Source: Christensenellaceae bacterium (GTDB taxonomy: Bacteria; Bacillota; Clostridia; Christensenellales; Christensenellaceae). Taken from it: a DNA stretch of 64,000 nt. The notes under the pieces were generated by a model. The model saw only the letters and a program-made list of their open reading frames with translations. It was not told the origin of the DNA and searched no databases. The translations under genes and the position numbers were made by a program. Positions 1 to 64,000 of the stretch are shown in pieces (the first letter of the stretch is position 1; the number at the start of each line of letters is the position of its first letter). The DNA is taken from contig AP025580.1 in NCBI GenBank assembly GCA_022846035.1, positions 1,302,001-1,366,000 of the forward strand, read 5' to 3'.

Positions 1-177
1 CAAATATTCATTGATCAAATTTTTACATTGCCTGCACGTCATAATCGTTCCCGCTTTTATTTTGTATTCGCAAAAAATACGAAATGAAACTCTCCATATC
101 TTATTTTACATTTTGTCATTTAGACGTAACACACATTTAAAATGTTCCGGTTTTTTCTAAATTAATATTACAGTATT

Positions 178-1323
178 TTACCATGGACGGCGGCCGCATA
201 CAAAATGCGCGCGCCAATAAGAAGAGTCGTAGGTACGCTCGACAACCTTGCCGTTGGAGGATGACGCGTCAATCATCATCCCGTCACCGATCACTATGCC
301 TACATGCCCTACCCTCGTGCCTGCATTATTCGTATAAAAAATCAAATCGCCGCGCTGCAGGTTGTCAAAGGAAACCTTTTCCCATGCGCTGTTCTGGGAA
401 AAACCTGCGGCGTTATACCGTCCTGTCGTCGAACCCGCCTCACGCAGACAATAGGTAACCAGTCCGGAGCAGTCGAACGTATTTGGGCCCTGTGCCCCCC
501 ATACATACTTGCAGCCCAGCTTTTCCGCAGCCGCGTTGATAAAGGCGTCGATATTCCCCTTGCGCTGTACCGCTTTTTTCATTTCCTCGGTTGGCTGCGC
601 ATCGGGCGAATAAATAAGGTTCAAGGTCATCTCGCCCGTTTTTCCGTCTACCCCCAGATCATTGCGGGATTGAAATGCTTTTACGGCTTCGATCGTATCG
701 GTTCCATAATAACCGGAAACCGTTCCTAAATATCCAAGCTCCTGCAAGCGGCTCTGCAGGCTTTCCACGTCCTCGCCTTCCGTTCCCTGCAAAAGAGTAT
801 ACGGCTTCGCGTCTTCGGCATAAATCATGCCCAGAGTCAATGGTCCAGCAACGCCGTCCTGCTCCAACCCATGCTGGCGCTGGAAATACTGCACGGCCAG
901 GTTGGTAGCCGGACCATAATAATTCGTCGGTTCGTCGATCTGCAAAAAGCCAAGATCCATCAGCCGCTGCTGCAGCTTTGCCACTTCCTCATTTTCCATA
1001 CCTTCTTTAAGCGTCGGATCAGGTGTGGGCGTGGGAGTCGGCTCCGGCGTAGGTGCCAGGGTTGACTCCGCAGGCATAATACTTTCCGTTGCGACGCTCT
1101 GCTTTTCCTGGTCCTCCGACCCAAGCGCCATAGTGGGCAGGCCGCCGTTTAAAGATAAAACCAAAACCACCGCAACCACTGCAACGGCAGCTGTTCCGGC
1201 GTATGTTATCATTCTCTTTTTTTTGGACATTCTCGTAATGCTTGAACGAAAATCCCGAAAGAAGTTTTGGATACGATATGACCAGTTATAACGATTTCTT
1301 TTTTTGAAATACTTCTTTTTCAT
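178..1323 (-). CDS. Secreted NlpC/P60 peptidoglycan hydrolase with two peptidoglycan-binding domains
   Basis: This 381-residue protein is predicted to cleave cell-wall peptides outside the membrane. A basic N-terminus (1-38) precedes one hydrophobic segment (about 41-60), so it is exported or membrane-anchored. A Pro/Thr/Glu-rich linker (about 85-104) is followed by two PG_binding_1-like repeats (about 108-168 and 178-238, each with the LQ.RL..LG and AV..FQ pattern). The NlpC/P60 domain (about 256-381) has the catalytic Cys285 in FDCSGLV and His340 in VGHVGIV. A promoter lies about 65 bases upstream. The 177 bases between this gene's stop and the window edge are AT-rich, and I see no gene there. 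Substrate specificity (D,L-endopeptidase or other) cannot be told from sequence. Confidence 0.9.
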   Translation of the reverse strand: MKKKYFKKRNRYNWSYRIQNFFRDFRSSITRMSKKKRMITYAGTAAVAVVAVVLVLSLNGGLPTMALGSEDQEKQSVATESIMPAESTLAPTPEPTPTPTPDPTLKEGMENEEVAKLQQRLMDLGFLQIDEPTNYYGPATNLAVQYFQRQHGLEQDGVAGPLTLGMIYAEDAKPYTLLQGTEGEDVESLQSRLQELGYLGTVSGYYGTDTIEAVKAFQSRNDLGVDGKTGEMTLNLIYSPDAQPTEEMKKAVQRKGNIDAFINAAAEKLGCKYVWGAQGPNTFDCSGLVTYCLREAGSTTGRYNAAGFSQNSAWEKVSFDNLQRGDLIFYTNNAGTRVGHVGIVIGDGMMIDASSSNGKVVERTYDSSYWRAHFVCGRRPW

Positions 1324-1386
1324 ATTTACCCCAAATCGGCAGGCATACAGTCATTACAAAAATATAACAAATTTATGTCTTTCTAC

Positions 1387-1415
1387 ATTATACACGAAAA
1401 TTCTTTATTTGTGTA
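1387..1415 (-). promoter_or_regulatory. Predicted sigma-A promoter of the NlpC/P60 gene
   Basis: Reading the minus strand, a TACACA -35 box (1410-1415) and a perfect TATAAT -10 box (1387-1392) are separated by 17 bases. They lie about 65 bases upstream of the NlpC/P60 start codon. Confidence 0.6.
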
Positions 1416-1452
1416 CTCCCAAATATTTGTTGCCCATATGCGCCTCGGCGGC

Positions 1453-1488
1453 AAAAAAACCGCATCTTCGTTCATTCGCAGATACGGT
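1453..1488 (-). terminator. Intrinsic terminator after the CoA-disulfide-reductase-like gene
   Basis: On the minus strand, CCGTATCT pairs with AGATGCGG (8 bp, one wobble pair) around a 12-base loop. Seven U residues follow. It lies about 60 bases beyond the stop codon of the flavoenzyme gene and so ends the aldolase-flavoenzyme transcript. Confidence 0.7.
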
Positions 1489-1547
1489 CGTTTCCTTGCT
1501 TATTTGGCAAATTCAATCCCTGATCCGGTGCGACCTACAAACCTCGC

Positions 1548-2879
1548 CTATCTGGCGGCATTGCAGGCAATCTGGATCGCATCCCATACCCCTGCATATG
1601 GCGGTGAATATATCAGGTCGGCCATCCCCAGTTGTTTGGTTGTCATCCCCGCATTGATCGCCACCACAAATACGTCCGTCCTCAGCGCCGCTCCGTCCTT
1701 GCCCGCAAGCTGCGCACCCAATATCCGCATACTTGGTTTTTCATAAATCACTTTGATATAAAGCGGCTCCATTCCCGGAAAATACGCGGGATGGTTGCGA
1801 CCCTCGATCGTCACGCTTCCTACCGTATAACCCATATCAATGGCCTCGCGTTCCCCAAGGCCCGTACGACCAAGCTGGACATCGCACACCTTGAGCGCGG
1901 CTGAACTCGTCATGCCAACGAACACTTCATGGCCGCCGCAAATATTGTTTCCTGCAATCCGGCCGCATTTATTTGCAGCCGTTCCCAACGGTAAATATAC
2001 ATTCTTTTGTTTCACAAGATCGTACACCATTGCGCAATCGCCGGCAGCAAAAACATCCGGACTGGATGTCCGCATTTCGCGGTCCACGATCACAGCGCCG
2101 TTCCTTGCAAGCGATACGTCCGTTCCCTCAAGGAACTGCGTGTTCGGGCGCACACCGGCTGAAACCACCACCAGGTCGGCAACATAACGGCCTTTGTCTG
2201 TCAGGACTTCGTTGACGCTTTCCGTTCCTCTGAATTCAATCACTTTCTCGCCGGTATGAACCTCGATTCCCTTATCCTGCAGCTCCTTTACCGCGACAGC
2301 CGTAATCTCGTCGTCAAAGGGAGCAAGAATTTTATCCGCCGCTTCAATGCATACGACATTTTTTTTCAGGGCGTGCATCGCCTCCACGACCTCAATACCG
2401 ATGTATCCGCCGCCCACCACGACAACGTTCCGGATACCGTAGCCTGCGACGGCTTCCTTAAGCAGCAGGCCGTCCTCCATCGTCTTCAACACATAAACGC
2501 CTTTTTTATCTATCCCGAGAATCGGCGGCTTGATCGCTGCCGCTCCGGTTCCGATCATCAGCTTATCGTAAGTGTCCTTAAAGGTTTCGCCGCTCTGCAA
2601 ATTTTTGACGGTTACAACCTTGTCGCGCGTATCCACGGCAATGATTTCATGATGCAAAAACGTATTGATGTCCATCTTTTCAAACGTCGCGCGCGTGCGC
2701 GCGATCAGTTTGTCAGGGTCTTCATTATATCCTGCCACATAATAGGAAAGGCCGCATGCTCCATACGAAAGATAACCGCCTTTTTCGTAGACATTGATCC
2801 GCGCGTCTTTCTGTATCCTTATAATCTTAGAAGCGGCGGACATTCCCGCCGCCACCCCGCCTGCTACAATTACTTTCAC
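1548..2879 (-). CDS. CoA-disulfide reductase / NADH oxidase-like flavoprotein
   Basis: This 443-residue pyridine nucleotide-disulfide oxidoreductase belongs to the CoADR/Nox/NADH-peroxidase group. It has an N-terminal FAD-binding GGVAAGMSAA motif, a single redox cysteine (Cys42 in LSYGACGLSYYVAG), and a second dinucleotide fold (VVVVGGGYIGIE, about 153-164) for NAD(P)H. A FAD-contacting FAAGDCA motif and a C-terminal dimerisation domain ending in YSPPYAGVWDAI complete it. One Cys at this position fits CoA-disulfide reductase or NADH oxidase and rules out a dithiol reductase. The start is GTG, preceded by AAAGGGG. It lies 33 bases downstream of the aldolase gene in the same transcript, so it may recycle NAD or CoA thiol for the aldehyde branch; that link is inference. 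Confidence 0.85.
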   Translation of the reverse strand: MKVIVAGGVAAGMSAASKIIRIQKDARINVYEKGGYLSYGACGLSYYVAGYNEDPDKLIARTRATFEKMDINTFLHHEIIAVDTRDKVVTVKNLQSGETFKDTYDKLMIGTGAAAIKPPILGIDKKGVYVLKTMEDGLLLKEAVAGYGIRNVVVVGGGYIGIEVVEAMHALKKNVVCIEAADKILAPFDDEITAVAVKELQDKGIEVHTGEKVIEFRGTESVNEVLTDKGRYVADLVVVSAGVRPNTQFLEGTDVSLARNGAVIVDREMRTSSPDVFAAGDCAMVYDLVKQKNVYLPLGTAANKCGRIAGNNICGGHEVFVGMTSSAALKVCDVQLGRTGLGEREAIDMGYTVGSVTIEGRNHPAYFPGMEPLYIKVIYEKPSMRILGAQLAGKDGAALRTDVFVVAINAGMTTKQLGMADLIYSPPYAGVWDAIQIACNAAR

Positions 2880-2912
2880 TTCGCGCCCCTTTCAGATTAC
2901 AAAACGGCTTTT

Positions 2913-3788
2913 TTACCGCAGTTTTTCCAAAATTTCCTTGGTAATCTGTTCAACCAAATAATCGATTTCAGAGCTTGTCGGCTGGGATTCCGTCTGTGAC
3001 AGCGCGTTTCCGCCATATACCGTTTTGCTCGTGTTTCCGCCGCGTTGGCAGCCGCCCAACGGACCGGATGCGGGAATGACATCTCTGTCGTTTGTCGTCT
3101 GGTCCGCGCACGCCGGAACGCCGCCGCCACGGATCCCCAGCTTGGCCCGTGTTTCCAGGAGCGGTGCAATCTGCTCACAGCTCAATGGGTTTGCCTTACC
3201 GATAATATTTCCCGTATACATCATGATAGTCGCGTAATATTCCACAGATTCCAGCCTGTAGAAAGCCTGCATGAGACTCGTTCCCCATGTAAGCGCGCCG
3301 TGGTTTGCCAACAGGACCGCGTTATAGTCGCGGCAGAAAGGCGCAATGGAATCAGGAACCTCCTGCGTGCCCGGCGTTGCGTATTTCGCAACCGGAACGC
3401 TTCCAAGCCCCATAATCGCCTCCGTTAAAATTGGCTGGTCAAGACTGATGCCCGCGATCGCAAAAGACGTCGCTACCGGCGGATGCGCATGCGTGACAGC
3501 CATGATCTCCGGATTTTCTTTATAAGCCCGAATATGCATCTTTACTTCGGACGAGGGTTTATATTTGCTGTCATCGGACAGTACTTTCCCATCAAGCGTC
3601 ATCTTCACGATCATGTCCTGATCCATAAAGCCTTTTGATACGCCCGTCGGAGTAGTCAGAATAACGTCCGGAGCGATTTTGCAACTGATATTACCATCGT
3701 TCGCCGCCACAAAGCCTTTCTGATACATCCTTTTTCCGATTTCAAGAATCTGTTCCTTTGCTTCAAAAATGGTAGGAAATTTCGTCAT
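2913..3788 (-). CDS. Class II (FucA-type) sugar-phosphate aldolase with microcompartment-targeting-like tail
   Basis: The catalytic domain (about 1-218) belongs to the L-fuculose-1-phosphate aldolase / MtnB-like zinc family. Zinc and catalytic residues are visible as Glu81, His100 and His102 (in THAHPP) and His163 (in ANHGAL). The family cleaves a ketose 1-phosphate into dihydroxyacetone phosphate and a short aldehyde. The protein is 291 residues, against about 215 for plain FucA. The extra part is a Gly/Thr/Ser-rich linker (about 221-271) and a C-terminal amphipathic helix (about 273-291, EIDYLVEQITKEILEKL). That layout matches encapsulation peptides of bacterial microcompartment cargo enzymes. 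The start has GAGG eight bases upstream. The gene is divergent from a DeoR repressor and is followed by the CoADR-like gene. The substrate is not determined. Confidence 0.85.
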   Translation of the reverse strand: MTKFPTIFEAKEQILEIGKRMYQKGFVAANDGNISCKIAPDVILTTPTGVSKGFMDQDMIVKMTLDGKVLSDDSKYKPSSEVKMHIRAYKENPEIMAVTHAHPPVATSFAIAGISLDQPILTEAIMGLGSVPVAKYATPGTQEVPDSIAPFCRDYNAVLLANHGALTWGTSLMQAFYRLESVEYYATIMMYTGNIIGKANPLSCEQIAPLLETRAKLGIRGGGVPACADQTTNDRDVIPASGPLGGCQRGGNTSKTVYGGNALSQTESQPTSSEIDYLVEQITKEILEKLR

Positions 3789-3830
3789 ACCCGTTACCTC
3801 ATTTGCAGAATTTATTAGAATTTCTGTGAC

Positions 3831-3845
3831 CGTTTATGTTGTTTT
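3831..3845 (+). repeat. 15-base intergenic repeat, copy 1 (second copy at 6314-6328)
   Basis: The 15-mer CGTTTATGTTGTTTT lies in the 5' leader of the aldolase gene. It recurs exactly in the intergenic region upstream of mtnA. It could be a regulator site shared by the two genes, but a chance match of this length in a 64-kb window is not excluded. Confidence 0.35.
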
Positions 3846-3892
3846 TCCGCCTAAATGCAGATTGTGCGAAAGTTCTTTATTTAATACTCTAT

Positions 3893-3921
3893 ATAGTACA
3901 TTTATTTATTCTGACTGTCAA
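3893..3921 (-). promoter_or_regulatory. Predicted promoter of the aldolase / CoADR-like operon
   Basis: On the minus strand a perfect TTGACA (3916-3921) is followed after 17 bases by TACTAT (3893-3898). The predicted leader to the aldolase start is about 100 bases. Confidence 0.6.
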
Positions 3922-3986
3922 TAAAGAGCACCGCGTTTTCCCGTGTTTATATAATATTTATTTCTGTTTATTTGGTTTTTAACGGT

Positions 3987-4001
3987 TTTTCGTCGCGAAA
4001 A
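3987..4001. promoter_or_regulatory. Palindrome between the divergent promoters, candidate operator
   Basis: TTTTCG and CGAAAA form a perfect 6-bp inverted repeat around 3 bases. It lies between the aldolase promoter and the deoR promoter, where a DeoR-type repressor would be expected to bind. Nearby runs of TTTTCCCGTG/TTTTCCCGTT (about 3936 and 4008) resemble TTTTGCCCGTT in front of the second deoR gene. The assignment is inference. Confidence 0.35.
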
Positions 4002-4023
4002 CAAAATTTTTTCCCGTTTTTTC

Positions 4024-4051
4024 TTTACAATTGCAACAAATTTCGTATAAT
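4024..4051 (+). promoter_or_regulatory. Predicted sigma-A promoter of the first deoR-type gene
   Basis: TTTACA (4024-4029) and a perfect TATAAT (4046-4051) are separated by 16 bases. They lie about 70 bases upstream of the regulator start. Confidence 0.7.
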
Positions 4052-4122
4052 GAGAATGTAGGATCGGTAATATTCCATTCAGGTGTATCAACATAAATGA
4101 CAAATCGTACAGGAGAATGCCC

Positions 4123-4887
4123 ATGCTTGCATTAACCAGGAAAAATCAGATTCGGGAATTGATTCTTGAAAAAAAGAACGTTACCGTATCAGAACTTGCC
4201 AAATTGTTTTCCGTCACCGAAGAAACGATACGCCGCGATTTGAAATCCCTTGAAGAAGCCGGCGTTCTCATCCGCACCTATGGCGGCGCGTTCATTCAGG
4301 ATGGCGTTGTAAACGACATCAAGATGGCCCTTCGCGAAAATATTTTGGTTCCCAACAAACAAAAAATCGCAAAGAAATGCGCCGAATTTATTCATAACGG
4401 CGATACCATTACCCTAGATGCTTCCACCACGGCTTTCCATATCTGTAATGAGATCAGGCATATGCGGCTTACCGTACTGACGGATTCGCTAAAAATCATC
4501 AACTACCTGGCTGAGTATGATAACATCAATCTGATTGCAACCGGCGGTACGCTGCAACACAACTACCATAGCTTTATCGGTAAGATGGCCCGGCAGACCA
4601 TCCGTGAATATTATGTCGATAAAGTCTTTGTTTCATGCCGCTCGCTTGATATGACGCATGGTATCACCGAGGCCAGCGAAGATATTGCTGCTGTTCGTAA
4701 ACTCTTGATTGAGCGCGCCAACAAAGTTTTTTTGATCGCTGATCATTCAAAATTCAATAAGGTGTCTTTCGTGAGTATCTGCGGTTTTGATAAAATTGAT
4801 TCTATCGTGGTGGATGAACCGCTCTCTTCCGACTGGCATGAGTTTTTAGAGGAGCACGGGATCGACCTTTATGAATGTGAAGCATAA
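4123..4887 (+). CDS. DeoR-family transcriptional repressor (first copy)
   Basis: This is a sugar-metabolism repressor of about 254 residues. The N-terminal winged helix (about 1-55) holds the family signature ending in EETIRRDLKSLE. The C-terminal DeoRC/sugar-phosphate sensor domain shows DASTTAFHI, TGGTLQ and the ADHSKF motif. DeoR-family proteins are usually released from DNA by a phosphorylated sugar. I place the start at the second ATG because AGGAG (4111-4115) lies seven bases before it and only one base before the ATG at 4117. The gene is divergent from the aldolase operon and convergent with mtnA, so those are its likely targets. It is the only long plus-strand protein gene I accept in the window. 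Confidence 0.9.
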   Translation: MLALTRKNQIRELILEKKNVTVSELAKLFSVTEETIRRDLKSLEEAGVLIRTYGGAFIQDGVVNDIKMALRENILVPNKQKIAKKCAEFIHNGDTITLDASTTAFHICNEIRHMRLTVLTDSLKIINYLAEYDNINLIATGGTLQHNYHSFIGKMARQTIREYYVDKVFVSCRSLDMTHGITEASEDIAAVRKLLIERANKVFLIADHSKFNKVSFVSICGFDKIDSIVVDEPLSSDWHEFLEEHGIDLYECEA

Positions 4888-4906
4888 AAATTATCGCTCA
4901 CATCCC

Positions 4907-4935
4907 CACCCGCGCGATTATGCGGGTGTTTTTTG
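4907..4935 (+). terminator. Intrinsic terminator of the first deoR-type gene
   Basis: CACCCGC (4907-4913) pairs perfectly with GCGGGTG (4922-4928), followed by six T residues, 20 bases after the stop codon. Confidence 0.85.
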
Positions 4936-4959
4936 TTTACCCATATTTTTCAATGATAA

Positions 4960-4989
4960 AAGGCGGTATCATATCATCCATACCGCCTT
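4960..4989 (-). terminator. Stem-loop after mtnA, probable terminator
   Basis: AAGGCGGTAT and ATACCGCCTT form a perfect 10-bp stem with a 10-base loop just beyond the mtnA stop codon. The following U-tract on the minus strand is weak (TTATCATTG). It may be a weak terminator or an mRNA 3'-end stabiliser. Confidence 0.55.
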
Positions 4990-5007
4990 AACTTTGCCCT
5001 GGAACTT

Positions 5008-6093
5008 TTATTTCTTAGCAGCAGCTTCTTTTTTACTGAATATCTCTTGTAAAGATTCTTCAAACGGCGCGTACGCAATCCCATATTCCGTGACGATTCC
5101 CGTAATATTTTGCGCGTCCGTTACGTCGAACGCGGGATTGAATACTTTGACTCCTTTGGGAGCCATTCGCTTTTCATACCACATTTCCGTTACTTCCTCC
5201 GCCGGACGCAATTCAATGTGAATATCGTCTCCGCTGGTACAATTCATGTCTATTGTGGAGGTCGGCGCGCATACATAGAAAGGAATCTTGTAATACTTCG
5301 CGGCCAGCGCAACATAGGAAGTTCCGATCTTGTTTGCCGTGTCGCCGTTCCTCGCTACGCGGTCACAGCCTACGAATACAGCGTCTATCCAACCTTTTTT
5401 CATGACGGACGGAGCCATATTGTCGCAAATCAACGTTGTGTCTATGCCCGATTCATAAAGCTCGTACGCAGTCAGGCGCGCCCCCTGCAAAAGCGGTCGC
5501 GTCTCGTCACAGAACACATGGAAGTTATAGCCTTTCTCGTGTCCCAGATACATAGGCGCCGTCGCGGTCCCATATTTTGATGTTGCGAGCTGTCCTGCAT
5601 TACAATGTGTAAGCAGGCCCATTTCCGGCTTTAAGAGCGACAGTCCGTATTCGCCGATCATCTTGCATACCCATGTGTCTTCCTCTTTGATCCTTACAGC
5701 TTCCTGATGCAAAATCTCTTTGATTTCCGCGATGGACTTATTTTTGTTTGCTTTCACGACCTCGTCCATACGGTTTAAGGCCCATGAAAGATTGACCGCC
5801 GTCGGACGTGCGGAATCCAGGTACTTCTTTGCTTCGGCGAACTGCTTATAAAAATCATCAAAACTGTCGGCCTCTATTTCCTTTGCCGCCAGATAAATGC
5901 CAATCCCCGCCGCAACGCCAATGGCCGGAGCGCCTCTTACCTGAAGCAGATAAATCGCGTCCCAAATACTCTTCTGGTCTTTCAGATGCAGGATTTCCGT
6001 GTGATACGGGAGCTGCGTCTGATCGATGATGACAAGCGCGCTGTTTTCATCGTCAAGCGCCACGGTATCGTAATCCATAATACTTTGTTTCAT
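5008..6093 (-). CDS. mtnA: S-methyl-5-thioribose-1-phosphate isomerase family protein
   Basis: This aldose-ketose isomerase of the MtnA/eIF2B-alpha family converts 5-methylthioribose 1-phosphate, and in some bacteria 5-deoxyribose 1-phosphate, to the ribulose form. Family landmarks are RGAPAIG (53-59), [11 protein letters not shown] with catalytic Cys164, and [17 protein letters not shown] with catalytic Asp244. The start is the ATG with GAGGT nine bases upstream; an upstream in-frame ATG would overlap the -10 box. No mtnK, mtnN or mtnBCDE gene is seen, so the classical methionine salvage pathway is not encoded here. FucA-type aldolases nearby suggest the shorter DHAP shunt, in which MtnA feeds a class II aldolase; this is inference. 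Ribose-1,5-bisphosphate isomerase is a less likely alternative. Confidence 0.88.
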
Positions 6094-6142
6094 TCTTCGC
6101 TTACCTCGCCTAATAGAGATTTCCACTGATTCATGTAAAAAT

Positions 6143-6171
6143 ATCATATCTCATAGATTAACAAAAATCAA
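6143..6171 (-). promoter_or_regulatory. Predicted promoter of mtnA
   Basis: On the minus strand TTGATT (6166-6171) and TATGAT (6143-6148) are spaced by 17 bases, about 50 bases before the chosen mtnA start. A separate promoter means mtnA is not simply read through from the upstream sensor kinase gene. Confidence 0.6.
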
Positions 6172-6185
6172 ACACCTGTTAATGA

Positions 6186-6205
6186 CAAAAACACCCTTTC
6201 GGGTG
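6186..6205 (-). terminator. Intrinsic terminator after the Bce-like two-component operon
   Basis: On the minus strand CACCC and GGGTG form a short tight hairpin with a GAAA-type loop, followed by five U residues. It lies about 185 bases after the kinase stop. Those 185 bases contain no gene that I recognise, only the repeat copy at 6314-6328. Confidence 0.65.
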
Positions 6206-6313
6206 CAAACGGCAGACAGCACCGTGCTTTGCACTCTGCCAATATACAAGAAATTCTACTCAGTGATAAACCTTACGGTAACGCGGACTTTGCCATATTC
6301 TCGCATTGTTGCG

Positions 6314-6328
6314 CGTTTATGTTGTTTT
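6314..6328 (+). repeat. 15-base intergenic repeat, copy 2
   Basis: This is an exact copy of the 15-mer at 3831-3845. Most of it (TTATGTTGTTT) is repeated immediately afterwards, giving a short tandem. It lies about 145 bases upstream of the mtnA -35 box. Confidence 0.35.
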
Positions 6329-6389
6329 ATGTTGTTTCTTCGTTATTTTGCTTCGGTTGATAAATGTTCAATTGTCAACATATATCGCT

Positions 6390-7403
6390 CTATTGTATCA
6401 ACATCATCGAACTTTTTGGGAAAACAATCGCTACCGCCGTTCCATGTCCCTCCGTGGATTCAATAGAAATGCCATGTCCGAGTTTTTCACACAGTTTTTT
6501 GCACAAATAAAGCCCCAGTCCTGTGGATTGTCCGCTTTTCCGTCCGTTGCTGCCCGTAAATCCTTTGTCAAAGACGCGTCCCAGTTCACTGGACGGAATG
6601 CCCATACCGTTATCGACTATCCGCAAGACAACGCTGTCTTTCCCCGATGCTCCGGTTACCTTGATCACAGCGTTCTGCTTATCGCTGTATTTGATCGCAT
6701 TGACAAACAACTGATTCAAAACAAATTCGATCCATTTTGCATCCGTATATACTTTTATCCCTTCCAGAGATGTCTCAAGACGTATATGTTTTTCGATAAA
6801 AGCCTGTGCATTTCTGCGCGCTACAAAGAACACCACATCCTGCAGGTCTGTCCGGCGGATCATATAATCCTTTTCAACTGTGTTGCTGCGTGAATAAAAC
6901 AATACTTGCTCGACCAGTTCTTCTATATTGCCAAGGTCTTCGCGAATTCCTCGCGATACCCGATCCATGTGGTTTTCTAAAATCAATTTGGTAGAGGCGA
7001 TGGGCGTTTTAATTTCATGCACCCACATCTCGATGTATTCGCGGTATTCTTCCTGCGCGTACCGGTAGTCCGCAATTGTTTCCAACATCGCTTTATTGGC
7101 GGTCTTTAAAATATCGTACAAAATCATACACTCATGAATCTGCGGCCTCTCCATGACCTCTGCAATCAGGTTCTTCTGCTCAAGAGAATCCAATAATTCC
7201 AGCAAATTCTTATAAAACCGATTGCGCTTTATGTAGTCCATAATCAAGGGTACAGCTACCCCGATCATCAGTATAACGGCAAAGAACAGGATCAGCGTCG
7301 CGTCGGCCGCCAAAAGCGCCAAAAGCATAGGAATCCCCACAGCTATCGGCAGGCCGAACAGTAAAAATATAAACTTATCCTTTAAATAGTCGCTGATTTT
7401 CAT
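6390..7403 (-). CDS. Intramembrane-sensing (BceS-like) sensor histidine kinase
   Basis: This 337-residue kinase has two closely spaced membrane segments (about 11-33 and 36-55) and almost no extracellular loop. That is the plan of Bce-type kinases, which usually sense cell-wall-active peptides through a partner ABC transporter. The H box is WVHEIKTPIA (about 127-136), and the ATPase domain shows NAIKYS, DNGMGIP and STGLGLYLCK. It overlaps the response regulator gene by four bases (ATGA), so the pair is co-translated. No BceAB-type ABC transporter gene is next to it in this window, which is unusual. A terminator follows. Confidence 0.9.
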   Translation of the reverse strand: MKISDYLKDKFIFLLFGLPIAVGIPMLLALLAADATLILFFAVILMIGVAVPLIMDYIKRNRFYKNLLELLDSLEQKNLIAEVMERPQIHECMILYDILKTANKAMLETIADYRYAQEEYREYIEMWVHEIKTPIASTKLILENHMDRVSRGIREDLGNIEELVEQVLFYSRSNTVEKDYMIRRTDLQDVVFFVARRNAQAFIEKHIRLETSLEGIKVYTDAKWIEFVLNQLFVNAIKYSDKQNAVIKVTGASGKDSVVLRIVDNGMGIPSSELGRVFDKGFTGSNGRKSGQSTGLGLYLCKKLCEKLGHGISIESTEGHGTAVAIVFPKSSMMLIQ

Positions 7404-8059
7404 CGAAGTAAATACCCTTGTCCACGTTTTGTTTCAATAACGTCGTCCAATCCCTCTTCTTCCATTTTCTTTCTTAACCGATTGATATTTACGCTCAGAG
7501 TATTATCGTCAACGAACATATTGTCATTCCACAGATCTTTCATCAGTTCCTCGCGCGACACAATATTCCCCTTTTGCATGGCAAGCGTGTGCAGAATACG
7601 CACTTCGTTCTTCGTCAGCTCTATTTCCCGTTCTTCGAATTCCAGAACACTGCGGGATAAATTCAAAATGCAGCTTCCGCAATTTACCTTTTCCATGCTT
7701 TTATGCACGCGTTTGAGCAAAGAATGGATCCTTGCCAACAGAATCTGCGTATTGTAAGGCTTGGTGACAAAATCATCCGCGCCCAGATTCATGCTCATAA
7801 GCTCGTCCATTTCCGTGTTGCGGCTGGTCACGACAATAATCGGAATATCCGACGTCTTTCTGAGTTCACGGCAAATAGAATATCCGTCTACGCCTGGAAG
7901 ATTGACATCCAGCAAAAGCAGGTCGCCTTTTTCGGCCAGAATATCATCTACCACGGAACGAAAACGTTCCACGACCGCCGTCTGATAACCATAGCGCTGC
8001 AAAAAATCCTGAAGTTCATTCCTTATTTTATAATTGTCTTCGACTATAATTATTTTCAT
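7400..8059 (-). CDS. OmpR-family response regulator paired with the BceS-like kinase
   Basis: This 219-residue response regulator has a receiver domain (about 1-115; phospho-acceptor Asp in LLLDVNLPG, conserved Lys in VTKPYN) and a C-terminal winged-helix DNA-binding domain (about 125-219; LTKNEVRILHTLA, VDDNTLSVNINRLRKK, GQGYLLR). It resembles BceR/VirR-type regulators that control bacitracin or antimicrobial-peptide resistance. It is transcribed just before, and overlaps, the kinase gene. A terminator of the preceding operon sits right upstream, so it must have its own promoter. Confidence 0.9.
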   Translation of the reverse strand: MKIIIVEDNYKIRNELQDFLQRYGYQTAVVERFRSVVDDILAEKGDLLLLDVNLPGVDGYSICRELRKTSDIPIIVVTSRNTEMDELMSMNLGADDFVTKPYNTQILLARIHSLLKRVHKSMEKVNCGSCILNLSRSVLEFEEREIELTKNEVRILHTLAMQKGNIVSREELMKDLWNDNMFVDDNTLSVNINRLRKKMEEEGLDDVIETKRGQGYLLR

Positions 8060-8074
8060 ATCATTATTATAATC

Positions 8075-8105
8075 AAAAAAAGCGGCTGCAACAACGTACA
8101 GCCGC
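8075..8105 (-). terminator. Intrinsic terminator after the second sensor kinase
   Basis: GCGGCTG (8082-8088) pairs perfectly with CAGCCGC (8099-8105). On the minus strand the hairpin is followed by seven U residues. Confidence 0.85.
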
Positions 8106-8123
8106 CTCTTTATTTCTTAAGAA

Positions 8124-9584
8124 TTACTGAATTTTCAGTTCAAACCAGAAAACGCTTCCCTTGCCCTCCACGCTGTCTACACCATAACGCGCGGCATGCA
8201 TATCCAGTATTCCCTTGACAATGGAAAGCCCCAGGCCCGTTCCCACAGACGCGCGTTTGTGCGTCTTGTCAACTTTATAATACCGCTCCCATATATATGG
8301 AAGCTGGTCTTTCGCAATGCCCTCGCCGTCGTCCTCCACTTCGACCCTGACGACCCCGTCTTTCGTTAGCTGACGTACCGTAATCCTCTTATCTTCCCCC
8401 GCATACGTAATCGCATTGTTAATCAGGTTATAGACCACCTGGCCCATCCGCGTCTCATCCGCTTCGACCATGATGTCCCCATCGCTTTCAAAGGCAATGC
8501 GATACCCTTCCTGTTCTTTCAGTTTGGCATAACGCAGCATGATGTCCCGTATCATCTGCGTCAGGTTGAAGCTAGTGATATTAGGCGCCTGCGTTCCCGA
8601 CTGAAGCTTGGAAAGGTCCATCACGTCGTTTACCAGCGTTGTCAGGCGTCTCGCCTCGTCGATAACAATTTGAACATTCTCCGGCGTATTTTCCCCGGGC
8701 AGATCCCGCATAACCTCAGCGTAGCCGGTGATCATCGTAAGCGGCGTGCGCAGGTCATGCGAAATATTCGCGATCAGCTCCCTCCGCAAATTATCGACCT
8801 TGGAAAGCTCGCGCGCGGCATAATTAAGCGTAGCCGCCAGCTCCGCGATTTCCCTGTAGCCCTCCCCCTCAAAACGCACGTCATATTCCGCTTTTGCTAA
8901 TTTTTTCGCGGCTTTGTTGATTTTTATAATCGGTTTGCCCACATGCCTTGAGATAATCAACGCAACAATGAGCGCGCAGCCGATCAAAATGAAAGTGATA
9001 TACAAAAGCTGGACTTTCAGTGTTTCCACCGTGGAATTGACAGGTGTAATCACCGAATTAAGCGCAAGCAGCATGGTCTGCCCATCCGATGTGGTAATCG
9101 TTTTGGTATAAATCATGCTCTCAACGACCCCGCTATCCGGCGGCGGAACATTCCCCATGAAGCGCTGCGTATCGTATTCGGTGCCCGAAAACTTTATCTG
9201 CGGCATAATCCGCAGAAGACTGCCGCCGTTTTCCTCTGTTTCCTTTGCCAGGATTGAGAACTGGAAAGCCGGCATTTTGTGGATGATACAATCCGGCATA
9301 ATATCCGACGTGTATACGTCCTCTCCGTCCATATCGGCGATGCGTACGCAGACATCGTATCGGTGAACGATACGCTCGATTAAGGTATCAATGTTCTCGT
9401 TATCGATATTCTGCTCGATTATTTGCGCCGCATCTTTGATTTCTCCCTGTTTGATCGCCTGGTAAAAATCATGCAGGAAAACAATCTGTGACAACCATAA
9501 CAAGACAATCATTACGGCTGCAAACAGCAGAATATATAGAAAAATTTTCCATTTGATACTGAGCTTCGCGTTTTTAGGCTTCAA
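8124..9584 (-). CDS. HAMP-containing sensor histidine kinase
   Basis: This 486-residue transmembrane kinase has two membrane segments (about 10-31 and 193-211) that frame an extracytoplasmic sensor of about 160 residues. A HAMP linker (about 212-265), an H box (LIANISHDLRTPLTM, about 272-286) and an ATPase domain with NLINNAITYA, EDDGEGI and VGTGLGLSIVKGI follow. The overall plan is like PhoR/VicK/VanS kinases, but the extracytoplasmic part gives no clear ligand. The gene overlaps its response regulator by 11 bases, and the two form one transcript ended by the hairpin at 8075-8105. Confidence 0.92.
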   Translation of the reverse strand: MKPKNAKLSIKWKIFLYILLFAAVMIVLLWLSQIVFLHDFYQAIKQGEIKDAAQIIEQNIDNENIDTLIERIVHRYDVCVRIADMDGEDVYTSDIMPDCIIHKMPAFQFSILAKETEENGGSLLRIMPQIKFSGTEYDTQRFMGNVPPPDSGVVESMIYTKTITTSDGQTMLLALNSVITPVNSTVETLKVQLLYITFILIGCALIVALIISRHVGKPIIKINKAAKKLAKAEYDVRFEGEGYREIAELAATLNYAARELSKVDNLRRELIANISHDLRTPLTMITGYAEVMRDLPGENTPENVQIVIDEARRLTTLVNDVMDLSKLQSGTQAPNITSFNLTQMIRDIMLRYAKLKEQEGYRIAFESDGDIMVEADETRMGQVVYNLINNAITYAGEDKRITVRQLTKDGVVRVEVEDDGEGIAKDQLPYIWERYYKVDKTHKRASVGTGLGLSIVKGILDMHAARYGVDSVEGKGSVFWFELKIQ

Positions 9585-10245
9585 AACGGTATCCGATTCC
9601 CCTTAACGTCACAATATAGTCACGGTAATTTCCCAGCGCGCTGCGCAACAGCTTAATATGCGTATCGAGCGTTCTGTCATCGCCGTAAAAATCATACCCC
9701 CACACTTCTGTAATCAATTTTTCCCGCGTGAGCGCGATCCCCTTGTTTTTTGCCAGGTAATACAAAAGCTCATATCCTTTCGGCGATAATTCCGCTTTGA
9801 CACCGTCTACGTAGACGAGCATAGCAGATATATCTATCACAACCCCGCCGAATTCAAGCAGTTGTTTTTCCCGTTCATTCTTTCCCACTCTGGATAGAAT
9901 AGCGCGCACGCGCATCATCAGCTCTTTTGGGGAAAATGGCTTGACGACATAATCGTCGACGCCCAGTTCAAAACCATGTATCTTATCATATTCTTCGCCG
10001 CGCGCCGAAAGCATGAGCACCGGCGTATCCTTTCCCATCTCCCGAATTTTGGAGCAAGCGGAAAAACCGTCGAGCTCAGGCATCATCACATCCATTATAA
10101 TCATGTCAAAATCATGCTTTTTGCACATTTCGACCGCTTCCATACCATCCGCCGCTTCCGCGATTTCATATCCCTCAAACTCGCCGTATTTTCGGATCAG
10201 CGAACGGATATTGCTTTCGTCGTCTACTACCAGGATTTTTTCCAT
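9574..10245 (-). CDS. OmpR/PhoB-family response regulator paired with the HAMP kinase
   Basis: This 223-residue response regulator has a receiver domain with the phospho-acceptor Asp in IIMDVMMPE, the signalling Ser in MLSAR and Lys in VKPFS. The winged helix of the PhoB type (about 125-223) contains LSPKGYELLYYLA, DDRTLDTHIKLLR and a GIGYRFEA end. It is the first gene of the operon with the HAMP kinase. Candidate targets cannot be read from sequence. Confidence 0.92.
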   Translation of the reverse strand: MEKILVVDDESNIRSLIRKYGEFEGYEIAEAADGMEAVEMCKKHDFDMIIMDVMMPELDGFSACSKIREMGKDTPVLMLSARGEEYDKIHGFELGVDDYVVKPFSPKELMMRVRAILSRVGKNEREKQLLEFGGVVIDISAMLVYVDGVKAELSPKGYELLYYLAKNKGIALTREKLITEVWGYDFYGDDRTLDTHIKLLRSALGNYRDYIVTLRGIGYRFEA

Positions 10246-10315
10246 CGTTAATACCGCCGTTTTTCTTTTATATTACTATAATAAACTACGAATGTGAACA
10301 ACAAGTGAAAGGCAG

Positions 10316-10348
10316 TTAAAAAAAGAGCGGCCGTAAGGCTGCTCTTTT
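10316..10348 (-). terminator. Bidirectional intrinsic terminator after the FGGY kinase gene
   Basis: AAAAGAGCGGCC and GGCTGCTCTTTT form a 12-bp stem (one wobble pair) around GTAA, directly after the kinase stop codon. The A and T flanks allow termination on either strand. It also shields the promoter region of the response regulator at 10245. Confidence 0.85.
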
Positions 10349-10350
10349 TT

Positions 10351-11832
10351 CTATTTCAATTTTGTTTGCTGCAAAAATGTCTGATACTGCCTGCCCATAT
10401 CCCCGCCGCACATGGGAATATATTCTTTGATCTCGCATGATCGTGCGCATACTTCCCTCGCTTCGCCCAGGTCCTTGAGCAATCCTCTGCCGATCCATTG
10501 TGTAAGCAGATTTCCGATCCCTGTCGCATCCGCCGGTCCGGCAAATATCTTTTTTCCAGTAAAATCAGCTGTCAGTTGATTTAGGAAATCATTCCGGCTT
10601 CCGCCGCCGATGATATGTATCCCGTCATACGAACGCTTTGTAAGCGTTTCGATTTTTTCCACCACATAGCGGTATTTGCATGCGAGGCTTTGCGTCACAA
10701 TACGCGCAAGCTCCGCATCGTTTTGAGGCGCATATCCGTTTTCCCTGCACAGCTCCGCTACAACCGCAGGCATATCCGTAGGCTCGAACAACCGTTCGTC
10801 ATCCGGATCAATGAATATGTTGTCGCAGCGCACCTGGCTCGCCATTTCCGCCAAGCCGGCAAAAGTATATTCCTTTCCCTGCTGCTTCCAGATACGTACG
10901 CACTCCTGCAGGATCCACAGCCCCATGACATTGCGGATATAGCGCACACGGTCCTGTACGCCGCCCTCGTTTCCAAATCCGGCTTCCATACTTTCTCGGG
11001 TCATGATCGGCTTCTTGAGTTCCGCCCCAACGAGCGACCAGGTTCCGCTGGAAATAAACAGAAAATCATCGTCGCCCCGCGCAGGTGTCGCCGCTACCGC
11101 AGACGCCGTATCATGCGCGCCTACCGCGTAAATATCCGCCGAGACCGTGTTTAGCTCGCTGCATATTTCGCGTGAAACCCGCCCGACCTTATCTCCCGGG
11201 CGTACGACCGGTGAAAATAAGTCTTGCCGCAGGCCATAGGCATGGAAAATATCGTCGTCCCATTTGTTTTCGAGAATGTTATATAAATTTGTCACACTGG
11301 CGATCGTATATTCCGTATACTTTTTCGCTCCAAGCAGATAGGAAAGATAATCCGGCACAAACAGCAGGTCCTCTGCTATCTTTACTATATCGCCGTCCTG
11401 TTCCATTGCCGCCAGAAGATGATAGCACGTTTCGAAGCGTGCAAATTGCTGCCCCGTTTTCTGATATACTTCAAACTTCGGCATCAGTTTATCAGCGCGC
11501 TCGATCCAGCCCTCCGTTCTGCTGTCGCGGTAATTACGCGGCGTCTCCAGCATAGTACCGTTCTTTGTAAGCAATGCATAATCGTTACACCAGGAGTCGA
11601 TGGCAACAGACTCTATTTTGCCGTCAAACGCCTTTTGCGCAATTTGGTAGCCCGTTTTGATCTCGTCAAATATCCGCAGGAAATCCCAATACGCCCGTCC
11701 TTTTAAAAGTACGATCCTGTTGGGGAACTTATAGACAGGCGTAAAAGCCGCTTTTCCGTTTTCAAGCGATCCGACAAACAGCTTCCCGCCGCTTCCTCCA
11801 AGGTCGACCGCCAGCGCCAGGTTCTGGTTCAT
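10351..11832 (-). CDS. FGGY-family sugar kinase, L-rhamnulokinase/L-fuculokinase-like
   Basis: This 493-residue kinase most resembles RhaB. It has an N-terminal phosphate-binding motif VDLGGSGGK, a YRDSRT substrate-loop motif, ISSGTWSLVG in the middle, and a C-terminal GGGSRNDFLNQLTAD plus GPADATGIGN motif. RhaB-type enzymes phosphorylate a ketose or deoxyketose at O1, making the substrate of a FucA/RhaD-type aldolase. That is just what the preceding gene encodes, and the two overlap by one base (TGATG). No rhaA or fucI isomerase and no transporter is present in the cluster, so the sugar cannot be named and may reach the pathway already as a ketose. Confidence 0.85.
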   Translation of the reverse strand: MNQNLALAVDLGGSGGKLFVGSLENGKAAFTPVYKFPNRIVLLKGRAYWDFLRIFDEIKTGYQIAQKAFDGKIESVAIDSWCNDYALLTKNGTMLETPRNYRDSRTEGWIERADKLMPKFEVYQKTGQQFARFETCYHLLAAMEQDGDIVKIAEDLLFVPDYLSYLLGAKKYTEYTIASVTNLYNILENKWDDDIFHAYGLRQDLFSPVVRPGDKVGRVSREICSELNTVSADIYAVGAHDTASAVAATPARGDDDFLFISSGTWSLVGAELKKPIMTRESMEAGFGNEGGVQDRVRYIRNVMGLWILQECVRIWKQQGKEYTFAGLAEMASQVRCDNIFIDPDDERLFEPTDMPAVVAELCRENGYAPQNDAELARIVTQSLACKYRYVVEKIETLTKRSYDGIHIIGGGSRNDFLNQLTADFTGKKIFAGPADATGIGNLLTQWIGRGLLKDLGEAREVCARSCEIKEYIPMCGGDMGRQYQTFLQQTKLK

Positions 11833-12464
11833 CAGTCTTCGACTTTTGCCGCCGCCATTCTGACTGCGCTCTCAAAAATATTTGCCATAGCGTCGCATTC
11901 CACGCGTTCTACGATGCTGTATGCCTTATTGAGCGTCGGCCCTGCCGCAACAATACCATGCTGCGGTAAAATGCCTTCCAGGCCCATCTTTTGCGCCCGC
12001 TCGCGGTTTGCCATAAAATATTCGTTTGTTTTAATGGCGAGGTCCTCCGTATAGGCCCATGCCTGATGAATCACGCCGCAGTCGCCCATCTTCATCGTCG
12101 CTTCCGTTACGGAAGGGATCGGTTTACTGAAAGCGGCAAAACACATCGTGAACTGCGGATGCGCATGGATAACTGCTCCAAATTCCGGAAAATTCTTTAA
12201 AAGCAGCGTGTGCATCCTGCTTTCGCGGGAAAGTTTCTGCGTTCCCTCAATAATATTGCCCTCATAATCGATGATCATCAGGTCTTCCGGATTGATACGG
12301 CAACGGTGATGTTCAGACATCATCGACGGCGTGATCAATACGCGGTTGTCCGCAACGCGCATGGAAACATTTCCTCCCGCCGCGTTGGTAAGCTTGCGGT
12401 CGTACAGGTATTTGATGATTTCTAGCATTTCTTTTCTTTGTTCCATGTAAGACAATTCACACAT
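11832..12464 (-). CDS. Class II (FucA-type) sugar-phosphate aldolase, short form
   Basis: This 210-residue zinc aldolase belongs to the L-fuculose-1-phosphate/L-rhamnulose-1-phosphate family and has a normal length with no tail. Zinc and catalytic residues are Glu81, His100 and His102 (in IHAHPQ) and His169 (in PQHGIV), the same spacing as in the long aldolase at 2913-3788. It probably splits a ketose 1-phosphate made by the adjoining FGGY kinase to DHAP and a short aldehyde such as lactaldehyde. AGGAG lies eight bases before the ATG. It lies 26 bases downstream of the pfkB-type gene and overlaps the FGGY kinase start. Confidence 0.87.
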   Translation of the reverse strand: MCELSYMEQRKEMLEIIKYLYDRKLTNAAGGNVSMRVADNRVLITPSMMSEHHRCRINPEDLMIIDYEGNIIEGTQKLSRESRMHTLLLKNFPEFGAVIHAHPQFTMCFAAFSKPIPSVTEATMKMGDCGVIHQAWAYTEDLAIKTNEYFMANRERAQKMGLEGILPQHGIVAAGPTLNKAYSIVERVECDAMANIFESAVRMAAAKVED

Positions 12465-12490
12465 TTTGATTTCTCCTGTTCTATTTCAAA

Positions 12491-13417
12491 TTATAATTCT
12501 TCGATTACGACGTCTCTCTGCAGCTCTTTGGCCTTTTCAATGTCAAAGCCGACTGTCTGGTTACTCATTGCGCAGGTTGCGGAAAGTGCTGTTGAAAACG
12601 CAAGCATTTCCCGCACAGGCATCTGCGTATATTCCAGGCAGTAAATAAGGCCTGTAAGCAACGCGTCGCCGCAGCCTGCCGTATTTCCGACCGATACCTT
12701 AAGGCCATGCCCACGGTAAGTTTTTCCATCATAACGGAATACCCAGCCGTCCGCCCCCATGGAAACCATGATAACAGGAATATCCGGCAGCTCGCCCAGC
12801 GCCTCTACCACGCCGTTAACGTCACATACGTTCCGCCCCACGAGCTCTGACAGTTCTTCCAGGTTTGGTTTAATCATATAAGGCGCATATTCTATTCCCT
12901 TTTTCATAAAAGCGCCTGAGCTGTCCAGATAAAGCTTGAGGCCCATTTTCCTGGCCATCTGCAGCAGCTTTACCTGCACCTCCTTATCCTCTACATTCGA
13001 AGCGTCGCCCGCGATCACAAGAATATCGCCTTGCTGCATATCCCGTTCCATCATATGCAGCAGCTCTTGTGTCATCTCTTCCGTCAGCGTCGTACCGCGT
13101 TCCGCCATGAAAGTACAATTTCTATCGTTATCAACTACCAGATAGTTGGTTCTGGATTCAGGCGTTTCATACCAAAGATATTTTGTCTGCGCACCGGACG
13201 CCTCTAAAATATCAATGATCTCTTTTCCGGTACTTCCGAAAGCAACGCCAAAGGTACGGTTTTCCACCCCAAGCAGCGAAAAATTATACGCCAGATGCGT
13301 TCCTTTTCCGCCCATGCATTTCTCCGTTTTTTTGATCCGGTTCATGCAGTCGATATTGAGCGCATCCAGATAGATAATTTTATCCATTGCAGGATTCAGT
13401 GTCACTGTATTGATCAT
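12491..13417 (-). CDS. PfkB-family kinase, 1-phosphofructokinase/tagatose-6-phosphate kinase-like
   Basis: This 308-residue ribokinase-fold kinase has the FruK/LacC pattern. The N-terminus carries NTVTLNPAMDK, and the substrate motif is GGKGTHLAYN, where most relatives have GGKGxN. The C-terminal ATP/catalytic motif is NTAGCGDALLTG, with the base Asp in GCGD. It would phosphorylate a sugar phosphate to a bisphosphate, or a deoxyketose. It is first in an operon with a FucA-type aldolase and an FGGY kinase, so it may prepare or drain an intermediate of that route. TAGGAG lies five bases before the ATG. The substrate is not recognisable. Confidence 0.83.
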   Translation of the reverse strand: MINTVTLNPAMDKIIYLDALNIDCMNRIKKTEKCMGGKGTHLAYNFSLLGVENRTFGVAFGSTGKEIIDILEASGAQTKYLWYETPESRTNYLVVDNDRNCTFMAERGTTLTEEMTQELLHMMERDMQQGDILVIAGDASNVEDKEVQVKLLQMARKMGLKLYLDSSGAFMKKGIEYAPYMIKPNLEELSELVGRNVCDVNGVVEALGELPDIPVIMVSMGADGWVFRYDGKTYRGHGLKVSVGNTAGCGDALLTGLIYCLEYTQMPVREMLAFSTALSATCAMSNQTVGFDIEKAKELQRDVVIEEL

Positions 13418-13458
13418 AATTACTCCTAATTATCTGTAAAATCTTTTATCTTCTCATA

Positions 13459-13487
13459 TTGTATTGTGCCTGCCAATATGATAAAAT
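13459..13487 (+). promoter_or_regulatory. Predicted promoter of tRNA-Leu(UAA)
   Basis: TTGTAT (13459-13464) and TAAAAT (13482-13487) are spaced by 17 bases and end 26 bases before the tRNA. The same 96-base gap must also hold the divergent promoter of the pfkB-type gene, which I could not place with confidence. Confidence 0.55.
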
Positions 13488-13513
13488 AGGAAAGCAGTTT
13501 TAAAGAACCGCAT

Positions 13514-13602
13514 GCCGGAGTGGCGGAACTGGCAGACGCACAGGACTTAAAATCCTGCGGGAGTTAAACCCCGTACCGGTTCGATCCCGGTCTTCGGCAC
13601 CA
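13514..13602 (+). tRNA. tRNA-Leu(UAA)
   Basis: This is a class II tRNA with a long variable arm. The acceptor stem GCCGGAG/CTTCGGC has one wobble pair. The anticodon loop CTTAAAA reads UAA, the T-loop is GGTTCGATCCC, and CCA is encoded. It stands alone on the plus strand between metabolic genes on the minus strand. Confidence 0.97.
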
Positions 13603-13605
13603 CGT

Positions 13606-13635
13606 CGGAGCAAAGTTCGCTTTGCTCCGATTTTC
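13606..13635 (+). terminator. Intrinsic terminator of tRNA-Leu(UAA)
   Basis: CGGAGCAAAG and CTTTGCTCCG form a perfect 10-bp stem on a TTCG tetraloop. ATTTTCATTTT follows immediately after the tRNA. Confidence 0.9.
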
Positions 13636-13644
13636 ATTTTCCTG

Positions 13645-13673
13645 AAAAGCCCGATACATTCGCACCGGGCTTT
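13645..13673 (-). terminator. Intrinsic terminator of the OYE-type flavoenzyme gene
   Basis: AAAGCCCG (13646-13653) pairs with CGGGCTTT (13666-13673). On the minus strand a short U run follows. It lies 12 bases after the flavoenzyme stop. Confidence 0.7.
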
Positions 13674-13684
13674 ACTTCATTCAA

Positions 13685-14926
13685 TCAGGTATGATTCTGT
13701 GTCAGTCTGCCTTTTTCTTTGCGCAAATTGACAAGCACATCCGTGTAGTATTTATTATAGGTGCAGCAGCCGATCCTTTCCTGCCTGATCAGCAGTTCCA
13801 GGCAGTTGTCGCACAGGGTGCAGAAATGAATATCGTCTTCCTGGCCCTGTTCCAGTTTCTTTGGCAGAAGCGGGTCAGCAAACGACTGACGGCCGAGACC
13901 GATCATATCGACAATACCCTTGTCGATGTTCTTTGCCCCTACCTTGAACATCGTGTTTTCTTTCGGGTCCACCATCTGAAGATTCTTATTTCCTTTACCC
14001 CATACGGAATAATTGGAACCAATCAAAATGGTTTCCGGTTTCAGCACTTTCTTAAACTCTTTCTGCCAATACGGATGCAGGTAGGCAATATACGGATAGT
14101 TCTTTTCCGCCTGTGTCAGCGTAACCGTGATGGACGGGCTTCCTGCCGACTGCACAATATACTGCGCTCCGCGCTCCTCGAGGCCTTTGATCAGGTCAAG
14201 CGGCTCTGTCAGATCCATGATCGGAGAATCCGGACCTTCCGTACCAAACCCGCCCGGAAAGCCTTCCCACGCGGATACTTTGGAACCGATCAGGAAGTTC
14301 TTATCATTAATTTCTTTCGAGATTCTTTCATACAGATCGAACGCAAAACGTCTCCTGTTCTCCCAGCTTCCGCCGTATTTCCATTTGCGCGTATTAAACG
14401 GGCGCAGGATCTGTGAACCAAGATAACCATGGCACAGCTTCATATCAATACCATCCGCCCCGACATCATGCGCGATCTTTGCCGCCAACACAAAGTCATC
14501 CATGATTTTATCTACCTCTTCTTCGGAAAGCAAATCTCCGCCATAGGTATAAGACGGGCAGACCGTTACTCTTCTCGAAAAATTCGGATTACTGAGCTCT
14601 CCGGAATGCGTCAGCTGAAATACGCACAGCGTATCTTTATTTACTTCCTTTAGTTTCTTCATGAAGTTTGTGAGCGCGGGAACATTTTTCTCCATGATCA
14701 TCAGCTGGTTTGCGCGCGAACGGCTCTCCTGCGTGATAGAAATCGCTTCCAGGTCGATAAGGCCCCAATCGCCTTTATACAGATTCTCATACCTCTGGTA
14801 CGTAAGATCTGTCGGATTTCCATCCGCATCCGCATCCGTACATTCCATTGCCTGTACAAAAAATCTGTTTTTACATTCTCTTTCACCAATCTTGATTGGC
14901 GCAAGCAGCGTATCCTTATAGCTCAT
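13685..14926 (-). CDS. Old-yellow-enzyme-type flavin oxidoreductase with Fe-S cysteine motif, short form
   Basis: This 413-residue protein is an NADH:flavin oxidoreductase/OYE TIM barrel. Signatures include NRFFVQAMECTD near the start, QLTHSGE, CHGYLGSQILRPFNTR, YGGSWENRRRF and MIGLGRQSFADP. After the barrel comes a cluster-type motif, CTLCDNC with a further CC about ten residues on, like the 4Fe-4S site of 2,4-dienoyl-CoA reductase and trimethylamine dehydrogenase. Those relatives are about 640-730 residues and carry a C-terminal FAD/NADPH domain, which is absent here, so electrons must come from a partner. GGGAGG lies seven bases upstream of the ATG. The gene follows the second deoR gene by 80 bases and is presumably repressed with it. 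The substrate is unknown. Confidence 0.85.
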   Translation of the reverse strand: MSYKDTLLAPIKIGERECKNRFFVQAMECTDADADGNPTDLTYQRYENLYKGDWGLIDLEAISITQESRSRANQLMIMEKNVPALTNFMKKLKEVNKDTLCVFQLTHSGELSNPNFSRRVTVCPSYTYGGDLLSEEEVDKIMDDFVLAAKIAHDVGADGIDMKLCHGYLGSQILRPFNTRKWKYGGSWENRRRFAFDLYERISKEINDKNFLIGSKVSAWEGFPGGFGTEGPDSPIMDLTEPLDLIKGLEERGAQYIVQSAGSPSITVTLTQAEKNYPYIAYLHPYWQKEFKKVLKPETILIGSNYSVWGKGNKNLQMVDPKENTMFKVGAKNIDKGIVDMIGLGRQSFADPLLPKKLEQGQEDDIHFCTLCDNCLELLIRQERIGCCTYNKYYTDVLVNLRKEKGRLTQNHT

Positions 14927-15006
14927 TATTTTTCCTCCCTTAATACATTAGTCGTTCATATGTTACCTTCTTTGATTTCTTTTGAAAGAAATACTAAAAC
15001 TATTTA

Positions 15007-15789
15007 TTATTTTTTATAATCACAGCATACAATATCCATGTGGTCGTTCGTTTCGCATAACTGGTCTATGTAGTGCGGATCCGGAATTCGGTCGCAAATC
15101 AGCATATCGCACGTATCCAGGCCCGCCAGCTTGACCGGTCCCGTCTTTTCGAATTTGGTATGGTCCACCACGCAATATGTCTTCTGACTGGCGCGCATCA
15201 TGTTTCGTTTGAACGCCGCTTCGTTCATACTCCCATCGGTAAGTCCATATTCGATGGATAAACCATGACAGGATACAAACGCCTTATCAGGTATAAATTC
15301 CATACTCATGTGGTTGGCGAGCGAGCCCGAAAGGGACATATTTTTTTTATTGAAAGCGCCGCCGCTGCAAATTACCGTTACGTTGTTATCAATCGACGCC
15401 GAAAGTTGCAATATGCCAACGGAATTGGTAAGCAAGGTAACATTCTTATCCTTATCAATATACCGCATAATATTGATAAGCGTTGAGCTATTGTCCACAT
15501 AAATCGTATCATTTTCGTCCACATACTGCGCCGCCTTTTTGCAAAGCGCAAGCTTTGTTGTGTAATTCTGCATTTCCCGTACAAAGACAGGATATTCTAA
15601 TTCCTTTTTCTCCCCCATGACTGCGCCGCCATGCGTACGCACAAGCAGACCCTGTAATTCAAGATCCCGCAGGTCGCGCCGAATGGTTTCCGGTACAACG
15701 CGAAGCATATCAGCCAGTTCATTGACTTCTGCTTTTCCGTTGGATTCCAACAGCTCTATAATTTTGCTTTTTCGTTCTGCCGCCAGCAT
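15007..15789 (-). CDS. DeoR-family transcriptional repressor (second copy)
   Basis: This 260-residue repressor has an N-terminal DeoR helix-turn-helix (about 5-57, PETIRRDLRDLELQG) and a C-terminal sugar-phosphate-sensing domain (DNSSTLINI, CSGGAFN, VDHTKF). It is distinct in sequence from the copy at 4123. GGAGG is seven bases before the ATG. It is first in an operon with the OYE-type gene. Its promoter is overlain by TTTGTTT-type repeats, which suggests autoregulation. It may also act on the pfkB-aldolase-FGGY operon about 1.6 kb downstream, which is inference because I see no matching repeat there. Confidence 0.9.
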   Translation of the reverse strand: MLAAERKSKIIELLESNGKAEVNELADMLRVVPETIRRDLRDLELQGLLVRTHGGAVMGEKKELEYPVFVREMQNYTTKLALCKKAAQYVDENDTIYVDNSSTLINIMRYIDKDKNVTLLTNSVGILQLSASIDNNVTVICSGGAFNKKNMSLSGSLANHMSMEFIPDKAFVSCHGLSIEYGLTDGSMNEAAFKRNMMRASQKTYCVVDHTKFEKTGPVKLAGLDTCDMLICDRIPDPHYIDQLCETNDHMDIVCCDYKK

Positions 15790-15839
15790 GAAAGCGCCTC
15801 CACAGTCATTCTGTCCCTAATAAATCTAACAAGCCCGAA

Positions 15840-15898
15840 TTTGTTTGTTTTGGTTTGTTTTTGCCCGTTTCTATTATCATATTATACAAACAAAAAAA
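15840..15898. promoter_or_regulatory. TTTGTTT-type repeats around the second deoR promoter, candidate operators
   Basis: Plus-strand TTTGTTT units occur at about 15840-15860 (TTGTTTGTTTTGGTTTGTTT), just downstream of the predicted transcription start. The inverted form CAAACAAA lies in the spacer between -35 and -10 (about 15887-15894). The two arrays flank the -10 box. Such paired repeats suit a DeoR-family oligomer blocking its own promoter; the assignment is inference. Confidence 0.45.
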
Positions 15899-15904
15899 TG
15901 TCAA
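15876..15904 (-). promoter_or_regulatory. Predicted sigma-A promoter of the second deoR-type gene
   Basis: On the minus strand a perfect TTGACA (15899-15904) and TATGAT (15876-15881) are spaced by 17 bases, about 80 bases upstream of the ATG. Confidence 0.75.
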
Positions 15905-15978
15905 TAGGTTTTTGCGATTTACCATTCATATGCACCATTCTATATTTCGGCATACCAGTCGATTATATCCACACATAA

Positions 15979-16013
15979 CAAAAACGGACAATACATAATG
16001 TATTGTCCGTTTT
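15979..16013 (-). terminator. Intrinsic terminator of tRNA-Leu(CAG)
   Basis: AAAACGGACAATACAT and its complement form a near-perfect stem of about 14 bp directly after the tRNA. A U-rich tail follows on the minus strand. Confidence 0.85.
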
Positions 16014-16014
16014 C

Positions 16015-16101
16015 TGGTGCGGATAACAGGAGTTGAACCTGCATGAAGTTGCCTTCACACGGACCTGAACCGTGCGCGTCTGCCAATTCCGCCATATCCG
16101 C
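16015..16101 (-). tRNA. tRNA-Leu(CAG)
   Basis: This is a class II tRNA with a long variable arm. The acceptor stem GCGGATA/TATCCGC is perfect, the anticodon loop TTCAGGT reads CAG, the T-arm is GGTTCAACTCC, and CCA is encoded. Confidence 0.97.
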
Positions 16102-16107
16102 GATGAT

Positions 16108-16130
16108 AAAAAAGCGCGCCTGCGCTTTTT
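16108..16130 (-). terminator. Terminator-like hairpin between tRNA-Tyr and tRNA-Leu
   Basis: AAAAAGCGC and GCGCTTTTT form a 9-bp stem with a four-base loop in the 32-base space between the two tRNA genes. It has the form of an intrinsic terminator on the minus strand, so Leu(CAG) may be read only by read-through, or the hairpin may be a processing signal. Confidence 0.55.
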
Positions 16131-16133
16131 ATT

Positions 16134-16218
16134 TGGTGGAGAGAGATGGATTCGAACCATCGAAGGCGTCGCCGGCAGATTTACAGTCTGCTCCCTTTAG
16201 CCACTCGGGAATCTCTCC
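16134..16218 (-). tRNA. tRNA-Tyr(GTA)
   Basis: This is a class II tRNA with a long variable arm. It has acceptor GGAGAGA paired with TCTCTCC, an anticodon loop CTGTAAA reading GUA, T-arm GGTTCGAATCC and encoded CCA. Confidence 0.97.
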
Positions 16219-16355
16219 ATAATATACACTGCCGATAGATATTAGCACAATTGAAGTCCGCTATTTTCTCTCAGTCAGCGATATTTATTATAGCATAGCG
16301 ATTTCTTGAGGTCAATAAAAATTCTTTAATCCGCAAAAGATTTTTAATAAAATAA

Positions 16356-16413
16356 GCACCTTTTCCATAGGATAAACGCCGTTATCTATTCGGTGTTTAT
16401 CCTATGTAGGTGC
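16356..16413 (-). terminator. Long bipartite hairpin after the zinc-ribbon gene
   Basis: An outer GCACCT/AGGTGC stem (6 bp) and an inner stem of 15 bp with one wobble pair (16367-16381 with 16391-16405) form one extended hairpin with a nine-base loop. It starts 12 bases after the zinc-ribbon stop. On the minus strand it is followed by TTATTTTATT. It is probably the terminator of the ferritin-like/zinc-ribbon operon, though it is longer than most. The rest of the gap to tRNA-Tyr shows nothing else. Confidence 0.6.
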
Positions 16414-16424
16414 CTTTTATATGC

Positions 16425-16622
16425 TTATGGTTCGGCAAACAATGCGACAAAACCACAGTTTGTACACTTAGCGCAGGCAACCATTACGCTTCCCCCGCCT
16501 TCTGACTCTTTCAGAATGTATGTCTCCTCGCCAATTTCCCATTCATCATTACCGCATATTGGGCATTTCCTGTCTTCTGTCTCTTCCTGTGCATTTTCAA
16601 TTAATTTTTTCTTATCGCTCAT
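16425..16622 (-). CDS. Small zinc-ribbon protein of unknown function
   Basis: This 65-residue protein has five cysteines in a zinc-ribbon pattern: Cys20-x2-Cys23, then Cys50-x2-Cys53-x2-Cys56, separated by a charged and Gly-rich stretch. It could bind one zinc (or iron, rubredoxin-like) atom. AAAGGAG lies eight bases before the ATG, a strong ribosome binding site that argues the gene is real. It follows the ferritin-like gene by 17 bases and so is almost certainly co-transcribed with it. I do not recognise a named family. Confidence 0.75.
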   Translation of the reverse strand: MSDKKKLIENAQEETEDRKCPICGNDEWEIGEETYILKESEGGGSVMVACAKCTNCGFVALFAEP

Positions 16623-16639
16623 TTGATTTTCTCCTTTAT

Positions 16640-17992
16640 TTATTGTACACGGCCTAATGTTGTGTTATCCTTTTTCCGGTCGCGCAATTCTTTTCTGGGG
16701 CTCTCCTCGTCCTCATAACGGTAATCTTCGCCATTTTCTTTCTGATAGCGTTCAATCACCATATGGCCTTCCACCTGTTTCAAGTCGTCGTTTCCTACCA
16801 ACTTCTGATATTTGAAAAACTCATGATTTTTAGGAATATCTTCAATATTTTTGAAGTCCTCTTTGTCGGCCGTAAGTTCCGCCTGGTTTTTCAGAACGTC
16901 CCGCACATAATCCTTGGTATCCTGGAATTCCAGTATTTCCGGAAATTCTCCAGTAACAACTTCCTGCCAGCTTGTTCCCTCATATTTTTCCAAAAGCTGT
17001 GCTGCCGCATGCAAATGGGCGATTTCCTGTTCTAAGAACAGCTCCCAGATCTGTTTAATTTCTTTATCGACTTCTGTCTCGTAGAAAGAATAATACAAAT
17101 AGCATTCTGTATAATCATGCAGCAACATGTTTTCAAGCCACGTGCAGTTAGGATCGAGCAACGCCCCATAATGCGTAACATGCTGTTCCTCTACCATGCC
17201 AATCTGCTGATATAGCTTCCGTCCCGGATCGTTTTCGTAGGTCGGGCCGATATTCATATAATAGTTCATCGTCTGCTGTTCCCCAGCCGTAATAATCAAT
17301 GTATTCAGCTTTGTCCTATCCGATGCTTTTTTAAAATCGCAGGGTTTCTTGACCGATTCGAACGGATGCCTGTAGTGAGAGATCGTAGGACGCCCAGGTG
17401 TGATTTCAACGTACTTCTTTACCAATTCATGCGCCGCAATATCTTTGTCGAACTTCAGCAAATCTGCGTAACGATAAAGATGATCGAAATCTTCAAGCAA
17501 GGCAAAATCCAGGCATTGCTTTACGTACTTGTCCGGTTCATGCTGGGCCAGCCATGCCGTTAAATCTACTGCGACATGCTCATAGCCAATCGTCAATTCC
17601 AGCTGGGACTCGTCTGCCGGACTAAGCCAGTTAACCATTTTTTGCTGTTCCTGTTCCATTCGCCGCGTCATTGCGAGCTGCCTGCGCAATTCCTGATCTT
17701 TACACTGGCGGTGAAAATTATGCATAAACATTACTGCTTCTACTTCGATTCCGTTCATTAGGATGACACGGCATTTTGTCCACGGATCGACTTTCTTTTT
17801 GTCATACGGCTTCGGATAAAGTTTTTTCCAGTCGATCATTAAATCTTCCATTTTCTTTGGTTTTTGCTCAAAGGGCTTAAATGCCGCCCTTGCGCTTTTC
17901 GCTTCTTCGGTTTTATTATTTTTCTTCATTGTTACAATTCTTCCTTTCATTTCTGGAGACTCGATATTGTATGCAAGTCTCATGATAAGCAT
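16640..17992 (-). CDS. Tandem ferritin-like (di-metal) protein of unknown function
   Basis: This is a 450-residue soluble helical protein that I do not recognise by name. The C-terminal half (about 228-335) has the order of a ferritin-like four-helix di-iron site: Glu238, E268-x2-H271, Glu296 and E323-x2-H326. The N-terminal half (about 78-180) looks like a second, degenerate copy: Glu83/Glu85, a Glu/Gln-rich helix near 113-117, Glu138 and D168-x2-H171. A charged tail follows (about 420-450). I chose the first ATG because AAAGGAA lies eight bases upstream; a second candidate start at 17929 (MKKNNK) also has a GGAAG site. The gene is followed by the zinc-ribbon gene. Iron or manganese storage, oxidase or stress roles are all possible. 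Confidence 0.7.
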   Translation of the reverse strand: MLIMRLAYNIESPEMKGRIVTMKKNNKTEEAKSARAAFKPFEQKPKKMEDLMIDWKKLYPKPYDKKKVDPWTKCRVILMNGIEVEAVMFMHNFHRQCKDQELRRQLAMTRRMEQEQQKMVNWLSPADESQLELTIGYEHVAVDLTAWLAQHEPDKYVKQCLDFALLEDFDHLYRYADLLKFDKDIAAHELVKKYVEITPGRPTISHYRHPFESVKKPCDFKKASDRTKLNTLIITAGEQQTMNYYMNIGPTYENDPGRKLYQQIGMVEEQHVTHYGALLDPNCTWLENMLLHDYTECYLYYSFYETEVDKEIKQIWELFLEQEIAHLHAAAQLLEKYEGTSWQEVVTGEFPEILEFQDTKDYVRDVLKNQAELTADKEDFKNIEDIPKNHEFFKYQKLVGNDDLKQVEGHMVIERYQKENGEDYRYEDEESPRKELRDRKKDNTTLGRVQ

Positions 17993-18096
17993 GCATGCTT
18001 GTTCCTTTCCGGATGTCCTTATTATTTCCTTTATCGTGACTGCCTAAACATTAAATGATAAAAGCGCCACTTTCTAAAGCGTATCTTCGATTGTTG

Positions 18097-18708
18097 TCAA
18101 TTTTTTCTTGCAGCGCAGGATACCTGTTCAATTTCGACAGGATACGGCACCCTGTGCAGGAAGTATTCTATACTGCTGCCGTTCAGCCATGCAAGAATCT
18201 CATTTTGATTCAATAATACGGGCATTCGGCATTGATATGGGAGCATATACTTATTAGCCAATGTCGTGAGTACCGCCGCCCTTTTGATGATATTGCCGCC
18301 TTTTTCCCTATACTCCTTATAAAACCCCGCAAAGTATATCGGCGTTTTTTTACTTCTATAGCATTTATACTGATGGACCACATCCTTTTTTACGACTTTG
18401 CTCTCATAAAAACTGGATACTGGCAACACTACAGGATGCTCCAATAGCTCCCTGCGATAAAATCGCTCATACAATACATGTTCCTGGCAAACATTATATG
18501 TCAATTTGTCGTATTCTGCCGGTTGATTGTCCCTAAGACCCCAAATCATTGGCAGGCATAATATCTTTCCCTTTCGTACGGCCAATGCAGGTACTGTCTG
18601 CCTTGGTTGTTTGTCTCCCGGCTGCACAAAATTCTCTCTCTTATTAATTATTTTCAAGACAGAATGAATTGCCGGCATATTTTTGTCTATGTTATATCTT
18701 TCGCACAT
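18097..18708 (-). CDS. SRAP-domain (YedK/HMCES-like) protein, divergent active site
   Basis: SRAP proteins crosslink through Cys2 to abasic sites in single-stranded DNA and shield them. The start is fixed twice over: GGAGGA sits seven bases before this ATG, and only this start gives Met-Cys, exposing Cys2 after Met removal. An upstream ATG at 18723 would bury the Cys. The 203-residue protein keeps Asn72 (YNVCQE) and Glu102 (SSFYES), which match the conserved Asn and Glu of YedK. Where relatives have His in HDRMPV, this protein has Gln159 (YQCRMPVLL). The His matters for catalysis and crosslink reversal in characterised family members, so this enzyme may bind or release DNA differently. It stands alone with its own promoter. 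Confidence 0.85.
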   Translation of the reverse strand: MCERYNIDKNMPAIHSVLKIINKRENFVQPGDKQPRQTVPALAVRKGKILCLPMIWGLRDNQPAEYDKLTYNVCQEHVLYERFYRRELLEHPVVLPVSSFYESKVVKKDVVHQYKCYRSKKTPIYFAGFYKEYREKGGNIIKRAAVLTTLANKYMLPYQCRMPVLLNQNEILAWLNGSSIEYFLHRVPYPVEIEQVSCAARKN

Positions 18709-18840
18709 TATGTCTTCCTCCATTCTTCATAATAAAAGGGGTATGAAAACAGTTCGTTTCCCCGCCCCCGTGTATTCCATCTCGATTTATCCTACGTTTC
18801 GGACTACAGTGTTTGCTCGCCGCCTTACATTCGAGTTTTG

Positions 18841-18870
18841 ATTATAAATATATCGTTGACTTTCTGTCCA
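18841..18870 (-). promoter_or_regulatory. Predicted promoter of the SRAP gene
   Basis: On the minus strand TGGACA (18865-18870) and a perfect TATAAT (18841-18846) are spaced by 18 bases. The leader would be about 125 bases. I see no clear LexA box. Confidence 0.55.
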
Positions 18871-19047
18871 GAACAATAAACAGCTCGTAAATTACTTAAA
18901 CCAAAATCTTGAAACTAGAAAATTTAATGTTTTTTTTGTTTATCTATCCATCTTCATGTGTAGTAATCATGCTATCAAGAATCTGCAGAGGCTTGAATAC
19001 AATGAAAGAATGAAACACAAACAAATATTATAGCGAGGTGAATTATT

Positions 19048-19203
19048 ATGAAAATGAAAAAAGAAGTCCATACAACGGCAAATAAATCTGAAGCAAAGGT
19101 CCAAAAGAAATACAGCGACGGAAGCAAACACGAAGAAAAGCATCAGGTTAAAAATACGCTCGGCGGAGGCACTAAGGAAGTGCATAAGGTTAAGAATTCT
19201 TAA
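19048..19203 (+). CDS. Small Lys/His-rich basic protein (51 residues)
   Basis: This is an unrecognised 51-residue protein on the plus strand. GAGGTG ends eight bases before the ATG. The product is highly charged (14 Lys and 4 His) with no Cys, Trp or hydrophobic segment. It contains two similar pieces, KHQVKN and VHKVKN, around a GGG turn. An intrinsic-terminator-like hairpin follows 42 bases after the stop. Ribosome site, compact ORF and hairpin together argue that it is real. The antisense ORF is a Phe/Leu-rich shadow. It could be nucleic-acid binding or an intrinsically disordered stress protein, but function is unknown. Confidence 0.6.
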   Translation: MKMKKEVHTTANKSEAKVQKKYSDGSKHEEKHQVKNTLGGGTKEVHKVKNS

Positions 19204-19244
19204 TATCGCCACAACTTGAAGACAATTTTTTCATAAACTTATGT

Positions 19245-19285
19245 AAAGGGCTTGTAGACTGCCTGACACAGACTACAAGCCCTTT
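19245..19285 (+). terminator. Stem-loop after the Lys/His-rich small gene
   Basis: AAAGGGCTTGTAG pairs with CTACAAGCCCTTT (13 bp perfect) around a 15-base loop. The tail TTTCATCC is a weak U-tract on the plus strand, and the hairpin may also act on the minus strand for the tRNA operon ending at 19353. Confidence 0.6.
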
Positions 19286-19352
19286 CATCCAATCATCATC
19301 CAATACTATATAACTGAAACAAAAAAACCGCATCGGAATGCGGCTTGTAACA

Positions 19353-19428
19353 TGGAGCTGGTGATGGGACTTGAACCCGCAACCTGCTGATTACAAATCA
19401 GCTGCTCTGCCAATTGAGCTACACCAGC
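19353..19428 (-). tRNA. tRNA-Thr(TGT)
   Basis: Acceptor GCTGGTG pairs with CACCAGC; anticodon loop TTTGTAA reads UGU; T-arm GGTTCAAGTCC; CCA encoded. It is the last gene of the six-tRNA operon. Confidence 0.97.
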
Positions 19429-19436
19429 AGGAAGAA

Positions 19437-19512
19437 TGGTGCCTCCGGGCGGAATCGAACCACCGACACGGGGATTTTCAGTCCCCTGCTCTACCGACTG
19501 AGCTACAGAGGC
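19437..19512 (-). tRNA. tRNA-Phe(GAA)
   Basis: Acceptor GCCTCTG pairs with CGGAGGC with one wobble pair; anticodon loop CTGAAAA reads GAA; T-arm GGTTCGATTCC; CCA encoded. Confidence 0.97.
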
Positions 19513-19515
19513 AAA

Positions 19516-19592
19516 TGGCGACCTGGAAGAGACTCGAACTCTCGACCTCTAGCGTGACAGGCTAGCGTTCTAACCAACTGAACTACCAGGCC
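19516..19592 (-). tRNA. tRNA-Asp(GTC)
   Basis: Acceptor GGCCTGG pairs with CCAGGTC; anticodon GUC lies in the loop CTGTCAC; T-arm AGTTCGAGTCT; G discriminator base and CCA encoded. Confidence 0.97.
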
Positions 19593-19650
19593 ATACCTGC
19601 TCTTTAGATCCAAAACCTTGTTTACTCTTTCTCCGAACCATATTGCTCTT

Positions 19651-19727
19651 TGGTGGGCCCTCAGGGACTCGAACCCCGGACCAATCGGTTATGAGCCGAC
19701 CGCTCTGACCAACTGAGCTAAGGGCCC
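19651..19727 (-). tRNA. tRNA-Met(CAT)
   Basis: Acceptor GGGCCCT pairs with AGGGCCC; anticodon loop CTCATAA reads CAU; CCA encoded. The first acceptor pair is G-C, so it is not a typical initiator tRNA. Elongator Met is likely; a lysidine-modified tRNA-Ile2 cannot be excluded by sequence reading alone. Confidence 0.93.
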
Positions 19728-19766
19728 GCAAGCAAATAAGAGTAAACCCTGCTCAAAGAAAAATAA

Positions 19767-19841
19767 TGGTGACCCCACCGGGAATCGAACCCGGGTTACC
19801 GCCGTGAAAGGGCGATGTCTTGACCGCTTGACCATGGGGCC
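19767..19841 (-). tRNA. tRNA-Glu(TTC)
   Basis: Acceptor GGCCCCA pairs with TGGGGTC; anticodon loop CTTTCAC reads UUC; T-arm GGTTCGATTCC; CCA encoded. Confidence 0.97.
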
Positions 19842-19871
19842 ATTTGTGCAAATCTCGGGTATGTGTTCTCT

Positions 19872-19948
19872 TGGTCGGGGTGGAGGGACTCGAACCCCCG
19901 GCCCCATGCTCCCAAAGCACGTGCGCTACCAAACTGCGCTACACCCCG
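19872..19948 (-). tRNA. tRNA-Pro(TGG)
   Basis: Acceptor CGGGGTG pairs with CACCCCG; anticodon loop TTTGGGA reads UGG; T-arm GGTTCGAGTCC; CCA encoded. It is first in the operon Pro-Glu-Met-Asp-Phe-Thr. Confidence 0.97.
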
Positions 19949-19979
19949 AAGCATACTCTTTTCATTTGCGACGCTTTAT

Positions 19980-20008
19980 AATATACTGCATTTGAGATGA
20001 AAAGTCAA
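19980..20008 (-). promoter_or_regulatory. Predicted promoter of the six-tRNA operon
   Basis: On the minus strand TTGACT (20003-20008) and TATATT (19980-19985) are spaced by 17 bases, about 31 bases before tRNA-Pro. Confidence 0.7.
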
Positions 20009-20077
20009 TGATTTTTCATAAATTCATTGCCTATTTTTATGCATTTTTTATCAAACTGCTTTCTTTCATTTTAGAAT

Positions 20078-20106
20078 AAAAAAAGCCGTTGAAAACGGCT
20101 TTTTTT
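20078..20106 (-). terminator. Bidirectional intrinsic terminator after ispH-rpsA
   Basis: AAAAGCCGTT and AACGGCTTTT form a perfect stem on a three-base loop, with A7 and T6 flanks, 14 bases after the stop codon. It ends the nusB-to-ispH operon. Confidence 0.88.
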
Positions 20107-20119
20107 ATTCGTATCTTTC

Positions 20120-22213
20120 TTATTCTTCGTCGTTATTATCATCCATTTTCGGGAAGAAATCCGCAAGAGAAGATGTCGCGCCTTCAACCGGCGGAATCTC
20201 GTAATGGAATTTTTCTTCTCTCTCTTTGCCGTCGTCTTCTTTCTTGGCAGGTTTTTCCGGCTCGTCCATAAGCGCCCTAATACTCAGACTAATGCGCTTT
20301 TTCGCAGGATTTACTTCCATGATTTTAGCCGTGACCTTATCGCCAATCCGCAGCTCCTCTTCCACTTTCTCAAGTCTTCTGTTTGTGACCTGGGAAATAT
20401 GGATCAAACCATCGATTGTCGGCTCTAAAGAAACAAACGCGCCAAACGGCATAATGCGAACGACGGTACCTTCTACCGTGTCGCCTACAATATATTTTTC
20501 AGGCGCTTTATCCCACGGCTTGGGTTCGAGCTGTTTTAAGCCAAGCGAAATTCTTTTCTTCTCCGGATCAACGTTCATGATCAGTACTTCAATATCATCC
20601 CCAACATTGAGGACATCCGACGGATGTTTCACTTTCACCCAGGAAATATCCGTGATATGCAACAGGCCGTCCACGCCGCCAATATCGACGAATGCGCCGA
20701 AATCCGTTAAGCGCTTGATCTTTCCTTTGACCTTATCGCCTTTCTTAAAGGTTTCGTACAGTCTCTTTTCTTCTTCTTCCGCCGCTGCTTTCAGGATATT
20801 TTTGTGCGAAAGAACAAACCGTCTCTGACGCTTGTCCGCTTCGATGATATTGACTTCCAGCTCCTGACCGACAAACTCGCTCAGGTCCTCGACATATTTC
20901 AGGGACAACTGGGACGCCGGAATAAATGCATCATATCCCTCCAGCTTTGCCAGCACGCCGCCCTTAACCACTTTATCAACTTTAACGGTATAAACTGCCG
21001 TCTCATCCAGGGATTCGACCAATTCTTTCCATTTGAGTTTAGACTCAATGGATTTTCTGGAGAGTACAACATTGCCCTCGCCGTCATTCAGTGCAACAAC
21101 TTCCGCTTCGATCTCATCTCCTACCGCAAACAAATCCTGCGGATTTGCATCGCCCGAAGCCGTAAGGTTTTCTTTCTTAATGATACCGTCAGATTTATAA
21201 CCAATATTGACACATATCTCGCTGTCGGAAATCTGAACAACCGTTCCGGTCACAATCTGCCCTCTCTTAATATATACAAACGATTTTTCAATTTCAGCCA
21301 TGAAATCCTCGTTTGCCTGTGATTGTTCTTCCATGGATACATCCTTTTCCTCCACAGCTTCTGTATCCACTACTTTTTCGACATCGCTCATAAGTGTCTT
21401 TACCTCCCTAATTAACCAATCCGGTGTCGATGCACCGGCGACAATACTTATTATATCATGAATCGACACATTTTCAAGTGGAAGTTGCTTAATATTGTCG
21501 ATATAATAGGTTCTGCCGCAATTTTTTTTGCACAGGTTATACAGTTTTTCCGTGTTGGAAGAATGCCTTCCCCCAACCACCAAAACAATATCCGATTGCC
21601 GCGCGAGCTCCACCGCTTCTTTCTGCCGTTTTTGCGTTGTATCACAAATTGAGTTAAAAAGCTCTAGCGTTTCTATGCGGTCCTTGAGCTTTCCAACCAC
21701 CTCGTCCCATAACTCATGTGTAATGGTTGTCTGTGCCACAACCAGCGCATGCCCAAGCTCAGGCACCTTTTTCACGTCTTCGGCATTATTGACGACATAG
21801 ACGCATCCCTGCGCCCAGCCCTTAATACCAACGACCTCCGGATGGTTTTCCGCGCCAATAATGATCACCGGCATATCTTTTGCCTCGATCACCCGCTTAT
21901 GGATGCGCGTAACAAACGGACACGTCAGGTCCAGCACCTCAAACCCCCTCCGTTTGATTTCCTCGTATACTTCCTTAGAAACGCCGTGGGAACGTACAAC
22001 AATAAGCGTACTTCCGAGCTGCGGCACGCTTTGCAGGTCCTCTGTTACAAGCACGCCCTTTTCGCTGAGCGTATCTACTACATCTTTATTGTGGATAAGT
22101 TCTCCATATGTATAGATGTGCTGATAAGTGCCGATAATACCGTTTACCGTATCGACCGCGCGCGCCACGCCAAAACAAAAACCAGCATGCTTGGCTACTA
22201 TTATTTTTGACAT
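20120..22213 (-). CDS. ispH: Fused 4-hydroxy-3-methylbut-2-enyl diphosphate reductase (IspH) and ribosomal protein S1
   Basis: The N-terminal part (about 1-285) is IspH/LytB, the last enzyme of the MEP isoprenoid pathway. Its three 4Fe-4S ligands are visible as Cys13 (AGFCFGVARA), Cys98 (LTCPFV) and Cys190 (SICDTT), with His41 and His124 for substrate. A linker leads to four S1 RNA-binding repeats (about 310-380, 400-470, 490-555 and 575-645); the last two have the classical DFGAFVD-like and PFGAFVS core. The acidic tail is probably disordered. The fused arrangement is known in Clostridia. The start overlaps the plsC end by 13 bases. In this operon IspA makes prenyl diphosphates from the IspH product. 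No separate rpsA is in the window. Confidence 0.95.
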   Translation of the reverse strand: MSKIIVAKHAGFCFGVARAVDTVNGIIGTYQHIYTYGELIHNKDVVDTLSEKGVLVTEDLQSVPQLGSTLIVVRSHGVSKEVYEEIKRRGFEVLDLTCPFVTRIHKRVIEAKDMPVIIIGAENHPEVVGIKGWAQGCVYVVNNAEDVKKVPELGHALVVAQTTITHELWDEVVGKLKDRIETLELFNSICDTTQKRQKEAVELARQSDIVLVVGGRHSSNTEKLYNLCKKNCGRTYYIDNIKQLPLENVSIHDIISIVAGASTPDWLIREVKTLMSDVEKVVDTEAVEEKDVSMEEQSQANEDFMAEIEKSFVYIKRGQIVTGTVVQISDSEICVNIGYKSDGIIKKENLTASGDANPQDLFAVGDEIEAEVVALNDGEGNVVLSRKSIESKLKWKELVESLDETAVYTVKVDKVVKGGVLAKLEGYDAFIPASQLSLKYVEDLSEFVGQELEVNIIEADKRQRRFVLSHKNILKAAAEEEEKRLYETFKKGDKVKGKIKRLTDFGAFVDIGGVDGLLHITDISWVKVKHPSDVLNVGDDIEVLIMNVDPEKKRISLGLKQLEPKPWDKAPEKYIVGDTVEGTVVRIMPFGAFVSLEPTIDGLIHISQVTNRRLEKVEEELRIGDKVTAKIMEVNPAKKRISLSIRALMDEPEKPAKKEDDGKEREEKFHYEIPPVEGATSSLADFFPKMDDNNDEE

Positions 22214-22797
22214 GCTTTTATACTCATTTCCCGCATTACATTTTGCAGGTACTCTGTCGCCTGCTCGATTGTTTTGCTGTTCGTCTTATCGCCGACAACG
22301 CTTTTCAAATCGATTGCCGGATGTGCATACACCTTGATCTGATGGAACAATTTGTAATTCCCCTCAATATAGACCGGAACGACCGGAACCCCCGCGCGCA
22401 GCGCCATCAGCGCGGCTCCCGGCTCAAACGGAAGCAGTCCGCCGTTATCACCGCGCGTTCCTTCCGGAAAAATCCCCAGGATTTTTCCGTTTTTTAATGC
22501 GTTAAGCCCTGTTTTCACGGCTTTCATGTCGCTCTTGCCGCGGGCGACCGGAATCGCATGCAGCCGTGTCAGAAAAAAGTTCGCAACTTTGTTTTGGAAC
22601 AACTCCTCTTTCGCCATGTAACATACCGGCTGCGTCAATATGCTGTGTCCGAGAATAATAGGATCCCAGTTTGACTTATGGTTGCAAATCACAACACATC
22701 CGTTTTTGATTTTCAGATTTTGCTTATTTACCCGCTTGACAAAAAAACAAGGCATCAATACGATAAATGCAAATACGCGGGCCAGGAAATATATCAT
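22201..22797 (-). CDS. plsC: 1-acyl-sn-glycerol-3-phosphate acyltransferase
   Basis: This 198-residue membrane-associated acyltransferase makes phosphatidic acid from lysophosphatidic acid. Motif I is NHKSNWD (His and Asp of the HX4D box) and motif III is FPEGTRG. A hydrophobic N-terminus (about 3-20) anchors it to the membrane. It lies four bases after cmk and overlaps ispH by 13 bases. The cmk-plsC-ispH order is common in Clostridia. Confidence 0.92.
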   Translation of the reverse strand: MIYFLARVFAFIVLMPCFFVKRVNKQNLKIKNGCVVICNHKSNWDPIILGHSILTQPVCYMAKEELFQNKVANFFLTRLHAIPVARGKSDMKAVKTGLNALKNGKILGIFPEGTRGDNGGLLPFEPGAALMALRAGVPVVPVYIEGNYKLFHQIKVYAHPAIDLKSVVGDKTNSKTIEQATEYLQNVMREMSIKACQK

Positions 22798-22801
22798 TTC
22801 C

Positions 22802-23461
22802 TTACTTCCCTCCCGTAATGTCGCTGATGATCCACTCGATCACTCGCTCTTTATCCATTTTGGTAGTATCAACCATAATTGCGTCATCCGCCTGCCTGAG
22901 CGGGGCAAATTCGCGTGTGGAATCGGTCTTGTCGCGCGCAATCATTTCTTTTTCGATGGTATCAATATCCGCTTGTTCTCCGCTTGCGCGCATTTCCAGA
23001 CAGCGGCGGCGGGCGCGTTCACGCGGAGAAGCTGTAATAAAATATTTTTTATCCGCATCGGGCAGCACATATGTTCCAATATCGCGCCCATCCATCACAA
23101 TATCGTATTCGTTTGCAACCTGCCTTTGTATCTCCACCAATTTAAGTCGTACCTGCGGAATGACGGCAATATCACTCGCACCCTTTGATATGCGGGACGT
23201 ACGAATATAGGGCGTAACGTCCTGCCCGTTCACCAATACTTTCTGGACCTGGTTATTATATTCAATCGTCATATCGAGCGTCCCGAGAGCCGGAACCACA
23301 CGAGCCGCATCGGCAGGCTCGATTCCCTGCTCCAGCATTGCATACGCTGCCGCACGGTACATTGCGCCAGTATCCAGGTAATTGATATGCATTTTTGCCG
23401 CAATGGCCTTGGCGACCGTACTTTTCCCTGCGCCCGCAGGCCCGTCGATTGCAATTTTCAT
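22802..23461 (-). CDS. cmk: Cytidylate kinase
   Basis: This 219-residue P-loop kinase phosphorylates CMP and dCMP. It has the Walker A motif GPAGAGKST (8-16), the substrate-binding LDTGAMYRA and MDGRDIGTYVLP motifs, and ASPRERARRR in the lid region. The length is normal. Its start overlaps the ispA stop by one base (TAATG), so the two are translationally coupled. Confidence 0.95.
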   Translation of the reverse strand: MKIAIDGPAGAGKSTVAKAIAAKMHINYLDTGAMYRAAAYAMLEQGIEPADAARVVPALGTLDMTIEYNNQVQKVLVNGQDVTPYIRTSRISKGASDIAVIPQVRLKLVEIQRQVANEYDIVMDGRDIGTYVLPDADKKYFITASPRERARRRCLEMRASGEQADIDTIEKEMIARDKTDSTREFAPLRQADDAIMVDTTKMDKERVIEWIISDITGGK

Positions 23462-24342
23462 TATTTCTGCCGCCTCAAAATAACCTCGGCGAGCTCTGCT
23501 AAGTCTTTCCCTTTATCGCCAAAGATCTGCAATGCTTCAATCGCCTCCTGAGTTTTACGCTCCGCGATCTGCATAGATTTCTCAACGCCATATAATGTAA
23601 CGAAAGTGAATTTCTCTTCTTCGGCGTCTTTTCCCAATGTTTTCCCGATCTTCTCCGCATCTCCCGTTACATCAAGGATATCGTCAATGATCTGGAATGT
23701 CAGTCCAATATCTTCACCGTAGGTATCGATCGCTTCCAGATACTTTTCATCCGGCCGGCAAAGCATCATGCCCGAGGTAAGCGAAGCTTTCATAAGCGCC
23801 GCTGTTTTACGCCTGTGTACAAAATAAACCTCCTGCGCGCTCAGCTTTTTTCCCTCATTTTCAAGATCGCCCGCCTGACCAGAAATCATACCGTAAATAC
23901 CCGCGCTTGTCGCCACCTCAAGCATCGCATTTAAATGCGCGTCCACATTATCAGGATATTTCCTTGCGTTTTTGAGCATCACTTCATATGCGTAATTCAG
24001 CAGTCCGTCACCCGCGAGGATCGCCATTCCTTCCCCATAGACGACATGGTTCGTCGGTTTGCCGCGACGCAGCTCGTCGTTGTCCATCGCCGGAAGATCG
24101 TCGTGGATGAGAGAATATGTATGGATAAGCTCGATTGCACACGCAATATCCAATGTTTCTTTCAAATTGCCGTCCAAAAGCGCATTGGCCATGATATTAA
24201 GCGTCGGGCGCAGGCGTTTCCCCCCCGCCACAACGCTGTAATTCATCGCTTCTTTAATCGTGGCATTGGTGTCTGTCGCATCCAAAAGTTCCGCTAGCCT
24301 TTGATCAATCTGTTTTGTGTACCTTACTGCAACATCAGACAT
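23461..24342 (-). CDS. ispA: Geranylgeranyl/farnesyl diphosphate synthase
   Basis: This 293-residue all-helical polyprenyl synthase condenses isopentenyl diphosphate with allylic diphosphates. Both aspartate-rich motifs are seen: HDDLPAMDND (first, about 85-94) and QIIDDILDV (second), with GKRLRP near the N-terminus. It lies directly after xseB (stop and start abut, TAAATG) as in many Firmicutes. Chain length (C15 or C20) cannot be settled by eye. Confidence 0.92.
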   Translation of the reverse strand: MSDVAVRYTKQIDQRLAELLDATDTNATIKEAMNYSVVAGGKRLRPTLNIMANALLDGNLKETLDIACAIELIHTYSLIHDDLPAMDNDELRRGKPTNHVVYGEGMAILAGDGLLNYAYEVMLKNARKYPDNVDAHLNAMLEVATSAGIYGMISGQAGDLENEGKKLSAQEVYFVHRRKTAALMKASLTSGMMLCRPDEKYLEAIDTYGEDIGLTFQIIDDILDVTGDAEKIGKTLGKDAEEEKFTFVTLYGVEKSMQIAERKTQEAIEALQIFGDKGKDLAELAEVILRRQK

Positions 24343-24537
24343 TTAATCCATCTCGCTTTCTTTTATGATTTCCAGTTCGCTTTCATACTTTTTAAGCAGT
24401 TTCGAAGCCTTATCTGCTGCTGCGATTCCCTTTTTGTAAAGCGTTACCGCGTCAGCGAGTTTAATGTCTTCCTGTGAAATCTTTTCCGAAATTGCTTTTA
24501 GTTCATCGATATAAGCTTCCAAATCTTTTTCAGGCAT
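24343..24537 (-). CDS. xseB: Exodeoxyribonuclease VII small subunit
   Basis: This 64-residue helical protein has the XseB pattern (LEAYIDELKAISEKI near the start, ITLADAVTLYKKG-like repeat, then a long helix). It partners XseA in ExoVII, a single-strand DNA exonuclease. Its start overlaps the xseA stop by one base. Confidence 0.9.
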   Translation of the reverse strand: MPEKDLEAYIDELKAISEKISQEDIKLADAVTLYKKGIAAADKASKLLKKYESELEIIKESEMD

Positions 24538-25739
24538 TATTGTACCTCTTTACTTTTTACTCCGGCCAAAACCGTTCCGTCTTTCAAAAGAATCCTGATT
24601 TCATCGCCTACGGCCACGTCGTTTACGCTGCGGATTTCCACATCATCGCGCATCGCGACTGCATATCCCCGCTCGAACGCGCTCATTGGGCTCAGGTTCT
24701 CAATCGAAGCTCTGTAGTTATTATACTGCAAAACGAGCTGATGATAAAGATGCTTTATTTCCGTTTTAATCTGTATATCGTAATTTTTCATCCGCTCGCC
24801 CATATTTTGCAAACGGGCGGCGAGTACCTCTTTGTTGAGCAAACGGGTATAGCTTCGAATCTGGTCTTCCTTTGTCATTACCAGCTCTGCAAAACGGCTT
24901 TGTATTTTCTCTTTCAGCAACAGCAGATTATCTGCTATTTCTTCCCCCATGGGGATCGCTATTTCTGCCGCCGCGGATGGCGTAGGCGCGCGCAAATCCG
25001 CCGCCAGATCCGATAAAGAATAATCGGTTTCGTGCCCAACCGCGCTCACCACGGGAATCCGTGAACGGTAGATCGCCATCACGACATTTTCATCATTGAA
25101 AGCGAACAGATCCTCCGCGCTGCCGCCGCCGCGTCCGACGATTAGTATATCCACATCGGAATGATCGTTGAAATATTCAATGCCGCGCACAATTTCGCGC
25201 GGCGCGGCGTCTCCTTGTACCTTAACCGGATAAAGCATAAGCTTTACCGCAGGATTCCTGCGGTACGCAATGTTCTTAATATCCTGTATCGCCGCCCCCA
25301 GCGCCGAGGTCACGATTCCGATCTTTTTAGGATACTTTGGAAGCGGACGTTTCCGTTCTTCCGCAAACACCCCTTTTTTCTCGAGCTTCTCCTTGAGCTG
25401 CAAAAAACGGGCGTAAAGTTCGCCCATACCTGCCATTTGCAGTTCCTTTACGATCAGCCTGTAACGTCCATTTTTACGGTAAATGGAAACGTCGCCCCGC
25501 GTAAGCACAATCTGTCCCTCCGCAAGGGTATCCGCATACTCCAGCGCATCCTCGCAGTTAAAAAGCATGCAGTCGATAGCTGCCTGATCGTCCCGCAGCA
25601 CAAAATAAATGGTATTTTGCCTGATACTTATATCTGTTACCTCTCCCCTGATCCATATTTCTTCCAGGAAAGGGTCGCCGGACAATTTATCCGCCACATA
25701 AGTATTCAGCTGCGCTACGCTTAATACGAGTTCATCCAT
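24537..25739 (-). CDS. xseA: Exodeoxyribonuclease VII large subunit
   Basis: This 400-residue protein has an N-terminal OB-fold (about 1-100; [17 protein letters not shown]) and the catalytic region with [31 protein letters not shown], and [30 protein letters not shown] coiled-coil part and a C-terminal segment (ERGYAV) complete it. ExoVII degrades single-stranded DNA from both ends. The gene overlaps folD by eight bases and xseB by one. Confidence 0.95.
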
Positions 25740-26580
25740 AAAGTTCGCCTGCGTCCACCGTGTTTTCCATCAGCATGGTAATCGTCATCGGGCCTACGCC
25801 GCCGGGTACCGGCGTAATATATCCCGCCACTTCGCTCACTTCGTCAAATTTGACGTCTCCTTTCAGCTTTCCATCCACACGCGACGTCCCAACATCGATC
25901 ACAACCGCGCCTGGCTTCACAAAATCCTTGGTTACAAATTCCGGTCGGCCGATTGCGGCCACCAGAATATCCGCCTTGGAACAAACGCCCGGCAAATCCC
26001 GCGTCTTGGAGTGGCAAATTGTCACTGTGGCATTTTCATTCAAAAGCAAAATCGCCACCGGCTTGCCAACGATATTGCTTCTTCCTATCACAACCGCCGT
26101 TTTTCCCGTAATATCAATGCCCGTTTTCTTGATCAATTGAATGATACCCTTGGGCGTGCAGGCCACCAGCCCCGGCAGGCCAGTAAAGAGGCTGCCTGCA
26201 TTCTGCACATGAAATCCGTCCACATCTTTCTTGGGATTAATGCGCTTTAACACCTCGTCCTCGTCGATATGCTTCGGCAGGGGAAGCTGCACAAGCAATC
26301 CATGAATTTTCGGGTTGCTGTTATATTGCTCGACCATCGCCAGCAGTTCTTCCTGTGTCGTTTCTTCCGGCAGGCGGTTGACCTCAGAATAGATCCCCAC
26401 CTCTGCGCAGGCCTTTTCCTTGTTATTCACATAAATCGTGGAACCGCCGTCGTCGCCGACCTGGATTACTGCCAATCCCGGCGTAATTCCACGCGTTTCC
26501 TTTAATTCCCTCACTCTGTCTTTTAGCTGCTCCCTGATTTCTGCTGAGAGTTCTTTTCCACTGATGATCTGTGCACTCAT
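25732..26580 (-). CDS. folD: Methylenetetrahydrofolate dehydrogenase/cyclohydrolase
   Basis: This 282-residue bifunctional enzyme interconverts 5,10-methylene-, methenyl- and 10-formyl-tetrahydrofolate. Signatures are the substrate-site YVNNKEKAC (with catalytic Lys), QLPLPKHID, the NAD(P)-binding [13 protein letters not shown] and the C-terminal [10 protein letters not shown] motif. It is separated from the TsaD-like gene by two bases. Confidence 0.96.
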
Positions 26581-26582
26581 AC

Positions 26583-27506
26583 CTAATTTCCCCTTTCAAA
26601 GTCTGACGCTAACACCGCAAGTCCTGCCGCGTTGTCGGCGGAATATTCTATTTTTGCAAATTGTGCATCCACAATTTTTTCTCCCAAATAGGAACGGATT
26701 TTCCGGTTGCTTATAACCCCACCGAAAAACAACACATCGCGTATCCCAGTTTCTTCCCTCGCCGTCTTTACCGAGCGTTCCAAAGTTTTCGCGATCGCGC
26801 TCAGCACCGCGTCGCAAATATCTGCCTTTGCTTCCGTGCCCAGCAGCCTGGTCATCTGCGCTTCCACGCCTGAAAAATTCATACACGTTCCATCCGTGCT
26901 TATTTTTAAGCGCAATTCTTTTTTGCTCTCCCGCGCGCATTCCTCAATATATCTTCCGCCTGGAAACGGCATATCCAGCTTTTGCGCCAGCCGGTCTATC
27001 ACCTGTCCGGCGGCAATATCCCTCGTTGCTCCTATAATCTCAATCAAAAAATCCCGCCCGTCCGGCTGTACTTTCAATATTTCCGTCGTCCCGCCTGATA
27101 CGTGGACCGCCAAAAATTTCTCCGGACGCCTGTTGCCGATCAACGCCGCCGCAATATGCCCGTGCTGGTGTGTGGCATAAAAAAGCTTACCGCCGGTAAG
27201 GCTTGCCGCCATTGCCCCTGCCGCCGCGCTTACCGTAAATACAGGCATATATGAGCTTTCCTGGGGTCTTGGCGCCGCGCTTACGCATACTGCCGCAACG
27301 CTGCCATAATCCGCCAGTTTGTTTTCTTCAAATAGTTTCCGCAAATTCCGGATATGAAGAAATACAGCCTGAGACTGCTGCAAGCCTTTTTCACCCTGCG
27401 CAACCTCAAGCGGTATTTTTAAATTGCATAATATGTTCTTGTCCTCATCCGCCAAGGCGACGGATGTCGTATAACAGCTCGTATCGATTCCCAGATAAAC
27501 CGCCAT
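26583..27506 (-). CDS. TsaD/Kae1-like ASKHA protein (paralogue of the tRNA t6A enzyme)
   Basis: This 307-residue protein of the Kae1/TsaD fold has an N-terminal [13 protein letters not shown] phosphate motif, a metal-type H113-x3-H117 motif (HQHGH; TsaD usually has HxEGH), SGGTTEI, and a C-terminal FFGGVISN motif. It is a little shorter than TsaD (about 340). In many Clostridia such a paralogue sits beside nusB and xseA in addition to a true tsaD elsewhere. It overlaps nusB by one base. Whether it carries threonylcarbamoyl transfer or another role is not known to me. Confidence 0.8.
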
Positions 27507-27916
27507 CAGGTATCCCCTTTTTTCAGGTATCCGCCCAAAAGTCCGTTGATATATTTATAAGACTTGTCCGCAGAATACTTTTTGGCAAGCTCCACTGCTT
27601 CGTTAATCGTTACCTTATCCGGAATATCAAGGTACAATATCTCAAAAAGCGCCAACCGCAGGATCGCAAGGTCCACCTTCGCTATCCTGTCGATCTTCCA
27701 TGAATGCGAATTTTCTGAGATTATTGTATCGATTTCTTCTCTCTTCTCCGGAAATCCGTCTACAATGCTGTCGATATAGCGCATATTATCTTCGTCCAGC
27801 GTTTCCGCTTCCAGTACATCGGGCGCTTCTTTTATCGTATCCTTACTCAAAGCATCCGTAATACTGTATTCATACAAAAGCTTCATCGCGGCTTCGCGTG
27901 CGCTTCTTCTGCTCAT
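27506..27916 (-). CDS. nusB: Transcription antitermination factor NusB
   Basis: This 136-residue all-helical RNA-binding protein has an Arg-rich N-terminal helix (SRRSAREAAMKLLYEY) and NEAVELAKKYS in the C-terminal half. NusB binds boxA RNA with NusE/S10 during rRNA transcription. It opens the run of coupled genes reaching ispH-rpsA and lies 25 bases after the DUF2273 gene. Confidence 0.93.
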   Translation of the reverse strand: MSRRSAREAAMKLLYEYSITDALSKDTIKEAPDVLEAETLDEDNMRYIDSIVDGFPEKREEIDTIISENSHSWKIDRIAKVDLAILRLALFEILYLDIPDKVTINEAVELAKKYSADKSYKYINGLLGGYLKKGDT

Positions 27917-27941
27917 TTCATACCCCTAACCGCTAACCTTA

Positions 27942-28160
27942 CTAATTTTTCTTCCTGAACAAATTAAAAAACCATTCGCCGATAAGCGCCCGTATATCCG
28001 GTCTCGACCCCAAAAAGGCGCCGATCCCTACGCAGATCGCAATCAGCAGCGTCGCCCAGAAACCGATTGTCAGGAACAGGATCGCAACAATAAGGCCGAT
28101 GACAATACCCCAAAACAAACCTTTGTTTTCGCTCACCCATTCCAAAAATTTTTCTTTCAT
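27942..28160 (-). CDS. DUF2273 small membrane protein
   Basis: This 72-residue protein has two hydrophobic segments (about 14-31 and 34-51), as is typical of DUF2273 proteins found beside Asp23 and AmaP. The ATG chosen has GGGAGG seven bases upstream; an in-frame TTG at 28175 overlaps that site and is unlikely. It lies 18 bases after amaP. It may help hold the Asp23/AmaP complex at the membrane, which is inference from context. Confidence 0.85.
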   Translation of the reverse strand: MKEKFLEWVSENKGLFWGIVIGLIVAILFLTIGFWATLLIAICVGIGAFLGSRPDIRALIGEWFFNLFRKKN

Positions 28161-28178
28161 TACCGCGCCTCCCAATTG

Positions 28179-28730
28179 TTAGGCTGTCTTTAACCCGTTT
28201 TCCTTTAAGCCGGTAACCATAATCTTTGTCTGCCTTACCGTGATACCCGTATGCTGCTGTACATAATCGGCAAGCCCTGACTGCAGGTCCTTTGTTACCT
28301 CAGGAATATCGACGTCCGGCAATACGCAAATATCGATGTTGATGTCAATCGCATCATCATAGGAAATCACGTTTGTTTTAAGCCCCTTGACTTCTTTCTT
28401 TTCACGCACAAACCGCTCCACCAGCTCTTCAATCGCTTTCACCGTGATTAAAATACTGCCACTATCAAATACGGCAACTTTCGCCGTTTTGGGCGTAACT
28501 TTGCCTGTACCGAAAAACATGAGCATAAAACTTACAATAATGACTACAATACCGATCACCGCATATAAGATCTTATACCAGATTGCCCCGTTCTGCAGCG
28601 TATAAACAAAATCCGATAAACTGTTCGGCGTAAACAGACCCGCCAAAATACCTAAAAGAAATACACATAATGCAATCACTGCAATAAGATATACCGTGAA
28701 AACAATACGCGTTCCTGTTTTCATTTTCAT
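28179..28730 (-). CDS. amaP: Alkaline shock response membrane anchor protein AmaP
   Basis: This 183-residue protein has two membrane segments (about 9-31 and 52-72) followed by a cytoplasmic Asp23-like domain (about 85-183; the DINIDICVLPDVDIPEV stretch is typical). In Staphylococcus aureus, AmaP tethers Asp23 to the membrane. It lies between asp23 and the DUF2273 gene, as expected, but is separated from asp23 by a strong stem-loop. Confidence 0.87.
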   Translation of the reverse strand: MKMKTGTRIVFTVYLIAVIALCVFLLGILAGLFTPNSLSDFVYTLQNGAIWYKILYAVIGIVVIIVSFMLMFFGTGKVTPKTAKVAVFDSGSILITVKAIEELVERFVREKKEVKGLKTNVISYDDAIDINIDICVLPDVDIPEVTKDLQSGLADYVQQHTGITVRQTKIMVTGLKENGLKTA

Positions 28731-28775
28731 TGAATTATCCTCCCAAGCATCACCTGATAAACCGATGATTGAATA

Positions 28776-28806
28776 TACCCGGCCTTCCTATCTAAAAGGC
28801 CGGGTA
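28776..28806 (-). other. Strong stem-loop between asp23 and amaP without a U-tract
   Basis: TACCCGGCCTT and AAGGCCGGGTA form a perfect 11-bp stem with a nine-base loop, about 20 bases after the asp23 stop. No U-tract follows on the minus strand, so it is not a classical terminator. It may stabilise the asp23 mRNA 3' end or set different levels of the two proteins. Confidence 0.6.
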
Positions 28807-28827
28807 CAAAGATCCGCTATCTTTCTG

Positions 28828-29289
28828 TTATTTCACTCTGGGCGCTTTAGCGGGTTTCGCTTCTTTTTCTTTCGCTTTTTCTTTCGGCTCCGCCGTACGC
28901 GCCGTTTGTTCTTTGAACTTGATGCCCTGAACATTGATGTTAACTTCAACGACTTTCAAACCAGTCATCGTTTCGATGGCTTTCATCACGCTCATTTGGA
29001 TATTCTGAGCAATTTCGGGAACTGGCGTACCATATTCCACCACAATAGCAATATCTACCGCAACTTCTTCCGTTCCGACCTCTACTTTGATTCCTTTGGA
29101 AAGATTCTTCCGTCCGACCAATTCAGTAATTCCGTCTACAAAACCACCGCTCATACCCGCGACGCCCGGAACATCGACCGCCGCCAGACCTGCAATTGTA
29201 GCAATCACTTCATTAGCGAATGTGATCGTGCCATTACTCTCTTTTTTGACTGCCGTTGCATCTTGTGTGGATAAATTTGTATCTGCCAT
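28828..29289 (-). CDS. asp23: Asp23/Gls24 family envelope stress response protein
   Basis: This protein of about 153 residues has the Gls24/Asp23 core (ITFANEVIATIAGLAAVDVPGV region, GTEEVAVDIAIVVEYG, IQMSVMKAIETMTGLKV) and a Lys/Ala/Glu-rich tail (KEKAKEKEAKPAKAP) that is probably disordered. Asp23-type proteins form a membrane-associated layer and respond to envelope stress. I chose the ATG at 29289 (GGAGG ten bases upstream) over an in-frame TTG six bases earlier. Confidence 0.88.
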   Translation of the reverse strand: MADTNLSTQDATAVKKESNGTITFANEVIATIAGLAAVDVPGVAGMSGGFVDGITELVGRKNLSKGIKVEVGTEEVAVDIAIVVEYGTPVPEIAQNIQMSVMKAIETMTGLKVVEVNINVQGIKFKEQTARTAEPKEKAKEKEAKPAKAPRVK

Positions 29290-29378
29290 GTCCAAATCGC
29301 CTCCGATTCATTATTTTGATAAAACATTTATAACCAGTATTCTTCATGAAAAACACGAATTATAAAATTAGAAACGTT

Positions 29379-29936
29379 TTACACTCTTTCCATATAATCT
29401 CCGGTTCTCGTATCAATCCTGATCTTATCTCCGGCATTGATAAAGAGCGGAACCATGATTTTTGCGCCCGTTTCCATGATGGCGGGCTTGTTGCCGGCCG
29501 TCGCAGTATCGCCTTTGAATCCCGGCTCGGTTTCGGTGACCTCAAGCTCCACAAAATTCGGCGGTTCCACGGAGAACGCTTCTCCCTTAAAGAACTTGAT
29601 CGTCACATTCATATTCTCCGTAATATACGGAAGCGCGGCTTCTACTTTGTCAAAATTAAGGGGCAACTGCTCATATGTTTCCGTATCCATGAAATGATAT
29701 AACTCGCCGTCGTTATACAGATACTGCATTTCTTTCCTGTCTACGCGCGCCGGCGGGAATTTCTCCGTTGGATTGAACGTTTTTTCCAGTACGCCTCCCG
29801 TTACAACGTTTTTGATCTTTGTACGAACGAAAGCCGCTCCCTTTCCGGGCTTTACATGCTGAAAATCAACTACCACCCAAACCTGTTCATCAATTTCGAT
29901 TGTCATACCTTTTCTAAATTCTCCGGCTGAAATCAT
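29379..29936 (-). CDS. efp: Elongation factor P
   Basis: This 185-residue three-domain tRNA-shaped protein rescues ribosomes stalled at polyproline. KOW-like domain I has the loop KPGKGAAF, whose Lys is the usual modification site or contact. [17 protein letters not shown] and the C-terminal signature ending in [17 protein letters not shown] confirm it. The gene lies 21 bases after pepP, a conserved pairing in Firmicutes. Confidence 0.96.
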
Positions 29937-29957
29937 GAATACCGTACCTCCTGTTTG

Positions 29958-31004
29958 TTATAACAAAATTAATTCTTTACTGAAGTCATATACGCTTCCC
30001 ATCCCTGCAATCAGCGTATCTTCTATGCGTACACCGCCAAGCCCCGGTATGTATATCCCCGGCTCGATGGTAAATACCATATTTTTTTGCAGAATATAAC
30101 TTAAGCGCGGATTCAGTACAGGCAGCTCATGAATCTGCCTGCCTACTCCGTGGCCAGTACCATGATTATAATACTGTCCGTAGCCATTCTGCGTGATATA
30201 CGCGCGCGCAGCCTCGTCAATCTGGTGAGTATCTGCGCCAAGACCTGCTATGTCCAGCGCGCGTCTCTGGGCTTCATTAACTATATCATATATTTTTTTT
30301 GACTCTCCGTCAATATTTCCAATGCCAAAAGTCCGCGTAATATCCGAGCAATACCCCTCAAACCGGCATCCGAAATCCAACGTCAACAGATCCCCGTTGC
30401 TGATTTTATAAACGGACGGCGTGGCGTGCGGCACCGCCGAATTCTTTCCGGCCGCGGCAATCGTCGGAAAAGCGAGGTCCATTCCCTGCTTTTTCATACG
30501 GTATTCAAGCTCCGCCCGTATATCCAGTTCCGTTACTCCCGGCTTTATATACGGCAATAATTCATGCAGAGCCGTTTCACTTGCTTTCGCCGCCGTGCGG
30601 ATCTTTTCGATCTCCTCATCCGTTTTCACCATACGCAAAACAAGCATCTCTTCCGAAATATCGACGTAGCGGAGCGACCCGAACGTACGCTCCATTCCAT
30701 GAAATTCCTTTATCGTGACATTGCCTTGCTCGATCCCCAGTGTCCGATTAGCGCCCAGGCACTTTTGAATAGACGATAACCTGTCTTCTCCGCCGGTACA
30801 TATCACCTGCGCCACAGCGCCGACTTCCTCGCGCGCCATTTCCACAAACCGGTCATCCGTAAAAAACCAGGCTTGCTCAGGGGTAATCAGTAACTGGGAG
30901 CTGTCGCCGGAAAAATCAGTCGCATAGGCTACATTTTCCACAGATGTAAGAAGATAGGCGTCTGCTGTGTTCAATTTTCTTATCTTTTCAATTACCGTCG
31001 TCAT
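29958..31004 (-). CDS. pepP: Xaa-Pro aminopeptidase (M24B)
   Basis: This 348-residue metallopeptidase removes N-terminal residues before proline. The creatinase-like N-domain (about 1-120) precedes the pita-bread catalytic domain. Metal ligands are visible in LDFGCRFEGYCSDITRT (two Asp), HGTGHGVG (His), FTIEPGIYI (Glu) and VRIEDT (Glu). The start is placed at 31004 because GGCGG lies six bases upstream; the upstream ATG at 31019 has no such site. It overlaps the preceding gene by 17 bases. Confidence 0.92.
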   Translation of the reverse strand: MTTVIEKIRKLNTADAYLLTSVENVAYATDFSGDSSQLLITPEQAWFFTDDRFVEMAREEVGAVAQVICTGGEDRLSSIQKCLGANRTLGIEQGNVTIKEFHGMERTFGSLRYVDISEEMLVLRMVKTDEEIEKIRTAAKASETALHELLPYIKPGVTELDIRAELEYRMKKQGMDLAFPTIAAAGKNSAVPHATPSVYKISNGDLLTLDFGCRFEGYCSDITRTFGIGNIDGESKKIYDIVNEAQRRALDIAGLGADTHQIDEAARAYITQNGYGQYYNHGTGHGVGRQIHELPVLNPRLSYILQKNMVFTIEPGIYIPGLGGVRIEDTLIAGMGSVYDFSKELILL

Positions 31005-31851
31005 TTTTTGCCGCCTCATACATCTGCTTCATCGCCAGCGCATCCTTGGCCTGCGTTCCTTTGGATTCGCAGATAATGACTGGTTCAAGCTTCTTCCCTG
31101 CCAAAATTTCCGCCAGGGGTTCAAAAAAAGGTCCCCATTGCCGGTCCTCAAACGTCAGATGCATCTTTTCCCCTTTATCCGTATATTGAATATGCGAAAA
31201 ATGCACATGCATTCGTTTCGTTTTTTCTTCTCCCGCGTTATCTTTCAGGCTTTTGATGATCGCTTCGTAATCCGCCTTTGTCTTGATACCGCCGAGCGTT
31301 CGCGCATTCAGGTGTCCAAAATCAATTGCCGGATAAATACAATCATCTATCCGCGCTAAGATCCCTACCTCGTCCAAATCCGCAATCTGGTTGATTTTCC
31401 CCATTGTTTCCGCGCAGTAAATGAAATTCCGGAATCCTTCTCCTTTGAGCGCCTCGATAATCCGTTTCAGGTTCTTCTTCACGTTGTCAAAGGCAAGCGG
31501 CCGCGCACATTTCGCGCATGATCCCGGATGGAACACGATCCTTTGCGCCCCCAGGTACCCTGCCGCGATCGTGGATTCACGAAAATATACCAAATTTTTC
31601 TCAAACTTTTCTTCCGTTTCTCCCGCAAGGTTGATATAATACGGCGCGTGCACACTCATGGCAATGCCGAATTCTTCTGCCTTGGAGCGAATTGCCGCGC
31701 CTGTCTCTTCCTTTAATTTTACGCCGCGTCCAAACGAATACTCAAAAGCATTTAAACCCATTTTTGCGATCCACTCCGGCGCATCCACCGTGTGCTTGTA
31801 TCCCTGCTGGTAGAATGCGTCCGAATTTCCTGCCGGACCAAATCGTATCAT
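30988..31851 (-). CDS. Endonuclease IV-like TIM-barrel protein (AP endonuclease family 2)
   Basis: This 287-residue protein carries the zinc-ligand series of the Nfo fold: HAPYYINL, VFHPGS, AETMGK, DFGHLNA, HVHFSHI and ICESKG. Endonuclease IV cleaves DNA at abasic sites with a trinuclear zinc centre. The ATG at 31851 is chosen because AGGAG lies six bases before it; a longer frame upstream would run into the U32 peptidase gene. It is somewhat divergent from Nfo proper, so a related xylose-isomerase-like function is possible. Confidence 0.8.
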   Translation of the reverse strand: MIRFGPAGNSDAFYQQGYKHTVDAPEWIAKMGLNAFEYSFGRGVKLKEETGAAIRSKAEEFGIAMSVHAPYYINLAGETEEKFEKNLVYFRESTIAAGYLGAQRIVFHPGSCAKCARPLAFDNVKKNLKRIIEALKGEGFRNFIYCAETMGKINQIADLDEVGILARIDDCIYPAIDFGHLNARTLGGIKTKADYEAIIKSLKDNAGEEKTKRMHVHFSHIQYTDKGEKMHLTFEDRQWGPFFEPLAEILAGKKLEPVIICESKGTQAKDALAMKQMYEAAKNDDGN

Positions 31852-31865
31852 AATTTTCTCCTGTA

Positions 31866-33086
31866 TCAGTCGTGCCTGCGCAGCAAATCGCCAGCCGATA
31901 ATGGATAAGGACAATTGATTCGCACTTTTTGCTGCGGATGCGGCGCGCTGTCTTGCATTTGCCCGTCCATATCCTCAATATGCTTTACCGTAAAGGCCGC
32001 CCCCTGCAAATTCGGCGAAAGTACCTCAAGCACTTCCCCTACGCTGAACTTGTTTCTTTGTTCTATGGTAACCATTCCGTCCCGCGCGTCATCCAATACT
32101 TTCCCCGTAAAAGTATATCTGCGCAAGTCAATATCGCGCTGCGTATCCTGTCCGGCCTCTCCCGGGTTACCAAAAAAGAAGCCTGTTGTGAACCCGCGCG
32201 TCGCAGACTTTACCAGCTCGTCCTTTAATTCCGGATCAAACACATAATCCTTATCTGTTTTGTAGTATGCATCGATTGCACGGCGGTACGCGCTCACCAC
32301 TGAAGCAACATAATAGGCAGATTTCATGCGTCCCTCAATCTTGAAAGACGTAATCCCCGCACCAATAAGCTCCGGAATATATTCGATCATCATCAGATCG
32401 CGTGAATTCATGATATAGGTACCGCGTTCGTCTTCCAAAATATTGAAATACTGGCCGTCATAACCTTTTTCATGTAAATAATATTCCCAGCGGCATGGCT
32501 GCGCGCATGCGCCCTTGTTCCCGCTCCGTCCAGTAAGTACCGCGCTCAAAAGACACCGGCCGGAATGCGCGACACACATCGCGCCATGCACAAATGCTTC
32601 GATTTCAAGCGAATCCGGTGTTTTTTCCCGTATTTCCCCGATCTGAGCAAGGGAAACCTCGCGCGACAATACGATACGCTTCACACCTTGTTCATGCCAA
32701 AAGCAAGCGGACAAATAATTGGTCGTATTCGCCTGCGTGCTGAGGTGTACGGCGATCGGTATCTTCTCCTGCCGCACAACCTGCAAAACCGCCGGATCCG
32801 AAACGATGATTCCATCCGCGCCGATTTCCGATAGGAATGCAATATAAGACGGCAAAAGCGGTAGCTCTTCATTAAAGAGTACCGCATTGACCGTAATGTA
32901 TATTTTTTTCCCCTGCTTATGGGCAAAGCCAATCGTTTCTTTCAGTTCGTCATCCGTAAAATTATCCGCGAACGCGCGCAAACCGAAATTTTTGCCCGCC
33001 ATGTATACCGCGTCCGCCCCGAAGTAGAACGCGGTTTCCATGCACTCTTTGTTTCCGGCAGGCGCCAACAATTCTATTTTGCTCAT
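31866..33086 (-). CDS. Peptidase U32 family protein (tRNA hydroxylation TrhP/RlhA-like)
   Basis: This 406-residue protein has LLAPAGNKECMETAFYFGADAVY at the N-terminus, the VHLSTQANTTN motif, and the U32 signature EAFVHGAMCVAHSGRCLLS followed by GNKGACAQPCRW. The four cysteines in that region fit a 4Fe-4S cluster. A C-terminal beta domain (about 320-406) follows. Relatives act in prephenate-dependent 5-hydroxyuridine formation in tRNA (TrhP/YrrO) or rRNA, not in proteolysis. It overlaps mltG by four bases (ATGA). Which RNA it modifies is not clear. Confidence 0.85.
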   Translation of the reverse strand: MSKIELLAPAGNKECMETAFYFGADAVYMAGKNFGLRAFADNFTDDELKETIGFAHKQGKKIYITVNAVLFNEELPLLPSYIAFLSEIGADGIIVSDPAVLQVVRQEKIPIAVHLSTQANTTNYLSACFWHEQGVKRIVLSREVSLAQIGEIREKTPDSLEIEAFVHGAMCVAHSGRCLLSAVLTGRSGNKGACAQPCRWEYYLHEKGYDGQYFNILEDERGTYIMNSRDLMMIEYIPELIGAGITSFKIEGRMKSAYYVASVVSAYRRAIDAYYKTDKDYVFDPELKDELVKSATRGFTTGFFFGNPGEAGQDTQRDIDLRRYTFTGKVLDDARDGMVTIEQRNKFSVGEVLEVLSPNLQGAAFTVKHIEDMDGQMQDSAPHPQQKVRINCPYPLSAGDLLRRHD

Positions 33087-34339
33087 TGCCCGTCCGCCTT
33101 TGCCGCCTTTGCCGCGTTGGCCGCGTCCGCTTCCGCATATAGATGCCCGTACTTCGCCACGTTTTCATTATGTTCTTCCAGCGTTTTGGCAAAGACCATC
33201 TCTCCCGTTTCCGGATCTTTCAGCGTGAAATAGAAGTAGTCCTCATAATCCTCGTCAGGATATAGCGCAGCTTCGATCGCCGCCTTGCTCGGGTTACAAA
33301 TTGGCCCGATGGGCAATCCCATATGCATACGGGTATTATATGGCGTATCCGTGTTTAATTCTTCATCCGTAAGGCTAAGCTTCTTTAACCCAAGGCCATA
33401 CGCAACCGCCGCGTCAGAGTCCAGCCGCATCTCGTTATCGAGACGGTTGTGGAACACCATCGATACTTTTTTGAAATCCGCTGATTTGGCTTCTTTCTCA
33501 ATGATAGAGGCAAGCGTCACCACCTCATCAATGGGCATTCCGATTTCTTCCGCCCGTTCGCGGTACGTCTGTTCTTTTCCCTCCGCTTTCATATCAAGCA
33601 CCTCATTGAAGCGGTCGAGCTGCTTTTTGATTGCGTCCGCCGCGGAAGCGTTGGTATAGAAATCATACGTATCCGGAAACAGGTACCCCTCCAGGACATA
33701 TTTCATTCCCCCGCCGCTTTCTTCGTTTTTGGCAATCGCGCCCGCAATAAACGAATAATCCTCAAAGCCTTCTCCCGTGGTTGCAATACCGAGGTATTCC
33801 GTTGTATTCTTCAGGATACCGCTCGCTACCAGTACATTCGCATAATCCGTTACGCCGAGGCCCTCAATGAACTGGATACGCAGCGTTCCCGCAGAAGACT
33901 GTCCTTTTTGCAGCGCGTAAATCAGGTCGTCGAAATCCATGTTTTTGGAAAGCTCGTAGGTGCCCGCTTTCAGCTTGGACGTCATGTCCGAAAAGTCCAC
34001 GTAGAATTTAAATACCTGCTTGCTTTTGATCAAATCGTTTTCATACAAGATTTCTGAAATCTTACTGAGGGACGAACCCTTGGGAATCGTCACCGAAACG
34101 GCGGTTGTATCGTTTACATCCACCGGATCAAAATAATGTCCTTTTACATAGCTGAAAACGCCAAAAACAATACAACCCACAAGCGCCAGGCTGATCACTA
34201 CCATCACCACCGGACGCAGCCTGGCCCAGGCCGACGACTTTGATTTTTTCTTCTTCGGCTTTTCACTGTCAACCAATATCTTGTGTGTTTCCAGTTCCCT
34301 GTTTTCTTTCAGGTAAATATCGTTCAGTTTTTTCGCCAA
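33083..34339 (-). CDS. mltG: Endolytic murein transglycosylase MltG
   Basis: This 418-residue protein has a basic cytoplasmic N-terminus, one membrane segment (about 45-65) and an extracytoplasmic YceG domain. It has a LysM-like part (VTIPKGSSLSKISEILYENDLI) and the catalytic ASIIEKEA motif (Glu), followed by PYNTRMHMGLPIGPICNPSKAAI. MltG cuts nascent glycan strands and sets their length. The start is TTG with GGGGGAG eight bases upstream. The Ala/Asp-rich C-terminal tail is low complexity. Confidence 0.93.
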   Translation of the reverse strand: MAKKLNDIYLKENRELETHKILVDSEKPKKKKSKSSAWARLRPVVMVVISLALVGCIVFGVFSYVKGHYFDPVDVNDTTAVSVTIPKGSSLSKISEILYENDLIKSKQVFKFYVDFSDMTSKLKAGTYELSKNMDFDDLIYALQKGQSSAGTLRIQFIEGLGVTDYANVLVASGILKNTTEYLGIATTGEGFEDYSFIAGAIAKNEESGGGMKYVLEGYLFPDTYDFYTNASAADAIKKQLDRFNEVLDMKAEGKEQTYRERAEEIGMPIDEVVTLASIIEKEAKSADFKKVSMVFHNRLDNEMRLDSDAAVAYGLGLKKLSLTDEELNTDTPYNTRMHMGLPIGPICNPSKAAIEAALYPDEDYEDYFYFTLKDPETGEMVFAKTLEEHNENVAKYGHLYAEADAANAAKAAKADGQ

Positions 34340-34356
34340 ACCAATAGCTCCCCCGT

Positions 34357-34710
34357 TTAGTCCTCGTCAAACATATTCGCGCCTACGTCGCACGCTTCCC
34401 CAATAATTTTATAAATGTCAGATACCAGTGAATTAAAGCGGTATTCCGCCGTAAAAAACTCTGTGATCTTCGGATTAAACTGCAGCACCTCGCCCATCTT
34501 CTTGATTTTATCCAGCAACTCCGCCTTAGGCTCCTGGCCTGTCATATAAGCGGCCTGCGCTTCGAACTGCAGCTTTTTGTAGTCCTTGATCATTCGCTTA
34601 TTCTGCTCGTCCTCGTAAACCTCGTCTTTTACTTTAACGTATTCCTTGTATTCGTCGCTCTGCTTAATGATCGCGGCCAGCTCGTTCGCCTTGTCGTAAA
34701 CGTTTACCAT
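34357..34710 (-). CDS. YlbF/YmcA family protein
   Basis: This 117-residue helical protein has the YlbF-family core (NELAAIIKQSDEYKEYVKVKDEV, DYKKLQFEAQ, EFFTAEYRFNSLVSDIYKII). In Bacillus subtilis YlbF, YmcA and YaaT form a complex that affects RNase Y-dependent RNA maturation. Here it lies 12 bases after the RNase J gene, which suits a role in RNA turnover. Confidence 0.87.
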   Translation of the reverse strand: MVNVYDKANELAAIIKQSDEYKEYVKVKDEVYEDEQNKRMIKDYKKLQFEAQAAYMTGQEPKAELLDKIKKMGEVLQFNPKITEFFTAEYRFNSLVSDIYKIIGEACDVGANMFDED

Positions 34711-34722
34711 TTTTTTCTCTCC

Positions 34723-36468
34723 TTATACCTCAATAATGATCGGCAGGATCATCGGATTACGCTGCGTCATGTCGTACAGGTAATTCGACAGGTCCTTTTT
34801 GATAAAATTCTTAAGCGTAGACCAATCGCTCGTCCCGTTGTCTTTGCACATATCGACGATGTCGATCACAATATTTTTAGACTGCTCCAAAAGGTCTTCC
34901 GACTCTTTCATATACACGAATCCGCGCGATACAATATCCGGTGTGGAAACCAGTTCCCCTGTTTCGCTTGAGATCGTGACCACGACGATGAACAGCCCGT
35001 CCGAGGAAAGCTGCTTCCGGTCCCGCAATACCACGTTTCCGACATCGCCCACGCCCAATCCGTCAATAAGCACGCTTCCGGACTGAACCGTTTCTTTCTG
35101 GAAACCCATACGGCGGTTGAGTTCAATTACCGAACCGATTTCGGGAATAAAAATATTCTTCTTTTTGATACCCATCTTTTCCGCCAGCGCCGCGTGCTTA
35201 TATAAATGCCTGTACTCGCCGTGCACCGGAATAAAATACTTCGGCTTAACCAGCGAGATCATCAGCTTAAGCTCTTCCTCACACGCGTGTCCTGAGACGT
35301 GAACCATATCCACTGCGTCATTGATAACGCTTGCGCCTTTCCGGTAAAGCATATTGATGACGTCCGAAACATAGCGTTCGTTCCCCGGTATCGGCGATGC
35401 CGAAATGATGACGAGATCGCCCTCCTTGATATTGATCTTCGCGTGCTGGCCCATCGCCATACGCACAAGACCGGACATCGTTTCTCCCTGACTTCCCGTC
35501 GTTAAAATAACGATCTGGTTGTCGCGCAGGTTTTTCAATTCGTCGAAAGTCACGAACATATCGTCGTCTACATTCAGATATCCAAGTTCCCTCGTCACAT
35601 TGACGATTTTGAGCATACTTCTGCCCGATAGACATATTTTTTTATTAAAGATTTTCGCAACGTCGATGACCTGCTGGATCCGGTGGACATTGGAAGCAAA
35701 GGATGCGACGATAACCCGTCCCTTTGCCTGCCTGAAATAGTTGACAAAAGTTTCGCCAACCTGGCTTTCCGACATCGTGAACCCTTTACGCTCTGCATTC
35801 GTGCTGTCAGACATCAGTGCCAGAACACCTTTTTTCCCCAGTTCCGCAAAACGGCTTAATTCCATTACCTCACCGCATGCGGGCGTCAAATCTATTTTGA
35901 AGTCGCCCGTATGCACGATGGTACCTATCGGCGTGGTGATCGCAAGCCCCATCGCATCGTCGATCGAATGGCTGACTTTCACAAATTCAACTGTAAAAAC
36001 GCCTGCCTTGATCTTATCGCCATTGCTCGTGATATGGATGTCCGGCTGTATGCCCGGATGCTCTGTGAGTTTGGCCTCGATCAGCGCCATTGTAAGAGTA
36101 GAGCCGTAAATCGGCACGCTGATTTTCGGGAGGATATAGGGTACGCCGCCAATATGGTCTTCATGTCCGTGCGTAAAAAAGATACCCCGAATTTTATCAA
36201 TATTTTTCTGTAAGTACGTCGTGTCGGCAATGACATAATCAACGCCGAGCATTTCTTCGCGCGGAAACATCATGCCCGCGTCGATGATGATAATATCGTT
36301 TCCGTATTCGATCACCGTCATGTTTTTGCCGATCTCGCCGATGCCGCCGAGCGGTATTATTTTTAAGGAAGAAGCCGGTTTTGCATTGTTTTTCTTTTGC
36401 TGTTCCGGTTTCTTCGCCTTATGATTATTTTGTTCCAAATGTTTTTCTCTCTTCCTATTTTCACTCAT
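34723..36468 (-). CDS. rnj: Ribonuclease J
   Basis: This 581-residue metallo-beta-lactamase/beta-CASP ribonuclease has a basic disordered N-terminus (about 1-33), the metal site FTHGHEDHIGG, and HTGDFKIDLTP. beta-CASP motifs include MSDSTNAERKG and HVSGHACEEEL, and a C-terminal domain ends near residue 581. RNase J acts as an endo- and 5'-3' exoribonuclease in mRNA decay. It is 51 bases downstream of hslU. Whether it is the J1 or J2 type is not decided. Confidence 0.93.
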   Translation of the reverse strand: MSENRKREKHLEQNNHKAKKPEQQKKNNAKPASSLKIIPLGGIGEIGKNMTVIEYGNDIIIIDAGMMFPREEMLGVDYVIADTTYLQKNIDKIRGIFFTHGHEDHIGGVPYILPKISVPIYGSTLTMALIEAKLTEHPGIQPDIHITSNGDKIKAGVFTVEFVKVSHSIDDAMGLAITTPIGTIVHTGDFKIDLTPACGEVMELSRFAELGKKGVLALMSDSTNAERKGFTMSESQVGETFVNYFRQAKGRVIVASFASNVHRIQQVIDVAKIFNKKICLSGRSMLKIVNVTRELGYLNVDDDMFVTFDELKNLRDNQIVILTTGSQGETMSGLVRMAMGQHAKINIKEGDLVIISASPIPGNERYVSDVINMLYRKGASVINDAVDMVHVSGHACEEELKLMISLVKPKYFIPVHGEYRHLYKHAALAEKMGIKKKNIFIPEIGSVIELNRRMGFQKETVQSGSVLIDGLGVGDVGNVVLRDRKQLSSDGLFIVVVTISSETGELVSTPDIVSRGFVYMKESEDLLEQSKNIVIDIVDMCKDNGTSDWSTLKNFIKKDLSNYLYDMTQRNPMILPIIIEV

Positions 36469-36519
36469 TATACCATAAACACTTCCTAATTCACATTTTC
36501 AGGGCCGCACATCTCCGGC

Positions 36520-37899
36520 TCAAAGGATAAACTTTTGCAGATTCTGGTACTGCTCCTCGTCCTTAAGATGCTCCGTAACATAATTTTCGTCGATTACCAC
36601 ATCTACCGCCGGCTCAATCCCGCTCGCATTGAAAGAAATATCGTTTAAAAGGTTTTCCATGATCGTATGCAGGCGGCGCGCGCCAATATTTTCCGTGCTC
36701 TCATTTACGATCTGCGCAAACTCCGCAATCTTTTTAAGGGCGTCCGGCGTAAACTTGAGGTTCACGCCATCCGCAGACAAAAGCGCTTCATACTGCTTGG
36801 TGATGGCATTTTTGGGCTGCGTTAAAATTTGTTCGAATTCCTCTTTCGTCAGATTCTCAAGCTCCACCTTGATCGGAAAACGTCCCTGCAGTTCAGGGAT
36901 CAAATCAGAAATTTTGGCGACATGGAAAGCGCCTGCGGCAATAAAAAGCATGTAGTCTGTTTTGACCGGACCATACTTTGTGACCACCGTACTTCCCTCG
37001 ACGATAGGAAGAATATCCCTTTGCACGCCTTCGCGCGATATATCGGGACCGTTGCCCATTCCTTTTCCGGCTACCTTGTCGATTTCATCCAGGAAAATAA
37101 TACCGTCCTGTTCCGCGCGTTCGATCGCCGTCTGCGTTACCTCGTCCATATCGATGAGTTTTTCCGCTTCTTCCTGTTCCAAAATTTTGCGCGCTTCCGG
37201 CACGCTCACCTTACGCTTTTTGGTTTTTGCAGGCAAAATACCCGAAAGCAGGTCTCCCATGCTTTCTCCGCCCATACCAGGTATTTCCATACCCATATTC
37301 TGCGTTACTTCCACCTCGATCTCAATCATCAGCGTATCGAGCTTACCCGCACGCAGATTGGCGCGCACCTCGTCTCTTCTCGACATCCGTTTCTGTTTTT
37401 CCTCATCCGTTTCCGCAGGAGCCGATTCGATCTGCGGCGCGCCAAACAGCATCCCCAACGGATTCGAATTCTGCCGCGCCTGTTTATTGGGCACCAGAAT
37501 ATCCACCAGACGGTCTTCCGCGTTTTGCGCCGCACGGTCTTTTACCGTTTCGAAACGGCTTTGCTTGACCATACGGATCGACGCTTCCACAAGGTCGCGG
37601 ACCATGGATTCCACATCGCGCCCCACATAGCCGACTTCCGTAAATTTCGTTGCTTCCACCTTTACAAAAGGCGCGTCCATGAGCTTCGACAGCCTGCGTG
37701 CAATTTCTGTTTTGCCCACGCCCGTCGGTCCCATCATGATAATATTCTTAGGCGTGATTTCTTCGCGCATCTCGTCATCCAGCTTGCTCCTCCGGTAACG
37801 GTTTCGAAGCGCGATCGCCACGGCCCTCTTGGCCTTGTCCTGGCCGATGATATATTTGTCGAGCTGTTCGACGATTTCTTTTGGCGTTAAATATGACAT
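36520..37899 (-). CDS. hslU: ATP-dependent protease ATPase subunit HslU
   Basis: This 459-residue AAA+ unfoldase feeds HslV. It has Walker [10 protein letters not shown], the pore motif [11 protein letters not shown], Walker [12 protein letters not shown], sensor [10 protein letters not shown] and a C-terminal end in the expected LQKFIL form, which docks into HslV. The intermediate I-domain (about 110-240) is present. It lies eight bases after hslV. Confidence 0.97.
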
Positions 37900-37907
37900 A
37901 TGATCAC

Positions 37908-38438
37908 CTACACTTCTTCTACTTTGATGTTATCATTGGTATACACGCATATTTCACTTGCTATTTTAAGTCCCTTATATGCGATATCCTTTGCAGACAT
38001 ATCCGTATTCTGCATCAGCGCGCGTGCTGCGGCAAGCGCATAGTTTCCACCAGAACCGATCGCGCATACGCCGTCGTCCGGTTCAATCACTTCCCCCGTT
38101 CCGGAGATAATCAGCAGATTTTCCTTGTCTGCGGCGATCAGCATCGCTTCCAATTGCCGCATCGCCTTATCGCTGCGCCATTCCTGCGCAAGCTCTACCG
38201 CCGCGCGCTGCAGGCTGCCGCCGTATTCCTCCAGCTTGGCTTCGAATTTTTCGGAAAGCGCAAAGGCGTCTGCCACGCTTCCCGCAAAACCAATTACAAC
38301 ATTATCGCCAAAAATACGGCGCACTTTCGTCGCACTTTTTTTCATGATGACGCTTTCGCCCATCGTAACCTGCCCATCGCCTGCGATCGCACAGGTATCC
38401 CCTTTTTTTACCGCTAATATAGTCGTTGCTTTTAACAT
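37908..38438 (-). CDS. hslV: ATP-dependent protease peptidase subunit HslV
   Basis: This is the proteasome-like threonine peptidase. I start at the ATG at 38438 because GGAGGA lies five bases upstream and the product then begins [10 protein letters not shown], a short leader before the catalytic Thr-Thr. The in-frame ATG at 38465 would overlap the trmFO stop codon and add nine residues. Motifs GDGQVTMG and [14 protein letters not shown] agree with the family. A four-residue leader implies processing (or start variation) to free the N-terminal threonine. codY and xerC, often neighbours in Bacilli, are absent. Confidence 0.95.
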
Positions 38439-38451
38439 TGTCGTCCTCCGC

Positions 38452-39777
38452 TTATACAATTTCAAAATCTTGTATCGTTTGCTCTATTTTTTGAAGCGCG
38501 CGCTGTGCAATACGCGTGTTCTTTTCTTCCTTTTTCTTAACCCGCTCCCCCAAGGGACGCATGATACCAAAGTTGATATTCATCGGCTGAAAATTCGCTG
38601 TGACCGCTCCCGAAACGTGGCTGCACAGAGCGCCGCTTGCCGTATCATCGGCAAACTCCGGCAGTTTTCTCCCCAGAAGCTCAAACGCTGTGAATATCCC
38701 TGCCATAAGGCCGCTGGAAGCGCTTTCCACATACCCTTCAACGCCTGTAATCTGTCCCGCGAACCGTATCGATGGGCTTTTTCTCAAACGGTAATAACGG
38801 TCGAGCAGCTTCGGTGAATTTAGAAAAGTATTGCGGTGCATCACGCCATACCGCAAAAATTCCGCATCCTTTAAGGCTGGGATCAGCCCGAACACGCGCG
38901 CCTGCTCGGAAAACTTGAGATGCGTCTGGAACCCGACCAGGTTATACATGCTCCCGTTTGCATCCTCACGCCGAAGCTGGACAACCGCAAACGGCTGTTT
39001 CCCTGTTTGCGGATCCACCAGTCCCTTTGGTTTTAAAGGGCCGAACAGTATCGTGTCGTGCCCTCGGGACGCCATGGTCTCGATAGGCATACATCCCTCG
39101 AACACACCCTCGCGTTCAAATCCGTGCAACTGTGCGCATTCCGCCGCCACCAGTTCACGGTAAAAAACTTCATATTCCTCGCGCGTCATCGGACAATTCA
39201 CATAATCATCCCCGCCATGCTCATAGCGCGAAGCAAAAAAAGCCCGTTCCATATCGATGCTATGCGCGCTGACAATCGGCGCCGCCGCATCAAAAAAGTG
39301 TAAATACTCTTCTCCCGTAAGCCTTTGTATTTCTTCCGTAAGCGCCTCGGACGTGAGTGGCCCGCTTGCAACCACGACGATTTCATCGCCAAAACGCTTA
39401 AGATCCGTGACCTCTTCCGCAGCGACTTCAATATTCGCGGTGTTTTTGATCTCCCGCGTCACCGTTTGTGAAAATGCATGCCTGTTAACGGCGAGCGCGC
39501 CTCCTGCCGCTACGCTGTTTTCATCCGCAGCGCGCATAATCAGGCTTCCCAGCAGCCGCATTTCCTGTTTTAAGAGCCCTACCGCGTTATGAATCCGGTC
39601 AGAGCGCAGCGAATTGCTGCATACCAGCTCCGCAAAACAATCCGAGGAATGCGCCGGCGATTTTTTGTCCGGCTTCATCTCAAAAAGCTTTACGTCAATC
39701 CCGCGTCTCGCAAGCTGGTAAGCGCATTCACAGCCCGCCAGCCCTGCGCCGATCACATTAACTGTCTTTTTTTGCAT
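38452..39777 (-). CDS. trmFO: Methylenetetrahydrofolate-tRNA-(uracil-5-)-methyltransferase TrmFO
   Basis: This 441-residue flavoprotein makes ribothymidine-54 in tRNA using methylene-THF. The N-terminal FAD motif is [18 protein letters not shown]. Both family cysteines appear, in [10 protein letters not shown] and [15 protein letters not shown] and a C-terminal [11 protein letters not shown] complete the signature. The start at 39777 gives the normal N-terminus; a longer frame reads 46 basic residues out of topA sequence and is rejected. It overlaps the end of topA by 20 bases. Confidence 0.95.
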
Positions 39778-41950
39778 CTGTCTTCTTTTTCTGGTTCGTT
39801 TCACACTCGGGATTCGAACATTTCTTATATGCTTTGCCGTACTTATATTTCGCTTCCACCATATAAGCACCGCACTTTTCGCATTTTTCCGCAAGCGGCT
39901 TGTCCCATGAAACAAAATCGCAGTTCGGATAGTTTTCGCAGCCGTAAAAGCTCTTTCCTGATTTTCCGGCGCGCTTGATTACAACGTTGCCGCCGCATTT
40001 CGGGCAGGGCACATCCAGCTTTTTCACGATTGGTTTCGTATTCTTGCATTCCGGATAATTGGGGCATGCCAAAAATTCACCGAAACGTCCGGTTTTGTAT
40101 ACCATGTTTGCGCCGCACTTTTCGCAAATCACATCCGAGACTTTTTCCGGCAGCTTGATGCGCTCGATATTTTTTTCGCCAAGTTCCAAATCTTTTTCGA
40201 ACGGGCCATAGAAATTACGGATTACATCTTTCCAGTCCGCGCCGTCCTGTTCGACGTTGTCGAGTTTTTCTTCCATATCTGCCGTAAAAGCAATATCAAC
40301 GATGTCCGCAAAGTTTTTGGCCATCAAATCCGTAACGATCTCGCCAAGCTCTGTGGGTACAAATGATTTTGCCTCCTTACGCACATATCCCCTGTCCTGT
40401 ATCGCGGAAATAATAGGCGCATATGTACTCGGGCGGCCGATACCGCGCTCTTCCAAGAATTTAATCAGCGCAGCTTCCGTATAACGCGCGGGCGGCTGCG
40501 TAAAGTTCTGTTTGGGCGTAACGTCAATAAGCTCCAGCTTATCGCCTGCCTCCGCCTTAGGCAGCATGCTCTGCTCGTCGTCATCCGTCTTGGAATCGTA
40601 GATCGCCAAATGCCCTTTGAAAAGAATGCGGGAACCGCTTGCTTTGAATGTCTGGCCGTTTGCATCAATATCATAACTTAAGGTTTCGAACAACGCGTTC
40701 GTCATCTGGCTCGCCAGAAATCTCGTGTATATCAGTTTATAAAGCTTATACTGGTCGTTGGTCAGGTATTTTTTAATTTCATCCGGCGTATTGGTAATGT
40801 ATGTCGGGCGGATGGCTTCATGCGCATCCTGCGCATTCTTCCGTCCGCGATATGCATTAGGCTTGTCCGGTACATACTCCGCGCCGTATTTTTCCGTCAC
40901 ATACTCGCGCGCTGCTGTCTGCGCTTCGGCGGATACACGCGTGGAGTCCGTTCTCATATAAGTGATAAGACCAGTCGTATTTCCGTCGCCGAGCGGTACG
41001 CCCTCGTAGAGCATCTGCGCGAGCATCATCGTCTTTTTTGCCGTAAAACCAAGACGGCCCGCCGCAGCTTGCTGCAGGAAACTTGTCGTAAACGGTGGTA
41101 AGGCATTCTTTTTACGCGTTCCGCTGTTTACTTTTTGTACAACAAAATCGGCGCCTTTGACCGCGTCTAAAACCGCCTGTGCATCCTCTTCCTTTTCCAG
41201 CTTTGTCTTCTTACCATTCGGTCCGTAATACTTTGCTTCGAATTCCTGGCCGTCTTTTTTCAGGTTTGCGGCAATCGTCCAGAATTCTTCCGGTTTAAAT
41301 TCCCGAATTTCATTTTCACGGTCTACAATAACTTTCACCGCGACGCTCTGCACGCGTCCGGCCGAGAGTCCCTTTTTTACCTTTTTCCATAGCAACGGAC
41401 TCAGCTTATAGCCCACCAGCCGATCAAGCACGCGCCGCGCCTGCTGGGCGTCCACGCGGTCCATATCGATCTTCCGCGGCTGTTTGATTGCGTTTGTAAC
41501 CGCGTCCTTTGTGATCTCGTTAAACTCGATCCTGCACGCGTCCCCTAAATCGATACCAAGCATATTTGCAATATGCCAGGAGATCGCTTCGCCTTCCCTG
41601 TCAGGGTCGGTCGCGAGATATACTGTTTTCGATTTTTTTGCTTCGTCTTTAAGCCCTTTTATGAGCTGCGCTTTTCCTCGGATTGTCGTATACTGCGGTT
41701 CGAAGTTATTCTCCACATCGACGCCGAACGTACTTTTCGGCAAATCGCGCAAATGTCCGTTAGACGCGCGCACGATATAATTTTTTCCTAAAAACTTCTC
41801 AATCGTCTTTGCTTTTGCCGGCGATTCCACGATCACCAGATTTTTATTTGATGCCGCACTCTTCGTCGTTTTCTTTGCGGCCGTTTTTTTCTTAGCCCCA
41901 GTCTTCTTTGTTGCTGCCGGTTTTTTGGCGGCAGCCGTCTCGTTTGCCAT
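39758..41950 (-). CDS. topA: DNA topoisomerase I with Lys/Ala-rich N-terminal extension
   Basis: This 730-residue type IA topoisomerase relaxes negative supercoils. A Lys/Ala/Thr-rich extension (about 1-37) precedes the Toprim domain (LVIVESPAKAKTIEKFLG; ATDPDREGEAISWH). The active-site Tyr lies in TGLITYMRTDSTR. Three four-cysteine zinc ribbons close the protein (starting CEKCGANMV, CPKCGGNVV and CEKCGAYMV). Histone-H1-like tails are usually C-terminal in topoisomerases that have them, so the N-terminal position here is notable. It lies 59 bases after dprA with GGAGG upstream. Confidence 0.96.
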   Translation of the reverse strand: MANETAAAKKPAATKKTGAKKKTAAKKTTKSAASNKNLVIVESPAKAKTIEKFLGKNYIVRASNGHLRDLPKSTFGVDVENNFEPQYTTIRGKAQLIKGLKDEAKKSKTVYLATDPDREGEAISWHIANMLGIDLGDACRIEFNEITKDAVTNAIKQPRKIDMDRVDAQQARRVLDRLVGYKLSPLLWKKVKKGLSAGRVQSVAVKVIVDRENEIREFKPEEFWTIAANLKKDGQEFEAKYYGPNGKKTKLEKEEDAQAVLDAVKGADFVVQKVNSGTRKKNALPPFTTSFLQQAAAGRLGFTAKKTMMLAQMLYEGVPLGDGNTTGLITYMRTDSTRVSAEAQTAAREYVTEKYGAEYVPDKPNAYRGRKNAQDAHEAIRPTYITNTPDEIKKYLTNDQYKLYKLIYTRFLASQMTNALFETLSYDIDANGQTFKASGSRILFKGHLAIYDSKTDDDEQSMLPKAEAGDKLELIDVTPKQNFTQPPARYTEAALIKFLEERGIGRPSTYAPIISAIQDRGYVRKEAKSFVPTELGEIVTDLMAKNFADIVDIAFTADMEEKLDNVEQDGADWKDVIRNFYGPFEKDLELGEKNIERIKLPEKVSDVICEKCGANMVYKTGRFGEFLACPNYPECKNTKPIVKKLDVPCPKCGGNVVIKRAGKSGKSFYGCENYPNCDFVSWDKPLAEKCEKCGAYMVEAKYKYGKAYKKCSNPECETNQKKKTDAKKDS

Positions 41951-42009
41951 TATCTTCCTCCAAAATCCTTCTATCTATTATAAACCATTTCAGGCATATT
42001 AGCTGTAAA

Positions 42010-43116
42010 TTAACTGTTAATTCTGAACTTATCTCCCGGAAGTCCTTCGATCAGGCCGTTTAATTCCATCACGGTAAGCAGCGTGTTCGCTTCCCTTACT
42101 TCAATATCCAATGCCTGCGCAATCTGTTCCGCGCCTGAAACTTCCTTTAAAAGTAAATTGTATATCTGCGCCTGCAATAAATCAAGCTTATTCGTCTCAT
42201 TTTGTTTTTTTCTTTCCTGTCTGCTGAAAGATACCCTCCATCCTTGATCGTTCATAACATCCGCCGCGCACCGCACAACCATCGCGCCGGCATCCATCAG
42301 GTAAAGAGGAAGTTTTGCCATCGGCGATTTCAGATCGCAAGCCACCGTGTATACCTCGCGCCCTTGCATAAGCGCGTCGTCAACAGTGATCCTGGCGCCG
42401 CTTCTGTCTCCGCCTTCGCCCGCGATAAGGATACGCGAAAGGCCTGATACAATCCGGTTTCGCTGCGGAAAGAATTGCGCTTTCGGTTCCGTTCCCGGCA
42501 AAAATTCCGATATGATCGCGCCATCTTTCAAGATCGCTTCATACAGCTTACGGTTTTCTTTGGGGTAAACCACATCTGCGCCGCATCCGAGTACCGCTAC
42601 CGTTTTTCCATGTGCATCAAGCGCCCCTGCATGCGCAGCCGTATCAATGCCAAGCGCCATCCCCGAAACGATGACCACCCCCTGCGCCGCAAGTCCCCTT
42701 GCAATCTCCCGCGCCGTGTCAAAGCCGTTCCTCGTCGGACGGCGGGAACCCACGATACCACACGACATATCGCCAAACTCCGGAATTTCTCCTTTATAAT
42801 AAAAAAGCGGCGGCGGATTCTCGATTTCCGCAAGCGTATGCGGATAGTTCTGATTCAGCCGCGTCAGGATACGAATCCCTTTCTTATGGCATAGCGCGAG
42901 AATCTGTTCCACATAAGCGTCGTTGGCATTTTCGCGCAATACGGCGGCTTGCTTTTCGCCAATGCCCGGAACAAGGCGCATAATATCCGCGCTGTTTTCC
43001 CACGCGTTTTTCAAGTCTTCGAAAGCGTTTAGCACACTGTAAAAACGTACGGGACCTATCCCATCCGATGAAGCGAGCCACAGCCAGTATTTTTCTTCCT
43101 GCGTAATCTCAGTCAT
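42010..43116 (-). CDS. dprA: DNA-processing protein DprA
   Basis: This 368-residue protein loads RecA on incoming single-stranded DNA during transformation. After an N-terminal SAM/HhH-like part come the Rossmann-type motifs GIVGSRRPT and VSGMALGIDTAAHAGAL, then GCGADVVYP, FPQRNRIVSGLS and a C-terminal winged helix (about 300-368). I start at the ATG at 43116; the longer frame only adds basic residues out of comM. It overlaps comM by eight bases. comM-dprA together suggest natural competence or recombination of imported DNA. Confidence 0.93.
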   Translation of the reverse strand: MTEITQEEKYWLWLASSDGIGPVRFYSVLNAFEDLKNAWENSADIMRLVPGIGEKQAAVLRENANDAYVEQILALCHKKGIRILTRLNQNYPHTLAEIENPPPLFYYKGEIPEFGDMSCGIVGSRRPTRNGFDTAREIARGLAAQGVVIVSGMALGIDTAAHAGALDAHGKTVAVLGCGADVVYPKENRKLYEAILKDGAIISEFLPGTEPKAQFFPQRNRIVSGLSRILIAGEGGDRSGARITVDDALMQGREVYTVACDLKSPMAKLPLYLMDAGAMVVRCAADVMNDQGWRVSFSRQERKKQNETNKLDLLQAQIYNLLLKEVSGAEQIAQALDIEVREANTLLTVMELNGLIEGLPGDKFRINS

Positions 43117-44662
43117 AGGCAAAGCCCCAGTATTTTTTATCAAGCGAACGGTATTGTACCGCCTCCGCCACATGCGCCGCTTCCACATCATTACTGTGAT
43201 CCAGATCGGCAATCGTGCGCGCAACCAACAAAATCCGCGTGTAAGAACGTGCGCTCAGTTTCATTTTCTCGAACGCCATACGCAAAAGATCGTGCGCCTG
43301 CGCACCGATCCGGCAGTACTCTTTGATTTCCGACGAATTCAATTGTGCGTTACAGTGCTTGCCAATACTTTTATAACGCTCTTGCTGACGCATACGCGCT
43401 TCGTTTACGCGCTCACGCACCTGCGCGCTGCTTTCTTGCCTTTGCATGCTGCGAAGCTCGTCATATTTCACACGGCTCATCTCCACATGCAGGTCGATCC
43501 GGTCCAAAAGAGGTCCGGATATTTTTGAAAGATAGCGGCTGATCTGCGTAGGGCTGCAACGGCATTCCACATCCTCCGATCCGAAATTTCCGCATGGGCA
43601 AGGGTTCATGGATGCGGCAAACATAACGTCTGCCGGATATGTTACCTTACTATTCGCGCGCGATACCGTAATCTTTCCATCCTCCAACGGCTGTCGCAGG
43701 GCTTCCAGAATATCCCGCCTGAATTCCGGCAGTTCGTCAAAGTACAATACGCCGCAATGCGCAAGGCTGATTTCACCCGGATGATTTTTACTACCGCCCC
43801 CCACAATTGCTGCCGCAGAGCTCATATGATGCGGCCCGCGAAACGGGCGCTTTTTCACAATTCCTCCGCTTAAGTCGTTTAATTCCCCCGCTATGGAATG
43901 TATCTTCGTAACTTCCAGCGCCTCTTCAAACGTCAGGTCCGGCAGTATTCCGGGCAGGGCTTTTGCCAGCATACTCTTGCCGGAGCCCGGAGAACCGATC
44001 AAAAGGATATTATGCATACCGGCCGCCGCGATTTCCATTGCCCGCTTAGCCTTTTCCTGTCCTTTAATATCTTTAAAATCAATATCCACATCGCCCGTCT
44101 CATCCGGCGCCTGCCATAAAGACGGCGGAAAAAATTCTGGCGGCTGCGTTTTGTTAAGGATTGCGGCAATTTCCGAAAGATTCCCTACCGGAAGTATTTT
44201 GACATCTTGAATATAGCTTGCTTCCCGTGCGTTTTCCCGCGGAACGACCATCAGATTGAATCCGCGCCGGCGGGCTTCAATCACCATTGGCAGAATGCCG
44301 TTCACAGGCCGCACGTCTCCGTTTAAAGAAAGTTCTCCGAACACGACCATATACTTTAGAAAGTCTGGTAAAACCTGTTCACTGGCCGCCAGGAGCCCAA
44401 GAGCGATCGCAAGATCATAAAGCGGACCTTCTTTCTTTAAATCCGCAGGGGCAAGGTTGATTGTAATACGCTTCGCAGGGTACTCGAAGCCCGAGTTTTT
44501 GATTGCGCTGCGCACACGTTCCTTGCTTTCCTTGATTGCCGTATCGCCAAGTCCCACCAGTTCGTAGGCCGGCAACCCGTTGTATACGTCCGTTTCCACG
44601 AGTACCGGATAGCCTTCGATTCCATTGAGGCCAAAACTCAATACCTTTGCTAGCATCCCCAT
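43109..44662 (-). CDS. comM: Mg-chelatase-like AAA ATPase ComM/YifB
   Basis: This 517-residue AAA+ helicase-type protein is associated with branch migration in transformation. It has an N-terminal Lon-protease-like fold (PAYELVGLGDTAIKESKERV), Walker A GSPGSGKSMLAKALPGI, Walker B-like GVLYFDELPEF, MNPCPCGNFG and a C-terminal Mg-chelatase lid. The CPCG cysteines are typical of the family. It lies 22 bases after the mannosyltransferase gene. Confidence 0.94.
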   Translation of the reverse strand: MGMLAKVLSFGLNGIEGYPVLVETDVYNGLPAYELVGLGDTAIKESKERVRSAIKNSGFEYPAKRITINLAPADLKKEGPLYDLAIALGLLAASEQVLPDFLKYMVVFGELSLNGDVRPVNGILPMVIEARRRGFNLMVVPRENAREASYIQDVKILPVGNLSEIAAILNKTQPPEFFPPSLWQAPDETGDVDIDFKDIKGQEKAKRAMEIAAAGMHNILLIGSPGSGKSMLAKALPGILPDLTFEEALEVTKIHSIAGELNDLSGGIVKKRPFRGPHHMSSAAAIVGGGSKNHPGEISLAHCGVLYFDELPEFRRDILEALRQPLEDGKITVSRANSKVTYPADVMFAASMNPCPCGNFGSEDVECRCSPTQISRYLSKISGPLLDRIDLHVEMSRVKYDELRSMQRQESSAQVRERVNEARMRQQERYKSIGKHCNAQLNSSEIKEYCRIGAQAHDLLRMAFEKMKLSARSYTRILLVARTIADLDHSNDVEAAHVAEAVQYRSLDKKYWGFAYD

Positions 44663-44684
44663 CCCCCTTTAAGACGCTGCTTCA

Positions 44685-47600
44685 TTATCCATAAAACGGC
44701 CATGTCGGCAGCCACCGGAGCGCCGCCAGATAATCCGGATTCGCCGGAATCCCCGTGATCACCGGATAAAAGGCAATAAACATACCGATACATGCCGCGA
44801 TAAATATCCACCCAAACTGTTTGCCATATTTATAATCATGCTCAATATTTTTGAGCCAATAAACAATCAGCAGGATCAGGAAAGGCACTGTGGCAAAATA
44901 ATGGTAAATGAATACTTCCCGCGAGATAAACCACCACGGCATAAACTGCGAGAGCGCGGCAATCGCCAGGAAAGTAATACCCCAATGCTTGTGTTTTCCT
45001 TTGGCGCTGTCAACGATCAGCCATACGCACGCTACGACTCCCGACCACCAGATCAGCGGATTGCCCATTGTCGAAAGTGTGGATACCGTTCCCGTAGCAT
45101 CGTTGTGCCCGTTGAAGAACAACACCGGCCGCACATCCGCAGGCCAGCTATACCACATGGACGAGAACGGATGCACCGTTGCCGGATCGAGCGTCGAATG
45201 GTAATTGAGCATGTAGAATTGATTGCCCACTACGCTGTAATGGTATTTTAAATCATCCCACCGTACCCATTCATACGCCGTACCGCTCGTAACCTGCGTA
45301 TACGGAATATACGACAACAGGTAAATCACAATCGGTATCAGTATGAAAAAGACTACGCAACTTGCCAGAATGATCGCCACATTGTACTTATATGTTTTTA
45401 CGATACCATCATAATCAGGCGCACGGCTTTGCCTTGCAAACTTATATTCCCTGCTTCGTTTCCACATCGTAATCAGGAAAATCGCAAGCAGACCTGCCCC
45501 AGCGTAAATGCACAGCCATTTTGTAGCCGCCCCGACACCGAAAAACAATCCGCTCAAAAATAACGGCACAATACTTTTCGATAGCTTTTGCTTATTGAAG
45601 TTTGCCTGTGTAAACTGGAACATAAACAGGTACATCAGCATGATCCACAATATACTGTAGCTGTCGATCGTACCGATCCTCGTTTGTGCAAAGTGCATAA
45701 AGTCCGCAGCAAATAAAATCGTCGCAAAGGCCGCGTACTTCGTTTTTTTCATCAGCATTTTAGCGAACAGGTAAATTACCGGCAGCATGAGTACGCCCGT
45801 AAGCGTCCCCATAAAGCGCCAGCCAAACGGGTTCATGCCAAACATCTGGATACCGACGGACAGGATCAGCTTGCCAAGCGGCGGATGCGTAATCTCGTAC
45901 GGCTGGAGTCCGTTGATATTTTCATAGGCTGTACGGACATGGTATATTTCGTCAAAATAGAAATCCGTCATATAAGTCGACTCTTCAGGTATCAAATCCT
46001 GCTCGTCGAACAAATTTTGCGCGTCAGCAGAATTGGATATGATACGCTCCGGCGTAATCCACTCTCCCGCCGCATTTTTAACCGCCAATTCAAGCACGGG
46101 CAATTCCCCGCTATCGATTGGCTGAAGCTTCAGGTGCTTCGCGGTAATGTCCGTATCATAGACCTGCCAGCGATACATATTCTTAAACTGATGCTCAATC
46201 GAAGTTTGCTCCTCCGTTCCCTTTTTCAAGGTGACCGGAGAATACTGCAAGCCATCCGCCGAATATTGAATATCGAATTTTTCTTCTCCATAGCCAGCAT
46301 AATACTTGATCTGTGTGACTCGCTCGGGCTGGGAAAATTCTATCGTCACCGACTCGGTCAGCACATTGGATGTTTCCGGTATTTTAAATACGCCCAAGTT
46401 GGTAAACGCAACCACTGCATAGATCGCGGTAATCAGAAGCATAATCCACGTATCCTTTTTGGTCATGCTCCTTTTACTTTCCGTGAAACCGTCAAGCCGC
46501 ATCTGCTCCGGACATTTCGGCCGTTCGCCATTGTTTTCCGTCTCCGGCGACGGCTCCTTATATTTCACACGTCCCAGCGCAATTTGCGTGATCACAAAAG
46601 CCGTGAAAACAAAGATCGCCATATTGAGCGCGGACACGGCCACCACCCATCCCTGCGGGATCACGACCTGGTAATAATACAGGGTCAGGCTCTGGTTCAG
46701 AAGTAAGGCAATAAACGTTAAGGACGTACATAGAATAAGCCGCCTGTCCTTGATAAAAATATATGCAAAGAGCAGCAGGATCGGCACGGGGAACAAATAG
46801 CGTTCGTGCATGCCGTGCCCTAAGGCAAATACACCCATGATGATGAATGCCGCAATAGCAAATAAAAATTCCTTTTTCGGATTCTTCAGGTACAGCCACA
46901 GCGCATAGACGCACACCGCTGCAATCAGAATAAATCCCCATACGTTTGCACTCAACCCCAGGAATACAAGGCTGGAAGCGTCCAGATAATTGACGCCCAG
47001 CATACCGTACAGGTTAAACGCATTGAGGGTCACCTGCGGGTATTGCCCAATCGTTCCCAACATACGGCTTATAAGCCAGTCCGGTTCCTGTCCTGCGCCG
47101 AACGGAAGTGGCACCAGGAAAAACAATCCCACCATAACGCCGATCGAAATAAGCAGGGTTATAACGCCTTTCTTCTTATTTTCGCTGCAAACAATATTGC
47201 GGATAAACACATAAAGCAAAAGCGGAGCGAGCATAACCGCCTGCGGCTTCAAAAGGAACGCAAGCATAAATACCGCGCTTGCCCAGACCAGCCTGTCTTT
47301 TACCAGCAGCCAGATCATCAGCACAAGCATAAGCGTCAGCATAATATCCATTTGGCCCCAGGCGCTGGAATTAAAAATCACCGCAGGATTTAACAATAAA
47401 AACATGCTCAGGAAAAGCGCCGTCGTATTGCCGAGTTTCTTGCGTGCAATCCGGTAGACGGCATAGGCCGCCACAATATCGCAAATCATGGCCGGCAGCC
47501 GTATCATCATCGCAAACAGCGGCGATGTGATGTCGACCGAGAAAGCGTCCCGCAAAAATCCCAGAAAATAAAGCGCATAAATATAAAGCGGCGGATAATC

Positions 47601-47897
47601 CGCAAAGAAATCGCTGGTGTAGAAATTGGAAAGGCCGCCCTCATACGAATAATTCGCCCACGCCTTAAAGCAGTCCATATCCGTCATATACCCAGGGAGC
47701 GAATACGCGATCGCAAGGCGTATCACAAAGGCGATCGCAGCGAAGATAATAAACGCACTGGCAGCGGATAATTGCTTTTGAAAGGGATTCGGCTGTTTTT
47801 TCGCATGATACAGATATACCATCAGCATCAAAAAAATCACGCCTAAAACAGTAAACCAGACAATAAATTCATTCTGTACTTTCAGTTGTTCTTCCAT
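44685..47897 (-). CDS. Giant double GT-C mannosyltransferase with central discoidin-like domain (PMT family)
   Basis: This 1070-residue polytopic protein seems to fuse two GT-C glycosyltransferases. The N-terminal half (about 10-440) has about ten membrane segments, an early acidic motif TDMDCF (71-77), DYPPLYIY, and a HGMHERYLF loop. A cytoplasmic linker (about 445-480) and one membrane segment (482-500) lead to a predicted extracytoplasmic beta-sandwich (about 505-610) like an F5/8-type C (discoidin) domain. The C-terminal half (about 640-1070) is PMT-like: YFDEIYHVRTAYE with the acidic pair 649-650, and HPPLGK (671-676), then about nine segments. PMT enzymes transfer mannose from polyprenyl-phosphate-mannose to Ser/Thr outside the membrane. 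Acceptors are unknown. It sits within a conserved housekeeping gene run. Confidence 0.82.
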   Translation of the reverse strand: MEEQLKVQNEFIVWFTVLGVIFLMLMVYLYHAKKQPNPFQKQLSAASAFIIFAAIAFVIRLAIAYSLPGYMTDMDCFKAWANYSYEGGLSNFYTSDFFADYPPLYIYALYFLGFLRDAFSVDITSPLFAMMIRLPAMICDIVAAYAVYRIARKKLGNTTALFLSMFLLLNPAVIFNSSAWGQMDIMLTLMLVLMIWLLVKDRLVWASAVFMLAFLLKPQAVMLAPLLLYVFIRNIVCSENKKKGVITLLISIGVMVGLFFLVPLPFGAGQEPDWLISRMLGTIGQYPQVTLNAFNLYGMLGVNYLDASSLVFLGLSANVWGFILIAAVCVYALWLYLKNPKKEFLFAIAAFIIMGVFALGHGMHERYLFPVPILLLFAYIFIKDRRLILCTSLTFIALLLNQSLTLYYYQVVIPQGWVVAVSALNMAIFVFTAFVITQIALGRVKYKEPSPETENNGERPKCPEQMRLDGFTESKRSMTKKDTWIMLLITAIYAVVAFTNLGVFKIPETSNVLTESVTIEFSQPERVTQIKYYAGYGEEKFDIQYSADGLQYSPVTLKKGTEEQTSIEHQFKNMYRWQVYDTDITAKHLKLQPIDSGELPVLELAVKNAAGEWITPERIISNSADAQNLFDEQDLIPEESTYMTDFYFDEIYHVRTAYENINGLQPYEITHPPLGKLILSVGIQMFGMNPFGWRFMGTLTGVLMLPVIYLFAKMLMKKTKYAAFATILFAADFMHFAQTRIGTIDSYSILWIMLMYLFMFQFTQANFNKQKLSKSIVPLFLSGLFFGVGAATKWLCIYAGAGLLAIFLITMWKRSREYKFARQSRAPDYDGIVKTYKYNVAIILASCVVFFILIPIVIYLLSYIPYTQVTSGTAYEWVRWDDLKYHYSVVGNQFYMLNYHSTLDPATVHPFSSMWYSWPADVRPVLFFNGHNDATGTVSTLSTMGNPLIWWSGVVACVWLIVDSAKGKHKHWGITFLAIAALSQFMPWWFISREVFIYHYFATVPFLILLIVYWLKNIEHDYKYGKQFGWIFIAACIGMFIAFYPVITGIPANPDYLAALRWLPTWPFYG

Positions 47898-47913
47898 TCC
47901 TGCTTTGTTTCAC

Positions 47914-48273
47914 TCAGACGCCGAATGCATTTTTGATATAATTCACCGACATATCCTTGCCGGATGCAGATACCTCTGCAACGTCAAAGCGAACGTTGAA
48001 CTCCTTTACGTTATTCTGCATGATGTACCACTGCGCAGTTTTTATGATCATCTGTTGCTTCCTGTACGTAACGGCCTGTCCCGCCGTTCCGTATAGATCC
48101 GAAGAGCGCGTTTTCACCTCTATGAAAACAAGGTCCGCCCCGTCCTGCGCGACTATGTCGATCTCGCCTTTTTTCGCGCGGTAATTGCGCGCCAGCACCT
48201 TAACCCCATGCTTTTTAAGATAATCGCAGGTAAAATCTTCCCCTGCTTTGCCCAGCGCCAGCTTATCCATCAC
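47914..48273 (-). CDS. YraN/UPF0102 family nuclease-like protein
   Basis: This 119-residue protein has a Holliday-junction-resolvase-like fold. Family landmarks are GEDFTCDYLKKHG, ARNYRAKKGEIDIVAQD and VFIEVKTRSS, giving the E-D-ExK nuclease-type set. Its start overlaps the rnhB stop by four bases (ATGA). rnhB-yraN adjacency is common in bacteria; the cellular role is not established. Confidence 0.9.
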   Translation of the reverse strand: MMDKLALGKAGEDFTCDYLKKHGVKVLARNYRAKKGEIDIVAQDGADLVFIEVKTRSSDLYGTAGQAVTYRKQQMIIKTAQWYIMQNNVKEFNVRFDVAEVSASGKDMSVNYIKNAFGV

Positions 48274-48905
48274 TCACCTAAAATCTTCTTTAAAAAAGTT
48301 TTTCTGTGAATATCGAGTATACCGTACTTGCGTATTGCATCATAATGTACCTTGGTGCCGTAGCCCTTATGCTTTTCAAACGCATACTGCGGATACTTCT
48401 CGGCATATTCACGCATCATCCGGTCCCTTGTCACTTTGGCGAGGATCGACGCCGCAGCGATCGTATACACCTTTGCGTCGCCCTTGATAAGCGGCGTATA
48501 CGAAATATCCGTCTTAATAGCCATTGCATCCGTATAAACATGCTCCGGACGCGCTTTGAGCCCGTTTAACGCGTTTTCAAAAGCCATCCGCGCCGCATTC
48601 AGGATATTGATTTCATCTATTACTTTATTATCTATCACACTTACGGAATAATCAACCGCTTTTTCTACTATTATATCATACAGTATCTCGCGGCGTTTTT
48701 CGGATATTTTCTTGGAATCGTCTATGCCTAAGATAAGGTCGTCACTGGGCATGATGACACACGCAGCCACAACAGGCCCCGCAAGCGGTCCTCTGCCTGC
48801 CTCGTCGATACCGGCAATAAAATATTGTCCCCGCTGCCAGTGCTGCTGTTCATACTGCGTCATTATTCCGAGCTTTTCCCGTTGCTGCTCTTCCCGTTTT
48901 CCCAT
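48270..48905 (-). CDS. rnhB: Ribonuclease HII
   Basis: This 211-residue enzyme removes ribonucleotides from DNA and RNA from hybrids. The catalytic set is IAGIDEAGRGPLAGPVVAA (Asp-Glu), DDSKKISEKRRE, and the later Asp residues in YTDAMAI and KGDAKV. The start at 48905 follows rbgA by two bases; GGAG is rather distant (11 bases). A later ATG at 48863 has no site. Confidence 0.95.
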   Translation of the reverse strand: MGKREEQQREKLGIMTQYEQQHWQRGQYFIAGIDEAGRGPLAGPVVAACVIMPSDDLILGIDDSKKISEKRREILYDIIVEKAVDYSVSVIDNKVIDEINILNAARMAFENALNGLKARPEHVYTDAMAIKTDISYTPLIKGDAKVYTIAAASILAKVTRDRMMREYAEKYPQYAFEKHKGYGTKVHYDAIRKYGILDIHRKTFLKKILGE

Positions 48906-48907
48906 AT

Positions 48908-49753
48908 TTATACGCGCTCCGGTTTTTCTAAAGATATTCTGCCCATTTTTCCGTTTTTAAATTCGTCAAGCAGCGTCTTGGCGCCGCGTTCCGTATCGAA
49001 TACACCGCCTCTTAAGAGAAATCCCCGCGCCTTACATATATCGCAAAGGATCTCGTAAGAATCTTTCTTAAGATCCGTAAGCTTATAGCGTTCCGAAAGC
49101 ATTTTGGGCGCGGAAACTTTGAGCAGGGAAATCAGGTGGAACGCCAATGCTTCTTCATCCAGTATATCCAGCTTCACACTGCCGATCAGCGCAACGACCG
49201 CGCCGGTATTTTCATCCTTGAATTTGGGCCACAGCAAGCCTGGAGTATCCATGATCTCCAAATGATTGTCGATCTTCGCCCACTGCAGGGAGCGCGTTAC
49301 GCCTGGCTTGTTCCCTTCCAGCAGCTTTTTTCCGCCTGCGAGGCGGTTCAGAATCGCTGATTTTCCTACATTGGGAATTCCCGCTACCATACAACGAAGC
49401 GTTTTGTTCATTCCCCGTTCGCTGTATCTTTTAAGAATATCCTGCGCACAATGCAGAATTTCTTTCTTGAGCATTTGTGTATTTCCCTTTGTTGCGGAAA
49501 AAGCAACCGCCTGTATGCCTTTCTTGGCAAAGAAAGAAATCCAATTTTTTGTGATATTATCATCCGCAAGGTCTGCTTTATTTAAAATATAAAATCTCGT
49601 CTTTTGGGAAAATAGATCGTCGAAGTCCGGATTCAACGAGCTTTGGGGCGCACGCGCATCCAATACCTCGATGACCATATCAATCAATTTCAGCTTATCC
49701 CGTAACTGCCTGCGGGCCTTTGTCATATGCCCCGGATACCATTGAATATCCAT
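48908..49753 (-). CDS. rbgA: Ribosome biogenesis GTPase RbgA
   Basis: This 281-residue circularly permuted GTPase is needed for late 50S assembly. G-motif order is G4 (LNKADLAD), G1 (GIPNVGKSAILN) and G3 (DTPGLLWP), followed by a C-terminal ANTAR-like domain. The start MDIQWYPGHMTKA is the family norm, has GGAGGA nine bases upstream, and is preferred over a longer frame. It follows rplS after that gene's terminator, so its expression depends on read-through or an internal promoter that I could not locate. Confidence 0.95.
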   Translation of the reverse strand: MDIQWYPGHMTKARRQLRDKLKLIDMVIEVLDARAPQSSLNPDFDDLFSQKTRFYILNKADLADDNITKNWISFFAKKGIQAVAFSATKGNTQMLKKEILHCAQDILKRYSERGMNKTLRCMVAGIPNVGKSAILNRLAGGKKLLEGNKPGVTRSLQWAKIDNHLEIMDTPGLLWPKFKDENTGAVVALIGSVKLDILDEEALAFHLISLLKVSAPKMLSERYKLTDLKKDSYEILCDICKARGFLLRGGVFDTERGAKTLLDEFKNGKMGRISLEKPERV

Positions 49754-49829
49754 GTGTCCGCTTCCTCCAAAATCATCACCAGTCCCCCCGTCTGCCTTGC
49801 AGCGCAAAACGTTCTAGAAGAGCTTGCAT

Positions 49830-49866
49830 ATAAAAAACAAAGGGGCTTAAATGATTTTAAGCCCCC
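49830..49866 (-). terminator. Intrinsic terminator after rplS
   Basis: GGGGCTTAAA pairs with TTTAAGCCCC (10 bp) around a short loop just after the rplS stop. The minus strand continues TTTGTTTTTT. It ends the ylxM-to-rplS operon. Confidence 0.88.
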
Positions 49867-49878
49867 GCCTTAACTTGC

Positions 49879-50220
49879 TTATTTCTCTCTGATCTTAGCA
49901 GCCTTACCTACTCTGTCACGCAGATAGAAAAGCTTTGCTCTGCGAACCTGACCGTGCCGCAGCACTTCGATCTTATCGATACGAGGTGAATGGATCGGGA
50001 ACGTTCTTTCTACGCCAATGCCGTAAGATACCCTGCGAACGGTGATCGTCTCGGAAAGACCGCCGCCCTTTTTCGCGATTAAATATCCCTCAAAAGCCTG
50101 TAATCTCTCTCTCGTACCCTCGACAACCTTTACATAGACCTTTACTGTGTCGCCGACCGTCAGTACCGGTACGTCGCTTTTTAACTGTTCTGCCTCTACT
50201 GCCTTAATAATATCATTCAT
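49879..50220 (-). CDS. rplS: 50S ribosomal protein L19
   Basis: This 113-residue ribosomal protein at the 30S-50S interface has [46 protein letters not shown] and [16 protein letters not shown], all typical of L19. GGAGG lies about eight bases before the ATG. It is last in the operon ylxM-ffh-rpsP-khpA-rimM-trmD-rplS. Confidence 0.98.
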
Positions 50221-50223
50221 TTT

Positions 50224-50290
50224 TTGAAGCCTCCTTCCCCTGCAGACGTTCTTACCCGCACATTCGGGCAGCGGACCATCCTAATTCAAA
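50224..50290 (-). promoter_or_regulatory. Possible L19 ribosomal protein leader
   Basis: The 105 bases between trmD and rplS hold a compact structured stretch. CCCG-AATGTG-CGGG forms a hairpin, flanked by CTGC and GCAG that can close an outer helix, followed by the ribosome site of rplS. The position equals that of the known Firmicute L19 leader. I matched it by context and general shape only, not by alignment. Confidence 0.45.
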
Positions 50291-50325
50291 AAACATTAAA
50301 AGTTTATCATAACTTGGCCAAAGAA

Positions 50326-51063
50326 TCAAGTTTGATTTTCCAATTCCGCAAGAATTTTCCTGTCCTGGTCGCTAAGCTCCGCCCTTTCAAGGAGATCCGG
50401 CCGGTTCTTCAGTGTTTTCATAAGCGACTGCTCTCTTTGCCATGCCGCAATATTTTTGTGATGGCCCGACAAAAGCACATCCGGTACGTCCATTCCCCGA
50501 AAGGACGATGGACGCGTATACTGCGGATATTCCAGCAAATCTTTGCTGAAGCTTTCCTCATTTATGGACGCATCGTTTGAGAGCACTCCCGGAACATAGC
50601 GCATAACGCAATCCATAAGCACCATTGCCGGCAGCTCTCCGCCTGTCAGGACATAATCCCCAATGGAAATTTCTTCATCGATACAATGATCGAGCACACG
50701 CTGGTCGACCCCCTCGTAATGGCCGCACAAAATGCTGAGCACCTCATAACCGGCAAGCTGTTCCGCCGTTTTCTGATCCAGCGTTTTTCCCGCCGGCGAC
50801 ATATAAATATTAGCGCACCGTTTGCCGCCGTACTTTTTACCCAGCATTGCGAAGCTGTCAAAAAGCGGCTGCGGCATCAGGAGCATGCCCGCGCCGCCGC
50901 CAAAGGGATAATCGTCCACGCGATTGTGCTTATCATCCGTATAATCCCGAAAATTGACTGTATTGACTTCAATCAGGCGCTTTGCTATCGCTTTTTCACA
51001 AAGGCTGCTGCCCGTAAAACCGGAAAACATCTCCGGAAAGATCGTCAGGCAATTAAATATCAT
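50326..51063 (-). CDS. trmD: tRNA (guanine-N1-)-methyltransferase TrmD
   Basis: This trefoil-knot methyltransferase of about 245 residues makes m1G37 in tRNA. Family signatures are NCLTIFPEMF at the start, DDYPFGGGAGMLL, LCGHYEGVDQRV and the knot region IGDYVLTGGELPAMVL. The start is one of two adjacent ATG codons (51066 or 51063) that overlap the end of rimM. The longer frame in the rimM region is not used. Confidence 0.96.
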   Translation of the reverse strand: MIFNCLTIFPEMFSGFTGSSLCEKAIAKRLIEVNTVNFRDYTDDKHNRVDDYPFGGGAGMLLMPQPLFDSFAMLGKKYGGKRCANIYMSPAGKTLDQKTAEQLAGYEVLSILCGHYEGVDQRVLDHCIDEEISIGDYVLTGGELPAMVLMDCVMRYVPGVLSNDASINEESFSKDLLEYPQYTRPSSFRGMDVPDVLLSGHHKNIAAWQREQSLMKTLKNRPDLLERAELSDQDRKILAELENQT

Positions 51064-51577
51064 CATATACGCAAACCTCTGAAAGCCTTTTTGCATTTAC
51101 GACAATCCTGCCGTTTCCGACATCCTTTTTAAGAACGACCTCTGGAATCGCGGGAAACATACACAGCTTTCCGGATTTTTCTACTGTGTAAACGTCGGCT
51201 GCCCCGTTCTGAAGAATATCTTTCAGAATACCGAGTTTGTTGCCCTCGTCGTCCTCTACCGCAAGTCCTAAAAGGTCGCATACGTAATACGCTCCCTCCG
51301 GCAGCCTGGCAGCATGCGCCCTATCAATGTAAAGCAGCGTGCCGCGCAAAGCCTCCGCCGCGTTCCTGTCGTCATAGCCTTTCAGCTTTAAATACGCGTA
51401 ACGCGCGTCCACGCGGGCCGCCTCTACCTCTACCGGTTCATAGTTTCCGCCTTTTCGAAAAAACGCCTGCTTCAAATAAGAAAACCGCGAAAGATCATCG
51501 GTGAACGCATCAAATTTGACCTCTCCTTTTATGCCCTGCGGCTTTAGGATCTGCCCCAGCTCAAAAAAATCCGTCAT
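51053..51577 (-). CDS. rimM: Ribosome maturation factor RimM
   Basis: This 174-residue protein assists 30S head assembly with S19. The N-domain (LGQILKPQGIKGEVKFDAFTD) and the PRC-barrel C-domain (YYVCDLLGLAVEDDEG, DVYTVEKSGKLCMFPAI) are present. It overlaps khpA by four bases (ATGA) and trmD by 11. Confidence 0.95.
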   Translation of the reverse strand: MTDFFELGQILKPQGIKGEVKFDAFTDDLSRFSYLKQAFFRKGGNYEPVEVEAARVDARYAYLKLKGYDDRNAAEALRGTLLYIDRAHAARLPEGAYYVCDLLGLAVEDDEGNKLGILKDILQNGAADVYTVEKSGKLCMFPAIPEVVLKKDVGNGRIVVNAKRLSEVCVYDDI

Positions 51578-51801
51578 ATGATCTCAACAATATATTTCTT
51601 TGATGCTTTGGATGTCGCCGCTTTCACAACAGTACGGATCGCCTTTGCGATCCTGCCCTGCTTGCCGATCACCTTGCCCATATCGTCCGGCGCAACGCTT
51701 AACTCCAGAACGTAAGCATTTTCTTCCTCACGCTCCACCACTTTTACAGCGTCCGGATCGTCCACAAGGTTCCTGGCGATGTATTCTACCAATTCACGCA
51801 T
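51574..51801 (-). CDS. khpA: KH-domain RNA-binding protein KhpA
   Basis: This 75-residue single KH domain has the GKQGRIAKAI GxxG loop (about 49-58). KhpA works with KhpB/Jag in RNA binding and cell elongation in Firmicutes. It sits between rpsP and rimM, the conserved place. Confidence 0.93.
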   Translation of the reverse strand: MRELVEYIARNLVDDPDAVKVVEREEENAYVLELSVAPDDMGKVIGKQGRIAKAIRTVVKAATSKASKKYIVEII

Positions 51802-51817
51802 TCGTATTCACCCTTTG

Positions 51818-52057
51818 TTAGTTGATGGCGCCGCTCTTTTTCAGGAGTGCACGCGCCGTATCAGTCGGCTGTGCGCCGTTGCTGATCCATCCCTGTGCCT
51901 TTTCATTGTCAAGCTTCAAATCCTTTGTAAGCGGATTATAGTAACCCAGCTCTTCGATGTAACGTCCGTCGCGGGGCGCTCTTTCGTCCGCCACAACCAT
52001 CCTGTAAAAAGGATTTTTCTTGGAACCCATTCTCTTTAATCTGATTTTTACTGACAT
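51818..52057 (-). CDS. rpsP: 30S ribosomal protein S16
   Basis: This 79-residue protein starts [19 protein letters not shown], the standard S16 N-terminus, and contains [27 protein letters not shown] lies five bases before this ATG. An in-frame upstream codon at 52084 adds nine non-homologous residues and is rejected. Confidence 0.98.
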
Positions 52058-52122
52058 AATAACCTCCAAAATAATTTCTTGCAATAATATTATCCACCGC
52101 CACGCGGTTACGATCTGCGATT

Positions 52123-53454
52123 TTACATGCCAAATGGCATCCTGCCCATCATGCCGCGCTTTTTCCCGCCCTTTCCGGAAAACTGCTTGAGCATCTTCTT
52201 CATCTGATCAAACTGGTTTAAAAGCCGGTTGACTTCCTGCACTGTCGTACCGCTTCCCGCGCTGATCCTCCTCCGGCGCGACGCATTGATCACCTGCGGA
52301 TTACGGCGTTCCTCGATCGTCATCGAACGCACGATCGCCTTGGTACGCTCCAACTGCTTTTCGTCCAGCGTCATCCCTTTAAGCTTATTTCCACCCGGCA
52401 TCATTGCCAGAATATCGCTTAAAGATCCCATATCCTGTAGCTGCTCCATCTGATCTAGAAAATCTTCCAATGTCATCTGGTCCTTTGATATTTTCTTTTG
52501 CAGCTCCAGGGCGCTCTTTTCTTCAAAGGCTGTTTCCGCTTTCTCGATCAGCGTCAGTACGTCGCCCATGCCAAGAATACGCGACGCCATACGGTCCGGA
52601 TAAAAAGGCTCAATATCCGTCAATTTTTCGCCTACGCCCACAAATTTGATGGGTTTTCCCGTCACCGCGCGTACAGACATTGCCGCGCCGCCGCGGGTGT
52701 CGCCGTCGATTTTTGTCAGGATCACGCCGTCGATACCGATATTGTCGTTAAAGGTTGTCGCGGCGTTGACCGCATCCTGTCCTGTCATCGCGTCTAAAAC
52801 AAGCAGCGTCTCCGTCGGGTTGGCGGTTGCTTTCAGATCTTTAAGCTCCGCCATCATGTCGTCGTCGATATGCAGCCGCCCCGCCGTATCTACGATAATG
52901 ATGTCACATCCGAGCTTATTGGCCTGTTTCAATGCTTCCCTGTAAATTTTCGAAGCATTATCCTGCCCCATATCGAAAACGTCCACGCCCACTTGTTCGC
53001 CCACTACATGGAGCTGCTTGATCGCCGCAGGCCGGTAGATGTCACACGCTACCAGTAACGGTTTTTTGTTTTGTTTTTTATAATATCCTGCCAGCTTCGC
53101 GCAGAACGTCGTTTTACCTGCGCCCTGCAACCCCATCATCATAATCACGGTGGGCGGGCTGCCTGCGAGCTTAATATCTGCCTGCTTTCCACCCAGAAGT
53201 TCCGTCAGTTCGTCGCGCACCAGCTTGATGACCTGCTGCCCCGGCGTGAGGCTTTCCAGTATCCCCGAGCCAATCGCTTTTTCTGAAAGTTCCTTAATAA
53301 ATTTTTTGACGACGAGAAAGTTTACATCCGCTTCCAAAAGCACGAGCTTCACTTCGCGCATCGCCGCTTTAATATCGCTCTCCGAGAGTTTTCCCCGCGA
53401 AGTCAATTTCCGAAATACGTTTTGCAGTTTTTCCGCAATTCCTTCAAACGCCAT
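52123..53454 (-). CDS. ffh: Signal recognition particle protein Ffh
   Basis: This 443-residue SRP GTPase has an N domain (about 1-90), G domain with [35 protein letters not shown], and a Met-rich M domain (about 300-443) ending [14 protein letters not shown], which binds signal peptides and 4.5S RNA. It starts immediately after the ylxM stop codon. Confidence 0.97.
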
Positions 53455-53700
53455 TTATTTCTCTCCTAAAAGCTGCTTTTTCACCAAACCGAGTTTTTGC
53501 TCCATATCCTCCAGCTTTGCCTGCGCGCGTTTTAGGGTATCGAGCACCCCCTGCCGCGTAACGCCGCATTCCTGCGCGATTTCCGCCAGCGAATAATCGT
53601 CGTTATAATAAAGTTCGAACACCTTTGCCTGTTTGTCCGTCAAAAAGCTGCCGTAAAAATCATAGTACAGGCTCAGTCCCAAATCCTTTTCACTCTTCAT
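53455..53700 (-). CDS. ylxM: YlxM/p13-like DNA-binding protein
   Basis: This 81-residue helix-turn-helix protein resembles region 4 of sigma factors (LTDKQAKVFELYYNDDYSLAEIA, VTRQGVLDTLKRAQAKLE). YlxM lies upstream of ffh in most Firmicutes and modulates SRP function. I start at the ATG at 53700; a longer frame begins inside the leader hairpin. Confidence 0.92.
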   Translation of the reverse strand: MKSEKDLGLSLYYDFYGSFLTDKQAKVFELYYNDDYSLAEIAQECGVTRQGVLDTLKRAQAKLEDMEQKLGLVKKQLLGEK

Positions 53701-53715
53701 AGCCTTACCGCCTAT

Positions 53716-53754
53716 CAAAAAACAGGTGCATGGCAATTGCCTTTACACCTGTTT
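53716..53754 (-). terminator. Hairpin with U-tract overlapping the ylxM transcription start
   Basis: AAACAGGTG (minus-strand 53754-53746) pairs with CACCTGTTT (53728-53720), with an inner GGCAATTGCC palindrome, and is followed by a run of U residues. It has the form of an intrinsic terminator for ftsY transcripts. The consensus promoter of ylxM places its start inside the hairpin's first arm. Confidence 0.7.
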
Positions 53755-53755
53755 G

Positions 53756-53784
53756 ATTATAAACGTTTTGCTTGCATGTGTCAA
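53756..53784 (-). promoter_or_regulatory. Consensus promoter of the ylxM-ffh-rpsP-rplS operon
   Basis: On the minus strand a perfect TTGACA (53779-53784) and perfect TATAAT (53756-53761) are spaced by exactly 17 bases. Transcription would begin near 53750. Confidence 0.85.
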
Positions 53785-53836
53785 GTATAAAGCCTTTACA
53801 CCGAAGCCGCATAAACGCAAAAAGATAATTTTGCCG

Positions 53837-54736
53837 TTATTCCAGGATCGCCTTTGCAAATTCTTTGGCGTCAAACGGCTGCAGGTCGTCCGCGCCTTCG
53901 CCCACGCCGATAAAGCGCACCGGCACGCCCGTCATGTCCTTAACCGCGCATACTACGCCGCCCTTTGCCGTTCCATCAAGCTTTGTCAAAATGATCCCCG
54001 TCAATTTCACGCTCTCGTTGAATACCTCTGTCTGCGAAATCGCGTTTTGGCCGGTCGTAGCGTCCACCACCAAAAAGGTTTCACGTTCTGCTTCCGGATA
54101 GGATTTATCGACTACGCGGTTGATCTTTTCAAGCTCGCTCATCAGATTTTTCTTATTGTGCAGCCGCCCCGCCGTATCGACAATGAGCAGGTCAATATCC
54201 GCATGCTTTCCCGCATCGATCGCGTCATATACGACAGCTGCCGGATCCGCCCCCTCCGCATATTTAATCACACGTGTATTTGTCCGCTCGCCCCAGATAG
54301 AAAGCTGCTCTGCCGCCGCCGCACGAAAGGTGTCCGCCGCCGCCAGCATGACTTTCTTGCCCTGCTGTCCATAATAATGGGACAGCTTTCCGATCGCGGT
54401 CGTTTTCCCCACGCCATTGACGCCCACAATCAGCATCACCGTTGGCTTCTTGATAGTAAGAGGCGGCGCGCTCATATAATCGGCGAGGATGTCGATCAGT
54501 ATTTCTTTAATTTCCGCCGAATCCGATATTTTATTTTCTTTTACCGTATCGCGCAGCGATTCAATAATCTTATCCGTGGTAGCATAGCCAATATCCGAAA
54601 GAATAAGGGCTTCTTCCAACTCTTCAAAAAACTCTTCATCCACTTTCCTGAAATTTTTAATGACATTGTTTACTTTCGCGGAAATATTGTCCCGCGTTTT
54701 ATTGACACGCTCTTTTAATTTATCAAAAAATCCCAT
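53837..54736 (-). CDS. ftsY: Signal recognition particle receptor FtsY
   Basis: This 299-residue NG-domain GTPase receives SRP at the membrane. It has [41 protein letters not shown] and the C-terminal FIGVGEGADDLQPFD motif. The acidic A domain of proteobacterial FtsY is lacking, as is usual in Gram-positives. It is 19 bases downstream of smc and ends before the hairpin at 53716-53754. Confidence 0.97.
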   Translation of the reverse strand: MGFFDKLKERVNKTRDNISAKVNNVIKNFRKVDEEFFEELEEALILSDIGYATTDKIIESLRDTVKENKISDSAEIKEILIDILADYMSAPPLTIKKPTVMLIVGVNGVGKTTAIGKLSHYYGQQGKKVMLAAADTFRAAAAEQLSIWGERTNTRVIKYAEGADPAAVVYDAIDAGKHADIDLLIVDTAGRLHNKKNLMSELEKINRVVDKSYPEAERETFLVVDATTGQNAISQTEVFNESVKLTGIILTKLDGTAKGGVVCAVKDMTGVPVRFIGVGEGADDLQPFDAKEFAKAILE

Positions 54737-54755
54737 TTCATAGCCTCTCTCTCTG

Positions 54756-57700
54756 TTAAAATTGTACGGACACGATGTCCGATACGCCTTTTTCCTGCAT
54801 CGCCACGCCGTACAGCGTATCGCATATCGCCATCGAAGGCTTTCTGTGCGTAATCACAATAAACTGCAGATCGCTGGACAGCTTTTTCAGGTATTCGGAG
54901 AAACGGATCACGTTCGCATCGTCAAGCGGCGCATCGATCTCATCCAGCAGGCAGATAGGCGAGGGATTGATACCCAGCATCGCAAACAAGAGCGCGATTG
55001 CCGTAAGCGCCTTTTCCCCTCCCGATAAAAGCTGGATGTTCTGCAGCTTCTTTCCCGGCGGCTCTGCGATGATTTCCACGCCGCATTCCATGATGTCTTC
55101 CTCGTCCAAAAGTTCAAGCTGTGCATACCCGCCGCCAAAAAGCTCCTGGAAAACCTGTTTGAAATTCTCGTTGATCTGCGTAAATTTGGCGCGGAAGCTT
55201 TCTTTCATGCTCGAGAGCAGGTTATCGATCACGATCTGAAGATCGTCTCCCGCCTTGATCAGGTCTTCCCTTTGCACCGTAAGGTTGTCAAACCGTTCGC
55301 GCACACGCGTATAATCCTCGATCGCATTCGGGTTCACAGCGCCCATATCGCGAATCCGCTCCCTGATCTCATCAATTTCCCTGGTGGACGACTGGAATGC
55401 AAACTCCGTTTTAAAGGCCAGCGCGTTTGCATAGGTAAGCCCATAATCATCCCATAATTTATTCTGGTACGTTTCCTTGGAAACCTCCATTTTCTCTTTG
55501 CCCGCAATCAATTTATACTTGCTTTCGATCAGCGCCGACTTTTGCGTCGAAAGCTGCTCTGCGGCCTGCTCTGTTTCTTCAAGCTGCCTGTTCAGCCGGT
55601 CGCGCAGGCCGAGTTTTTCCTGTGAGTCCTGCCCCGCCTGCCGCACACGCTCCAAAATATCGTCCATTTGCGCGCGCAGTTCCGCTTTCTGATGGGTAAT
55701 TCCTTTGAGCTCCGCCGTCAGCGTCTCATTCTGGCGCAGCATATTGTGAAGTTCCTGCTTTGCCTGCGCAGCGGCATTGCGTACATGCTCAGCCTCGCTC
55801 AAAAGCATATTTTTCTGGTTGTTAAGCTGCGTTTGTTCGAGCTCAAGCGCCGACAGGTTATCTTTGATCGCCGACGTTTCCAGCGCGCTCTGCACGGCCG
55901 CACTTTCCATCTCCGCCAGCGTTTTCGTAAGGGTATCGAAGTCTCCGCGCGCCTTGATAATATCCTTTTGCAGTTCGTCAATCTGCTGCCGCGCGTTCTT
56001 GATGTCCTGCTCAAGGTTTTGCGCATTGTCATTGAGCTCTGCTGCTATCCTGTCGCGGTCCCCAAGCTGCTGCTGCGCCGATTTTAATGCCTGTTTGGCT
56101 GCAGCCGCACGCACTTCCAGTGAGCGCAGTTCGTCGAGCGCCTGTTTTTGCGCTGCCTGCGCCTTTTCTATCCTGGGGTCGATTTCCGAAAGCTTCTCGC
56201 TCTGCCGCTCAAACTCCCTGCGGTTTTCCGCGACATTTTTTTCGAGCTCCTGCGCCATGCGCTTGCGCGACAAAAGTCCGGTCTTGGTATTTTTCAGGCT
56301 GCCGCCGGTAATTACGCCGCCCGGCTTGATAAAATCGCCGTCCATCGTCACGGCGCGAAACGCGTAATCAGCCGCGCGCATCACCCTGACCGCGCTGTCC
56401 ATATCGCGCACAATCACCGTACGCCCAAGCAGAAAATCGACCGCCGGCCTTACTTCTGCGCTGCACTCGATGGCCTCGCTGGCAATACACTCCACACCGT
56501 CCATGCCAAGGCATTTCTTCTCCTCGTCCTGCAAGTAACGCACCTTTAGTGCCTGCGTCGGCAAAAAGGTCACGCGCCCAAGGTTATGTTTCCTGAGATG
56601 GGCGATCAGGTCTTTTGCATCCGTGTCAGTCTCCACAACGACGTTTTGCAAAGCATTGCCCAAAATCACCTCGACGGGCGTTTCGTACTTTTTAGGCACT
56701 TCTATGATCTCCGCCAGCACACCCTTTATTTTGCGGGCCACTTCCGGCGCTTCCTTTGCGCTTTTTAAAAGGGAACGCACGCTGTCAAAATAGCCCTCAT
56801 ATTCCTCGCGCATATCGTTTAACAATTTCATACGCGATTCGTCCTCGCTCAGCTTTCGTGCAATCTCCGCCAGTTTTCCGGATTTCGCCTGTTTCTCATT
56901 TTGCAAATCGGCTGCCGCCTGTGCCGACTCGTTCATCAAATTGCGTAGTTTCGCACCTTTCTCGTCATATTCTTTGACTTCTTTTTCGAGCGCTTGCGTC
57001 GTATTCTTGATCTCATTGATATATTGGTCGTGCTTTTCGCGTTGTTGCCGCGCTTCCGCCAGCTTTTGCCCCAGCACTTCTTCCTTTACCTGTTTTTCGC
57101 TGAGCGCGATCGACATCGTTTGCAGGGCGGTGCGCGCGCTTTCAACCTCGCGCTTCACGTCCTCGATACCGCTCTGCACATCACCGGAACGCCCGGCCAT
57201 TTTTTCTGCGGACTGGCGCATTTCCAGAATATGCGCATATTTTGCATCTAAAACGGTGTTCAGCTCGCTGATCTGGCCATTGATTTCTTCCAATTTTTGT
57301 GCGCTTTGTTCAATCGATGTATTTAAACCGTCCCGTTTTTGCGCATTCTCATGCAGCGTGTGAACGTGCGTTTGTTCTTTTTCCTCCATAAGATTCAGTT
57401 GGCCACGTAAACGTTCCTGTTCGCTCATCTGTTGCCCAAGGGCCACATTCTGCTGCTCGATTTCTTCCTGCACGACCTGCAGTTGTTTTTTTACATCAGA
57501 AACAAATGCGGTCTTTGCGGCGATTTGCTCAGTTATGTCCTCAAATTCCTGCTCGTTTTCCAATATCTGCGCCTCGAGCTTCGCCATCCGTTCATCTGTC
57601 CGGTCACATTGATACAGGTACAGGTTGATTTCCAATTCTTTCAGGCGGTCGCGCAGGGAAAGATAATCCTTTGCCTCATTCATCTGCTTTTCCAGCGGTT

Positions 57701-58307
57701 CGATCTGCGCGGAAAGTTCGGACAGGATGTCGTCCATACGCGTGATATTCTCTTTTGTCTTTTGCAGGTTGCGTTCCGCTTCTTCCTTGCGCACGCGGTA
57801 TTTCATGATACCCGCCGCTTCCTCGAACACTTTACGGCGCTGGGTCGCCTTACTCGTCAAGAGCTCGTCGATTTTTCCCTGTCCGATGATCGAGTATCCT
57901 TCCTTGCCGATGCCCGTGTCGCGAAACAACTCCAGAATATCCTTTAAGCGGCAGCCACTATTGTTGATATAATATTCACTCTCTCCCGAGCGGTACATTT
58001 TACGCCTGACGGAGATTTCCGTATAGTCCGTCTTGATACGCATATCCGAATTGTCGAAAATCAGGCATACCTCGCAGTAATTTTTTTTGCTGCGGCTTTG
58101 CGTACCGTTAAAAATGACGTCCTGCATGCTGCTTCCGCGCAGGTTTTTTGAGCTCTGCTCCCCTAAAACCCAACGCAAAGCATCGGCAATGTTGCTTTTG
58201 CCGCTGCCGTTCGGACCAACTACGCCCGTGATCCCTTTATTGATAATGATGTCCTTTTTGTTACAAAAGGATTTAAAGCCGTTTACTTCGATTCTTTTTA
58301 AGAACAC
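54756..58307 (-). CDS. smc: Chromosome segregation protein SMC
   Basis: This 1183-residue condensin core ATPase has Walker A GPNGSGKSN (31-39), two long coiled coils (about 170-500 and 670-1010) and a hinge (about 510-660, with VILGNALQNVVVET). The C-terminal head has signature LLSGGEKALTAIALLFAML and Walker B LLDEIDAPLDDANV. It is first before ftsY, as in Bacillus, but rnc is not upstream; rseC is. The two genes overlap by ten bases. Confidence 0.97.
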   Translation of the reverse strand: MFLKRIEVNGFKSFCNKKDIIINKGITGVVGPNGSGKSNIADALRWVLGEQSSKNLRGSSMQDVIFNGTQSRSKKNYCEVCLIFDNSDMRIKTDYTEISVRRKMYRSGESEYYINNSGCRLKDILELFRDTGIGKEGYSIIGQGKIDELLTSKATQRRKVFEEAAGIMKYRVRKEEAERNLQKTKENITRMDDILSELSAQIEPLEKQMNEAKDYLSLRDRLKELEINLYLYQCDRTDERMAKLEAQILENEQEFEDITEQIAAKTAFVSDVKKQLQVVQEEIEQQNVALGQQMSEQERLRGQLNLMEEKEQTHVHTLHENAQKRDGLNTSIEQSAQKLEEINGQISELNTVLDAKYAHILEMRQSAEKMAGRSGDVQSGIEDVKREVESARTALQTMSIALSEKQVKEEVLGQKLAEARQQREKHDQYINEIKNTTQALEKEVKEYDEKGAKLRNLMNESAQAAADLQNEKQAKSGKLAEIARKLSEDESRMKLLNDMREEYEGYFDSVRSLLKSAKEAPEVARKIKGVLAEIIEVPKKYETPVEVILGNALQNVVVETDTDAKDLIAHLRKHNLGRVTFLPTQALKVRYLQDEEKKCLGMDGVECIASEAIECSAEVRPAVDFLLGRTVIVRDMDSAVRVMRAADYAFRAVTMDGDFIKPGGVITGGSLKNTKTGLLSRKRMAQELEKNVAENRREFERQSEKLSEIDPRIEKAQAAQKQALDELRSLEVRAAAAKQALKSAQQQLGDRDRIAAELNDNAQNLEQDIKNARQQIDELQKDIIKARGDFDTLTKTLAEMESAAVQSALETSAIKDNLSALELEQTQLNNQKNMLLSEAEHVRNAAAQAKQELHNMLRQNETLTAELKGITHQKAELRAQMDDILERVRQAGQDSQEKLGLRDRLNRQLEETEQAAEQLSTQKSALIESKYKLIAGKEKMEVSKETYQNKLWDDYGLTYANALAFKTEFAFQSSTREIDEIRERIRDMGAVNPNAIEDYTRVRERFDNLTVQREDLIKAGDDLQIVIDNLLSSMKESFRAKFTQINENFKQVFQELFGGGYAQLELLDEEDIMECGVEIIAEPPGKKLQNIQLLSGGEKALTAIALLFAMLGINPSPICLLDEIDAPLDDANVIRFSEYLKKLSSDLQFIVITHRKPSMAICDTLYGVAMQEKGVSDIVSVQF

Positions 58308-58744
58308 TTATCCCCAGGCTCACTTTCATCCAATATTCTTACCATTGTATAGACCTTGGCAAATTTTTTCTTAAAATAGGGATTCAATAACTTCAGTACC
58401 AAAAAAGCGGCTGCAGCAAAGACGATTCCCAAAATTGCCGCCAGCGCGTCCTTTACCGGAAAAACGTCCTGCGGGATCACATACCCCAGCCATACGCCCG
58501 CAAACAGCATAATCAGAGGAAAAATATAGGCGATTGCCGACGACATTAAAGCGTTTTTTGTGGTAAAGTGTACCTCTACCCGCTCGCCCAACGCTGCGTG
58601 CAGCGTATTGTCGACGCTCACGGTAATATCGTTTTGCCCTGCGATCATGCCGCAGGCCCCGCACTTGGCACAGGCCGAAGTACGGTTAAATTTCAGATAT
58701 GCCGTGTTTCCCTCGATCTTCGTGACCAAACCCGCTTCTTTCAT
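58298..58744 (-). CDS. SoxR-reducing system RseC-family membrane protein
   Basis: This 148-residue protein has an N-terminal Cys cluster (SACAKCGACGM, about 23-33), a beta-rich part, and two membrane segments (about 66-86 and 91-110). RseC-family proteins are linked to Rnf/SoxR reduction in other bacteria. I start at the ATG at 58744, which overlaps the tcdA stop; a longer frame adds 46 residues read from tcdA sequence and is rejected. No rnf gene is near. Confidence 0.82.
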   Translation of the reverse strand: MKEAGLVTKIEGNTAYLKFNRTSACAKCGACGMIAGQNDITVSVDNTLHAALGERVEVHFTTKNALMSSAIAYIFPLIMLFAGVWLGYVIPQDVFPVKDALAAILGIVFAAAAFLVLKLLNPYFKKKFAKVYTMVRILDESEPGDKCS

Positions 58745-59442
58745 TCTTTTACTCCCGCAAGATGACGCAGGGCTACGCCCGCCATCAAAAGTCCGCACAC
58801 AGACGGTACGAACGATATGCTTGCCGGCACGCGCTTTCCGTCCTCTTCCGCCGCCGACGAAAGCGGCGGCTCGTCTGAACATACGACTGTCAGTCTGTCA
58901 ATCCCACAGCTTCTGAGCTGCTTGCGCAGTATCCTTGCAATCGGATCGCATGTCGTTTGATAAAGATCCATCACGCCAAACCGCTCCGGATACAGCTTAT
59001 TGCCCGCTCCCATGGCGGAAACGATCTCGATGTTCCGCTTTTTGCATTCACAGACGAGCGATACTTTGGATGGGAGACTGTCTATCGCGTCTACAACGTA
59101 GTCGATATGCTGCCTTAAAAAAATACGATCCGACGTTTGCGCGTCATAAAATACGTCATGCGCAATTACCGTGGCGTCTTTGTTAATATCTAAAATCCGC
59201 TCACGCATCACGTGCGTCTTGCGTCTCCCGACCGTAGATTTAAGCGCCACCAACTGGCGGTTGCAGTTGGACGGTTTGACAACGTCATTATCCACCAGCA
59301 CAATCGTTCCCACGCCCGCGCGGGCGATTGCTTCCGCCGCAAACGAACCGACGCCGCCCACGCCAAAAATAGCTACCGTACTGTTTTTCAACCGATCTAC
59401 CGCCTGCTCGCCGAGCAGCGCAATCGTACGCGAGGCATCCAT
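58741..59442 (-). CDS. tcdA: tRNA threonylcarbamoyladenosine dehydratase (TcdA/ThiF family)
   Basis: This 233-residue E1-like enzyme cyclises t6A37 of tRNA. It has the nucleotide motif VAIFGVGGVGSFAAEAIARAG, NDVVKPSNCNRQ, DAIDSLPSKV and AMGAGNKLYP. The ATG at 59442 starts one base after the aspS stop. ThiF/MoeB relatives are alternatives, but the size and the PSNCNRQ/DAIDS set fit TcdA. Confidence 0.9.
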   Translation of the reverse strand: MDASRTIALLGEQAVDRLKNSTVAIFGVGGVGSFAAEAIARAGVGTIVLVDNDVVKPSNCNRQLVALKSTVGRRKTHVMRERILDINKDATVIAHDVFYDAQTSDRIFLRQHIDYVVDAIDSLPSKVSLVCECKKRNIEIVSAMGAGNKLYPERFGVMDLYQTTCDPIARILRKQLRSCGIDRLTVVCSDEPPLSSAAEEDGKRVPASISFVPSVCGLLMAGVALRHLAGVKE

Positions 59443-59443
59443 C

Positions 59444-61228
59444 TTAGTCTTCTTCCACTCTGATATGCAGTTCCCGCAACTGCTTTTTATCCACCACATC
59501 CGGCGCTTTGGACATCAGATCCGATGCGTTCTGTACCTTTGGGAAAGCGATCACGTCGCGGATAGAATCCACGCCCGCCATCAGCATTGCCAAACGGTCA
59601 AGCCCATACGCGAGCCCGCCATGCGGCGGCGTTCCATATTTGAGCGCTTCCAGCAGGAATCCAAAACGGTTCCACGCTTCTTCCCTCGAGAAACCGAGCG
59701 CTTCGAGCATCTTTTCCTGCAGTTCCGTGCTATGTATCCTGATGCTGCCGCCGCCGATCTCGTTTCCATTGAGGACAATATCGTATGCCTTGGCACGGGC
59801 ATTCGCCGGATCGGAAACCACCTTATCCACATCTTCGTCCATCGGCGAGGTAAACGGATGGTGCTTGGCCACGTAACGTTTTTCTTCCTCACTGTACTCG
59901 AACAGCGGGAACTCCGTGACCCACAAAAGGTCCCAGGTATTCGGCTCGATCAGCTCGAGCTTTTCCGCGAGTTTTAAACGCAACGCGCCCAGCGAATCGT
60001 ACACGACTGCGTTTTTGTCGCCTACAAAGAACAGAATATCGCCTACCTGTCCGTCCAATCGCTTCATAATCGCGTCGATCTCTTCGCTCGTCATGAATTT
60101 GGTAATGGGCGAATTAAGGCCATCCTCGCGGATAGATATCCACGCCATGCCTTTCGCACCGTAAATCTTGACAAAATCGACCAGCGCATCGATCTCGCGG
60201 CGGGCAAGAATATTCGCACAACCCTTGGCATTGATCGCACGCACGCTGCCACCGTTTTTTACCACCGAACTAAACACCTTGAATTCGCTGCCGGCAACGA
60301 TGTCGCTCACATCCTTAAGTTCCAGCCCGAAACGCGTATCCGGCTTATCGCTGCCAAAACGGTCCATTGCTTCCTGGTATGTCAGGCGCTTTAAGGGCAA
60401 CTGGATGTCAATATCCATCACTTCCTTGAACACACGCTGCATCAGGCCTTCGTGCACGCTCATGACGTCGTCTGCTTCCACAAACGACATCTCCGTATCA
60501 ATCTGCGTGAATTCCGGCTGGCGGTCTGCGCGCAGGTCTTCATCGCGGAAACATTTTGTAATCTGGAAATACCGGTCATAGCCGGAAATCATCAATATCT
60601 GTTTAAAAAGCTGGGGAGACTGCGGTAGTGCGTAAAAGCATCCCGCGTGGATACGCGACGGAACAAGGTAATCGCGCGCGCCCTCCGGCGTGCTCTTTTG
60701 CAGCATTGGCGTTTCAATATCCAAGAATCCGTTTTCGGCAAGATAGTTGCGCGCTACATTGGCGATCTTATTCCTGAGCATCAGGTTCCTCTGCATCTGG
60801 GGACGGCGCAGGTCAAGGTAACGGTATTTCAGGCGCAGCTCCTCGCGCACCTTGCTTCCGTCCTCGATCTCGAACGGCGGCGTTTCCGCCTTACTTAAAA
60901 TCTTAAGTTCGCGCACCTTGACTTCGATCAGGCCTGTCGGCAGCTTCGGATTGACCGTATCCTCAGAACGTTTGACGATCTCTCCTTTTACGGCCAATAC
61001 AAACTCGCTGCGTATGCTTCCAACCTTATCAAAGTCGCCCTCAAAGGCCGATTCATTAAACACCACCTGCATAATGCCCGAACGGTCGCGCAGATCGACA
61101 AATACAAGGCCGCCAAGGTCGCGGCGCGTATCCGCCCATCCCATCAGCGTCACTTCCCTGCCAATATCGTCCGTCGTAAATTCCGCACAAAGCGCAGTCC
61201 TTTTCCAATCCTGCAAAAACTCTCCCAT
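59444..61228 (-). CDS. aspS: Aspartyl-tRNA synthetase
   Basis: This 594-residue class IIb synthetase has an N-terminal OB fold (LMGWADTRRDLGGLVFVDLRDRSG), motif 2 around QITKCFRDEDLRADRQPEFTQID, an inserted GAD domain (about 300-410) and motif 3 GLAYGLDRLAMLMAG. The GAD insert marks the bacterial type. It follows hisS by 26 bases and shares its T-box control. Confidence 0.97.
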   Translation of the reverse strand: MGEFLQDWKRTALCAEFTTDDIGREVTLMGWADTRRDLGGLVFVDLRDRSGIMQVVFNESAFEGDFDKVGSIRSEFVLAVKGEIVKRSEDTVNPKLPTGLIEVKVRELKILSKAETPPFEIEDGSKVREELRLKYRYLDLRRPQMQRNLMLRNKIANVARNYLAENGFLDIETPMLQKSTPEGARDYLVPSRIHAGCFYALPQSPQLFKQILMISGYDRYFQITKCFRDEDLRADRQPEFTQIDTEMSFVEADDVMSVHEGLMQRVFKEVMDIDIQLPLKRLTYQEAMDRFGSDKPDTRFGLELKDVSDIVAGSEFKVFSSVVKNGGSVRAINAKGCANILARREIDALVDFVKIYGAKGMAWISIREDGLNSPITKFMTSEEIDAIMKRLDGQVGDILFFVGDKNAVVYDSLGALRLKLAEKLELIEPNTWDLLWVTEFPLFEYSEEEKRYVAKHHPFTSPMDEDVDKVVSDPANARAKAYDIVLNGNEIGGGSIRIHSTELQEKMLEALGFSREEAWNRFGFLLEALKYGTPPHGGLAYGLDRLAMLMAGVDSIRDVIAFPKVQNASDLMSKAPDVVDKKQLRELHIRVEED

Positions 61229-61254
61229 TGCTTACTCTCCCATCAATCTAAAAA

Positions 61255-62508
61255 TCATACTAAGAATATTTTTATTTCATCTTGTTTGACGGCTCGCTCT
61301 TCGCCTGTTTCCATTGTCTTTAACACCGCCGTGCCGTTTTCCATCTCTTCTTCGCCGATCACGATCACCGTTTTTGCACCGATCTTATCCGCATACTTAA
61401 ACTGTGCCTTAATACTGCGCGCACAGTGATCCATATCTGCTTTAATACCGCTTTCGCGCAACTCGCGCGTCAGGGCGATCGCCTTAAGACGCGCCTGCTC
61501 GCCATGCGTACACACAAACACATCCGTGATGGGCGGCTCCGGTATCCTGATCCCTTCGCTTTCCATAACCAGCAACAGACGCTCGATACCTAGTCCAAAA
61601 CCGATGCCCGGCATATCCGGCCCGCCGATCTGCTTCAATAGCTTATCATACCTGCCGCCGCCGCATACCGTACCCTGCGAGCCTATGCTATCCGAAATGA
61701 TCTCGAATACTGTCTTTGTATAATAATCGAGCCCGCGCACAATCAGCGGATTCACCGAATACTCGATCCCCAGAGCGCCAAGATACTTTTTCAGGGCGGC
61801 AAAATGCGCCTCGCATTCCTCACATAAGTGGTCGATCATCTTCGGGGCCTGCGCAACGATTTTCCGGCAGCTATCGTCCTTGCAGTCGAGGACACGCAGA
61901 GGATTGCGCTCCATGCGTTCCCTGCACGTTTCGCACAGCTCGCTTTCGTGCTCCTTTAAATAAGCTTTCAGCGTTTCGTTATACTGCGGCCTGCACTGAT
62001 CGCAGCCGATACTGTTGATATTGAGTTGGAGCTCTTTTAGCCCCACCGTTTCAAACAGGGTAAGCGCAAGGTTGATGACCTCCGCGTCGATACTCGCGTC
62101 CGCCGCGCCAAAGACCTCCACGCCAAACTGATGGTGCTCGCGCAGACGGCCGGACTGTGGTTTTTCATAGCGGAATACGGGCGCACTCAGATAATACATT
62201 TTCGTCGGCTGCGCGTTGCTCGGCAATCCGCCTTCAATAAACGCACGCACCACGCCCGCAGTACCTTCCGGCCTTAAAGTAATCGAGCGGTCTCCCTTGT
62301 CCATAAACGTATACATCTCTTTTTGTACGATGTCCGTCGTGTCGCCGACCCCGCGCAAAAAAAGCTCTGTATGCTCGAAAATCGGCGTGCGTATCTCGCG
62401 GTATCCCGCAAGCGCGGTTAATTTCCTGACGATATTTTCAATATAATGCCACTTGTAGCTGTCCTGCGGCAAAACGTCTTTTGTGCCTTTCGGCGCCTTT
62501 ACTGCCAA
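61255..62508 (-). CDS. hisS: Histidyl-tRNA synthetase
   Basis: This 417-residue class II synthetase has RTPIFEHTELFLRGVG, motif 2 MYYLSAPVFRYEKPQSGRLREHHQ, the His-binding GLDYYTKTVFE and motif 3 GIGFGLGIERLL. I start at a TTG (62508) because CCTCC on the plus strand (GGAGG) lies eight bases upstream and the product then begins MAVKAPKGTKDV, the usual N-terminus. The in-frame TTG at 62523 overlaps the ribosome site. It is controlled by the T-box just upstream. Confidence 0.95.
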   Translation of the reverse strand: MAVKAPKGTKDVLPQDSYKWHYIENIVRKLTALAGYREIRTPIFEHTELFLRGVGDTTDIVQKEMYTFMDKGDRSITLRPEGTAGVVRAFIEGGLPSNAQPTKMYYLSAPVFRYEKPQSGRLREHHQFGVEVFGAADASIDAEVINLALTLFETVGLKELQLNINSIGCDQCRPQYNETLKAYLKEHESELCETCRERMERNPLRVLDCKDDSCRKIVAQAPKMIDHLCEECEAHFAALKKYLGALGIEYSVNPLIVRGLDYYTKTVFEIISDSIGSQGTVCGGGRYDKLLKQIGGPDMPGIGFGLGIERLLLVMESEGIRIPEPPITDVFVCTHGEQARLKAIALTRELRESGIKADMDHCARSIKAQFKYADKIGAKTVIVIGEEEMENGTAVLKTMETGEERAVKQDEIKIFLV

Positions 62509-62538
62509 TTTTATTTCCTCCAAACTGATTTGAAAAAC

Positions 62539-62791
62539 AAAAAACCTCGCCCAACAAAAGGGACGAAGTCATAAAAAAACCCGCGGTACCACCCACATTG
62601 AAAGCCGATCCGGCTTTCCGCTCTCGCCTTTAACGCAGGCCTGCGCCCATAGCTAATTGCCAATGCTTTCACCACAAGAGCTCTCCGGTGTTCTTCCCTA
62701 TATCTTAAACGCACAGCCGCTCTCAGCCACGACGGCCATTCTCTTATCCGCAAGGCATATAGGTACTCTCCGTGTCATCGCCTTTTCCAAT
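62539..62791 (-). promoter_or_regulatory. T-box riboswitch of hisS-aspS, His (CAC) specifier
   Basis: On the minus strand the leader has stem I closed by CCTATAT/ATATAGG. The 3' side of the specifier loop reads GAAGAA-CAC-CGG, so CAC at 62690-62688 is a His codon in the expected place after GAA. The T-box core GGGTGGTACCGCGG lies at about 62581-62594. A terminator (stem with loop TTTTGTT, 62539-62570) ends in a U-run. Uncharged tRNA-His should stabilise the antiterminator and allow hisS-aspS transcription. Confidence 0.93.
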
Positions 62792-62797
62792 AGGTAT

Positions 62798-62826
62798 ATT
62801 ATATCCGCAAAATGAAAACGTGTCAA
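62798..62826 (-). promoter_or_regulatory. Consensus promoter of the hisS T-box operon
   Basis: On the minus strand a perfect TTGACA (62821-62826) and perfect TATAAT (62798-62803) are spaced by 17 bases, giving a start near 62791 and a leader of about 280 bases. Confidence 0.88.
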
Positions 62827-62850
62827 CAAACCGACGTCTTGCCGCACTCT

Positions 62851-64000
62851 TTAAAACAGCTCTTTTTTCCGCTCCGCCATCTCGCATGTGCGCTCGATGT
62901 AATTGGGAATATCCTTGACGTTGGCCGCGCGCTTTAAAAGATTTTCCTGCGGGTACAGCTTTTTTGATATTCCGCCGGCACCAAACGCCATTACACTTAC
63001 CGTTTCTTCCATAATGTCGATATTATAGACGGACTCTTTTCCCTGCTTTGAAAACCCGACATTTTCCATGTTGCCGCTCATGTATTTCTGGCGGTAGAGA
63101 TAATAGGGCAAATATCCCGCTTCGCTCAAAAAGTGCTGCGATTGCTCTACCATTTCCGTAACCATTCGGCTATCCAATAAATCCTGGTTTTCCAATGCAA
63201 AATCCGAAGCGTTTTTTAGCGCCAGCGTGTGTACCGTCACGTTTTCCGGTTCAAACCGTGTCACATCCGCCAGCGTACGCAGCGTATCTTCCGGCGTTTC
63301 TAAGGGTAGGCCAAGAATAATATCCGTATTGATGCTGTCAAAACCATATGTTTTTGCAAGCTCAAACGCGCGGAAAAACTCTTCGGCGCTGTGCCTACGT
63401 CCGATCCGCAACAGCGTATCGTCATTCGTTGTCTGCGCGTTGATACTGATACGGCCCGCTCCCGCATTTTTTATCATATCCAGCTTTTCCTTTGTGATCG
63501 TATCCGGACGGCCTGCCTCCACCGTAAATTCCCGTGGATTCGGAAAATGTTCCCTTACTGCACGCAGCAGCTTTGCAAACGCGGGATCGTCAAGAGCGGT
63601 CGGCGTTCCACCGCCAATATATACGGCGCGCACATGGTAGGTATCCAGCACAGGGCGCAGAAGCGAAAGCTCCCGCAGCAGGTGTTCCATATATTCGTCT
63701 TTCAGTTTTGCATTGAATTGAATGTCGCGTGATATGAACGAGCAGTATTTACAGCGCGATATACAAAACGGAATACCGATATAAATATCGAGATCCCGTT
63801 CACCAATATCCTCCATGTACGGTTTTTGCCGCCTTACAATCGTTCGGGCAAGGGAAATTTTAGGTTCAGAGACAAAATATGTTTCACGGAAGATTCGTTT
63901 TGCTTCTTCCATTCCATGTTTTTTTTCAAGCTCATGCATCAGCTTTGTCGGGCGTATGCCCGTCAGGGAGCCCCACGGCTTGTCTTCACCGTACCACGCC
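62851..64000 (-). CDS. hemZ: Coproporphyrinogen dehydrogenase HemZ (partial, 5' end outside window)
   Basis: This radical-SAM, HemN-like protein is read to the window edge. The frame stays open beyond the ATG at 63939 and the added residues (PWGSLTGIRPTKL) are characteristic of HemZ, so the true start lies outside. The cluster motif is CISRCKYCSF (CxxxCxxC), with IGGGTPTALD and GLPLETPEDTLRTL following. HemZ-type proteins are annotated for oxygen-independent coproporphyrinogen oxidation, though several Firmicute members have uncertain activity. It lies upstream of, and separate from, the hisS T-box promoter. Confidence 0.88.
   Translation of the reverse strand, partial: AWYGEDKPWGSLTGIRPTKLMHELEKKHGMEEAKRIFRETYFVSEPKISLARTIVRRQKPYMEDIGERDLDIYIGIPFCISRCKYCSFISRDIQFNAKLKDEYMEHLLRELSLLRPVLDTYHVRAVYIGGGTPTALDDPAFAKLLRAVREHFPNPREFTVEAGRPDTITKEKLDMIKNAGAGRISINAQTTNDDTLLRIGRRHSAEEFFRAFELAKTYGFDSINTDIILGLPLETPEDTLRTLADVTRFEPENVTVHTLALKNASDFALENQDLLDSRMVTEMVEQSQHFLSEAGYLPYYLYRQKYMSGNMENVGFSKQGKESVYNIDIMEETVSVMAFGAGGISKKLYPQENLLKRAANVKDIPNYIERTCEMAERKKELF

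Follow-up and report, generated by a model that had tools for sequence, protein, structure and literature searches.

How does an aldolase that ends like an encapsulated enzyme come to lie in a stretch of DNA with no microcompartment shell gene? The question is raised by a gene (2913..3788, (-) strand) of a Christensenellaceae bacterium (GCA_022846035.1); the window, as we use the term here, is the whole stretch that was analyzed, i.e., 64,000 nt at positions 1,302,001-1,366,000 of the AP025580.1 forward strand. The initial annotation described a FucA-type aldolase with a tail resembling a microcompartment encapsulation peptide (EP), placed it in a fucose/rhamnose context, and left two options: either the shell locus is remote, or the tail is retained because it serves some other interaction. 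Judged from sequence and gene context, it is fairly likely that the enzyme is a DrdA-type aldolase that acts as bacterial microcompartment (BMC) cargo and as a satellite of remote SPU-like shells, with a putative substrate, putative encapsulation, and putative use of DERA-containing shells.

The class II aldolase is intact and carries a disordered linker and a terminal helix

The open reading frame encodes 291 aa with no internal stops, and we assign its product as a class II aldolase of the DrdA/DHAP-shunt kind (probable 5-deoxyribulose-1-phosphate aldolase) with a C-terminal EP. Membership in the class II (FucA-type) family is indicated by Pfam Aldolase_II (PF00596), which matched residues 12-189 with 168 bits. 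Residues E81, H100, H102, and H163 are invariant in 39 relatives and align with the established catalytic Glu and metal-binding His residues of FucA, from which their roles are transferred. In an AlphaFold model based on a 39-sequence alignment, pLDDT was ~90-98 in the core, below 50 for residues 244-267, and 85-92 for a helix spanning residues 272-290, in agreement with the annotated combination of FucA-type aldolase and terminal amphipathic helix. We considered an EP to be an amphipathic helix of 15-20 residues that a flexible linker joins to a terminus, and the aldolase has this architecture, with the linker at residues 244-267 (codons at 2988..3059, (-) strand; length differing among orthologues) and the helix at 272-290. 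The EP itself, i.e., the codons of the terminal amphipathic helix (~residues 273-290, EIDYLVEQITKEILEKL), was mapped to 2919..2972 on the (-) strand according to the AlphaFold model, a motif shared by 41 tails, and the match to host EPs described below. Since the preceding segment (218-243; GGxPxC...TN.xDV) is conserved and modeled, the truly disordered linker comprises ~25-30 residues; the Gly/Thr/Ser linker of the initial annotation is present, but at this length rather than at ~50 residues. The hydrophobic moment of the tail was 0.55, relative to a control mean of 0.26, with 5 of 111 being as high. A terminal helix of the same pattern is kept in all six close family orthologues compared, with linkers of variable length; a seventh and more distant orthologue (G006) has a longer, atypical tail. 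The proposed grounds for rejection, namely, a tail that is absent or nonhelical in close homologues, do not apply to these close orthologues, in which it is present and helical.

Immediately downstream of the aldolase gene (33 bp) lies a gene for a CoA-disulfide reductase-type flavoprotein (1548..2879, (-) strand; NF007123, 532 bits), orthologues of which are conserved partners present in most tailed loci. Divergent from the aldolase is a DeoR-family regulator gene (4117..4887, (+) strand; DeoRC, 169.8 bits), found at the same place in many tailed loci, followed by a gene for an MtnA/DrdI-type methylthioribose-1-phosphate (5-deoxyribose-1-phosphate) isomerase (5008..6147, (-) strand; TIGR00512, 420.6 bits, cutoff 279), and mtnA adjoins the aldolase gene in nearly all orthologous loci. 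The other FucA-type aldolase of the window (11832-12464) ends at residue 210 and is tail-less, as had been stated; a rhamnulokinase-like gene (10351-11832) pairs with it. Likewise, no shell gene was found in the window by profile searches, and BLAST gave no match there to shell proteins, BMC-type aldehyde dehydrogenase (AldDH), Fe- or Zn-alcohol dehydrogenase, PduL, MtnK, or CoA-transferase. The combination that characterizes PVM-like BMCs, i.e., shell genes in the same locus as a class II aldolase, is therefore missing from the window, whereas it is present in the orthologous loci.

Two complete shell loci elsewhere on the chromosome

The genome is a single contig of 2,768,446 bp (99.8% complete), in which we found eight PF00936 and seven PF03319 matches, all outside the window and grouped in two loci: locus A at about 85-98 kb, ~1.2 Mb from the window, and locus B at about 1,797-1,808 kb, 0.49 Mb from it. 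This genome-wide search, suggested as a check by the initial annotation, yielded two complete shell loci; a lack of shell proteins, which would have spoken against an EP, is thus not the case, and the option of a remote shell locus on the same chromosome is borne out. Each locus contains BMC-H, BMC-T, BMC-P, PduL, a PduS/RnfC-like protein, a EutE-type AldDH (628 and 622 bits), and DERA. Genes for DeoC-type aldolases (PF01791/DERA) were recognized at 93591, 97454, and, with a weaker match, 1800635, and the DERAs of the two loci carry N-terminal EP-like helices. As BLAST with an RpiB sequence from an SPU locus detected no RpiB (PF02502) in L016-L019, we refer to loci A and B as SPU-like rather than as SPU proper. 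Both shell loci also encode an unnamed protein of 226-231 aa with an EP-like N-terminus that is blank in Pfam at 1e-5 (L016:12024-12704 and L019:5664-6359).

The tail matches the encapsulation peptides of its own genome

We compared the last 25 residues of the aldolase with the N-termini of eight cargo proteins encoded in loci A and B, using the mean best 14-mer BLOSUM score. The tail scored 23.0 against these host EPs, whereas 110 other C-termini of the same genome scored 8.1 ± 4.0 and 500 shuffles scored 12.0 ± 2.6, with none of the former and 0/500 of the latter reaching 23.0. The alignment to EPs that had been proposed as a check was therefore better for the tail than for every one of the 110 control C-termini, and its closest host EPs were three DERA peptides (scores of 27-31). 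Over 41 tails, the motif reads I-V-x-x-V-T-x-x-V-L-x-x-L, with three positions hydrophobic in 41/41, and the window aldolase keeps every hydrophobic position of it. In the comparison with the sister genome G005, codons were replaced at 6/20 positions of the tail, 10/28 of the linker, and 15/243 of the core; the tail thus turns over almost as fast as the linker, yet its hydrophobic face is retained, a pattern that falls short of proving selection on the tail. We conclude that the tail is almost certainly an EP by descent, and we lean slightly toward its still being functional in this strain.

Complete loci, satellites, and orphan tails in relatives

A single locus holds the tailed orthologue together with MtnK, MtnA, PduL, AldDH, and shell genes in G073, G086, and another six genomes of the order; a two-subunit CoA transferase, a CoA-disulfide reductase, and a sugar ABC transporter belong to it as well, as does PduS in many of them. 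The operon order in these relatives is aldolase-CoADR-CoA-transferase-ABC-MtnK-MtnA-PduL-BMC-P-AldDH-PduS-BMC-T-BMC-H, and that in named Bacillota is mtnK-mtnA-DeoR-aldolase-AldDH-BMC-H (x2-3)-PduL-BMC-P-CoADR-CoA-transferase. Such loci occur in Paenibacillus, Calidifontibacillus, Salipaludibacillus, Gracilibacillus, Clostridium, Lacrimispora, Anaerocolumna, Proteocatella, Erysipelothrix, and others. The two-subunit CoA transferase (PF01144; L061:5595-7107 and orthologues) is, like the CoA-disulfide-reductase-type flavoprotein, conserved in the BMC loci. A C-terminal motif (ITPLARDAAWELGI) similar to the EP-like N-terminus of the unnamed 226-231-aa protein of loci A and B is apparently fused to PduL in the putative 5-deoxyribose BMC loci (L061:13384-14214).

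IN CHRISTENSENELLA, the aldolase of the sister genome G005 is 89% identical to that of the window and belongs to a cluster of CoA transferase, CoA-disulfide reductase, tailed aldolase, DeoR, MtnA, MtnK, ABC transporter, and BMC-H. Its main shell locus, 195 kb from this cluster, has two AldDHs and PduL, with no signature enzyme recognized inside, and its DERAs are encoded elsewhere and not near that locus. It is G005 that most clearly shows a satellite providing EP-tagged cargo. In the window, the transporter, CoA-transferase, and satellite BMC-H of G005 are not beside the aldolase gene; relative to G005, the junction between mtnA and a histidine kinase gene (6148..6389, no strand) lacks mtnK-ABC transporter-BMC-H at one edge and the main BMC locus at the other. 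Genes that resemble DAHP synthase paralogues, as judged by eye, flank the two G005 regions that the junction lacks, and they might have mediated the rearrangement. We considered whether loci A and B could be the G005 shell locus in a new position and rejected this, as their AldDHs are only 70% and 61% identical to those of G005, compared to 89% for the aldolase. Moreover, mtnK (TIGR01767) is absent genome-wide, so that the cluster lacks the kinase or phosphorylase expected of a DrdA pathway; the only PF01048 protein of the genome is a PNP-type phosphorylase encoded outside the cluster, and it is a guess that this enzyme provides 5-deoxyribose-1-phosphate from 5'-deoxyinosine or 5'-deoxyadenosine. 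With mtnK missing, and with neither locus A nor locus B being an orthologue of the main G005 locus, the aldolase is a shell-less satellite that either has locus A or B as its likely partner or bears a relic tail.

Tails without a matching shell are found in other genomes as well. A PF03319 gene stands immediately ahead of mtnA in three genomes (G002, G003, and G004); the tailed G003 has this one BMC-P vertex gene and no PF00936 gene, and PF00936 is absent from the genome of another tailed locus (L133). In the Bacilli L097, L105, and L108 (with L152, L153, and L154), which have a tailed DrdA-type aldolase, the sole BMC of the genome is xanthine-type. We had considered their remote shells as acetaldehyde shells and dropped this idea for that reason; these genomes are natural cases of orphan or cross-docking EPs and hence counter-examples rather than support. 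The BMC-P gene ahead of mtnA in three Christensenella genomes encodes a long charged C-terminal extension (L164:9509-10090, L166:7647-8222, and L167:9349-10038). In addition, the Christensenella genomes G002 and G004 (L163:5248-10660 and L165:8268-13693) have a BMC locus that encodes two class II aldolases plus a kinase, with no BMC-type AldDH above the cutoff anywhere in either genome.

These comparisons bear directly on a possible, if doubtful, alternative, which is the form that the "kept for another interaction" option now takes: an ancestral 5-deoxyribose shell locus, together with the kinase and transporter, may have been lost by rearrangement at 6148-6389, leaving a cytosolic detoxification enzyme whose tail is unused. 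The absence of mtnK from the genome, the coincidence of the MtnA/histidine-kinase junction with the G005 sites of mtnK-ABC-BMC-H and of the main BMC locus, the persistence of tails in genomes without a matching shell, and the quick amino-acid turnover of the tail would all fit such a relic. However, all hydrophobic positions of the motif are kept, the host-EP match beats every control, and two shell loci for the same aldehyde are present. Docking into the remote shells, which we prefer, has to contend with the same missing kinase, the lack of an adjacent G005-type transporter, CoA-transferase, and BMC-H, and the orphan tails elsewhere.

Gene context points to a 5-deoxypentose rather than to fucose or rhamnose

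Taken together, a class II aldolase, an MtnA-like isomerase, and an MtnK-like kinase make up the drdK-drdI-drdA set, which converts 5-deoxyribose to DHAP and acetaldehyde, the product being acetaldehyde rather than lactaldehyde (PMC6079011), and E. coli with the DHAP-shunt pathway produces acetaldehyde, ethanol, and acetate from 5-deoxyribose anaerobically (PMC10986504). Cleavage by DrdA is thermodynamically unfavorable (Keq about 1e-4; PMC6079011). With respect to this pathway, the aldolase gene is clustered with an MtnA-like isomerase gene (mtnA, 5008-6147), an arrangement kept in relatives, where the kinase is also present (MtnK; TIGR01767, 428 bits). The protein itself is less telling. Among its PDB relatives are the B. 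thuringiensis DrdA structures 6btd/6btg, but FucA and YgbL/OtnC score equally, so that the PDB/fold search was uninformative in choosing among DrdA, FucA, and OtnC; when a tree was built in which B. thuringiensis DrdA, FucA, and OtnC served as outgroups, their branches were too long to place the tailed aldolase. The best NCBIfam match was 3-oxo-tetronate-4-P decarboxylase (130 bits; cutoff 250), with FucA also below its cutoff, and we therefore did not use HMM-based names. As sequence and fold do not separate DrdA from FucA or YgbL/OtnC, we derive the substrate from gene context, according to which the aldolase very probably belongs to a 5-deoxypentose pathway.

It follows from the conserved partners MtnA (420 bits) and, in relatives, MtnK (428 bits) that the fucose/rhamnose context of the initial annotation is probably wrong. 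A fuculose- or rhamnulose-phosphate aldolase whose tail targets a fucose/rhamnose compartment (PVM- or GRM5-type) could account for the equal closeness of fold and sequence to FucA, for the rhamnulokinase-like gene in the window, and for the similar tails of GRM5-type aldolases at ~50% identity, and yet we consider it improbable: the rhamnulokinase goes with the untailed aldolase, both shell loci carry DERA, and the ORF lists for the window and for both shell loci show no recognizable glycyl radical enzyme or activase, those for the shell loci also no fucose or rhamnose isomerase.

Tails and shells co-occur and vary together

We scanned 80 loci of named genomes (40 tailed and 40 untailed), counting shells within the fetched flanks. 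Shell genes were present in the flanks of 29/40 tailed versus 0/40 untailed loci (p = 9e-13) and, at the genome level, in 38/40 versus 2/40 (p = 1e-17). Likewise, in a sample of 395 genomes of the order, shells were found in 26/36 genomes with a close homologue versus 13/359 without one (p = 4e-23), all of these p-values being inflated by kinship. On a tree of the catalytic domain, the tail changes 9 times, and of 5 independent pairs, tail and shell shift jointly in 4.7 and oppositely in none; L082, a locus cut off after PduS, was entered as shell-bearing in this pair test, which is fair with regard to kinship but cannot reach 0.05 with five pairs. Such near-complete co-occurrence across Bacillota and joint variation on the tree make it very improbable that the helix is an oligomerization or partner-binding element unrelated to microcompartments, even though terminal amphipathic helices can mediate many contacts and PF00936 genes are entirely absent from a few tailed genomes.

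A proposed mechanism for a satellite cargo aldolase

In the mechanism that we propose for docking into a remote shell, MtnA, encoded next door, would make the substrate of the aldolase in the cytosol, and the aldolase would cleave 5-deoxyribulose-1-phosphate (probably also 5-methylthioribulose-1-phosphate) to DHAP and acetaldehyde (or methylthioacetaldehyde). With the C-terminal helix docked on the inner face of the shell, the volatile, toxic aldehyde would be set free beside the encapsulated acylating AldDH and PduL, and removal of acetaldehyde would pull an aldol equilibrium that otherwise strongly favors the sugar phosphate. The relatives have the entire pathway and its shell in a single operon; in this genome, the aldolase is a satellite with no shell genes beside it, and it most likely docks into one of the two remote DERA (SPU-like) shells, which are predicted to handle the same aldehyde.

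Relation to known systems

The characterized drdK-drdI-drdA/DHAP-shunt systems of B. thuringiensis and E. coli (PMC6079011 and PMC10986504) share with our locus the class II aldolase and the MtnA-type isomerase, as well as, through the relatives, an MtnK-type kinase and the predicted products DHAP and acetaldehyde. They differ in that no microcompartment has been reported for them, whereas here the aldolase bears an EP and relatives have a shell; in addition, the kinase is absent from this genome. Among microcompartments, the tailed-aldolase loci appear to match the PVM-like BMC loci of Firmicutes as these are described in Axen 2014 (PMC4207490) and Sutter 2021 (PMC8217296). The substrate of PVM-like BMCs has been assumed to be fucose/1,2-propanediol-like (PMC8156839), whereas the linked mtnK and mtnA argue for 5-deoxyribose/methylthioribose. 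Loci A and B, in turn, resemble SPU BMCs in having DERA with an EP, EutE-type AldDH, PduL, a PduS-like protein, and full shell sets; they differ by the lack of a detectable RpiB, and the window aldolase is remote from both. The GRM5/fucosome of C. phytofermentans (PMC3557285) has a related class II aldolase with an EP (~50% identity, similar C-terminal helix), but follows a glycyl radical enzyme route via lactaldehyde and 1,2-propanediol, without MtnA or MtnK. Precedents for single features are offered by Sutter 2021 (PMC8217296): the HO-type BMC has an EP-bearing cargo enzyme remote from the shell, albeit a DeoC aldolase of a different family, and the ACI BMC has a C-terminal EP on a PF00596 aldolase, albeit in a different BMC type and phylum. 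EP-tagged aldolases being already a known kind, the interesting part lies in the reassignment of the substrate.

On balance, it appears probable from gene linkage that PVM-like BMCs are 5-deoxyribose and/or 5-methylthioribose metabolosomes with EP-tagged DrdA, and that the Christensenella aldolase is a satellite cargo of deoxyribose-type shells; such a metabolosome would sequester the acetaldehyde or methylthioacetaldehyde made by the tagged enzyme. Few metabolosome substrates are known, and PVM-like BMCs have an assumed one only, for which the mtnK-mtnA-drdA link provides a concrete candidate. Radical-SAM and polyamine chemistry gives rise to 5-deoxyribose and 5-methylthioribose as by-products. 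An organelle that is widespread in gut and soil, and whose substrate is unproven, would thus probably break down a toxic waste sugar. If so, organelles would be tied to the disposal of a near-universal radical-SAM by-product, and the caging of an aldolase that has an unfavorable equilibrium and a toxic volatile product would be explained. As the cargo gene lies hundreds of kilobases from any shell gene, locus-based catalogues miss such cargo.

Our literature search, with subscription papers outside its scope, found no paper joining a microcompartment with 5-deoxyribose or 5-deoxyribulose, and a 2019 gut survey did not name the 5-deoxyribose pathway (PMC6620236). In Acetobacterium woodii, a methylthioribose kinase gene beside a PduU/PduV pair was called unrelated in 2020 (PMC7593272); this neighborhood may be the same link.
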